The position numbers and the translations under genes were made by a program. From assembly GCA_025360705.1 (NCBI GenBank), contig JANYBQ010000199.1, forward strand, positions 1 through 34,322: a stretch of DNA of 34,322 bases, written 5' to 3'. This DNA is from Betaproteobacteria bacterium. GTDB taxonomy: Bacteria > Pseudomonadota > Gammaproteobacteria > Burkholderiales > Burkholderiaceae_C. This document shows positions 1 through 34,322 of the stretch, piece by piece. A model generated the notes under the pieces. The model was given only the letters and a program-made list of their open reading frames with translations, had not been told where the DNA came from and searched no databases. Position 1 is the first letter of the stretch, and each line of letters starts with the position of its first letter.

Positions 1-240
1 GACCCGCACGCCGTGGCAATGGCCACGGGCGTGAATACGCGTCAGGGCAGCCGACGCCTGCTCGAGTTCGCCTTCGAACATGCCATCGCCACCGGGCGCA
101 AGAAGGTCACGATCGTGCACAAAGCCAACATCATGAAGGCCCCCTGACGGGCATCTTTCTCGAAACCGGAGAGGACCTGCGAACATCGGGACTGACGCCG
201 CCATTTTTGAAGCGGTGCACGGCTCTGCGGGCGAATCGTC
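1..240 (+). pseudogene. Isocitrate dehydrogenase (NAD-type) remnant, broken by indel and internal deletion
   Basis: Frame 1 from the window edge reads conserved residues of the isocitrate/isopropylmalate dehydrogenase family: [11 protein letters not shown], then [14 protein letters not shown], and stops with TGA at 145-147. The family continuation (LTxGIFLET) is found in another frame from 144. The later motif NIGTDAAIFEAVHGSA is found in a third frame from 182. In intact relatives some 50-65 residues lie between these two motifs (family knowledge from memory), so a stretch of the central domain is missing as well as the frame being broken. Similarity fades after about 240. The 5' part of the gene lies outside the window. 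In working form this enzyme oxidises isocitrate to 2-oxoglutarate in the TCA cycle; this copy cannot encode it. An assembly error is the main alternative. Confidence 0.8.
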
Positions 241-275
241 CAGCGACGATCCACCGCCATTTTGCTGCTGCGTGA

Positions 276-473
276 TCAGGCCTTCGACGCCGAGTCGTCT
301 TCCTGGTCCAGGCCGCTCGGGACGAAACTGACGCCGTGGTGAACCAGGTAGTCACGGATCAAGCGTCGGACCACTTGCGAGGGGGTCACGTCCTGTCGGG
401 CGCACAGGGTCTCGAAAGCCTTTTTCTTTGCCGGGTCCACTAACACGGTCAGGCGCGCTGTCTTGAGTTCCAT
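276..473 (-). CDS. Small ribbon-helix-helix (CopG/Arc-like) DNA-binding protein
   Basis: A 65-residue protein. The N-terminal stretch KTARLTVLVDPAKKKAFE has the alternating pattern of the RHH beta strand. It is followed by two predicted helices (residues about 15-26 and 30-45) with the turn DVTPSQVVRR, as in CopG/Arc/MetJ-fold dimers. The tail after residue 50 is acidic (DQEDD). The start at 473 is chosen over an upstream frame extension because GGAGAG sits 4-5 bases before it and the RHH fold begins there. A promoter and a 15-bp palindrome lie just upstream, which suggests self-repression. No toxin gene is adjacent, so an antitoxin role is not supported. It sits between the icd remnant and dctM. 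Target and function are unknown; the fold call is fairly secure. Confidence 0.7.
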   Translation of the reverse strand: MELKTARLTVLVDPAKKKAFETLCARQDVTPSQVVRRLIRDYLVHHGVSFVPSGLDQEDDSASKA

Positions 474-482
474 GTGCTCTCC

Positions 483-497
483 ATATGGTATCCATAT
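483..497. promoter_or_regulatory. Palindromic operator candidate upstream of the RHH gene
   Basis: Perfect arms ATATGG and CCATAT are separated by TAT. The site lies 10 bases upstream of the RHH start codon and overlaps the edge of the predicted -10 box. A second, weaker palindrome (TGCAT-gat-ATGCA, 531-543) lies just upstream of the -35. Placement fits autorepression by the RHH protein (inference). Confidence 0.45.
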
Positions 498-523
498 TAT
501 CATTTTAGTGTAATACAGAGCAA
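496..523 (-). promoter_or_regulatory. Putative sigma-70 promoter for the RHH gene
   Basis: On the minus strand TTGCTC (523-518) and GATAAT (501-496) are 16 bases apart, 23 bases before the start codon, in an AT-rich island within GC-rich surroundings. The rest of the 474-716 gap shows no gene that I can support. Confidence 0.45.
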
Positions 524-716
524 TATAGATTGCATGATATGCAGGGAAACCCCGATCCTTCATGACAAGCGTCTTCTGGTCGGTCGTGTAGTAGAAGTAG
601 CAGACCACGCCCGCGGCACCAGGCCAGAGGCATAGTAGACCCTGCCGCGGACCGTGGAGAGCAGCCAACCATGCATCTGCTGCACGGTTCAACCGCTGGC
701 GGTGCACGCGCCCGAT

Positions 717-2000
717 CTACATCACGCCCAGAAGTCTTGGCAGCCAGATCGACAGGGGCGGCCAATACGTGACGAGCGCCAGGAACACCAGCATCGTTAC
801 CAGCCAGGGCCATACCGCGACGGTTAGTTCCGTGATGCCCATCTTCGTGATGCCCGAGGCCACGTAAAGATTGAGACCAACCGGGGGATGGCACATGCCG
901 ATTTCCATGTTTACCACCATCAGGATGCCGAAGTGCACCGGATCGATGCCAAGCTTGATCGCGATCGGAAACAGGATCGGCGCCAGAATCAAAACGATCG
1001 ACGAAGGCTCCATGAAATTCCCGGCGACGAGCAGCAGCACGTTGGCGATCACCAGGAAACCGATCGTTCCCACTCCGGTGCCAATCATCGCGTCAGCCAT
1101 CATTTGGGGGATGTTTTCGTGGGTCATCAAAAACGAAAATAGCACCGCGTTGGTAATGATGTAAAGCAGCATCGCGCTCATGTTGGCTGACGCCAGCAGC
1201 ACCCGCGGCACGTCCTTGAGACGCAAATCCTTGTAAATGAACACCGCCGCGATGAATGCCCAGACCGCGCTTACCGCGGCGGCCTCCGTGGGCGTGAACA
1301 TGCCCGAATAGATGCCACCCATCACGATGACGATCAGCAGCAGCCCCCAAATCGACTCTCGAAAAGCGGTGAGACGTTCGCTCCAGGTCGCCTTCGGCTG
1401 GCGCGGATAGTCGTTCTTGCGGGCCAGGTACCACGTGGTCAGACCCAGCATGGTGGCCAACACAAGGCCAGGCACGACACCGGCTATAAACAGCGCGCCC
1501 ACGGAAGTATTGGTTGACACCGAATACATCACCATGACGATCGAAGGCGGGATCAGAATGCCCAGCGCGCCGGAGGTAGTGATTACGCCGGCGCCAAAAC
1601 GCGGCGGGAAGCCGCCCTTGACCATCGCCGGCAGCAGGATCGAACCAATCGCCACCACCGTCGCCGGAGAAGAACCCGACACCGCCGCGAACAACGCGCA
1701 AGCGACCACGCCAGAGAGTCCCAGCCCGCCGTAAAAATGGCCCACCATCGTGCTCGCGAAGCGGAGCATTCGCCTCGCCACCCCACCGTGGGTGAGAAAG
1801 TTGCCGGCGAGGATGAAGAACGGGATCGCCATGATCTCGAAATTCTCTATGCCGGTGAACAGCTTCAGTGCCACCGCTTCAACAGGAACCTGAGTCAGGA
1901 AGAACAGGAATGACAGTACCGTCAAACCGAGCGAGATCGACACCGGCATCCCGGTGAGCATCAACACCGCCAGAAGGCAGAAGATAAGCAATGCGTTCAC
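717..2000 (-). CDS. dctM: TRAP transporter large permease (DctM family)
   Basis: A 427-residue, strongly hydrophobic protein of the usual DctM length. It has the family's features: an MLTGMPVSISLGL-like start, SGSSPATVVAIGS and GILIPPSIVMVMYS in the middle, and HPPVGLNLYVASGI near the C-terminus. About 11-12 membrane segments are expected. It forms the ion-driven channel of a tripartite transporter in the inner membrane, probably Na+-coupled as in known TRAP systems. The start is GTG, and GTGA overlaps the dctQ stop, which indicates translational coupling. The genes run dctP-dctQ-dctM. The substrate is likely a C4-dicarboxylate or another organic acid, judged only from DctP. Confidence 0.93.
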   Translation of the reverse strand: MNALLIFCLLAVLMLTGMPVSISLGLTVLSFLFFLTQVPVEAVALKLFTGIENFEIMAIPFFILAGNFLTHGGVARRMLRFASTMVGHFYGGLGLSGVVACALFAAVSGSSPATVVAIGSILLPAMVKGGFPPRFGAGVITTSGALGILIPPSIVMVMYSVSTNTSVGALFIAGVVPGLVLATMLGLTTWYLARKNDYPRQPKATWSERLTAFRESIWGLLLIVIVMGGIYSGMFTPTEAAAVSAVWAFIAAVFIYKDLRLKDVPRVLLASANMSAMLLYIITNAVLFSFLMTHENIPQMMADAMIGTGVGTIGFLVIANVLLLVAGNFMEPSSIVLILAPILFPIAIKLGIDPVHFGILMVVNMEIGMCHPPVGLNLYVASGITKMGITELTVAVWPWLVTMLVFLALVTYWPPLSIWLPRLLGVM

Positions 2001-2647
2001 GGCCGGTCTCCCGCGCTTTGGCTGCCGCTGCGAGGGCCGGAAGTGTTGACGGCCAGATCTTCCTCGACCCCTTCAACGTGGCCGTGATCGTGGTGCGGCA
2101 AATCGCCCGTGCGCACGAAGTTCAGGCATACCTGCAGAAATCGGAAGCACATCAGACCTGAACCAAACGGCACGGCGCAATAGACGACCCAGGTCGGCCA
2201 CTCGAGGTCGGGGGTAGTCGGCCCGGCGAACAGACCCTCCGTGTCCAGACCAAGGAACACAAAGACCGCGTAGTGGGCGCCGTTCTCCCATACAAAGCGC
2301 GCGCCCAGCGCGCAGACAATGCCTGTGAATAGCGCTCCAGCCAACAGGCCGAAGATGACAGCCTTGACCCGGTAGCTCTCGCTCAGCCGATCGATGAGCA
2401 CATCGACGCCGACATGGATGCCCGTGCGCACGCCGTAGGCGGCGCCAAACTTGGCCATCCAGACGAACATGATGATGCAAAGCTCTTGTGCCCAGCTCAG
2501 GTTCAAGCGGAGGAGCCAGTCCTGCACGCCCGGGATTGCCAAGCCCGCGGCGTAACGGTGAATCACAGCGACAAAAATGACCAAGGTTGCCGCGCCCATC
2601 AGGAAGGTGATGAGCCATTCCTCGAGATGGTCCAGCACTTTCAGCAT
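1997..2647 (-). CDS. dctQ: TRAP transporter small permease (DctQ family)
   Basis: A 216-residue membrane protein with about four hydrophobic segments (residues about 13-35, 50-70, 93-115, 145-165). It carries the DctQ-type signature WAQELCIIMFVWMAKFGAAYG followed by GIHVGVDVLID. It is somewhat longer than typical DctQ proteins because of a hydrophilic C-terminal tail with HHDHGH. The small permease pairs with DctM to form the membrane part of the transporter. GGAGGG lies 7 bases before the ATG. Its end overlaps dctM. It is separated from dctP by 328 bases filled by a large inverted repeat, unusual for genes normally only a few dozen bases apart. Confidence 0.9.
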   Translation of the reverse strand: MLKVLDHLEEWLITFLMGAATLVIFVAVIHRYAAGLAIPGVQDWLLRLNLSWAQELCIIMFVWMAKFGAAYGVRTGIHVGVDVLIDRLSESYRVKAVIFGLLAGALFTGIVCALGARFVWENGAHYAVFVFLGLDTEGLFAGPTTPDLEWPTWVVYCAVPFGSGLMCFRFLQVCLNFVRTGDLPHHDHGHVEGVEEDLAVNTSGPRSGSQSAGDRP

Positions 2648-2667
2648 TCGGCATCCCTCCAGGACTC

Positions 2668-2933
2668 AGAGCGTGAGAGGCAATCGAATGCGCCCGCGCC
2701 GGGTTGCCACGGGTGCTGGGGTAGGCGCGACGCGCAGCCAAGGCCGGTGCCTTGGCAAGTGGCGCAACACCCCCCAGCGCCCTTGGCCACCCCGGCCCTA
2801 CGGGTGAGGCCCCAAAACAGGCCCACTCGTTGTTGCAAAGCCTTGTCGGAGGCCAACCCCGGCTGCGTTTTGCGCCTAGATTGGGCTTGTTTTGGGACCT
2901 CACGCGGGTGCATTGGATTGCCTATCACGCTCT
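2668..2933. repeat. Nested inverted-repeat element in the dctP-dctQ gap
   Basis: The outer arms 2668-2698 and 2903-2933 are inverted copies with 28 of 31 bases matching. Inner arms 2804-2825 and 2882-2903 are inverted copies with 20 of 22 matching. A perfect hairpin (CCAAGGC-CGGT-GCCTTGG) occupies 2738-2755. No coding sequence is convincing inside, so the 2648-2975 gap contains only this element and the dctQ ribosome-binding site. The form fits a non-autonomous dispersed repeat or a composite BIME-like element. No flanking target duplication was recognised. Such a structure between dctP and dctQ could attenuate transcription or protect the dctP mRNA end, giving more binding protein than permease (inference). 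Confidence 0.75.
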
Positions 2934-2975
2934 CAGGTTCTCAAGACGTCACCACGAGGGCCGCCACCGGTTGGG

Positions 2976-3980
2976 TCAAAGCTTGGCGGGGTCGAAGCCG
3001 GTCTCTTTGTAGACCTCCTGGATCATTTCCTTGCCGATACGCGATTCCATTTCCTTGTGCACCTTGACCAAGACCTTCTTCAAGGCCATGCGCTCCTGCG
3101 CGGTGGGTATGTAAATCTGCGTCTTGCCCGAGGCTTTCACTTTCTCGAGCGCACCGTCGTTCTCTTCCTTGGCGATCTTGTTGGCGTAGGTGGTTGCTTC
3201 CTTCATCGCCTGCTCGAGCTGGCCACGAACGTCGGCGGGCAGCGCGTCCCAGAACTTCTTGTTGGTGATCACGGCGTAGCCCAGGTAGCCGTGATCGGTG
3301 AGCGTCACATACTTCTGCACCTCGTGCATTTTCTGGGTGTACAGATTGGAGTGCGGATTTTCGGTACCGTCGACCACACCCGTCTGCAGCGCCTGGTAGA
3401 CCTCGGAGAACGCCATGACCTGCGGGATCGCGCCAAGCGCCCGCATCTGCGCCTCCAGCACCTTGGACGACTGGATACGCATCTTCAAGCCCTTGAAGTC
3501 GTCAGGCGACTTCAAGGGCTTGTTCGCCGAGAACGACTTGAACCCGTTGTCCCAATACGCCAGACCCTTGATGCCCTTGGGCTCAAGCTTGGCAAAGAGC
3601 GACTTGCCTACCGGCCCCTGGGTGACCTTTTCAAGTTCCGCCGAGTTGTCAAAGATGAACGGCAGGTCGAACACCTCGAACTCCTTGACCCCAAGCGGGC
3701 CGAACTTGGCCAGCGACGGCGCGAGCATCTGCACCGCACCGATCTGCAGTGCCTCCATTTCTTCCTTGTCTTTGTAGAGCGTGCTGTTGGCATAGACCTC
3801 GACTTTGACCTTGCCCCCGGTCAACTCGCCAGCGCGCTTGGCGAAGAATTCCGACGCCTTGCCCTTGGGCGTGTCTTTGGCCACGACATGGCTGAATTTG
3901 ATGACTATGGGCTGCTGCGCGGCGGCGGCAAAAACCAGCGCGGCGGCGGCCACCCCGAGCAAAAGATGACGGAACTTCAT
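2976..3980 (-). CDS. dctP: TRAP transporter periplasmic solute-binding protein (DctP family)
   Basis: 334 residues. The N-terminal signal peptide has a basic start (MKFRHLL), a hydrophobic core and an Ala-rich end near residue 21. The mature part shows DctP features: IKFSHVVAKDTPKG, the central MRIQSSKV with the Arg that binds the substrate carboxylate in the family, and GVVDGTENPHSN. It captures an organic acid in the periplasm and delivers it to DctQM. GGAGA lies 7 bases before the ATG. The start codon overlaps, as ATGA, the stop of the 51-codon frame opened by the sdhB stump, so this gene now lies directly downstream of sdhA in a possible mixed operon. The substrate is not determinable from sequence alone; C4-dicarboxylates are the first guess. 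Confidence 0.92.
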   Translation of the reverse strand: MKFRHLLLGVAAAALVFAAAAQQPIVIKFSHVVAKDTPKGKASEFFAKRAGELTGGKVKVEVYANSTLYKDKEEMEALQIGAVQMLAPSLAKFGPLGVKEFEVFDLPFIFDNSAELEKVTQGPVGKSLFAKLEPKGIKGLAYWDNGFKSFSANKPLKSPDDFKGLKMRIQSSKVLEAQMRALGAIPQVMAFSEVYQALQTGVVDGTENPHSNLYTQKMHEVQKYVTLTDHGYLGYAVITNKKFWDALPADVRGQLEQAMKEATTYANKIAKEENDGALEKVKASGKTQIYIPTAQERMALKKVLVKVHKEMESRIGKEMIQEVYKETGFDPAKL

Positions 3981-4132
3981 GGTTGTATCTCCAGTGAAAA
4001 AGTGGAAGAGAAGCTTGAGCTGGGACGCCGCTTCGAGACGGCTGAAATGCTGCGCCTCGCCAGATCACCTCGGCGCGTTGCTTGAACCGGCGCGGTTACG
4101 CGGTGGTAGATCTGGAATATGCGCTTGGCCAT
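3977..4132 (-). pseudogene. sdhB stump: first 9 codons of succinate dehydrogenase iron-sulfur subunit running into dctP
   Basis: Fifteen bases after the sdhA stop a frame opens with MAKRIFQIY, the usual N-terminus of betaproteobacterial SdhB. From codon 10 (HRVTAPV...) it no longer resembles SdhB: the expected YDPD stretch and the cysteine-rich cluster motifs are absent. The frame stays open for 51 codons and ends with TGA overlapping the dctP ATG. Nearly all of sdhB has therefore been lost and its first codons joined to the dctP leader, with the breakpoint near 4105. The stump cannot provide the iron-sulfur clusters of succinate dehydrogenase. Whether the 51-residue peptide is made is unknown; its translation would couple sdhA to dctP. 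Confidence 0.75.
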
Positions 4133-4147
4133 AGGGGGTACCTGGGT

Positions 4148-5953
4148 TCAGAACGTGCGGACCTTGGGCGGAACACTTTCCACCGTCAGTGGCTTCATCC
4201 GCACCGGCTTGTATTCGAGGCGGTCGCCCTGGCTGTACCAGAGCGTGTGTTTGAGCCAATCGACATCGTTGCGACCCAGCGGATGTTCGGGATCGTCAGC
4301 AGGCCGGTCGTAGTCCTTCACCATGTGGGCGCCCCGGCACTCATGGCGGGCCGCCGCGGACACCATGGTTGCGCGGGCCACCTCGATCAGGTTATCGACC
4401 TCCAGCGCTTCGACGCGCGCGGTATTGAAGACCTTGGACTTGTCCTGCAGACCGATGGCTTTGACACGCTCGGCGATAAGCGCAATCTTCTGCACGCCTT
4501 CATCCATGATCGCCTGGGTACGAAACACCGCGGCATGGCTTTGCATCGTCTTGCGGATATCGTCGGCGACCACTTGCGCGTATTCGCCCGAGGTCGACCG
4601 ATCCAGGCGCGCCAGACGATCCATGGAGCGGTCGGCGGCATCGACCGGCAGCGGTTTGTGCGCCGCGTTCTTGTCGTTCAATTCGACTATATGGTTTCCG
4701 GCCGCACGACCGAAAACCACCAGATCAAGCAGGGAGTTGCAACCGAGCCGGTTGGCACCATGCACACTGACGCAGGAGCATTCGCCCACCGCGTACAGCC
4801 CGTTCACCGGAGAAACCGGGTCCCCGTTTTTCGGCACGACGACCTGACCGTGAATATTGGTGGGAATCCCGCCCATCTGATAGTGCAGCGTGGGTACCAC
4901 GGGGATCGGCTCCTTGGTAATGTCCACGTTGGCGAAGTTATGCCCGATCTCGTAGATCGAAGGCAGGCGCTTCATGATTGTCTCGACTCCAAGGTGGGTC
5001 AGGTCGAGCACGATGTAATCCTTGTTCGGACCGCAGCCGCGCCCTTCCTTGATTTCCTGGTCCATCGAACGCGAGACGAAGTCACGCGGCGCGAGGTCTT
5101 TCAACGTGGGTGCATAACGCTCCATGAAGCGCTCGCCGTTGCAGTTGCGCAAAATCCCACCTTCGCCACGGCAACCCTCGGTCAGAAGCACCCCGGCGCC
5201 GGCCACACCGGTGGGATGGAACTGCCAGAACTCCATGTCCTGTAGCGGCAAACCGGCACGCGCCGCCATGCCCAGGCCATCGCCGGTGTTGATGAACGCG
5301 TTGGTGCTTGCCGCGAAAATCCGCCCGGCGCCGCCGGTGGCCAGCAGGGTTGTTTTCGCCTGCAGGATATGCACGTCGCCAGTCTCCATCTCAAGCGCGA
5401 CGACGCCGAGCACGTCGCCCTCGGCGTTGCGGATCAGGTCCAGCGCCATCCACTCGACGAAGAAGTTGGTGCGCGCCTTGATGTTCTGCTGGTAAAGCGT
5501 ATGCAGCATCGCGTGTCCGGTGCGATCGGCTGCCGCGCAGGCCCTTTGCACCGGCTTTTCGCCGTAGTTGCCGGTGTGGCCCCCGAACGGGCGCTGGTAA
5601 ATCGTACCGTCGACGTTGCGGTCAAAAGGCATGCCGAAATGCTCCAACTCGTAGACCACCTTCGGCGCTTCGCGGCACATGTATTCGATGGCGTCCTGGT
5701 CACCGAGCCAGTCCGACCCCTTGATGGTGTCGTAGAAGTGAAAGTGCCAGTTGTCCTCGCTCATGTTGGACAGCGACGCTGCAATGCCGCCTTGCGCGGC
5801 CACCGTGTGCGAACGGGTCGGGAAGACCTTGGTGACAACCGCCACGTTCAGGCCGGCATGGGCCAGTTGTAGCGAGGCACGCATGCCGGAGCCGCCGGCA
5901 CCGACGATGACGACGTCGAACTTGCGTATGGGTAGCGAAGAACTGATTTGCAC
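4148..5953 (-). CDS. sdhA: Succinate dehydrogenase flavoprotein subunit
   Basis: 601 residues, the normal length. It has the dinucleotide-binding GAGGSG at 18-23, the RSHTVAAQGG segment whose His (about residue 49) carries covalent FAD in the family, the HPTGVAGAG active-site region, and the C-terminal RHECRGAH and VRTF ending. It oxidises succinate to fumarate in the TCA cycle and needs SdhB plus the SdhCD anchor. The GTG start at 5953 is chosen because GGAGG lies 5 bases upstream and the protein then begins like relatives; the longer frame reading is sdhD in another frame. The stop of sdhD (TAG) shares one base with the GTG. The reading frame is intact although both sdhB and sdhC beside it are stumps, so activity depends on partner subunits encoded elsewhere. 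Confidence 0.95.
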   Translation of the reverse strand: MQISSSLPIRKFDVVIVGAGGSGMRASLQLAHAGLNVAVVTKVFPTRSHTVAAQGGIAASLSNMSEDNWHFHFYDTIKGSDWLGDQDAIEYMCREAPKVVYELEHFGMPFDRNVDGTIYQRPFGGHTGNYGEKPVQRACAAADRTGHAMLHTLYQQNIKARTNFFVEWMALDLIRNAEGDVLGVVALEMETGDVHILQAKTTLLATGGAGRIFAASTNAFINTGDGLGMAARAGLPLQDMEFWQFHPTGVAGAGVLLTEGCRGEGGILRNCNGERFMERYAPTLKDLAPRDFVSRSMDQEIKEGRGCGPNKDYIVLDLTHLGVETIMKRLPSIYEIGHNFANVDITKEPIPVVPTLHYQMGGIPTNIHGQVVVPKNGDPVSPVNGLYAVGECSCVSVHGANRLGCNSLLDLVVFGRAAGNHIVELNDKNAAHKPLPVDAADRSMDRLARLDRSTSGEYAQVVADDIRKTMQSHAAVFRTQAIMDEGVQKIALIAERVKAIGLQDKSKVFNTARVEALEVDNLIEVARATMVSAAARHECRGAHMVKDYDRPADDPEHPLGRNDVDWLKHTLWYSQGDRLEYKPVRMKPLTVESVPPKVRTF

Positions 5954-6315
5954 TACAACCTCCAAAGCACCTGAACCGCCCAACCCGCGCAGCCCGCCAG
6001 CCAGACCATTGAAAATACCTGCAGCACCAGCCTGACCCCGACCGGCTTGACATAGTCCATCCAGATGTCGCGTATGCCCACCCAGGCGTGCCACGCCAGC
6101 GCAATCACCACGGCGAAGGTCAGCACTTTCATCCACTGGGCGGAAAAGATGCCTGACCACCTGGCGTAAGTCGATTCGCCGGGCATCAACACCTGTGCCA
6201 GCAGGACGATCGTGAAAACCGCCATCAGCCCAGCGGTCACGCGCTGGCTCAGCCAGTCCCTCAAGCCGTAGTGCGCGCCAACGACGATGCGTTGGGTTCC
6301 GTAGTTCTTCGACAT
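5953..6315 (-). CDS. sdhD: Succinate dehydrogenase membrane anchor subunit D
   Basis: 120 residues with three membrane segments (about 29-49, 66-86, 95-115). The N-terminus has KNYGTQRIVVGAHYGLRDWLSQRVTAG, where the Arg/His-rich start and WLSQRVTA are typical of SdhD. HAWVGIRDIWMDY contains the His expected to bind heme b and the Tyr near the quinone site in the family. The start at 6315 is chosen by similarity; the frame extends upstream through the sdhC stump but has no SdhD-like sequence there. It normally forms, with SdhC, the quinone-binding membrane anchor for SdhAB. It overlaps sdhA by one base. The gene appears complete, but its partner sdhC is truncated immediately upstream. Confidence 0.88.
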   Translation of the reverse strand: MSKNYGTQRIVVGAHYGLRDWLSQRVTAGLMAVFTIVLLAQVLMPGESTYARWSGIFSAQWMKVLTFAVVIALAWHAWVGIRDIWMDYVKPVGVRLVLQVFSMVWLAGCAGWAVQVLWRL

Positions 6316-6325
6316 GGCCGACTCC

Positions 6326-6411
6326 TCAGTACAGACCGAACAGTTTCGCGCCGGCCAGCAGCCACGGCAGGGCGCCTGCCGCGAGCGTGAGCAACGCCGA
6401 AATACGGCCGC
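6326..6411 (-). pseudogene. sdhC stump: C-terminal ~25 residues only
   Basis: A frame ending at TGA (6328-6326), ten bases before the sdhD start, reads a hydrophobic helix finishing in GAKLFGLY, the usual end of betaproteobacterial SdhC. Going upstream, similarity and frame end at a stop at 6414-6412. The conserved SdhC N-terminus and its heme/quinone motifs (such as the HRxSG-type segment) are absent. Only the last membrane helix is left, so the cytochrome b556 subunit is not made from here. Together with the sdhB stump this shows that the sdh operon has been cut on both sides. Confidence 0.72.
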
Positions 6412-6459
6412 TTCAAGACTGCGCGGACCGTTGTCGATCAAGCCTGCATCGACTTTAAT

Positions 6460-6478
6460 ATGATAATTACATTATCAT
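6460..6478. promoter_or_regulatory. Palindrome in the AT-rich gap between the sdhC stump and pal
   Basis: Perfect arms ATGATAAT and ATTATCAT flank TAC. The arms look like Fur-box hexamers but the three-base spacer does not fit the one-base 7-1-7 Fur layout, so the regulator is unknown. On the minus strand it sits between a weak TTTCAA/TATTAA pair with 17-base spacing that could serve sdh. Confidence 0.4.
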
Positions 6479-6506
6479 TGAAATTGTGCGGTAAATGTAT
6501 TACATT
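6478..6506 (+). promoter_or_regulatory. Putative promoter towards the pal remnant
   Basis: TTGAAA (6478-6483) and TACATT (6501-6506) are separated by 17 bases in an AT-rich island. The -10 overlaps the palindrome at 6493-6507. No intact gene follows for about 600 bases. Confidence 0.3.
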
Positions 6507-6507
6507 T
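6493..6507. promoter_or_regulatory. Second palindrome in the AT-rich gap
   Basis: Perfect arms AAATGTA and TACATTT around a single T, 14 bases after the previous palindrome. Two clean dyads so close together suggest a real control region left over from sdh or the gene once opposite it. No regulator is recognised. Confidence 0.4.
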
Positions 6508-6639
6508 GTTTTATATCATACGTTGGCCTTCTCCCGTTAGCTACAAGCGAGCCGGGCGGGATATGGCGTCAATCAGGACACTTACATCACGAAGGCTGGG
6601 TCATGTATCTCAATCGGTTCGTTCTTCCGTTATCGCCCA

Positions 6640-7066
6640 CGCAGCCGGGGCAGGCTGGGGCATCTGGACAGCCCCCACAAAGTACCGTCCAGCCGGTCAC
6701 GCTGCATCCGCTCGACGAACCCGGGTCAGCCTTGGCCAGACGCAGCATCTATTTCGACTTCGACAGCTCCTTGTCCGCGACACGGACCGGCCCCTCATCG
6801 TGACCCATGCGCGGTATTTGACGGGCAGGCCTTCCGCCATGGTTCGTATCGAAGGCAATACCGACCAGCGAGGAGCGCGCGAATATAACCTCGCCCTCGG
6901 CCAAAAGCGGGCCGAGGCCGTGCTCAAGTCGATGCGGCTGCTGGGCGTTCCGGTTGGCGAGATGGAAGCGGTCAGCTTTGGTGGGGAAAAGCCGATCGAT
7001 ACCGCGCACGATGAGGCGGCGTGGGCCAAAAACCGGCGGGCCGACCTCAACTACATCAAGCGCTGA
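6640..7066 (+). pseudogene. pal: Peptidoglycan-associated lipoprotein (Pal) remnant, 5'-truncated and frameshifted
   Basis: One frame reads VQPVTLHPLDEPGSALARRSIYFDFDS, the linker and first strand of Pal. From about 6771 the continuation (VRDTDRPLIV...RIEGNTDQRGAREYNLALG...KNRRADLNYIKR) is in another frame, consistent with loss of one base. The OmpA-C peptidoglycan-binding domain is otherwise complete to TGA at 7064-7066. No signal peptide or lipobox (LxxC) is found in any frame upstream, so the 5' end is replaced by unrelated sequence. Pal normally tethers the outer membrane to peptidoglycan with TolB, which is not beside it here. A single sequencing error could explain the frame break but not the missing lipobox. 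Confidence 0.75.
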
Positions 7067-7086
7067 TCCCGTTGCCACCCGATCTC

Positions 7087-7857
7087 ATGCATGCCATGCC
7101 CGCAGCTTCGAAGAGGGCGCGTTCGCGCCACCATTTGAAGCTCGTGCAGTACGAGCCACCGGGCGCGCAGCCCCATGTATGTGCCGCCATCTGGTGTGAC
7201 GGGGAACGCGTACAACTCGTCTCGCCGCTGCGCGAACAGTCTGGCGAGCCGGATCCGGGACGCTACCAGCGGGAGTTTCCCGATGTCTTCGCCTCGGTCG
7301 GCGCATTCGAGGAGGCACTGGCCTGGCTCGACGCGGCCTGTTTTGCGGCCGGTGATCCGCGCGATGTGCAGAAAGCGTGCGACCGTCATCCGGAATGGTT
7401 CCTGCGCTGCGTTCGGTGTGACGAAAGCATCGCCGCGGCCCGTGGGCTGGCCGGACTGATCCGGGCGACCGAGAAAACTACCCCGGTGCCGGACTCGATC
7501 ATGCGGGTCTGCCTGCTGGAAATCATCAAACGGATATTGAAAGGCGACCTGTATTTGTCCGATACCCAGATTGAGACGACTTTCCACGACGGCAATGACG
7601 TTGCGGTACTCAGGTTCGTGCTGGGTCGCGCGTTATTCGTCGCGATGCGCAGAGGCATTACGCCAACCGACGCGGTACGCCAGGGTTTGCTCGCGCATGA
7701 TCGTGTCAACGCCTATTTCAAGGGCTGGAAACGCTGCCTGCTGGTCCTGCCCGATATCGAAATCGACCAGCCGATGTTCTTGACCCCGCAGGTCGTGATT
7801 ACCAATATGGACCCTGGCAACATTCGCGCCGCGCTCGCGCGCATGGCCAATCGCTGA
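7087..7857 (+). CDS. Hypothetical protein, family not recognised
   Basis: A 256-residue soluble-looking protein with no signal peptide or membrane segment. Notable stretches are an Arg/Lys-rich N-terminus (KRARSRHHLK), CAAIWCDGERVQLVSP, a Cys pair LRCVRCDESIAAARG, and the C-terminal KRCLLVLPDIEIDQPMFLTPQ. Codon use and GC match its neighbours and the frame is clean, so it is probably real. The start at 7087 (or Met at 7096) is uncertain because no clear ribosome-binding site is seen. It lies 20 bases after the pal remnant and 31 bases before maeB on the same strand, so it may be transcribed with maeB. I do not recognise the family and propose no function. Confidence 0.6.
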   Translation: MHAMPAASKRARSRHHLKLVQYEPPGAQPHVCAAIWCDGERVQLVSPLREQSGEPDPGRYQREFPDVFASVGAFEEALAWLDAACFAAGDPRDVQKACDRHPEWFLRCVRCDESIAAARGLAGLIRATEKTTPVPDSIMRVCLLEIIKRILKGDLYLSDTQIETTFHDGNDVAVLRFVLGRALFVAMRRGITPTDAVRQGLLAHDRVNAYFKGWKRCLLVLPDIEIDQPMFLTPQVVITNMDPGNIRAALARMANR

Positions 7858-7888
7858 GCTAGATGCCTGGCCAGCCGCACCCCTCACC

Positions 7889-10183
7889 ATGACCACACCC
7901 AAAGACAAACAGGCGGAACTGCGCCAGGCGTCGCTTGACTACCACGAGCATCCGACACCGGGCAAGGTCGCGATCAACGCGACAAAGCAACTGACCAACC
8001 AGCGCGACCTGGCGTTGGCCTACTCGCCCGGTGTGGCCGCTGCCTGCGAGGAGATCGTCGTCAACCCGGCCAACGTGTTTCGTTACACGTCGCGTGGCAA
8101 CTTGGTCGCGGTGATCACCAATGGTACGGCGGTGCTCGGGCTGGGCAACATTGGGCCGCTGGCCGCCAAACCGGTGATGGAAGGCAAGGCGGTATTGTTC
8201 AAGAAGTTTGCCGGCATCGATGTGTTCGACATCGAGATCAACGAGTCGGATCCGAGGAAGCTGGTCGAGATCATCGCCTCGCTCGAACCCACTTTCGGCG
8301 GCATCAATCTGGAGGACATCAAGGCGCCAGACTGCTTCGTCGTCGAGCGCGGCCTGCGCGAGCGCATGAAGATTCCCGTCTTCCATGACGACCAGCACGG
8401 CACGGCCATCGTTGTAGCGGCGGCCATCCTCAACGGCCTGCAGGTCGTCGGAAAGGACATCCGGCAGGTCAAGCTGGTTGCCTCGGGCGCCGGTGCCGCG
8501 GCGCTGGCCTGCCTGAACCTGCTGGTCACCCTGGGTTTTCCGCGCCCGAACATCTGGGTCACCGATCTCGCGGGCCTGGTCTACGAAGGTCGGCAGGAAT
8601 TGATGGACGACGAGAAGAGGGCCTTTGCGCAAAAGACCGGACTGCGGACGCTGGCCCAAGTCATGCCCGAAGCCGACATCTTCCTCGGCCTGTCCGCCGG
8701 CGGGGTGTTGAAGCCCCACATGGTCGCGGACATGGCGCCTGACCCCTTGATTTTAGCGCTGGCGAACCCGACGCCGGAAATCATGCCGGAGGAAATCAAG
8801 AAGGTACGCGAGGACGCGGTGATTGCAACCGGGCGCAGCGACTACCCGAATCAGGTCAACAACGTACTTTGCTTTCCGTACATCTTTCGGGGGGCACTGG
8901 ACTGCGGTGCGATGACCATCACTCCCGAAATGGAGGTGGCCGCCGTTCAGGCCCTGCGTGAACTTGCAATGGCGGAACAGAGCGACCTGCTGATGGCAAG
9001 CTACGCCGGCGCCGTCTCGACGTTCGGGCGCGAGCATCTCATTCCGCGTCCGTTCGACCAGCGGCTGATGGTGCGCATCGCGCCTGCCGTGGCCAAAGCG
9101 GCCGCCGAGTCCGGCGCCGCCACACGGCCCATCACCGACTTTGACGCCTACCGCGAGAAGCTACAGGCTTTTGTGTACGCCTCTGGCACGACCATGAAGT
9201 CGATCTTCAGCGTTGCCCGGAACGCCCAACACAAACGCGTGGCCTATGCCGAGGGCGAGGAAGAGCGGGTGCTGCGCGCCGCCCAGGTGGTAGTGGATGA
9301 AGGCCTCGCCCGGCCTACGTTGATCGGCCGACCGGTGGTGATCGAACAACGTATCGAGCGGTTTGGTCTGCGCCTTCAAGCCGGCCGCGACTATGATCTG
9401 GTGAACACCGAGCACGACGAACGTTACCGCGATTTCTGGCAGACCTACCTTGGTTTGACTGACCGCCGGGGCATGACACAGCAGACCGCCAAGATCGAGA
9501 TGCGCCGACGCCTCACCCTGATAGGCGCCATGTTGCTGCGCAAGGGCCAGGTCGACGGAATGTTGTGCGGTACCTGGGGTACGACGGCGATGCATCTGCA
9601 GTACATCGACCAGGTGATTGGATTGCGCCAGGGAGTAAGCACGTACGCATGCATGAACGGGCTGATGTTGCCGGACCGGCAGATTTTTCTGGCCGACACC
9701 CATGTCAACTACGACCCGAGCGCGGAGCAAGTGGCCGAGATAACCGTGCTTGCGGCAGAAGAAATGCGCCGCTTCGGCCTGACGCCGAAGGCGGCGCTGC
9801 TATCGCACTCCAATTTTGGATCGAGCAACCAGCCTTCCGCCGTCAAGATGCGCGAAGCGCTTGGTCGCATCGATGTACTGGCTCCGTGGCTGGAAGTCGA
9901 CGGCGAGATGCACGGCGATACCGCGCTTGACAGCGCCTACCGCCACGAGATCATGCCCGGCACCACGCTGATAGGTGACGCCAACCTGCTGGTGATGCCC
10001 AACCTCGACGCCGCGAACATAACCTACAACCTGCTGAAGACGGCCGCTGGCGGTGGCATTGCGATTGGGCCGGTGCTGCTTGGAGCGGCGCGACCGGTAC
10101 ACATCCTGACGCCCTCCGCCACCGTGCGCCGCATCGTCAATCTGACCGCACTGACGGTCGCGGATATCAACGCGACGCGTTGA
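7889..10183 (+). CDS. maeB: NADP-dependent malic enzyme with C-terminal phosphotransacetylase-like domain
   Basis: 764 residues, the length of MaeB-type fusions. Residues about 15-430 form the malic enzyme part, with AYSPGVAAACEEI (catalytic Tyr region), FGGINLEDIKAPDCF, the metal-site motif VFHDDQHGTAIV and the nucleotide-binding GAGAAALACLNLL. Residues about 440-764 resemble phosphate acetyl/butyryltransferase (RVAYAEGEEERVLRA, SHSNFGSSNQPSAVKMR, EVDGEMHGDTALD). In MaeB proteins this domain has a regulatory role in response to acetyl-CoA rather than being a known catalyst. The enzyme converts malate to pyruvate with NADPH formation. With a dicarboxylate-type TRAP importer nearby it could feed imported C4 acids into pyruvate (inference). 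Confidence 0.95.
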   Translation: MTTPKDKQAELRQASLDYHEHPTPGKVAINATKQLTNQRDLALAYSPGVAAACEEIVVNPANVFRYTSRGNLVAVITNGTAVLGLGNIGPLAAKPVMEGKAVLFKKFAGIDVFDIEINESDPRKLVEIIASLEPTFGGINLEDIKAPDCFVVERGLRERMKIPVFHDDQHGTAIVVAAAILNGLQVVGKDIRQVKLVASGAGAAALACLNLLVTLGFPRPNIWVTDLAGLVYEGRQELMDDEKRAFAQKTGLRTLAQVMPEADIFLGLSAGGVLKPHMVADMAPDPLILALANPTPEIMPEEIKKVREDAVIATGRSDYPNQVNNVLCFPYIFRGALDCGAMTITPEMEVAAVQALRELAMAEQSDLLMASYAGAVSTFGREHLIPRPFDQRLMVRIAPAVAKAAAESGAATRPITDFDAYREKLQAFVYASGTTMKSIFSVARNAQHKRVAYAEGEEERVLRAAQVVVDEGLARPTLIGRPVVIEQRIERFGLRLQAGRDYDLVNTEHDERYRDFWQTYLGLTDRRGMTQQTAKIEMRRRLTLIGAMLLRKGQVDGMLCGTWGTTAMHLQYIDQVIGLRQGVSTYACMNGLMLPDRQIFLADTHVNYDPSAEQVAEITVLAAEEMRRFGLTPKAALLSHSNFGSSNQPSAVKMREALGRIDVLAPWLEVDGEMHGDTALDSAYRHEIMPGTTLIGDANLLVMPNLDAANITYNLLKTAAGGGIAIGPVLLGAARPVHILTPSATVRRIVNLTALTVADINATR

Positions 10184-10222
10184 ATAGTATCCCGAACCAT
10201 CGACACTGGGACCTGAATCACC

Positions 10223-10981
10223 ATGCCCGATAGCCTGATGTCAGCGCTGCATACCAAGCCCTTTGTCTACGAGACCTTGAGTTCGAAGTCGCTCCACTTC
10301 ACCATGGGCGAGACCCAAAGCCAGATGCGGCTTCAGGATCCGGATGTGCTGGATCTGGAGTACACCCGCGTGATGATGGGGTTCCTGTTGTTCCATCCGC
10401 GGCCGGACCGTATTGCGATGATTGGCCTGGGCGGCGGTTCCATGGCCAAGTATTGTTATCGGCACCTTCTCCGGTCAAGTATCGATGTCATCGAGATCAA
10501 TCCCCATGTGATTGCCTTGCGCGACGAATTTCATGTGCCCCCCGACAACGAGCGATTCAACGTGATCCGCGGCGACGGCGCGCAGTTTGTTCATGAGCGC
10601 GCGACCCGGTACGACGTATTGCTGGTGGACGGATTCGTCAGTCACGGCCTGCCGTCGCGGCTGTGTTCGCAGGGCTTTTACGATGATTGTCGCGAGACAT
10701 TGCTACCGGGCGGGGTGCTGGTTGTCAATCTGCACGCCAGCCACCCGCATTTCAAGATGCATGTCGCTCGCCTCTGCCGTACCTTCAACGATGCGGTCCT
10801 CGTTGTCGACGATGGGGAAATGAACAACAGCATCGTATTTGCCTGGGAATCGGAAAACATCTTTGACAGGCTTCGGCCAGGCCTGGTGCGCACTCCAGGG
10901 AGGATTGACAATATTGGCGCAAACCAGTTGCTGGGCGCCTTTGCCATAATCGCATCTGCAATCAGAGACCGGAAACGCTAA
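10223..10981 (+). CDS. Spermidine synthase-like (polyamine aminopropyltransferase fold) protein
   Basis: 252 residues of the class I methyltransferase/spermidine synthase fold. The nucleotide-binding strand and loop read MIGLGGGSMAKYC (about residues 70-82), followed by IDVIEINPHVIALRD, whose acidic residue binds the ribose in the family. DVLLVDGFVSHGLP corresponds to the catalytic-Asp loop, and GGVLVVNLH follows. The N-terminal beta domain is short (about 60 residues). Genes of this type are widespread in betaproteobacteria as spermidine synthase-like proteins of unproven substrate, so calling it SpeE would go too far. It follows maeB by 39 bases and precedes the Ehr-like operon by 184 bases; no regulatory element was recognised in that gap. 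Confidence 0.75.
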   Translation: MPDSLMSALHTKPFVYETLSSKSLHFTMGETQSQMRLQDPDVLDLEYTRVMMGFLLFHPRPDRIAMIGLGGGSMAKYCYRHLLRSSIDVIEINPHVIALRDEFHVPPDNERFNVIRGDGAQFVHERATRYDVLLVDGFVSHGLPSRLCSQGFYDDCRETLLPGGVLVVNLHASHPHFKMHVARLCRTFNDAVLVVDDGEMNNSIVFAWESENIFDRLRPGLVRTPGRIDNIGANQLLGAFAIIASAIRDRKR

Positions 10982-11165
10982 CCCGCCTGGACGACAAAGC
11001 ATCTATGGCCCGTGGACTCGCAGATCATCACCGCTCGTTGCTCGCCACCCCAGCGTCGCGAGACCGCGGGGGTGGGCCAGCGGGCAGCGTCGCCTGGCTT
11101 TCGATGGTCCCGGGGATCGCCGCGTATGGGGTCCGGTGCGTCCGACGGAGCAAGGCCATGGAGCC

Positions 11166-13190
11166 ATGAGTGGCCTGTCCGCGGCAGCGCAATGGCTTCA
11201 CCTCGACTGGATGCTTTTGGTGGTTGCGGCATGGCTGCTGGTGGGAGTCGCGGGGGTGGCGGCCTTGCACCGGTTCAACGTGGTGTCCCATGTGCTCTTT
11301 CCGGCCGGCGGCGTGCTCGGACTGGTGCTCTTTGGTCTTGCCCTGGGCGCGCTGACGAACACACCCGAGGTGGCCGTGCTGCCGATCGGTCTACCCGCGT
11401 TGCCCTTCCACATGCGCCTGGACGCCTTGTCGGCGTACTTCCTGATGGTGATCGGGGCCGCATCGGCCGGCATCTCCGCGTTCGCGGCCGGTTATTTCCG
11501 CAAAGGCGAAGGAACGCCGCCGGGTCTTCTGTGCCTTGAGTACCACGTGTTCCTGGCCAGCATGGTAGGGGTCGTGCTGGCCGACGACGCCTACGCGTTC
11601 ATGGTGATGTGGGAGACGATGGCGTTGTCGTCGTTCTTCCTCGTGACCGCGAACCACCGTATCCCGGAGGTGCGCAGCGCCGGTTACCTCTACATCGTGA
11701 TGGCGCACATCGGCGCCATCGGGGTGTTGCTGTGCTTCGGCGTGTTGCAGGCCAACACCGGCGACTACACCTTCGGCAATATGCGCGCCCAGGCGCTGAC
11801 CCCGTTCTGGGCCTCGACCGGCTTCCTGCTGGCGGTCTTCGGATTCGGCGCCAAGGCCGGCATCCTGCCGCTGCACGTCTGGCTGCCCGAGGCTCACCCT
11901 GCCGCGCCGTCGCCGGTCTCGGCGATGATGAGCGGCGTCATGCTCAACACCGCTATTTACGGCCTGTTGCGGGTGTCGCTGGACTTGCTGCACCTGCGGC
12001 TGTGGTGGTGGGGCGGGCTTCTGCTGGCGGTCGGTCTGGTCACCGCGATGTTCGGCGTGGTGTTTGCCGCCGTCCAGACCGACATGAAGCGGTTGCTGGC
12101 CTATTCGTCGATCGAGAACATGGGACTGCTGTTCGTCGGCATGGGGCTGACGCTGATCTTCTCGGGCTACGGCATGCAGCCGATGGCCGCACTGGCCCTG
12201 ACGGCCACGCTCTACCACGTCGCCAGCCATGCCTGCTTCAAGAGCCTGCTGTTCCTCGGCACCGGCAGCGTGCTGCACGCCACCTCCGAGCGAAACCTCG
12301 GCAAGCTCGGCGGCCTGATCCGCACCATGCCCTGGGTGAGCTGGCTCATGCTGCTTGGCGTGCTGGCCAGCGCCGGCCTTCCGCCGCTGGGCGGCTTCGT
12401 GTCGGAGTGGCTGCTGCTGCAGAGCTTCCTGTTCGCACCCGGCCTGCCGGTGCCGCTGTTGACCATGCTGATTCCGGTGGTGGCGGCGCTGATTGCCTTG
12501 GTCGCGGCGCTGGCTGGCTACACCATGGTCAAGTTCTTCGGCGTGATCTTCCTCGGCCAGCCGCGCGAGGACAAGCTCGCGCACGCCCACGATGCCGGCG
12601 CCTGGGAGCGCGCGGGCATGGTGTGGCTGGCGCTCGGCTGCGTGGCGCTCGGCCTGCTGCCGACACAGTTCATCCAGCTGATCGACCCGGTTACCCAACA
12701 ACTGGTACATGCAGGTCTGGGGGCCCGGGTGGCTGGCCACGGCTGGCTGCTGGCGCCCAACAGCACCGAGCAGGCCAGCTACGGCCCGGTGATTTTCCTG
12801 CTCGGCATCCTGGCCAGCTTTGCGCTCGCGTACCTGCTCGTGCGCATCTTCTACCACGGGCGCACGCGCCGCGGGCCGGCCTGGGCCTGCGGCTTTCCAT
12901 GGGTCACCGCACGGATGCAGGACACGGCCGAGGGGTTCGGCCAGCCGATTCGCCAGATCTTCGACCCCTTCTTCCGGATGCGGCGCGAACTGCCGACCCC
13001 CTTCGACGAGCGGCCGCATTACCACGTCATCATCGAGGATCATTTCTGGCACTGGCTCTATGTGCCCGTCGTCGACCTGGCCAACCACATCGCGCGCCTG
13101 TTCGGGCTGATGCAGCAAGGCCGCATCTCCATCTACCTGCTGTACAGCTTCGTGACACTGGCCGCCACGCTGCTGGTGGTGATGCAATGA
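11166..13190 (+). CDS. hyfB: Hydrogenase-4 subunit B-like / complex I NuoL-type antiporter subunit (Ehr-like)
   Basis: 674 residues with about 14-16 membrane segments. The proton-antiporter core is clear: MVMWETMALSSFFLV with the conserved membrane Glu, LPLHVWLPEAHPAAPSPVSAMMSG with its Lys/His chain, and DMKRLLAYSSIENMG. The C-terminal region (FRMRRELPTPFDERPHYH, then a last helix) is as in HyfB. It would translocate H+ or Na+ across the inner membrane as part of the six-gene module. The ATG at 11166 is preferred over the upstream frame because GGAG precedes it by 4 bases and the first helix follows soon after. It is the first gene of the operon; hyfC starts 7 bases after its stop. Confidence 0.9.
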   Translation: MSGLSAAAQWLHLDWMLLVVAAWLLVGVAGVAALHRFNVVSHVLFPAGGVLGLVLFGLALGALTNTPEVAVLPIGLPALPFHMRLDALSAYFLMVIGAASAGISAFAAGYFRKGEGTPPGLLCLEYHVFLASMVGVVLADDAYAFMVMWETMALSSFFLVTANHRIPEVRSAGYLYIVMAHIGAIGVLLCFGVLQANTGDYTFGNMRAQALTPFWASTGFLLAVFGFGAKAGILPLHVWLPEAHPAAPSPVSAMMSGVMLNTAIYGLLRVSLDLLHLRLWWWGGLLLAVGLVTAMFGVVFAAVQTDMKRLLAYSSIENMGLLFVGMGLTLIFSGYGMQPMAALALTATLYHVASHACFKSLLFLGTGSVLHATSERNLGKLGGLIRTMPWVSWLMLLGVLASAGLPPLGGFVSEWLLLQSFLFAPGLPVPLLTMLIPVVAALIALVAALAGYTMVKFFGVIFLGQPREDKLAHAHDAGAWERAGMVWLALGCVALGLLPTQFIQLIDPVTQQLVHAGLGARVAGHGWLLAPNSTEQASYGPVIFLLGILASFALAYLLVRIFYHGRTRRGPAWACGFPWVTARMQDTAEGFGQPIRQIFDPFFRMRRELPTPFDERPHYHVIIEDHFWHWLYVPVVDLANHIARLFGLMQQGRISIYLLYSFVTLAATLLVVMQ

Positions 13191-13197
13191 GGCAGAC

Positions 13198-14145
13198 ATG
13201 AGTTTCACCGGATTCCTGGCGCAACTGATGGAGATCGCGATCGCGATCGCGCTGGCGCCGCTGCTGACCGGCTGGGTCAACCAGTGGCGCGCGTGGCTGC
13301 AGAACAAATCGGCGCCCAGCCTGTGGCAACCCTACCGCATGCTGCACAAGCTGTTCAACAAGGAGTCGACGGTCGCCGACCACGCCTCACGGCTGTTCCG
13401 CACCGCGCCCTACGTGGTGTTCGGCTGCATGACGCTGGCCTGCGCGATCATCCCCACGCTGTCCACCGACCTGCCGCTGGCGGCCGCGGCAGACGCCATC
13501 GCGCTGGTCGGCCTGTTCGCGCTGGCCCGGGTGTTCATCTCGCTGGCCGCCATGGACATCGGCACCGCCTTCGGCACCATGGGCGCGCGGCGCGAGATGC
13601 TGATTGGCTTCCTGGCCGAGCCCGCGCTGCTGATGGTGCTCTTCTCGGCCTCGCTGATCTCCCAGTCGACTTCGCTCACCACCATCGTCGAGACGCTGGC
13701 GAAGCGTGAATTCGCCATCTACCCGGGCATGGCCCTGGCGAGCGTCGCCTTCATGATGGTGTCGCTGGCGGAAAACGCGCGCGTGCCGGTCGACAACCCC
13801 GCCACGCACCTCGAGTTGACGATGATCCACGAAGCGCTGATCCTGGAGTATTCGGGCCGTCACCTGGCGCTGCTCGAGTGGGCCGCGAGCCTGAAGTTGT
13901 TCGCCTATTCCTGCATCGGCCTGGCGCTGTTCTTTCCCTGGGGCGTGGCCGACCACCAGGCGCCCGTGGCCATGCTGCTGGCACTGCCCGTGCTGGTGTT
14001 CAAACTCGCCGTCGGTGGCTTCCTGCTGGCGATGCTGGAGACGCTGAGCGCCAAGATGCGCATCTTCCGCGTGCCCGAGTTCCTGGGCACCGCCTTCCTG
14101 CTGGCCGTGATCGGCATGCTGGTGCAACTGCTGCTTAGCCATTGA
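13198..14145 (+). CDS. hyfC: Hydrogenase-4 subunit C-like / NuoH-type membrane subunit (Ehr-like)
   Basis: 315 residues, about eight membrane segments. Family features include PLLTGWVNQWRAWLQNKSAPS-type cytoplasmic loop with QPYRMLHKLFNK, the acidic loop ALARVFISLAAMDIGTAFGTMGARREM, and NARVPVDNPATHLELTMIHEALILEYSG, where the Glu/Asp-rich segment corresponds to the quinone-cavity loop of NuoH. In group 4 hydrogenases and complex I this subunit joins the peripheral small/large subunits to the ion-pumping arm. It begins 7 bases after hyfB and ends one base before the hyfE ATG, so the genes are almost certainly co-transcribed. No truncation is seen. Confidence 0.92.
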   Translation: MSFTGFLAQLMEIAIAIALAPLLTGWVNQWRAWLQNKSAPSLWQPYRMLHKLFNKESTVADHASRLFRTAPYVVFGCMTLACAIIPTLSTDLPLAAAADAIALVGLFALARVFISLAAMDIGTAFGTMGARREMLIGFLAEPALLMVLFSASLISQSTSLTTIVETLAKREFAIYPGMALASVAFMMVSLAENARVPVDNPATHLELTMIHEALILEYSGRHLALLEWAASLKLFAYSCIGLALFFPWGVADHQAPVAMLLALPVLVFKLAVGGFLLAMLETLSAKMRIFRVPEFLGTAFLLAVIGMLVQLLLSH

Positions 14146-14146
14146 G

Positions 14147-14806
14147 ATGAGCATCCTGCTGACCCAGTTTGTCAACCTGCTTGGCGCCATGCTGCTGATG
14201 CTCGCGTTCGCCATGCTGTCGCAGCGCCGCATCGTGTCGCTGATCAACCTGTTCACGCTGCAGGGCGCGACGCTGGCGCTGGTTACCGCCGTGGTCGGTT
14301 ATGTGACGGACCAGCACCACCTGTATCTGTCGGCCGGCCTTACCTTCGTGCTCAAGGTGCTGTTGATTCCCTACCTTCTGCACCGCCTGATCGACCGGCT
14401 CAACATCCGCTGGGACATCGAGACGCTGATCAACATCCCGACCACCATGCTGATCGGCATCGGCGTCGTGATCTTCTCCTTCAATCTCGCGCTGCCGATC
14501 TCGCGGCTGTCGTCGGCGCTGGCCAGCGGCACGCTGGGCATCGCGCTGGCCTGCGTGCTGCTGTCGTTCCTGATGATGATCACGCGCGCCAAGGCGGTGC
14601 CGCAGGTGATCGGTTTCCTGGCCATGGAGAACGGCCTTTTCTTCGCCGCCACCTCGGCCACGTACGGCATGCCGATGGTGGTCGAACTCGGCATCGCGCT
14701 CGACGTGCTGATCGGCGTGGTCATCCTGGGTGTATTCATGTTTCAGATCCGCGAGCAATTCGACAGTCTGGACATCCGCCACCTCGAGAATCTGAAGGAG
14801 GACTGA
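14147..14806 (+). CDS. hyfE: Hydrogenase-4 subunit E-like membrane protein (NuoK-related, Ehr-like)
   Basis: 219 residues with six or seven membrane segments. The N-terminus (QFVNLLGAMLLMLAFAMLSQRR, LINLFTLQGATLALVTAVVGY) and the second half (QVIGFLAMENGLFFAA, ELGIALDVLIGVVILGVFMFQIREQF) match HyfE. The ENG segment and the Glu/Asp of ELGIALD are the residues likely to take part in ion conduction, by analogy with NuoK. It lies between hyfC and hyfF with one-base gaps on each side. Full length. Confidence 0.9.
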   Translation: MSILLTQFVNLLGAMLLMLAFAMLSQRRIVSLINLFTLQGATLALVTAVVGYVTDQHHLYLSAGLTFVLKVLLIPYLLHRLIDRLNIRWDIETLINIPTTMLIGIGVVIFSFNLALPISRLSSALASGTLGIALACVLLSFLMMITRAKAVPQVIGFLAMENGLFFAATSATYGMPMVVELGIALDVLIGVVILGVFMFQIREQFDSLDIRHLENLKED

Positions 14807-14807
14807 G

Positions 14808-16277
14808 TTGGGCTTCGAGCTGAATGCGCTGGCCTTTCTGCTTGCCTGCCCTCTGGCCGGCGGGCTGGTGCTGGCGCTGGTCGGCCAGCGCGACAACGCA
14901 CGCGACGTCAATGTCGCCTTCAGCCTTGGCACCTTCCTTGCGGCCTGCGTGTTGACGGCGCGGATCATCCAGGGCGGCCCGATGCTGGTGTGGAACCGCG
15001 AGTTCTACATCGACCCGCTCAACGTCTTTCTCGTCACGCTGACCGCGTTCGTGGGTCTGACCACGTCGATATTCTCGCGCCCCTACATGCGGGTGGAGCG
15101 CGACCACGGCAAGATGACGCCGCCGCGCATGCGCCTGTACCACAGCATGTACCAGATGTTCAGCTTCACGATGCTGCTGGCACTCACGACCAACAACATG
15201 GGCATCATCTGGGTCGCGATGGAGGCCGCCACGCTGACCACCGTGCTGCTGGTCAGCGTGTATCGCACGGCGGCCAGCCTGGAGGCGGCGTGGAAATACT
15301 TCATCCTGTGTGGCGTGGGCATCGCCCAGGCACTGTTCGGCACGGTGCTGCTCTACATGGCGGCCGAGAAGGTCATCGGGCCGGAAGGCGGGGCACTGCT
15401 CTGGACCAACCTCGATGCGGTCAAGGGCCAGCTCGATCCGAACATCATCACGCTGGCTTTTGCGTTCCTGTTCATCGGCTACGGCACCAAGGTCGGCATG
15501 GTTCCAGTGCACAACTGGCTGCCCGACGCGCACGCCGAGGGACCAACGCCGGTGTCCGCTGTGCTATCGGGCCTGTTGCTCAACGTCGCGCTCTATGCGA
15601 TCCTGCGCTGCAAGGTTCTGACCGATGGCGCGCTGCACAACAATCATCTGACCGGTCGGTTGATGATGGGTTTTGGCCTGCTGTCGGTGGTGGCGGCGGT
15701 GTTCTTCCTGATCCGGCAGAAGGACGTGAAGCGCATGTTCGCCTACTCGTCGATCGAACACATGGGGCTGATCACCTTCGCCTTCGGCATGGGCGGCCCG
15801 ATCGCCAACTTCGCGGGGCTGCTGCACATGACGGTGCATTCGTTGATCAAGTCGGCGATCTTCTTTGCCGTTGGCCATGCCACCCAGCAGGCCGGCACGC
15901 AAATCATGGAGCACATCCGCGGCCTGATCAAGGTCAGCCCGACGGTCGCCTGGGGGCTGATGCTCGGATCGCTGGCGATCCTGGGCATGCCGCCATTCGG
16001 AGTCTTCGCCAGCGAGTTCCTGATCATCACCACCGCGATGCGCGAGCAGCCGTGGGCAACACCGTTCCTGCTGATCGCCCTCGGCGTGGCGTTCGCGTCG
16101 ATTTTCAGCCGCGTCCAGCCGATGGTGTTCGGCGAGTCCAGCGTCCAGCCCCTGGAGCATCCACCGGCATTGGTCCCGGTGTTCGTGCACCTGGGGCTCG
16201 GACTGATGCTGGGCCTGTACATACCGCCTTATCTCAACACCTGGTACCGCCAGGCCGCGGCGATGCTGGGGAACTGA
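14808..16277 (+). CDS. hyfF: Hydrogenase-4 subunit F-like antiporter subunit (NuoN/M-type, Ehr-like)
   Basis: 489 residues with about 13-14 membrane segments. It has the antiporter signatures: WVAMEAATLTTVLLVS with the membrane Glu, TKVGMVPVHNWLPDAHAEGPTPVSAVLSG, DVKRMFAYSSIEHMGLITFAFG and HMTVHSLIKSAIFFAVGH. It is a second ion-translocating subunit besides hyfB, giving two antiporter-type subunits as in Hyf and Ehr complexes. The start codon is TTG at 14808, supported by AAGGAGG six bases upstream and by alignment with the first helix. Such a rare start may lower its translation relative to neighbours. Confidence 0.92.
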   Translation: MGFELNALAFLLACPLAGGLVLALVGQRDNARDVNVAFSLGTFLAACVLTARIIQGGPMLVWNREFYIDPLNVFLVTLTAFVGLTTSIFSRPYMRVERDHGKMTPPRMRLYHSMYQMFSFTMLLALTTNNMGIIWVAMEAATLTTVLLVSVYRTAASLEAAWKYFILCGVGIAQALFGTVLLYMAAEKVIGPEGGALLWTNLDAVKGQLDPNIITLAFAFLFIGYGTKVGMVPVHNWLPDAHAEGPTPVSAVLSGLLLNVALYAILRCKVLTDGALHNNHLTGRLMMGFGLLSVVAAVFFLIRQKDVKRMFAYSSIEHMGLITFAFGMGGPIANFAGLLHMTVHSLIKSAIFFAVGHATQQAGTQIMEHIRGLIKVSPTVAWGLMLGSLAILGMPPFGVFASEFLIITTAMREQPWATPFLLIALGVAFASIFSRVQPMVFGESSVQPLEHPPALVPVFVHLGLGLMLGLYIPPYLNTWYRQAAAMLGN

Positions 16278-16280
16278 CCG

Positions 16281-17831
16281 ATGACCTTGCCGGAGCTTGG
16301 ACTCGACCTGCGGCGCCTGCCGGCACCGTTGCCGATCTGGCATGGGCGGGTGGACCGCACCCAGTGGCTGGCCACGGCCCGCGCGATTTCGGAACACGGC
16401 GGGCGATTGGTGTCGATGTGGGGCGTTGATCGCCAGGCCACGGCGGGCGGGAGCGCGGCATGTGCGGCCTTTGCCGTGTTCGAAGGCCTGGTCTGGCTCG
16501 AACTGGCTGTCGACGACGTGGCCGCCGGTTTCCCCGACCTCGCTCCCGCGTTTCCCTGCGCCGTGCGGATGCAGCGCGCCATGGCGGACCTGTCGGGCCT
16601 GCGGGCCGAGGGCAGCCACGACCAGCGCCCGTGGCTCGACCATGGCCTGTGGGGGGCCGGGCCGGCGCCGCTGCAGCGCGACGCCCGGCCCGCATCGGAG
16701 AACGCCGCACCATTGCCCGCCGACTACCGCTTCGTGCGGGTCGAAGGCGACGGCGTGCACGAGATCGCTGTCGGGCCGGTGCACGCGGGCATCATCGAGC
16801 CGGCTCACTTCCGCTTGTCGGTCGTTGGCGAGAAGGTGCTGCGACTGGAAGCGCACCTGGGGTATGCGCACAAGGGCATCGAGCGGCGCTTCACCGAGCT
16901 GGCCCCGCTCGACGCCTACCGGCTTGCCGGCCGGGTATCGGGTGATTCGACGGTGGCCTACGCCTGGGCCTATTGCATGGCGCTTGAATCGGCCTGGGGC
17001 TGCGAGCTACCCGTGCGCGCCGCCTGGCTGCGCGCGCTGATGCTGGAACGCGAGCGCGTGGCCAACCACCTGGGAGACCTCGGTGCGTTGGGCAACGATG
17101 CAGCCCTGTCCTTTGGCCTCGCGCAGTTCTCGCGCCTGCGCGAAGACTGGCAGCGTCTGTCCAGGGAAGCCCTGGGGCATCGCTTCATGATGGACGCCAT
17201 CGTGCCCGGCGGCGTGGCAATGGACCTGTCGGCGCCGATGCGCGATCGCCTGCACCAGCAGTGCGATGCGGTCGAGCGCGATGTGCGTGCGCTGCGCATC
17301 GTGTACGACGAACATGCCGGCCTGCAGGACCGGTTTCTCACCACCGGCCGCGTCATGCCGGCGTTGGCTGCGCAGCTCGGCCTGACGGGGCTCGCGGGGC
17401 GTGCCAGCGGGCAGGCCTTCGACCTGCGTAGCGATCACCCGTGGACGCCTTACGACCGTTTCGAGGTACGCATGGCAACGCACCGGAACGGAGATGTGGC
17501 GGCACGCGTCACCGTGCGCTTCGAGGAGGTGTTCGAATCGTTGCGGCTGATTCGCGCGTTGTGCAGTGGCGTGCCGTCAGGCGGGATCCGGGTCGACCCG
17601 CGGCCGCCTTCGGCACGGGCGGCTGGTGCGGGCTGGGTGGAAGGCTGGCGCGGCGAGGTGTTCGTCGCGCTGGAAGTCGGAGCCGACGGCGCCATCGTGC
17701 GTTGCCATTGCCACGACCCGTCGTGGCAAAACTGGCCGGTGATCGAACATGCCACCATCGGCAACATCGTTCCGGACTTCCCGCTGATCAACAAGTCGTT
17801 CAACTTGAGCTACTCCGGGCACGACCTCTGA
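16281..17831 (+). CDS. hyfG: Group 4 hydrogenase-like large subunit (NuoC-NuoD-type fusion) lacking Ni-Fe cysteines
   Basis: 516 residues. Residues about 1-120 resemble the NuoC-like domain, and about 150-516 the 49-kDa/large-subunit domain (HLGYAHKGIERRF, then ALMLERERVANHLGDLGALGND). Catalytic [NiFe] enzymes carry C-x2-C after an Arg at the first site and DPC-x2-C at the second. Here the first site is RVSGDS at residues 218-223 and the second DPSWQN at 479-484, so all four metal-ligand cysteines are missing while the framing residues remain. Hydrogenase chemistry is therefore not expected. This pattern is that of Ehr-type complexes and of NuoD. The stop shares one base with the ATG of the small subunit. 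Confidence 0.9.
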   Translation: MTLPELGLDLRRLPAPLPIWHGRVDRTQWLATARAISEHGGRLVSMWGVDRQATAGGSAACAAFAVFEGLVWLELAVDDVAAGFPDLAPAFPCAVRMQRAMADLSGLRAEGSHDQRPWLDHGLWGAGPAPLQRDARPASENAAPLPADYRFVRVEGDGVHEIAVGPVHAGIIEPAHFRLSVVGEKVLRLEAHLGYAHKGIERRFTELAPLDAYRLAGRVSGDSTVAYAWAYCMALESAWGCELPVRAAWLRALMLERERVANHLGDLGALGNDAALSFGLAQFSRLREDWQRLSREALGHRFMMDAIVPGGVAMDLSAPMRDRLHQQCDAVERDVRALRIVYDEHAGLQDRFLTTGRVMPALAAQLGLTGLAGRASGQAFDLRSDHPWTPYDRFEVRMATHRNGDVAARVTVRFEEVFESLRLIRALCSGVPSGGIRVDPRPPSARAAGAGWVEGWRGEVFVALEVGADGAIVRCHCHDPSWQNWPVIEHATIGNIVPDFPLINKSFNLSYSGHDL

Positions 17832-18361
17832 TGTGGCGCATCCTCCAACAAATCGTGCGCACCGGCATTGTCACGGAGCCGACGCCGCAAGTCGTGGATG
17901 CCGACGGCGCGGCGGTCCAGCGGCTGCATCGGGACATACTCGATATTCTGGGCCACGCGTTGACCATTCGCGTGGTCGATGCCGGGTCCTGTAATGGCTG
18001 CGAGCTGGAGATCAACGCACTCCACAACCCGTACTACAACATCGAGGGGCTTGGCATCAAGTTCGTCGCCAGCCCGCGCCATGCCGACATGCTGCTGGTG
18101 ACCGGGCCGGTGTCGCGCCACATGGAAGAGGCGCTGCGCCGCACCTATGACGCCACGCCCGAACCGAAGCTGGTGATCGCGCTGGGCGACTGCGGTTGCA
18201 GCGGCGGCATTTTCGGCGAGAGTTATGCCAGCCGCGGCAAGGTGGCCAACGTGATCCCGGTCGATGCGACCGTACCCGGTTGCCCGCCGCCGCCGATCGA
18301 TATCCTGCGTGGGATTCTCGGCGCGGTAAAGCAACGACAGGCCAAACCTCGCGCGGGTTAG
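17831..18361 (+). CDS. hyfI: Group 4 hydrogenase-like small subunit (NuoB-type, Ehr-like)
   Basis: 176 residues. Four cysteines suited to bind one [4Fe-4S] cluster, equivalent to N2 of complex I, are present: C54 and C57 in GSCNGCELE, C121 in GDCGCSG and C151 in VPGCPPPP. The protein would pass electrons next to the cofactor-less large subunit HyfG and sit on the HyfC membrane subunit. It starts within TGATG at the end of hyfG. No gene for a HyfH/NuoI-type two-cluster ferredoxin subunit lies before or after it, and the next gene is on the opposite strand, so how electrons reach the cluster is not shown here. The 18362-18442 gap holds no convincing terminator hairpin. Confidence 0.93.
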   Translation: MWRILQQIVRTGIVTEPTPQVVDADGAAVQRLHRDILDILGHALTIRVVDAGSCNGCELEINALHNPYYNIEGLGIKFVASPRHADMLLVTGPVSRHMEEALRRTYDATPEPKLVIALGDCGCSGGIFGESYASRGKVANVIPVDATVPGCPPPPIDILRGILGAVKQRQAKPRAG

Positions 18362-18442
18362 GCATGCAAATCGCAGATGGATTTCTGCTTACGCACAATG
18401 CGACTGGCACCGGCGTGGCGGCCGCGGCCTTCACCTGTCATG

Positions 18443-20101
18443 TCAGTCGTGTGCATGGAGCACGGACTGCCGAAGCCGGTTCGGCGCCAGTGCACCGACG
18501 GAGTCCAGGATCGGGTAGGCAACGGAGCAGATGTGCGAGTTGATGCGTTTGAGATCGCTGATCAAGTCAAGGTAAAGCGAACTGGTTTGAATGCTTTGCA
18601 CCGTGTTGACGGCGAGCCGTTCAAGATGGGTGGAGACGTATTCACGCTCCAGCCCACCAAAGCGCGCCTTCTCTTCCAGCAGCTTTTGCGCGTCGCGCAC
18701 GTTGCCCTGCAGGAAGACACTCAGGCCCAGGCGCAGGTTGTCGACGAGGTGGGCGTGTAAATCGCTGACCTCGACCATTCCGGCTTCCGAGAATTCGTGA
18801 CCAGGATTGATCTTCTTGTCTTCGATGTCGATCAGGATGCGTTCAATGATGTCTCCAATTTGTTCCATATTGATGGTGAAGCTGATGAGGTCTGTCCAGC
18901 GCCTCCCTTCGTTGTCGCTCAAGGCTTCGCGGGATATTTTGGTCAGGTAGTATTTAATGTCGGAGTACAACGCGTCGACCGTGTCGTCCATCTTGCGCAG
19001 ATCCTCGGATAACCTGCGGTCGTTGTTCTTGATGACGCGCAGCATTCCGGTCAGCATCGACTCCACCGCGTCGGCCTGGTGCATCGCTTCGCGCACCGCG
19101 CACGAGATGGCGAGCGAAGGCGTGGCCAGGGCCGAAGCATCCAGGTGGCTCTGGCGTCCATCGACCGTGCCAGGTTCGGGTTTGGGCAGCAGCTTCTCGA
19201 CCCAGCGTGCGACCAATGGGGTCAAGCCGATGAATACCAACCCGACCAGTAAATTGAGGCTCAGGTGAAACAACACGACAAGCGTCGCCAGATCGTCCAC
19301 CCACAGGTGCATGTTCTGGAGCCAGATCGGTATGACAGGGGCTGCAATGGCGACCCCGATGACCTTGAACAACAGGTTGCCCAGCGCGACTTGGCGCGTC
19401 TGGATACTGGCGTTGAACGTCGTAAAAACGGCCAGCAGACCACTGCCCAGATTCGCTCCGAGCACCAGACCGAGCGCAACATCGATCGGGACCACCCCTG
19501 TGGTCGCCAACGTGGCCGTCAGCAGCACGATCGCAAGGCTGGTGTACGACAAAACCGACAGGACCGCGCCAGCGGTGATTTCAAGCAACAGGTCGCTGCT
19601 CAAAGACGCGAGCAAGGCCTTGACCGCCGCGGCCTTGGTCAGTACGGCAGCCGATACTGACACCAGGTTCAATGCCAGCAGCATCAGGCCCAGACCAATC
19701 AGGATGCGGCCAACCCGCCCAACGGTGGTGGACTCGCGCGCGATGAACAGCACCACCCCGACGAAAATGAACAACGGCGAAAGCCACGACAGGTCGCGCG
19801 AGAACACCACCGCCATCAGGCTCGTGCCAATGTCCGCGCCAAGCATTGCCGCCAGCGCCGAAGGCAACGCCATCAACCCCTGGCCGACAAGTGAAGCCAC
19901 GATCAACGCGGTTGCCGTGCTTGCCTGCACCAGCGCCGTGACGCCGAGGCCGGCCATGACGGCGGCGAGTCGGTTACTGGCGCTCTTGGCCAGGACGTTG
20001 CGCAGACTGGCACCGAACACGCGCAATATGCCGGTGCGTACAAGCTGGGTGCCCCATACCAACAGGGCGATGGCAGCGAGAAGGTTCAGCAGGTGGGTCA
20101 A
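18443..20101 (-). CDS. Na/Pi cotransporter family protein with PhoU-like C-terminal domain
   Basis: 552 residues from the TTG at 20101. The first 320 or so hold two inverted Na/Pi-cotransporter repeats, marked by ALVQASTATALIVASLVGQG and, in the second repeat, VLSYTSLAIVLLTATLA, with LGADIGTSL and LGANLGSGL sodium-site loops. The rest (about 345-552) is a soluble helical PhoU-like domain. Related YjbB/NptA-like proteins move phosphate with Na+, usually outward. The TTG start fits the family N-terminus (THLLNLLAAIALLVWGT) but has no clear ribosome-binding site; an ATG at 20149 would add 16 residues and overlap the DUF167 gene by 29 bases. It converges on the Ehr-like operon. Confidence 0.87.
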   Translation of the reverse strand: MTHLLNLLAAIALLVWGTQLVRTGILRVFGASLRNVLAKSASNRLAAVMAGLGVTALVQASTATALIVASLVGQGLMALPSALAAMLGADIGTSLMAVVFSRDLSWLSPLFIFVGVVLFIARESTTVGRVGRILIGLGLMLLALNLVSVSAAVLTKAAAVKALLASLSSDLLLEITAGAVLSVLSYTSLAIVLLTATLATTGVVPIDVALGLVLGANLGSGLLAVFTTFNASIQTRQVALGNLLFKVIGVAIAAPVIPIWLQNMHLWVDDLATLVVLFHLSLNLLVGLVFIGLTPLVARWVEKLLPKPEPGTVDGRQSHLDASALATPSLAISCAVREAMHQADAVESMLTGMLRVIKNNDRRLSEDLRKMDDTVDALYSDIKYYLTKISREALSDNEGRRWTDLISFTINMEQIGDIIERILIDIEDKKINPGHEFSEAGMVEVSDLHAHLVDNLRLGLSVFLQGNVRDAQKLLEEKARFGGLEREYVSTHLERLAVNTVQSIQTSSLYLDLISDLKRINSHICSVAYPILDSVGALAPNRLRQSVLHAHD

Positions 20102-20120
20102 GTAACTGGTTTGGGCTGCC

Positions 20121-20447
20121 CTAAGCCCTATCCTTCGATCCGCGCACATTCCGGTCTGGCCATTCGATGCCCGCCGGCATCAGCGTTGGCGCCTTGATGC
20201 GCAATTGCTTGTTCACGTTCCGGCGTCCGAAAACAACCTCGATGTCGGATCGCGCCACGCCGAATTCCCCGGCGAGGAATCGCACCATGTGGTCCGTGGC
20301 CCGGCCCACGCGCGGGGCCTCGGTCACGCGGACCCTCAACTGATGGCCCTTCACTTTGCCGATGGCGTCCCGGGACGCGCCCGGCGTGCCCACGATGTTC
20401 AGAACCAGCGTGTCCCCGTCCCAACTACAGAAAGACTTCGATTGCAT
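20121..20447 (-). CDS. DUF167 (YggU family) protein
   Basis: 108 residues. The stretch LVLNIVGTPGASRDAIGKVKGHQLRVRVTEAP followed by VGRATDHMVRFLAGEFGVARSDIEVVFGRRNVNKQLRI matches the DUF167 pattern (P-x-A-x(2)-D...L-x-V-x(2)-P-x(2)-G-x-A...FLA...G...S-x-x-K), although the usual G-K-A-N is G-R-A-T here. Function is unknown for the family. The Met at 20447 gives the normal length. It lies 19 bases after fabZ and just before the Na/Pi gene on the same strand, an arrangement consistent with one short operon. An additional ten or so residues at the C-terminus exceed the usual family end. Confidence 0.75.
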   Translation of the reverse strand: MQSKSFCSWDGDTLVLNIVGTPGASRDAIGKVKGHQLRVRVTEAPRVGRATDHMVRFLAGEFGVARSDIEVVFGRRNVNKQLRIKAPTLMPAGIEWPDRNVRGSKDRA

Positions 20448-20466
20448 GCGTACGCTCGGTTCGCTT

Positions 20467-20910
20467 TCAGGCGAGAACCGCACGCGTGCAAAGCAGGTCG
20501 GCCTCGACGGCCAGTTGCTGCTCGACGTAGCCGCTTGCCCTGAACTTGAATACACCCGCCTTGTGGCGCAGGAGCTTTGCATGCAGCGTTAGCTGGTCTC
20601 CGGGCTCGACCGGCCGCTTGAACCGAGCGGCATGGATGCCGCCGAAGTAGTACATCGTCTTGTCGTCCGCCACCCCCCCGAAGGTGACGATGGCGAGCAG
20701 GCCGGCGGCCTGTGCCAGGGCTTCCAGCAACAACACGCCCGGCATCACCGGGCGGCGCGGAAAGTGCCCCTGGAAGAAAGCCTCGTCGATCGAGACATTC
20801 TTCAGCGCCTCGATGCGCTTGCCTTTCTCCAGCTTCAAGACGCGATCCACCAGCAGAAACGGGTAGCGGTGGGGAAGCCTGTTCAGAATCTCGTAGATGT
20901 CCAACTGCAC
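20467..20910 (-). CDS. fabZ: 3-hydroxyacyl-[acyl-carrier-protein] dehydratase FabZ
   Basis: 147 residues from the GTG at 20910, which has GGGAG five bases upstream and gives the standard N-terminus (LDIYEILNRLPHRYPFLLVDRV). The catalytic pair of the hot-dog fold is present: H49 in GHFPRRPVMPG and E63 in LLEALAQAAG, fourteen residues apart as in characterised FabZ. It dehydrates 3-hydroxyacyl-ACP in fatty acid elongation. It is not in the usual lpxD-fabZ-lpxA setting; instead it is upstream of DUF167 and Na/Pi genes. It may be a second FabZ or relocated by rearrangement. In the 121 bases upstream the only feature seen is TTGCC repeated three times at 20943-20957. Confidence 0.93.
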   Translation of the reverse strand: MQLDIYEILNRLPHRYPFLLVDRVLKLEKGKRIEALKNVSIDEAFFQGHFPRRPVMPGVLLLEALAQAAGLLAIVTFGGVADDKTMYYFGGIHAARFKRPVEPGDQLTLHAKLLRHKAGVFKFRASGYVEQQLAVEADLLCTRAVLA

Positions 20911-21031
20911 GGAGTCTCCCGGTAAATCGACAAGACGAATGCTTGCCTTGCCTTGCCGCAATTGTGCACCCGGAAATGCGTTTTATGTGTATCGGACAAT
21001 CATGGAATGACAATGGCGAACAACTCTACGC

Positions 21032-22642
21032 TCACGCGCCCGCCAGATCCTTGGCCAGCATGAACCCCGATCCCGCTCCGGTGCCGGCGCCCGGCCAGGT
21101 CGATGCCCCCACCATGTACAGGCTGGCGACGCCGGTGCGCCAGCGTGAATGCCCGAAGGCGGGGCGGAAACAGAAGAACTGGTCGAGGTGGTGGCTGCCG
21201 GACAGGCTGTCGCCGCCCACCAGGTTGGGGTTGTCGCGCTCCAGGTCGGCGGGGGACAAGACATGCCGCGCCAGCACCTGCGCGCCAATGCCGGGCGCGT
21301 GGCGCTCCAGCAGCGCCAGCGCGCGGTCGGCATAGGCCTGCTTCAACTGCTCCCAGGGCGCCGGCGCCAGCAGCCCGGCCGCGTCGCCGCGCACGTCGGC
21401 CGGCAACACGCGCACCTGCACCCACAGGAGGTGCTGCCCGGCGGGCGCACGGCCCGGGTCGTACACGCTAGGTTGACCGACCACCAGCACCGGCTCGGTC
21501 GGCAGCAGGCCGGCCATCGCTTCGCGGTAGGTGCGCGCCATCTGGTCCAGCGATGGTGCGATGTGCACGTAGGCAAACTTGCGCAATTCAGGTCCGGCAC
21601 GCCAGTCGGGCAGTTCGCGTAGCGCCAGGTGGATCATCATGGTGCCCGGTCCCGATCGCAGACGCGCCGGCGCCGGCAGCCGGGGAGATGAAGAGAGCCG
21701 ACCCGTTGCAGGCGCGGCTTCTACCCCCCCGCTCGCCGGAGTTGCCAGCAAGCCGCCATACAAGGCGCGCGGATGGATGTTGGCGATCACGGCTTTGTCC
21801 GCCGGTATGCGCGTGGCGTCGGCCAGGACCACACCACGCGCCCGGCCGCCTTGCACATCGATGCTGGCCACCGTGGCAAGGGTGCGCACTTCACCACCCG
21901 CCTGTTCGATCACCCGCACCATGGCGCGGATGATGGTGTCGGCGCCGCCCTGGCCCAGTGCCATGCCGAAAGCCTGGTTGGCCATCGATTCGAGGTAAGG
22001 GAACAACGCACCACCGGCCACGTCGGGCCCGAAGTCCAGATGCAGGCCCCAGGCGCCCATCATGGCCTGCAACCCTTCGTCCTCGAAACGCGCACCGAGC
22101 CAGCTGCGCGGGCTAGACAACAACATGCGCAGCGTCTCCATGCACCAGGCCATGCCTTTGGCGCGCCACATTTTCCAGACCACGCGCGCCATTGCCCAAG
22201 ACGGAACCGGTGTGCCCAGCAGCGCGAACAGATGCGGAGCGTCGGCGCCAAAACCGGTCTGCATGACACGCCAGGTTTCGGCATCCCGCGGGTTGCGTGC
22301 GGCAATGCGAGCGCAGGTGGAAGCCAGGTCGGTATCCACGCCAAGCCAGCGCCCGTCGTCGAATACCGAAGCGAAGCTGTGCGATGCCGGCACCAGTGCC
22401 AGCCCGGCCGCATCCAGCCTGGCCCTGTGTGCCGCGTAAAACGGGGACCCCGCGAACATGCTCAGGTTCATGGCATACAAGTCGTGGCGAAAGCCGGGCA
22501 GGGTTACTTCGGCCGTCTTGACCGCGCCGCCTGCCGTTGCGGCCTGCTCCAGCACCAGCACTTTCCAGCCTTTGGACGAAAGGTGCACGGCGGCGGCCAA
22601 TCCGTTATGGCCGGCCCCTACGACGATGGCATCCCAATCCAT
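21032..22642 (-). CDS. NAD(P)/FAD-dependent oxidoreductase of the phytoene desaturase / PYROXD2 type
   Basis: 536 residues. The N-terminal FAD-binding motif is VVGAGHNGLAAAVHLSSKGWKVLVLE (about 7-32), followed by GGAVKTAEVTLPGFRHDL. A central GGADTIIRAMVRVIEQAGGEVRT and a C-terminal GASTWPGAGTGAGSGFMLAKDL loop complete the CrtI-like fold. The GHNGL start and SLYMVGAS ending are typical of PYROXD2-like proteins rather than carotenoid CrtI. No crtB or other carotenoid genes lie here. AAGGAG is seven bases before the ATG. It is the last gene of the SDR-FMO-oxidoreductase set, 123 bases after the FMO gene, and probably acts on the same pathway; the substrate is unknown. Confidence 0.85.
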   Translation of the reverse strand: MDWDAIVVGAGHNGLAAAVHLSSKGWKVLVLEQAATAGGAVKTAEVTLPGFRHDLYAMNLSMFAGSPFYAAHRARLDAAGLALVPASHSFASVFDDGRWLGVDTDLASTCARIAARNPRDAETWRVMQTGFGADAPHLFALLGTPVPSWAMARVVWKMWRAKGMAWCMETLRMLLSSPRSWLGARFEDEGLQAMMGAWGLHLDFGPDVAGGALFPYLESMANQAFGMALGQGGADTIIRAMVRVIEQAGGEVRTLATVASIDVQGGRARGVVLADATRIPADKAVIANIHPRALYGGLLATPASGGVEAAPATGRLSSSPRLPAPARLRSGPGTMMIHLALRELPDWRAGPELRKFAYVHIAPSLDQMARTYREAMAGLLPTEPVLVVGQPSVYDPGRAPAGQHLLWVQVRVLPADVRGDAAGLLAPAPWEQLKQAYADRALALLERHAPGIGAQVLARHVLSPADLERDNPNLVGGDSLSGSHHLDQFFCFRPAFGHSRWRTGVASLYMVGASTWPGAGTGAGSGFMLAKDLAGA

Positions 22643-22765
22643 ACCAGTGCTCCTTGCAAAGATGGACAGTCATTTTGCGGCCTGGGGCCCGCCACGCGAG
22701 CCGTGTTTGCGCAAGTCAGTGAAAGGCGGACAGCAGCCTGCGACAAACGGATAAAGGCGGCGGTT

Positions 22766-24250
22766 TTATTTCCCGTGGCGCGCAAGCAAGCGCTGCGTGG
22801 CAGGAGTGTAGTCGGCCGGATCGGCTGGCAAAAGCCACTGCTTGAAGCGTGTCAAAGCGCTCAAAGGCAAGCCGATGTCTTGCAGCAATTCATCGATATG
22901 GTGCAGCGAAAACGGAATGATATTGGTGCCCCTGGAGTGCTTGCCCTCGGTGCGTTCCTCCATCCACGCCAGCCGCGCGGTGATGGTTTGGTTTTGTTCC
23001 GCGGCAGAGGGCAGCTTGAGCCCCCCGCCGATCAAGTCGGCAATCCAAAGCGCACCGATTTCGCAATTCAGCTGGCTGAAGAATGACGAGTTGTAGCCGT
23101 TGAAGGCCAGGCGCGGCACATGCACCGGAATCATGGACCGATACAGGCGGAAGTTGCCCTGCGCATCGGTCAGCTGCTCAACGATGTGCTTTGGCAAGAA
23201 GGGCACACGCTGATGCCAGCCCGTGCCACAGACCACCAGATCCGCGGGGATGGTTTCGCCCGTGCTCAGTTCCGCGAATTTCCCATCGGGCCTTGCCAGT
23301 AGCTTGCGGATTTCAGCGTTCTTCTTGACCTTGATCCGGCCAGCTGCCACGTTTTCAAAGAAGCCATCGGTGACAAGGCTCACTGTGCTTCTGGCGATCG
23401 TCTCAAACGGCTGTGGCGGCAGCAGGTCCAGTTCCTTGAGCTTGCATTGCCTGGTAACGACCCACTGCACCTGCCCGAGCATGGAGTTGCGCAAGGGCTT
23501 GCCAACACCATGCAAAAAGCGCTCGAAGCCTTTCAGATGAATGTACTTGAACAAGCCTTCACCCATGCGCGTGAGCAGCAGGAACTTGTAGTTCAGCACG
23601 TTCATTAACTTCCTGGGGACTTTCCAGATCAGGTGGCGTGCCACTACGTTGGTGGAGGCCGCATGGGTGCTGACCGCCTGTGCCACGTCGCAGGATGACT
23701 TGCCGTAACCCACCACCAGCACGTGTTTGCCCGTGACCTCGGCATGGTTGTGCAACTGACTGGTGTGGCATACCCGCCCGCCGGCCCGCGTAAATTCCGC
23801 GGCACCCGGGAAATCAGGCACCATGGGTTCCGAGAAGATGCCATTGCAAACCATCAGATAGCCACATGTCTGGATCGCCCGCGCCTTCGTCAAGCGATTG
23901 ACGGTGTTAACCGTCCACAGCGTGCCGTCCGCACTGGGTTGCGCAGCACTGACCTCGCAGTTCAAATGGATGTGCTGGTCAAGTTGAAAATGGCGCGCGT
24001 AGTTCGCCAGATAGACCTGGACTTGCTCGCCCGAGGGCCATTCCGGGTAGTCTTTGGGGTACGGGAAGTCCGACAACGCATAGGTGGAGCGTACGTTTTG
24101 GGTGGTCAAGCCGGGATAACGGCGCGCGGCGCTCCACACGCCGCCGACATCGGCCTCTTTTTCGAAGACCGTGACCTCATGTCCAAAGGCCTTCAGGATT
24201 TTTGCCGTGCTTAGGCCCGCAAACCCGGCACCGATGATGACGATACGCAT
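22766..24250 (-). CDS. Flavin-containing monooxygenase (FMO / Baeyer-Villiger type)
   Basis: 494 residues. The first Rossmann motif is IIGAGFAGLSTAKIL at the N-terminus, followed by VGGVWSAARRYPGLTTQN as in FMO/BVMO enzymes. The second, NADPH-binding, motif is VVGYGKSSCDVAQ near residue 180. The linking fingerprint region reads FTRAGGRVCHTSQL, which departs from the F-x-G-x3-H-x3-(Y/W) consensus, so a strict Baeyer-Villiger label is not justified. It would insert an oxygen atom into a ketone or oxidise a heteroatom using NADPH and O2. Its ATG lies six bases after the SDR stop, indicating co-transcription. The SDR partner suggests alcohol to ketone, then ester or lactone (inference). Confidence 0.88.
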   Translation of the reverse strand: MRIVIIGAGFAGLSTAKILKAFGHEVTVFEKEADVGGVWSAARRYPGLTTQNVRSTYALSDFPYPKDYPEWPSGEQVQVYLANYARHFQLDQHIHLNCEVSAAQPSADGTLWTVNTVNRLTKARAIQTCGYLMVCNGIFSEPMVPDFPGAAEFTRAGGRVCHTSQLHNHAEVTGKHVLVVGYGKSSCDVAQAVSTHAASTNVVARHLIWKVPRKLMNVLNYKFLLLTRMGEGLFKYIHLKGFERFLHGVGKPLRNSMLGQVQWVVTRQCKLKELDLLPPQPFETIARSTVSLVTDGFFENVAAGRIKVKKNAEIRKLLARPDGKFAELSTGETIPADLVVCGTGWHQRVPFLPKHIVEQLTDAQGNFRLYRSMIPVHVPRLAFNGYNSSFFSQLNCEIGALWIADLIGGGLKLPSAAEQNQTITARLAWMEERTEGKHSRGTNIIPFSLHHIDELLQDIGLPLSALTRFKQWLLPADPADYTPATQRLLARHGK

Positions 24251-24256
24251 ATTTGT

Positions 24257-25048
24257 TCACCCCATCAATTTCGGAATGGCTGGCTCGTAAGACTCCGGCC
24301 CCATGGCCGAGTAACCGCCGTCGACCGCGTAGTCTGCGCCGGTGACGAAGCTGGCATGATCGGAACACAGGAACAGCACCACCTGGGCCACTTCCTCCGG
24401 ATTGCCCACGCGGCGCAGCATGTGAAACGGTGCAGCGACCCGGTCGGTCTTGGCGCGGTCGCCGCCCGACAAGCGGTCCATGATGGCCGACCAGGTCCAG
24501 CCCGGCGACACGCTGTTGACACGGATGTTGTCAGGCGCCAGGTCCATCGCCATGTTGCGCGTGAGCTGCACCAGTGCCGCCTTGCTGACCGGGTACAACC
24601 AGCGCCCGGTCTGTGCCACGCCGGAGGAAATGCTGGTGAAGTTGACTACCGCGCCGCCGCCGGCTCTTTGCATGTGGGGGCGCGCTGCCTTGAGCATCAT
24701 GACCGCGCTGGCCACGTTGACGTTCATCGTGGTGAGCCAGTCCGCGCGAGAGGCATTGATGCCGTCGTCCACATAGGTACACGCCAGGTTCACCAAGAAA
24801 TCCACCCCGCCATGACGGGCGGCGGCCTGGTCCACGCAGGTCTGTAGCTGCGTGTCATCGGTGATGTCGGTGGCCGAGAACCAGACCCCCGGACCGCAGC
24901 TGTCGGCCACCGCCTGGCCGCGCGGGCGATCGATATCGGCCAGTGTTACTTTGACACCGGCGTCGAACAGCGCGCGCACCAGGACCGCTCCCATCAGCGT
25001 TGCGCCACCCGTCACAAGGGCGCTTTTGCCCGACAAACCTTTGAACAT
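24257..25048 (-). CDS. Short-chain dehydrogenase/reductase (SDR)
   Basis: 263 residues from the ATG at 25048, which has GAAGGAGA upstream. The nucleotide-binding loop is TGGATLMG in place of TGxxxGIG, the usual NNAG is NLACT, and the catalytic residues are present: Ser in NFTSISSG, and Tyr and Lys in YPVSK. The C-terminal VTGADYAVDGGYSA is standard for classical SDRs. ADIDRP after the second strand indicates NAD preference (Asp at the strand end). It probably oxidises an alcohol or reduces a ketone. It is the first gene of the minus-strand set and diverges from the AraC regulator across a 262-base gap containing palindromes. Confidence 0.9.
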   Translation of the reverse strand: MFKGLSGKSALVTGGATLMGAVLVRALFDAGVKVTLADIDRPRGQAVADSCGPGVWFSATDITDDTQLQTCVDQAAARHGGVDFLVNLACTYVDDGINASRADWLTTMNVNVASAVMMLKAARPHMQRAGGGAVVNFTSISSGVAQTGRWLYPVSKAALVQLTRNMAMDLAPDNIRVNSVSPGWTWSAIMDRLSGGDRAKTDRVAAPFHMLRRVGNPEEVAQVVLFLCSDHASFVTGADYAVDGGYSAMGPESYEPAIPKLMG

Positions 25049-25061
25049 GCGGTTCTCCTTC

Positions 25062-25073
25062 TGGTCAAGACCA
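25062..25073. promoter_or_regulatory. Palindromic site upstream of the SDR gene
   Basis: TGGTC-AA-GACCA lies 14 bases before the SDR start codon, just upstream of its ribosome-binding site. It belongs with two other GGTC-containing dyads in the same divergent gap. Candidate binding site for the neighbouring AraC-type protein. Confidence 0.4.
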
Positions 25074-25088
25074 CCCTCTCGAGGCGAG

Positions 25089-25101
25089 ACGGTCTGACCG
25101 T
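25089..25101. promoter_or_regulatory. Palindromic site in the SDR-araC gap
   Basis: A perfect dyad ACGGTC-T-GACCGT runs directly into TGGTCAAAA (25101-25109). The same TGGTCAAAA recurs at 25273-25281, 172 bases away. Paired distant copies fit DNA looping by AraC-family dimers (inference). Confidence 0.45.
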
Positions 25102-25271
25102 GGTCAAAAGGTACGCGATCCGCAACGCCGATTGCATCCCGAAAACGCAGGCCTGATCCGGATTGCGTATTTTTGTGAAAGGCCACTGGTCCGCGAAGTT
25201 TCGCGGCACCCTGACGATGGCGCGTTGACGCGTTGACGCGCAACGATCGCCCGGCATCCGGGTAATTGACG

Positions 25272-25285
25272 ATGGTCAAAACCAT
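25272..25285. promoter_or_regulatory. Palindromic site next to the araC-family start
   Basis: ATGGT-CAAA-ACCAT includes the repeated TGGTCAAAA and lies 25 bases before the regulator's start codon, a position suited to autoregulation. Confidence 0.4.
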
Positions 25286-25310
25286 GGCAATTGGTTACAT
25301 TGACTTGACC

Positions 25311-26330
25311 ATGTCCGCATTGCCCGCCCCGGCCAGCCTGCCACTTTCGCGCTACCAGATCTTCCATAGCCGGGATGTGGATGAGGCGCGCGAGTGTGTC
25401 GCACGGATTTTTTGCCCGCATGGCCTGAGCACGTCCAGGCCCGGGACCACGCTCGATGCGCGCCACCACAGCGCACGTTTGCACCGCGACGTGAGTCTGA
25501 ACTACGTACAGTACGGGCCCGAGGTGGACATCGACCCCGGGTACCTGGGCGACTTTTACCTGCTGCAGATTCCATTGCGCGGCGGTGCCTCGGTGCGTTG
25601 CGGCAGCCAGCGTGTGATGGCGAGCGTCCGGATGGCTTCGCTGCCTTCGCCCACCGAACGCCTGAGCATGTGCTGGGCCGAAGACAGTCCGCATCTGATC
25701 GTGCGCTTTTCCCAGGCGGCGTTACAGCGGCAGCTGGAACAACTGATACAGGCGCCGCTGCACCAGCCGCTGGTGTTCGATCTGGGGCTGCCGCTGGACG
25801 CGCCGGCCCTGGCGCCGATGCTCAATTTCGTCAAGTACCTGTGCGCCACGCTTGATCAAGACCATGCGTTCGGGGGCACGCCGTTGGCAGCGCAGGCCGA
25901 GGGCTACTTGCTGTCATCGCTGCTCACACTGGCTCCGCACAACCACACCCAGGCCTTGCAGGCGGGGGCCCGGCGCAGCCTGCTGCCGCGTTCGGTCCGC
26001 CGGGCACAGGATTTCCTGCACGACCATGTCCATGCGCCGCTGTCGCTGGCCGATCTGTGCCAGCATCTTGGGGTCAGCGCGCGGGCGCTGCAACTGGCCT
26101 TCAAACAGCATACCGGCCAAAGCCCGATGGACTACTGGCGCGCTATCCGGCTCGATCACGTGCGCGAGGGTTTGCTGCACGTCAATCCGCGGGCGCCGGT
26201 GACTGTGTCGCAGGTGGCCACCGAGTATGGCTTTCTGCATCCGGGGCATTTCGCCGCGCAGTACCAGGAGCGGTTTGGTGAGCTCCCGACCCAAACGCTC
26301 AAAATGGCAGGTGTTGTCTTGCGGGTGTGA
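25311..26330 (+). CDS. AraC-family transcriptional regulator
   Basis: 339 residues. The N-terminal 200 or so form the ligand-sensing domain of the AraC_binding_2 type (YLGDFYLLQIPLRGGASV, MASLPSPTERLSMCWAEDSPHLIVRF). The C-terminal 100 residues hold two helix-turn-helix units, beginning RRAQDFLHDHVHAPLSLADLCQHLGVSARALQLAFKQHTGQSPMDYWRAIRLDHVR and ending with VATEYGFLHPGHFAAQYQERFGELPT. The start at 25311 is preferred to the TTG at 25266, which would place the dyad 25272-25285 inside the gene; no strong ribosome-binding site is visible for either. It diverges from the SDR-FMO genes and most likely activates them in response to their substrate. Related regulators control catabolism of aromatic or alicyclic compounds. 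Confidence 0.88.
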   Translation: MSALPAPASLPLSRYQIFHSRDVDEARECVARIFCPHGLSTSRPGTTLDARHHSARLHRDVSLNYVQYGPEVDIDPGYLGDFYLLQIPLRGGASVRCGSQRVMASVRMASLPSPTERLSMCWAEDSPHLIVRFSQAALQRQLEQLIQAPLHQPLVFDLGLPLDAPALAPMLNFVKYLCATLDQDHAFGGTPLAAQAEGYLLSSLLTLAPHNHTQALQAGARRSLLPRSVRRAQDFLHDHVHAPLSLADLCQHLGVSARALQLAFKQHTGQSPMDYWRAIRLDHVREGLLHVNPRAPVTVSQVATEYGFLHPGHFAAQYQERFGELPTQTLKMAGVVLRV

Positions 26331-26373
26331 GTTGAGCTTGCCGGGCAACGCGGCCGGCTAAGGCCAGGGCCGC

Positions 26374-26520
26374 GAGTTCGCCAGCCGCAACGCCAACTTC
26401 CTGTTCACGCCGGCCCCGCGGGCGCTGATCCGCGAACGCATGGCGGCTTCCCGCTGGTCGGCACCCCGGAGCAGGTGGCCGATGGCATCTGTTCGCTGCA
26501 CGCCGCGTTGCGTGATTCGT
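26374..26520 (+). pseudogene. Luciferase-like monooxygenase (LLM) remnant
   Basis: Two short stretches resemble flavin-dependent luciferase-like monooxygenases: EFASRNANFLFTPAP in one frame from 26374, and FPLVGTPEQVADGICSLHAAL in another frame from about 26448. The frames differ and the sequence normally between and around these motifs is absent, so at most fragments from the middle and C-terminal part survive. The remnant sits between the AraC gene and the ABC ATPase, and may have belonged to the same oxidative pathway as the FMO gene. Similarity is by eye and short, so the family call is moderate. Confidence 0.55.
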
Positions 26521-26528
26521 CTGCCAGC

Positions 26529-27284
26529 CTACAGAACCTGCTCCAGAAACGCGCGCGTGCGTTGCTTTTGCGGGTTGCCGAAGACCTGCTCGGGGGCGCC
26601 GTGCTCGACGATCACGCCCTGGTCGGTGAAATAAACCTTGTGGGCGATTTCGCGCGCAAAGGCCATTTCATGGGTGACCAGAATCGATGTCAGGCCTTCC
26701 TCGACCAGTTGGCGGATCGTGACCAGCACTTCCTTGCGTGTTTCGGGGTCCAATGCCGCGGTGACCTCGTCGAACAGCATCACCGATGGCCGCATTGCGA
26801 GTGCGCGGGCGATCGCTACGCGTTGCTGCTGGCCTCCGGAGAGCTCGCCTGGGTAGCTGTTTTCCTTGCCGTCCAGACGCACCTTTTTCAGCAATTCGCG
26901 GGCGCGCATCTCCACTTCCTGTTTCGGCTGCTTGAGCACCTGAATCGGCGCCATCATGATGTTTTGCAGCGCGGTCTTGTGCGGGAACAGGTTGTATTGC
27001 TGGAACACGATCGACACGTCCTTGCGCAGCGCAATCATTTGCCGATCCGTGCGCAGTTGGTGCACAGCGTGCGCGCCGACGAAGACTTCTCCGCGATCCA
27101 CCGGAATCAGGCCGTTGATGCAGCGCAGCAGCGTTGACTTGCCCGATCCGGATGGGCCTATCACACACACTGCCTCGCCGGTGTTTACGGTCATCGACAT
27201 GCCGCGCAGGACTTCGACGGAGCCGAACGACTTGTGAACATCGGCAACCCGAACGATCGGCGTTGCGGGAGGGTTGTTGCTCAT
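26529..27284 (-). CDS. Polar amino acid-type ABC transporter ATP-binding protein
   Basis: 251 residues. Walker A is GPSGSGKST at 43-51, the Q-loop VFQQYNLFPH, the signature LSGGQQQRVAIARAL, Walker B VMLFDEVTAALDPE and the H-loop VTHEM. It matches the GlnQ/HisP-like family that drives import of polar amino acids. The start at 27284 fits the family N-terminus; the same frame extends upstream through the permease gene but is only a shadow there. It hydrolyses ATP at the cytoplasmic face for the two permeases encoded upstream. It is the last gene of the importer set, 71 bases after the permease stop. Confidence 0.93.
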   Translation of the reverse strand: MSNNPPATPIVRVADVHKSFGSVEVLRGMSMTVNTGEAVCVIGPSGSGKSTLLRCINGLIPVDRGEVFVGAHAVHQLRTDRQMIALRKDVSIVFQQYNLFPHKTALQNIMMAPIQVLKQPKQEVEMRARELLKKVRLDGKENSYPGELSGGQQQRVAIARALAMRPSVMLFDEVTAALDPETRKEVLVTIRQLVEEGLTSILVTHEMAFAREIAHKVYFTDQGVIVEHGAPEQVFGNPQKQRTRAFLEQVL

Positions 27285-27355
27285 GGCGCTGCTTGGCGGG
27301 GCAAAAGAATGCGATGCTCGGGCGGGGAAAATTCCAAGTCCATGGGGGTTTGGGT

Positions 27356-28213
27356 TCAGCGTTCGGCGTAGCGCGATTCGAGGCGCCGGGTCCACAACGC
27401 GATCGGATAGCAGTAAATGAAAAACCACAGCAGAACGTAGCTGTAGATCGGCACCAGCAAATCGGTGCGCGCCTCGGCGGCGGTGATACGGCCCGTGATG
27501 GTCATGACTTCGCCCACGCCAACGATAGATGCCAGCGTGGTCGCCATGGTCAGGATAGCGTACCAGTTCATCCACGGCGGCAGCATCCGTTTCACGCATT
27601 GCGGCAGGATGATTTTCCAGAGCGTCTGGCGGCGCGAGAACGCAAGCGACCGGGCCGCTTCCCATTGTGCGGTCGGGATTGACTGCACGGCACCCCGCAC
27701 TATTTCGGCGAAGTTGGCCATGATGGGAAGAGCCAGGCCGAGTGTTGCCTTGATCCAGTCCGGGAGCGGCACCGTCACACCGCCCAAACGCAGCTCGAAC
27801 GGCATCAGGAACATGACGAAAAAGAGCAGCACGAGCCACGGCGCATTGCGGAAAAACTGCACCACGACCCATGAAGTTCCCCGTACCGGCGCCAATAGCG
27901 ATATGCGCGCAAAACCCAGCAGCAGGCCGGCCACCGTACCGAGCACCATGGCCATACCGCTGATCAGCAGGTTGAACAAGAACCCGCTGGCCAGCAGCGG
28001 CGTCCACTTCAGCATCAGCTCGACCACACTTGCGCTGGTGTCCCGAACCTGCACCTGCGCCAGCGCTATCGACGTGACCAGCACCGCCAGCAGCACCACG
28101 CCGGTACGGGCGGCGAACAGCGAAGCGCCGCTGGATCGGTCGGCCGTCCAAGGCACTGCCGGACGCAGCCGCAAAGGCAGCAGCACGTCAAAACGCCCGC
28201 GGGACGCGTTCAC
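27356..28213 (-). CDS. Polar amino acid ABC transporter permease (second)
   Basis: 285 residues with about five to six membrane segments. The family core is clear: QFFRNAPWLVLLFFVMFLMPF, then AEIVRGAVQSIPTAQWEAARSLAFSRRQTLWKIILPQ (the EAA loop that contacts the ATPase) and the C-terminal PIYSYVLLWFFIYCYPIALW. The GTG start at 28213 overlaps the stop of the first permease as GTGA, so the two are translationally coupled. The N-terminal 30 residues are Arg-rich and longer than usual. With the other permease it forms a heterodimeric channel, as common in amino acid importers. Confidence 0.9.
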   Translation of the reverse strand: MNASRGRFDVLLPLRLRPAVPWTADRSSGASLFAARTGVVLLAVLVTSIALAQVQVRDTSASVVELMLKWTPLLASGFLFNLLISGMAMVLGTVAGLLLGFARISLLAPVRGTSWVVVQFFRNAPWLVLLFFVMFLMPFELRLGGVTVPLPDWIKATLGLALPIMANFAEIVRGAVQSIPTAQWEAARSLAFSRRQTLWKIILPQCVKRMLPPWMNWYAILTMATTLASIVGVGEVMTITGRITAAEARTDLLVPIYSYVLLWFFIYCYPIALWTRRLESRYAER

Positions 28214-28941
28214 TGGCCGAACCCTGGCACACGCAAACGCTGTTCCAGCCATTGCATCAGCTGGTTGATGACACCAACAATCGCCACATAGGAAATCAGC
28301 AGCACCACCATCATCTCCGGAACGTTGACCTGTTCTGACCAGATCTGCGCCGACATGTAGAGCAGCTCGGGCACGGCGATCGCGTAGGCCAGCGTTGTGG
28401 TCTTGACCAGGTTGATCAGGTTGTTGGTCATGGCCGGCATCGTGATGCGCAGCGCCAGGGGAAGCACCACCAGCCGGAAACTCTGGCCGCGGGAGTAACC
28501 CAGCGACTGCGCTGCCTCGGTCATTGCCTTGGGCACGGCTTCGATCCCGGCGCGGAATATCTCGGCTGCAAAAGCGGCCTCCAGCAGGGTCAGCGAAACC
28601 AGCGCCCAGCCGAATGATCCCAATAACGGAACACCACCCACCTTGGGTAACAAGGGGCCAAGCGCGAAATAGAAAAAATACAGCTGGACCAGTGGCGGTG
28701 TGTTGCGAAAGAGTTGCACGAAGCCATTCGCGCCGCGCCGCGCCAGCGCCGTTCTCGAGCCGCACATCCATGCGGTGAACGCACCCAGCGCCATACTCAA
28801 GATCAGGCAGTAGGCAGACAGTTTGAGCGTGGTGGCAAACCCCTCCAGAAATCGCGAGCGGTCATAACTGTCATAAAAAATCGTCAGCTTGATGCCAGTG
28901 TTCTGGTGCAGCCATTTGAACCACGCTGCGATGTCATCCAC
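28210..28941 (-). CDS. Polar amino acid ABC transporter permease (first)
   Basis: 243 residues with about five membrane segments. It contains the family pattern FVQLFRNTPPLVQLYFFYFALGPLLP and the cytoplasmic loop AEIFRAGIEAVPKAMTEAAQSLGYSRGQSFRLVVLPLALR, followed by AMTNNLINLVKTTTLAYAIAVPELL. The ATG at 28941 lies 15 bases after the stop of the binding-protein gene. It is one half of the inner-membrane channel; its partner overlaps its 3' end. Confidence 0.92.
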   Translation of the reverse strand: MDDIAAWFKWLHQNTGIKLTIFYDSYDRSRFLEGFATTLKLSAYCLILSMALGAFTAWMCGSRTALARRGANGFVQLFRNTPPLVQLYFFYFALGPLLPKVGGVPLLGSFGWALVSLTLLEAAFAAEIFRAGIEAVPKAMTEAAQSLGYSRGQSFRLVVLPLALRITMPAMTNNLINLVKTTTLAYAIAVPELLYMSAQIWSEQVNVPEMMVVLLISYVAIVGVINQLMQWLEQRLRVPGFGQ

Positions 28942-28956
28942 AGCGCCGCCTGCAGA

Positions 28957-29778
28957 CTACTTGAACTTGGCCTGCTGCTCGACCAGGAATGGCGACTGCT
29001 GGATGCCCCACTTCTTTTCCAGGTCGAGGATGAAGCCGGTCTTGTGCCACTCCTTGCTCACGTCGCTGATGAAGGCGGCAAACTTGGTGTCTTCCTTGCG
29101 AACGCCCATCCCCCATGGCTCGGGGTCGATAGAAGGCAGCACCATCGCGTAATCGGCCCACTTGGCATCGCCCATGATGCCGGCGAAAAACGTGTTGTCG
29201 AACACAGTGCCCACGCAGTTGCCGCCTTCGAGCGCCGCCATCGCTTCCGTCACTCCCTTGAAGACTGCCATTTGCGCGCCAAATTCCTCGCCGGTGCGGC
29301 GGTTGTAGTAGGCGCCCTGCACGCCGCAGACGGGTTTGCCTTTCAGATCGGCCCAGGTCTTGAGCCCGGAATTCTTTTTGGCGAACAGGTTGGCTGCGCC
29401 GGCGTAGTACAGAGGCTGCGGAATAGCAACGACTTCGGCCCGATCAGGCCGGTAAGCCATGGTTGCGATCATCATGTCGATCCGGCCCTGCTTGACGAAC
29501 TCCATGCGGTTTGCCGCTACCACGGGAACCAGTTCGATCTGTACCCCCAGGCGTTTGGCGATGTCATTGGCCAGATCGATTTCCAGCCCCACGATCTTGC
29601 CGGACGGGTCGGTGTAACCGAAAGGTTTGTAGTCGGCCTTGACGCCAACGACGATCTTGCCTTTTTGCTTGACGCTGGCCATCGTGTCGACCTGCGCCCA
29701 CACCGTGCCGGCAGTCAAAAGCGCCAGACCCGCGACGAAGCCAAGCCATTTGCGGCGCAAGAATATTTCGTTTTGCAC
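28957..29778 (-). CDS. Polar amino acid ABC transporter substrate-binding protein
   Basis: 273 residues from the GTG at 29778, which has AGGAG five bases upstream. The signal peptide (RRKWLGFVAGLALLTAGTVWA) ends near residue 28. The mature part has SBP family 3 features: KIVVGVKADYKPFGYTDPSGKIVGLEIDLANDIAKRLG, then QGRIDMMIATMAYRPDRAEVV and GKPVCGVQGAYY. It delivers a small amino compound in the periplasm to the two permeases. Placement between lysR and the soxBDA genes suggests an N-methylated amino acid such as sarcosine or a precursor, but this is inference. TCA repeated five times (29788-29802) directly precedes the ribosome-binding site. Confidence 0.93.
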   Translation of the reverse strand: MQNEIFLRRKWLGFVAGLALLTAGTVWAQVDTMASVKQKGKIVVGVKADYKPFGYTDPSGKIVGLEIDLANDIAKRLGVQIELVPVVAANRMEFVKQGRIDMMIATMAYRPDRAEVVAIPQPLYYAGAANLFAKKNSGLKTWADLKGKPVCGVQGAYYNRRTGEEFGAQMAVFKGVTEAMAALEGGNCVGTVFDNTFFAGIMGDAKWADYAMVLPSIDPEPWGMGVRKEDTKFAAFISDVSKEWHKTGFILDLEKKWGIQQSPFLVEQQAKFK

Positions 29779-29787
29779 GGTGACTCC

Positions 29788-29802
29788 TGATGATGATGAT
29801 GA
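29788..29802. repeat. Short trinucleotide repeat in the leader of the binding-protein gene
   Basis: Five TGA units on the plus strand (TCA on the coding strand) end immediately before AGGAG. Copy changes would alter only leader length, not frame. Confidence 0.6.
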
Positions 29803-29864
29803 GGCTGCGCTGCGGCCAATAAAGCGCTCCACAAAACGCGCTGGATCGCCAAACCGCAATCCCC

Positions 29865-29891
29865 ATAACTATTCTTGCACATAATAGTTAT
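29865..29891. promoter_or_regulatory. Operator candidate upstream of the ABC importer genes
   Basis: Perfect nine-base arms ATAACTATT and AATAGTTAT are separated by nine bases. The site is 87 bases upstream of the binding-protein start. On the minus strand it includes AAGAATAGTTAT, which matches AAGAATAATCAT in the lysR-soxB gap at 10 of 12 positions. This fits a LysR-type binding site. Confidence 0.6.
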
Positions 29892-30001
29892 GCCAAGCTA
29901 GGTATTTACCATGGGGGCTCTGCAAGCTCGGTCGTGCGCCCCGCGCAAACCCGCCCAAGGCGACAGTACAGGCGCTGTCGGCGAGGGTTGGCGCCGCCGG
30001 C

Positions 30002-30994
30002 CTATTGCGCCAGACTAATTTCGCTGCCGAGTTCCGGCACTGCCGCCACCAGCAGGGGCAGATACTTTTCAGCCAGCAGACGGCGTGTTTCGCCAGCCAG
30101 GCGGGTGGCGGTTTCCATCCATTCGCCTTCGCGCGTGACCAGCGTCACCTGGCGCTCGGGCGCCGGCGCCGGCAACTTGCGCACCACCACGCCACGCAAC
30201 CGCGACAGGCCCTGCAACACGTGCAGCGGCGTGGTCATGGCCCAGCCAAGGCCATCGGCGACCAGCGAACACATCATGTCCGCGTTGTCCACTTCGATCC
30301 GACGGCTGGTCGGTACCCGCGCCACGCGCAGATAACGCTCGACCATTGCACCGGTGACGGAGCGGCTGCTGTAGCGTATAAAAGGCAGATCGCGCCCGAG
30401 GTCAGCCAGCGTGCGAAGGCTCGGATTCCAATGACTCCCCTCGGGCATCAGCAACACCAGTTTCTCGGTCAGCAGCGGGATTCTGGACAGACCGTCGTAG
30501 GCGTCCAGCGCGTCGGCTGAAACGATCAGGTCGACCCGCCGCTCCAGCAGGTCGTTGGCGTGCGCTGGTGTCAGGCCCTGCGATACAAACAGGTCTCCAG
30601 CGCGCAGCGCGGCATACCGGATCAGGTCCGGACCGAGGGTTTCCGCAAATGAATCGACCATTGCAATACGCAGCGACGGCCGCTCACTGAGTGCCGCCAC
30701 ATGTTGCGGCAGCGCATGCAGCTCGTGCAGGATGCGGGCCGCCTGGCGCGTCAGTTCGCTGCCTTCCACGGTCGGGCGGAATGGCCGCCGCGACCGGTCA
30801 AACAGCGTGCAGCCAAGATTCACCTCGGCCTGCGACACCAGTTGTGACACCGACGATTGGCTGCACTGCAGCCGGCGCGCAGCGGCTGACATGCTGCCGC
30901 TTGCGGCCACCGCGAGTACCGCCTCCAGGCTGGCAATCGACAAGCGGGCGGGTTGATCGGCAGCCAGGCGCGGGGTGTTGCGAAAACGGGGCAT
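30002..30994 (-). CDS. LysR-family transcriptional regulator
   Basis: 330 residues. The N-terminal helix-turn-helix (about 18-77) reads SIASLEAVLAVAASGSMSAAARRLQCSQSSVSQLVSQAEVNLGCTLFDRS, followed by the usual TxxG segment (FRPTVEGSELTRQA). The remaining 230 residues form the two-lobed effector domain (SLRIAMVDSFAETLGPDLI, VDLIVSADAL, FIRYSSRSVTG, GLGWAMTTPLHVL). It starts 102 bases from soxB on the opposite strand and precedes the importer genes on its own strand, so it is placed to control both. The most likely ligand is the substrate or product of that pathway. Confidence 0.92.
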   Translation of the reverse strand: MPRFRNTPRLAADQPARLSIASLEAVLAVAASGSMSAAARRLQCSQSSVSQLVSQAEVNLGCTLFDRSRRPFRPTVEGSELTRQAARILHELHALPQHVAALSERPSLRIAMVDSFAETLGPDLIRYAALRAGDLFVSQGLTPAHANDLLERRVDLIVSADALDAYDGLSRIPLLTEKLVLLMPEGSHWNPSLRTLADLGRDLPFIRYSSRSVTGAMVERYLRVARVPTSRRIEVDNADMMCSLVADGLGWAMTTPLHVLQGLSRLRGVVVRKLPAPAPERQVTLVTREGEWMETATRLAGETRRLLAEKYLPLLVAAVPELGSEISLAQ

Positions 30995-31014
30995 GGAAGG
31001 CTGTAAATGGCGTT

Positions 31015-31035
31015 AGTATTAAGAATAATCATACT
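31015..31035. promoter_or_regulatory. LysR-type operator candidate in the lysR-soxB gap
   Basis: Arms AGTAT and ATACT are 11 bases apart, the T-N11-A geometry of LysR sites, in an AT-rich patch. It contains AAGAATAATCAT (31021-31032), closely matching the site upstream of the importer genes. Located 62 bases before soxB and 21 bases before lysR. Confidence 0.55.
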
Positions 31036-31096
31036 CTTGGGGCTGGCGCGTGATTCCATTTGCGCGCTGCGTAGCTGCGGAGGCACACTCGGCTGC

Positions 31097-32350
31097 ATGA
31101 AGTATTCGGTTTTCTCGCTTGCCCGCCAGGCGCTGCGCGGCCATTCGGGTTGGCCGATGGCATGGCGCAACCCGGAGCCGAAGAAACGTTATGACGTGGT
31201 CGTGGTGGGTGGTGGTGGACATGGCCTTGCGACCGCCTTCTACCTGGCCAAAAACCATGGCATCAAGAACGTGGCGGTACTTGAAAAAGGCTGGATCGGC
31301 GGCGGCAACACCGGCCGCAACACCACCATCATCCGCTCCAACTACATGCTCGACGACAACGCCCATTTTTATGAGTGGTCGCTCAAGCTCTGGCACCAGT
31401 TGTCACAGGAGATAAATTACAACGTGATGTTCAGTCCGCGCGGGGTGTTGAACCTGGCCCATACCGAAGCGCAACGCGACCAGTACTTTCGCCGCGGTAA
31501 TCAGATGCTGCTGAACGGCATCGGCGCCGAGTGGATGACGCGTGAGGAAATTGCCCGGTTGGTGCCGCATCTGGACTGCTCGGACCATCCGCGGCATCCG
31601 ATTTTTGGTGGTTTGATGCAACGCCGTGGCGGCACGGCGCGCCATGATGCGGTGGCATGGGGATACGCGCGTGCCGCGTCAGCGCTGGGCGTGGACATCA
31701 TCCAGAACTGCGAGGTGCAGGGCTTCATACGCGAAGGCAACCGGATCGTCGCGCTGCAAACCTCGCGTGGGCGCATAGGCGCGGGCCGGGTAGGCATCGC
31801 CGTCGCTGGCCACACCGGCACGGTGGCCGGTCTGGCGGGGCTCAAGCTGCCGATCGAGAGCCACGTGCTTCAGGCCTTTGTTTCCGAGCCGCTCAAACCA
31901 ATTCTGGAGACCGTCGTCACTTATGGGGCCGGCCATTTCTACATCAGCCAGTCGGACAAGGGGGAACTGGTGATGGGTGGCGACCTGGATTTTCATCCGA
32001 GTTATTCGCAAAAGGGCAATCTGCCGATACTCCAGGAGGCGGTCGCCGCCGGGCTGCAGATGTTCCCGATGCTGTCGCGAGTGCGCATGTTGCGGCATTG
32101 GGGCGGCATCATGGACATGACGCTGGACGGCAGTCCCATCATCTCCAAGACACCGATCGACAATTTTTACCTGAACGGTGGCTGGTGTTACGGCGGCTTC
32201 AAAGCCACGCCGGCCTCGGGCTGGGTGTTTGCGCACACCATCGCCCACGATGCGCCACATGCACTCAACCGTGCCCATTCGCTGGAGCGCTTCCAGACCG
32301 GCCAAGTGCTCGACGACAAAGGCGCGGGCCCGACCGCGCAATGGCACTGA
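31097..32350 (+). CDS. soxB: Sarcosine oxidase beta subunit
   Basis: 417 residues from the ATG at 31097, chosen because the protein then begins like known SoxB (KYSVFSLARQALRGHSGWP); the frame upstream reads through the operator. The FAD-binding motif is VVVGGGGHGLATAFYL (about 35-50). RGGTARHDAVAWGYA contains the His (about 183) that carries covalent FMN in heterotetrameric sarcosine oxidases. HFYISQSDKGELVMGGD and MLRHWGGIMDMTLDGSPI follow the family. It oxidises the methyl group of sarcosine, with FAD as acceptor. soxD starts 17 bases downstream. Confidence 0.94.
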   Translation: MKYSVFSLARQALRGHSGWPMAWRNPEPKKRYDVVVVGGGGHGLATAFYLAKNHGIKNVAVLEKGWIGGGNTGRNTTIIRSNYMLDDNAHFYEWSLKLWHQLSQEINYNVMFSPRGVLNLAHTEAQRDQYFRRGNQMLLNGIGAEWMTREEIARLVPHLDCSDHPRHPIFGGLMQRRGGTARHDAVAWGYARAASALGVDIIQNCEVQGFIREGNRIVALQTSRGRIGAGRVGIAVAGHTGTVAGLAGLKLPIESHVLQAFVSEPLKPILETVVTYGAGHFYISQSDKGELVMGGDLDFHPSYSQKGNLPILQEAVAAGLQMFPMLSRVRMLRHWGGIMDMTLDGSPIISKTPIDNFYLNGGWCYGGFKATPASGWVFAHTIAHDAPHALNRAHSLERFQTGQVLDDKGAGPTAQWH

Positions 32351-32367
32351 TGCTGCACGAATAAGCC

Positions 32368-32634
32368 ATGCAACAGTTCACCTGCCCCTTTTGCGGAATG
32401 CGCGACCAGTCTGAATTTACCTATGTGCGCGAAGTAGCCCAAGTCCCCACGCTTGATGCACCGCTGGCAGACTGGCAGAGTTTTGTCTACACGCGCGATA
32501 ACCCGTGCGGCGCACACGCCGAGTGGTGGCACCACAACCACGGCTGCCGGCAGATGCTGGTAATTGTGCGTGACACCCTGACCCATGCGGTGCTTCAGGT
32601 CGAGGCGGCGCGTTCGTCCGGGGTGAGCACATGA
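32368..32634 (+). CDS. soxD: Sarcosine oxidase delta subunit
   Basis: 88 residues, the normal size. The zinc-binding residues of the family are visible: C6 and C9 in FTCPFCG, and the WWHHNHGC segment with His 56 or 58 and C60. Other family residues include VYTRDNPCGAHAEWWHH. It is a small structural subunit of the heterotetramer. Its TGA overlaps the soxA ATG as ATGA, indicating coupled translation. Confidence 0.93.
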   Translation: MQQFTCPFCGMRDQSEFTYVREVAQVPTLDAPLADWQSFVYTRDNPCGAHAEWWHHNHGCRQMLVIVRDTLTHAVLQVEAARSSGVST

Positions 32635-34322
32635 GCCAGCGGCAGTTGAATCGCCTTGCCACTGGCGGGCGCATACGGCGCGACCAGCCGCTGGATTTCA
32701 GTTTCGACGGCACCGCCTTGCAGGGTTTTGCCGGTGACACGCTGGCTTCGGCGCTGCTGGCCAACGGCGTCACGCTGGTGGGCCGCAGCTTTAAATACCA
32801 TCGCCGCCGCGGCATCTACAGTGCCGGCCCTGAAGAGCCTAGCGCCCTGATGCAGTTGCGCCGTGGCGCGCGCACCGAGCCCAACACCCGCGCGACCATG
32901 GTCGAGTTGTATGCCGGCCTGTCGGCCGACAGCCAGAACCGCTGGCCATCGCTGGCGTTCGACTGGCGCGCCATCAACCAGAAGTTCGCCGCCCTCATGC
33001 CGGCCGGTTTTTACTACAAGACCTTCATGTGGCCGCCCAAGCTCTGGATGTTCTACGAAAGCCAGATTCGCAAGGCAGCGGGACTAGGTGTGTCGCCGCT
33101 GGCTGCCGACCCTGACCACTACGCTTTCGAGTTCGCGCATTGCGACCTGCTGGTGGCCGGCAGCGGGCCAGCCGGTCTGTCGGCGGCACTGGCTGCGGCG
33201 CGCACCGGGCTACGCGTGGTGCTGGCCGATGAGCGCGCCGAACTGGGTGGCTCTGCGCTGTGGGAACGCGACGCCATCGACGGTATGCCGGCGCCGGACT
33301 GGGTGGCGCAGGCGCTAGTGGAACTTACGGCAACCCCCAATGTGCGGCTGTTGCCGCGCAGCACGGTGTTTGGTTACTACGACCACAACCTGGTCGCGAT
33401 CGCCGAACGCGTGACCGACCACCTGGCAGATTCGCCAGTGGGGCTGCCACGCCAGCGCCTGATCCATTTGCGCGCCCAGCGTGTGGTGATGGCCACTGGC
33501 AGCATCGAGCGGCCGCTGGTATTTGCCGACAACGACAAGCCGGGCGTGATGCTGGCGTCGGCGATCCGTACCTATATCAACCAATACGCGGTGCTGCCGG
33601 GGCGGCGCATCGCCATCTTCACCAACAACGACGACGCGTACCGCAGTGCGTTCGATGCCCGGCGCGCCGGTGCCGACGCGGTGACCATCATCGATTCGCG
33701 CGCCAGCATCGATGCGGGCTTGATCAGCCGGGCGCGCGAAGCCGGCATCGCACACCACGGCAACGCCTGTATTGCGGCCGTCCACGGCAAGGCGGTGGAA
33801 TCGGTCGAGGTGGTGCGCCGTGACGGATCGCGCATCGCGCGCGTGGCGTGCGATCTGCTGGGCAGCTCTGGCGGCTGGAGCCCAACCGTCCACCTGGTCT
33901 CGCAGGCCGGCGGCAAGTTGCGGTTTGATGAGGCGATCACCGCCTTCGTGCCGCACACCACGCGTGCCGCGATTGCGGCCGCGGGAGCTGCAAACGGCGA
34001 ATTCACGCTGGCTGGCGCGCTGACGCAAGGCCACGCTGCGGCACAAGATGCTGCGCGGCTGGTCGGACACGTGTGGCCCGCAGGAGCCGCCGCCGCGCCG
34101 CACGCCGCGCCGCAGGCAGCGCCGCGCATCGAGCCGCTCTGGCAGGTGCCCAAGACCGCGTCGCGTGGCAAACGTTTTGTTGATATTCAGGATGATGTCA
34201 CCGCCGCCGACATCGAGCTTGCGCACCGCGAAAACTTCCGCTCGGTAGAACACCTCAAGCGCTACACCACCTTGGGCATGGGGACCGACCAGGGCAAGAC
34301 GTCCAACGTGAACGGCCTCGCC
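32631..34322 (+). CDS. soxA: Sarcosine oxidase alpha subunit (5' part, cut by the window end)
   Basis: 564 residues are visible with no stop, of a protein normally near 970-1000. Residues about 1-105 are the Fer2-like N-terminal domain (LDFSFDGTALQGFAGDTLASALLANGV...RSFKYHRRRGI), which in SoxA has lost its cluster cysteines, as here. A nucleotide-binding fold begins with LLVAGSGPAGLSAALAAARTGLRVVL (about 173-198) and ends with a FAD/NAD domain including VMATGSIERPLVF. Ahead of the window edge it reaches HRENFRSVEHLKRYTTLGMGTDQGK, the cofactor-binding segment preceding the GcvT-like domain that takes the methyl group onto tetrahydrofolate. soxG would be expected next. Confidence 0.93.
   Translation, partial: MSQRQLNRLATGGRIRRDQPLDFSFDGTALQGFAGDTLASALLANGVTLVGRSFKYHRRRGIYSAGPEEPSALMQLRRGARTEPNTRATMVELYAGLSADSQNRWPSLAFDWRAINQKFAALMPAGFYYKTFMWPPKLWMFYESQIRKAAGLGVSPLAADPDHYAFEFAHCDLLVAGSGPAGLSAALAAARTGLRVVLADERAELGGSALWERDAIDGMPAPDWVAQALVELTATPNVRLLPRSTVFGYYDHNLVAIAERVTDHLADSPVGLPRQRLIHLRAQRVVMATGSIERPLVFADNDKPGVMLASAIRTYINQYAVLPGRRIAIFTNNDDAYRSAFDARRAGADAVTIIDSRASIDAGLISRAREAGIAHHGNACIAAVHGKAVESVEVVRRDGSRIARVACDLLGSSGGWSPTVHLVSQAGGKLRFDEAITAFVPHTTRAAIAAAGAANGEFTLAGALTQGHAAAQDAARLVGHVWPAGAAAAPHAAPQAAPRIEPLWQVPKTASRGKRFVDIQDDVTAADIELAHRENFRSVEHLKRYTTLGMGTDQGKTSNVNGLA

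Follow-up and report, generated by a model that had tools for sequence, protein, structure and literature searches.

The window analysed here, a stretch of 34,322 nucleotides, carries an intact six-gene operon, hyfBCEFGI (11136-18361, + strand), encoding a hydrogenase-4-like complex whose large subunit, HyfG, has lost all four [NiFe] ligands and whose small subunit, HyfI, keeps its iron-sulfur cysteines. The complex belongs, nearly certainly, to the Ehr/Hyq class, an already known class to which it adds a member. Its proposed reaction is a guess of middling strength: it may be an ion-translocating redox complex devoid of a nickel-iron centre, with a ferredoxin-type partner at HyfI and, presumably, a quinone as the other partner (probability about 0.45). 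The operon and the two genes upstream of it are organised as follows.

7889-10183, + strand: maeB, malic enzyme/phosphotransacetylase fusion, upstream (NF009501, 1273 bits, cut-off 1178)
10223-10981, + strand: spermidine-synthase-like gene, upstream (PF01564, 4.8e-11)
11136-13190, + strand: hyfB, NuoL/M-like ion-translocating membrane subunit, 684 aa (PF00361, 1.1e-52)
13198-14145, + strand: hyfC, NuoH-like, 315 aa (PF00146, 7.5e-34)
14147-14806, + strand: hyfE, membrane subunit, 219 aa (NF008556, hydrogenase 4 membrane subunit)
14808-16277, + strand: hyfF, NuoM/N-like, 489 aa (PF00361, 1.4e-51)
16281-17831, + strand: hyfG, fused NuoC-NuoD-like large subunit without [NiFe] ligands, 516 aa (one intact ORF)
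17831-18361, + strand: hyfI, NuoB-like small subunit with one [4Fe-4S] site, 176 aa (PF01058, 7.9e-32)

HyfB reached 917.5 bits against the NCBIfam model of hydrogenase 4 subunit B (cut-off 667) and HyfF 917.5 bits against NF005045, hydrogenase 4 subunit F, while HyfE scored 91.8 bits against NF008556, under the cut-off of 136. HyfG matched PF00346 and PF00329 above cut-off and PF00374 under cut-off, and the start codon of hyfI, the ATG at 17831, overlaps the stop codon of hyfG. The operon therefore has the gene set by which Ehr/Hyq is recognised, B-C-E-F-G-I without HyfA, HyfD or HyfH. Purifying selection acts on hyfG (dN/dS 0.17-0.19 against three relatives), and values of 0.13-0.19 across six comparisons covering three genes rule out a pseudogene or a decaying hydrogenase. 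All six subunit queries found matches in 61 of 80 named loci by tblastn, in which HyfB and HyfF can cross-match; many of the other 19 are cut contigs, the exceptions, uncut there, being L101, where the HyfC query had no match, and L109 and L113, where the HyfI query had none. E. coli HyfA, HycB, HyfH and HycF had no match inside the operon at the 80 named loci (tblastn, E 1e-5), and matches of these types occurred only at L063, where the match belongs to another cluster close by, and at L069, 5.6 kb off.

The loss of all four [NiFe] ligands, claimed in the initial annotation, was borne out by the alignments, in which the four positions read S, S, S and G. That annotation had also located the two CxxC sites at RVSGDS and DPSWQN; the first location stands, whereas the second has to be replaced by NLSYSG, DPSWQN being aligned with a stretch of E. 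coli HycE, AATYAN, that holds no ligand motif.

16932-16949, + strand: RVSGDS, residues 218-223, first CxxC place (RVCGIC in HycE), by alignment
17715-17732, + strand: DPSWQN, residues 479-484, formerly taken as the second site
17802-17819, + strand: NLSYSG, residues 508-513, true second CxxC place (DPCYSC in HycE), by alignment

HycE C241 and C244 correspond to S220 and S223, and D529-P-C531-Y-S-C534 to N508-L-S510-Y-S-G513 in a gap-free alignment. Cysteines C475 and C477 of the RCHCH stretch, within the VRCHCHDPS segment that might have supplied metal ligands instead, lie opposite HycE W496 and C498, both non-ligand, and vary among relatives (present in 64 and 20 of 107 rows, respectively). 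The HyfG frame stops three residues past NLSYSG, and its C-terminus coincides, in both the sequence and the structural alignment, with HycE R537, described in the available text of PMC7654741 as the cleavage point in nickel maturation. The same end position was found in 75 of 75 named relatives checked, which are the 80 named loci less four cut ones and L078, which is out of frame. The four-cysteine protein of L063 also ends in CYSCTDR, so a C-terminal peptide is not universal among ligand-bearing group-4 enzymes; the proteins of L148, L156 and L158 all end in NKSFNCSYSG[VH]DL.

Across a census of 102 rows, the window included, 94 proteins have no ligand cysteine and eight have one (at 220 in seven rows, at 223 in one), two cysteines occurring in 0 of 102. 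The ligand columns hold S/A/C/V, S/T/A/C, S/A/N and G/A, with one row cut short. Not part of the census were L148, L156 and L158, L160, which is distant, L161, which is catalytic, and two related types, L124b and L063b. Its rows were selected for R457 and D479, so the conservation of these two residues is not evidence. In the tree, HyfG groups with 102 other rows lacking the ligand set (support 0.993, with one inner node of this clade at support 0) and stands apart from the E. coli proteins HycE and HyfG. Clustering with catalytic hydrogenases, which would have spoken against the initial annotation, was not seen in this tree of few catalytic sequences (E. coli HycE and HyfG, L161 and L063) and one complex-I outgroup. 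Together, the tree and the ligand census uphold the earlier assignment to the Ehr class, the reaction of which is unproven.

The AlphaFold2 model of HyfG (pLDDT 90.6, falling below 50 at 167-175 and averaging 54 over the last six residues) has HycE (7z0s_E) as its best solved match (Z 46.0, rmsd 2.0, 508 aligned), residues 1-516 spanning HycE 9-537. Among the residues which we take to bind quinone in complex I, NuoCD Y273 corresponds to G221 and the loop histidine H224 to I172, whereas the loop histidine H220 is kept as H168. Judged by sequence, the HyfG pocket is hydrogenase-like rather than complex-I-like: the tyrosine and the second histidine are gone, while Glu173 of the loop, a hydrogenase-type residue, and Arg457 of the canopy remain. 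A quinone may still bind there, as the initial annotation suggested. The roles of Glu173 and Arg457, and in part that of the loop histidine, follow the available part of PMC9474812. D222 and K505, placed in the pocket by homology as is E173, are found in all 102 rows, and E173 in 101 of them. In HyfI, the cysteines C54, C57, C121 and C151 are kept as previously stated, counted from the Met at 17831, and show no variation across the eight HyfI/HycG/NuoB proteins aligned, in keeping with an N2-type four-cysteine site. Charged residues of NuoH, NuoL, NuoM and NuoN are a functional feature of the membrane arm of complex I and group-4 enzymes. Such residues are present in HyfB (E160, invariant with NuoL and NuoM), HyfC (E141, D199, E206 and E217, invariant with NuoH) and HyfF (E139 and K228, invariant with NuoM and NuoN). 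HyfC also carries three additional residues, TMI, after E206-L207; both aligned Ehr relatives have them as well, whereas HycD, NuoH and the E. coli HyfC do not.

Contig C335 of the host genome encodes HypD, a single protease of the HycI type and a [NiFe] hydrogenase that has its ligands, and the sole HycI-type gene found adjoins that hydrogenase, not the hyf operon. The missing cofactor is therefore a trait of the HyfG subunit and not of the cell, and these maturation genes rule out ligand loss through an inability of the cell to make the cofactor. Upstream, maeB adjoins the operon also in L041 and L050 and is probably a neighbour outside the complex; the spermidine-synthase-like gene recurs by the operon (7 of 112 near neighbours), and is seen also on Variovorax and Burkholderia plasmids and in Cupriavidus metallidurans. 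With regard to NifA control, a trait of Hyq in the narrow sense, no nifD was found in the host genome, and no sigma54-type site was among the matches listed from 10069 to 11775; the pattern gave 51 matches against 58 by chance, and its one exact match, inside hyfF, was taken as chance. The complex is common: of 200 genomes in the window's order, 57 carry it, G190 being one of these with only the second type, 33% identical.

Several known systems resemble the window complex. The Hyq of Azorhizobium and rhizobia has the same B-C-E-F-G-I set without HyfA, HyfD and HyfH, a fused NuoC-NuoD subunit without CxxC pairs and four cysteines in the small subunit, R. johnstonii HyqG being 45% identical to the window HyfG. 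HyqG lacks both CxxC motifs, as its own authors state, and Hyq can be placed in this class because cysteines 259, 491 and 497 of the R. johnstonii 3841 relative (504 aa) match Cys-258, -491 and -497 in the available text of PMC3357923. All three Hyq cysteines are present in 22 of the 102 rows; in contrast, the window HyfG has none of them, reading G271, I503 and L509, and the 154-base gap ahead of its hyfB is too short for the rhizobial HTH gene hyqR. The Ehr complexes of comammox Nitrospira and Riflemargulisbacteria share a CxxC-less group-4-like large subunit and antiporter-like membrane subunits, although a formate dehydrogenase partner has been proposed in Riflemargulisbacteria and none adjoins the window operon (PMC10284858, PMC6349859, as far as available). 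Acidithiobacillus ferrooxidans HyfBCEFGI, a non-hydrogenase by HydDB, has the same six-gene set by name (PMC7735108, in part). E. coli hydrogenase-4 and -3 (formate hydrogenlyase) share the HyfG fold and homologues of HyfB, C, E and F, whereas their four ligands, C-terminal peptide and ferredoxin subunits are missing in the window, at 28-29% identity. Complex I (NuoBCD, H, L, M, N) shares the fold, the place of the N2-type cluster and the membrane charges, but the window operon has neither the NADH module nor NuoI.

In the proposed reaction, a soluble ferredoxin-type protein would dock on HyfI and exchange electrons with its single cluster, and a second redox partner, most likely a membrane quinone, would occupy what used to be the active-site pocket, in which Glu173 and Arg457 may still handle protons. 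The redox reaction would drive, or be driven by, ion flow via HyfC, HyfF and HyfB. Should low-potential electrons be in demand, as with nitrogenase or 2-oxoacid:ferredoxin oxidoreductase, the reaction might run in reverse, the proton-motive force lifting quinol electrons to ferredoxin. This ferredoxin:quinone model is favoured by the lost ligands, the missing peptide and ferredoxin subunits, the kept charges, the near-invariant Glu173 and ferredoxin-linked loci. On a Variovorax plasmid, a related ligand-less cluster has ferredoxin domains fused in front of a HyfI-like protein (L124:4736-5485; Fer4 6.2e-9, Oxidored_q6 7.8e-24), and in two Nitrospirota loci, L103 and L106, three genes of a 2-oxoacid:ferredoxin oxidoreductase lie one gene past hyfI, the shared gene order meaning that they may amount to one event. 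It is also favoured by the Azorhizobium hyq deletion, reported in the available text of PMC2930871 to slow N2-dependent growth and to lower nodule nitrogenase activity (25 vs 31-33). Against it stand the absent complex-I quinone tyrosine and second histidine; the Azorhizobium H2 phenotype, which it leaves unexplained; and the genes nearest the operon, among whose 25 commonest families listed per batch no ferredoxin family occurred (236 of 238 genes, from a home-made caller, two in L062 being omitted). Moreover, nifD above cut-off is missing from 37 of the 57 HyfG-bearing genomes and full-scoring RuBisCO from 20 of 57, the window's genome being among both. nifD was found in 20 of 57 HyfG-bearing and 8 of 143 other genomes (P 4e-7; within families P 0.16), and in 0 of the 20 RuBisCO-less HyfG genomes; family labels covered 189 and 192 of the 200 genomes.

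An unlikely alternative to the ferredoxin:quinone model is a redox-sensing or redox-gated ion channel or antiporter, in which the HyfI cluster senses and the pocket performs no catalysis. The single cluster, the lack of input subunits and ligands, and the intact antiporter-like subunits agree with this, but D222, K505 and E173 are fixed beyond what a dead pocket would need. A shade less likely is an inorganic-carbon complex, in which ion flow through HyfB, HyfF and HyfC would be coupled to the hydration of CO2 or the uptake of bicarbonate, in the manner of the NDH-1MS complexes of cyanobacteria or of DAB complexes. In at least 11 of 57 genomes, from six families, a SulP transporter gene lies within 15 kb of the operon (1.2 expected, the associated P being too small since the genomes are related) and SulP makes up 9 of the 236 nearest genes, a count with no far-gene control; SulP proteins, however, also carry sulfate, none lies near the window operon, and both SulP genes of the host genome, in which no RuBisCO was found, are on other contigs. 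RuBisCO (E<=1e-100) occurs in 37 of 57 HyfG-bearing against 35 of 143 other genomes (Fisher P 2e-7), a link that may reflect ancestry because it vanishes within families (P 0.14). The available description of Acidithiobacillus caldus hyf clusters sets one by a carbonic anhydrase gene and another near carbon fixation genes (PMC3826726). On the other hand, ORFs and profile searches revealed no DabA/Cup-like or zinc-site subunit within the operon, and H476 and H478 are not conserved beyond near relatives (84 and 61 of 107 rows).

The statement in the initial annotation that the complex cannot be a hydrogenase holds for a canonical [NiFe] group-4 enzyme, which is refuted by sequence: a PLSDB relative (H19) is annotated, by annotation transfer, as a nickel-dependent hydrogenase and the overall HyfG fold is that of HycE, yet ligand cysteines and maturation peptide are missing and the tree places HyfG with ligand-less rows. 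As a general statement it is too strong, since the six-subunit Hyq of Azorhizobium caulinodans is credited with in vivo H2 uptake and evolution in the available parts of PMC2650096, PMC2930871 and PMC3357923. There, hyq was required for H2 recycling at 20 uM O2 and for ~80% of the H2 made at <1 uM O2, H2 output remained high in a nifK mutant, and the double mutant gave 540 units of H2, compared with 16 in cells deleted for hup but with hyq intact (PMC3357923, Table 2B). Recycling persisted after deletion of the 20-gene hup/hyp operon and was also stated, data not presented, for Rhodocista centenaria, which has hyq without hup/hyp (PMC2930871). Together with the cysteine pattern placing Hyq in the window's class, these phenotypes argue for a new kind of hydrogenase that oxidises and evolves H2 without a [NiFe] centre or Hyp maturases and links this to quinone and to ion flow. 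This reading is improbable for the window, given that the three papers come seemingly from one laboratory and, as far as available, used whole cells or nodules and no purified enzyme, that the Hyq authors themselves call the catalytic site speculative (PMC3357923), and that the window and 64 others of the 102 rows lack all three Hyq cysteines. The window HyfG, being without them, need not be a hydrogenase even if Hyq is one by virtue of its cysteines. More improbable still is the reading that Hyq-type H2 turnover proceeds, through some novel chemistry, without nickel or Hyp maturation and that the window form either shares it or has naturally lost it.

The complex is common and strongly conserved with an unproven reaction, and a like operon, with each of the six subunits 71-86% identical, is present on the megaplasmid of Cupriavidus metallidurans CH34 (L125). 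The literature, as far as available, contradicts itself on this class, surveys calling it a non-hydrogenase while Azorhizobium genetics indicates fast, reversible H2 turnover despite the absent ligands. The window form, without the three Hyq cysteines, is a natural control for H2 chemistry in the large subunit; if it does share that chemistry, cysteines at those places of the large subunit would not be needed. With its pocket emptied, no quinone residues and the pump kept, the complex resembles an intermediate between hydrogenase and complex I.

The hyf operon of the window comprises six nearly gapless genes running in one direction (11136-18361), which encode HyfB, HyfC, HyfE, HyfF, HyfG and HyfI, with the hyfI start, an ATG at 17831, overlapping the hyfG stop; no genes for HyfA, HyfD or HyfH were found within this operon. 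The large subunit HyfG (516 residues) is a fusion of NuoC-like and NuoD-like parts (PF00329, PF00346). The operon is preceded by genes for a malic enzyme fusion and a spermidine-synthase-like protein, and a Na/Pi cotransporter gene lies downstream on the opposite strand.

Window 10223-10981: spermidine-synthase-like gene, a recurrent operon neighbour (7 of 112 near neighbours in one batch)

This gene also adjoins the operon on Variovorax, Cupriavidus and Burkholderia replicons (L124, L125, L126). On the Rhizobium plasmids L121, L128, L130 and L131, the operon is flanked by a small HTH gene before hyfB and a DUF4365 gene after hyfI; locus L129 carries the HTH gene without DUF4365. Two complete HyfBCEFGI sets occur in tandem at L041:4792-19515, the subunits of the second sharing 44-64% identity with their window counterparts.

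Sequence and structural alignments agree that the metal-binding cysteines C241, C244, C531 and C534 of E. coli HycE correspond to S220, S223, S510 and G513 of HyfG, which bears out the claim of the initial annotation that all four ligands are gone; its placing of the second CxxC site at DPSWQN was wrong, since this motif matches HycE A500-N505, around T502. Across the 102 aligned rows, which include the window, the ligand columns hold S/A/C/V, S/T/A/C, S/A/N and G/A, with one lone cysteine in 8 rows and two in none. The last residue of HyfG, 516, aligns with HycE R537, described as the place of HycI cleavage (PMC7654741), and each of the 75 named relatives examined stops there too, so that the large subunit is made directly in its mature form. 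One protein without nickel ligands (L131:11995-13512) is nevertheless publicly annotated as a 'nickel-dependent hydrogenase large subunit'. The small subunit HyfI, as also proposed at the outset, has kept its iron-sulfur site, with all four cysteines of the N2-type cluster present. In the membrane arm, HyfF E139 and K228, HyfB E160, and HyfC E141, D199, E206 and E217 are invariant relative to the E. coli complex-I subunits compared; such charged residues serve in proton carriage.

The genome of the window also encodes a separate hydrogenase, carrying RACGIC and SFDSCLVC, which adjoins the one HycI-type gene found in this genome.

G000:C335:14406-26278 (window's genome): separate [NiFe] hydrogenase with all ligands present; protease and HypD genes on the same contig

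Since HypD lies on the contig of this ligand-bearing enzyme, the cell can make the [NiFe] cofactor, but HyfG cannot hold it.

Within the order, 57 of the 200 genomes, from 37 of 109 genera, have a HyfG match at E≤1e-40; within the phylum, 74 of the 398 have one at E≤1e-60. Ten of these 74 (E 6e-89 to 9e-98) look catalytic, and the one checked, L161, has four cysteines. In a tree of 108 rows, the window clusters with 102 other rows lacking the ligand set (support 0.993), in keeping with the earlier assignment to the Ehr class; the nearest relative outside this clade, and its sister in the tree, is a four-cysteine protein from L063 (support 0.917), and the E. coli enzymes branch deeper.

L063:2235-3590 (JACPTK010000096.1, Betaproteobacteria): four-cysteine group-4 large subunit, with RICGVC and ELCYSCTDR followed by the stop

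A HycF-like gene accompanies it, and a ligand-less Ehr operon lies just downstream on the same contig. A further type without the ligands (L162-L164; RVSG.., ending ..AGCDR or ..AGVDR) has roughly 33-35% identity to HyfG; it co-occurs with the window type in genomes G045 and G161 and is found without it in G190.

The Ehr complexes were reportedly named and analysed earlier by Coppi (2005) and Marreiros (2013). Several surveys define the class by absent CxxC motifs (PMC6349859, PMC10284858, PMC10432482), and the HyfBCEFGI set of Acidithiobacillus ferrooxidans is given as a non-hydrogenase according to HydDB (PMC7735108). Azorhizobium Hyq has the same six subunits as the window complex and was studied genetically: Ng (2009) termed it a canonical Ni,Fe enzyme (PMC2650096), and Sprecher (2012) described HyqG of eight genera as lacking both CxxC motifs with three other cysteines conserved, as well as two hyq-dependent activities, H2 uptake at 20 µM O2 and, below 1 µM O2, high H2 evolution (PMC3357923). 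No later test of Hyq was found among the open-licence papers searched. Standing in for the Azorhizobium sequence, the 504-aa protein of R. johnstonii 3841, with Cys 259, 491 and 497, shows that Hyq and the window complex belong to one class. All three Hyq cysteines are absent from the window protein and 64 other rows of the 102. The equivalents of Cys-258 and Cys-491 (HyfG columns 271 and 503) are both present in 33 rows, both missing in 65 and found singly in 4; this both-or-none pattern in 98 of 102 rows suggests that they form a pair, for example a disulfide or metal site, in part of the class.

The HyfG pocket is not simply dead. The dN/dS values of hyfG against three relatives are 0.17, 0.19 and 0.18, with 0.13 and 0.16 for hyfI and 0.14 for hyfF; D222, between two of the lost cysteines, and K505 are invariant in all 102 rows, and Glu173 and Asn508 are each present in 101. 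Glu173 and Arg457 correspond to HycE E193 and R478, assigned in the E. coli complex to proton exchange and the active-site canopy (PMC9474812), whereas NuoCD Y273 and H224 of complex I are replaced by G221 and I172. The pocket thus combines hydrogenase proton-handling residues with neither metal ligands nor complex-I quinone residues. K505 and Glu173 do not set the ligand-less proteins apart, since the four-cysteine L063 protein has both. The HyfG structure model is confident overall (pLDDT 90.6, pTM 0.93), with low confidence at loop 167-175 and the C-terminus, regions expected to frame the pocket.

With a single cluster and the input subunits missing, a soluble partner must supply or accept electrons. 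Ferredoxin is the natural candidate, because a Variovorax plasmid carries a related cluster, also ligand-less, whose HyfI-like protein has ferredoxin domains fused to its front, and because three 2-oxoacid:ferredoxin oxidoreductase genes stand one gene after hyfI at two Nitrospirota loci. In the favoured model, electrons would be exchanged between a ferredoxin-type protein and a pocket-bound partner, probably a quinone; the reaction would be coupled to ion flow and could be reversed where the cell needs ferredoxin. The Hyq H2 data, which this model does not explain, are the main evidence against it. A second lead is a role in inorganic carbon: at least 11 of the 57 genomes, drawn from six families, have a SulP transporter gene within 15 kb of the operon (1.2 expected), and at several named loci, L062, L077 and L083 among them, it sits immediately before hyfB, although both SulP genes of the window's genome (94% complete) are on contigs other than that of the operon. 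Autotrophy and nitrogen fixation are each commoner among HyfG carriers, with neither link persisting within families, and neither nifD nor RuBisCO was found in the same 94% complete genome.

The window complex is an unexceptional and well-preserved representative of an already known class, and its value lies in the contradiction over H2 within that class and in being a form without the Hyq cysteines.
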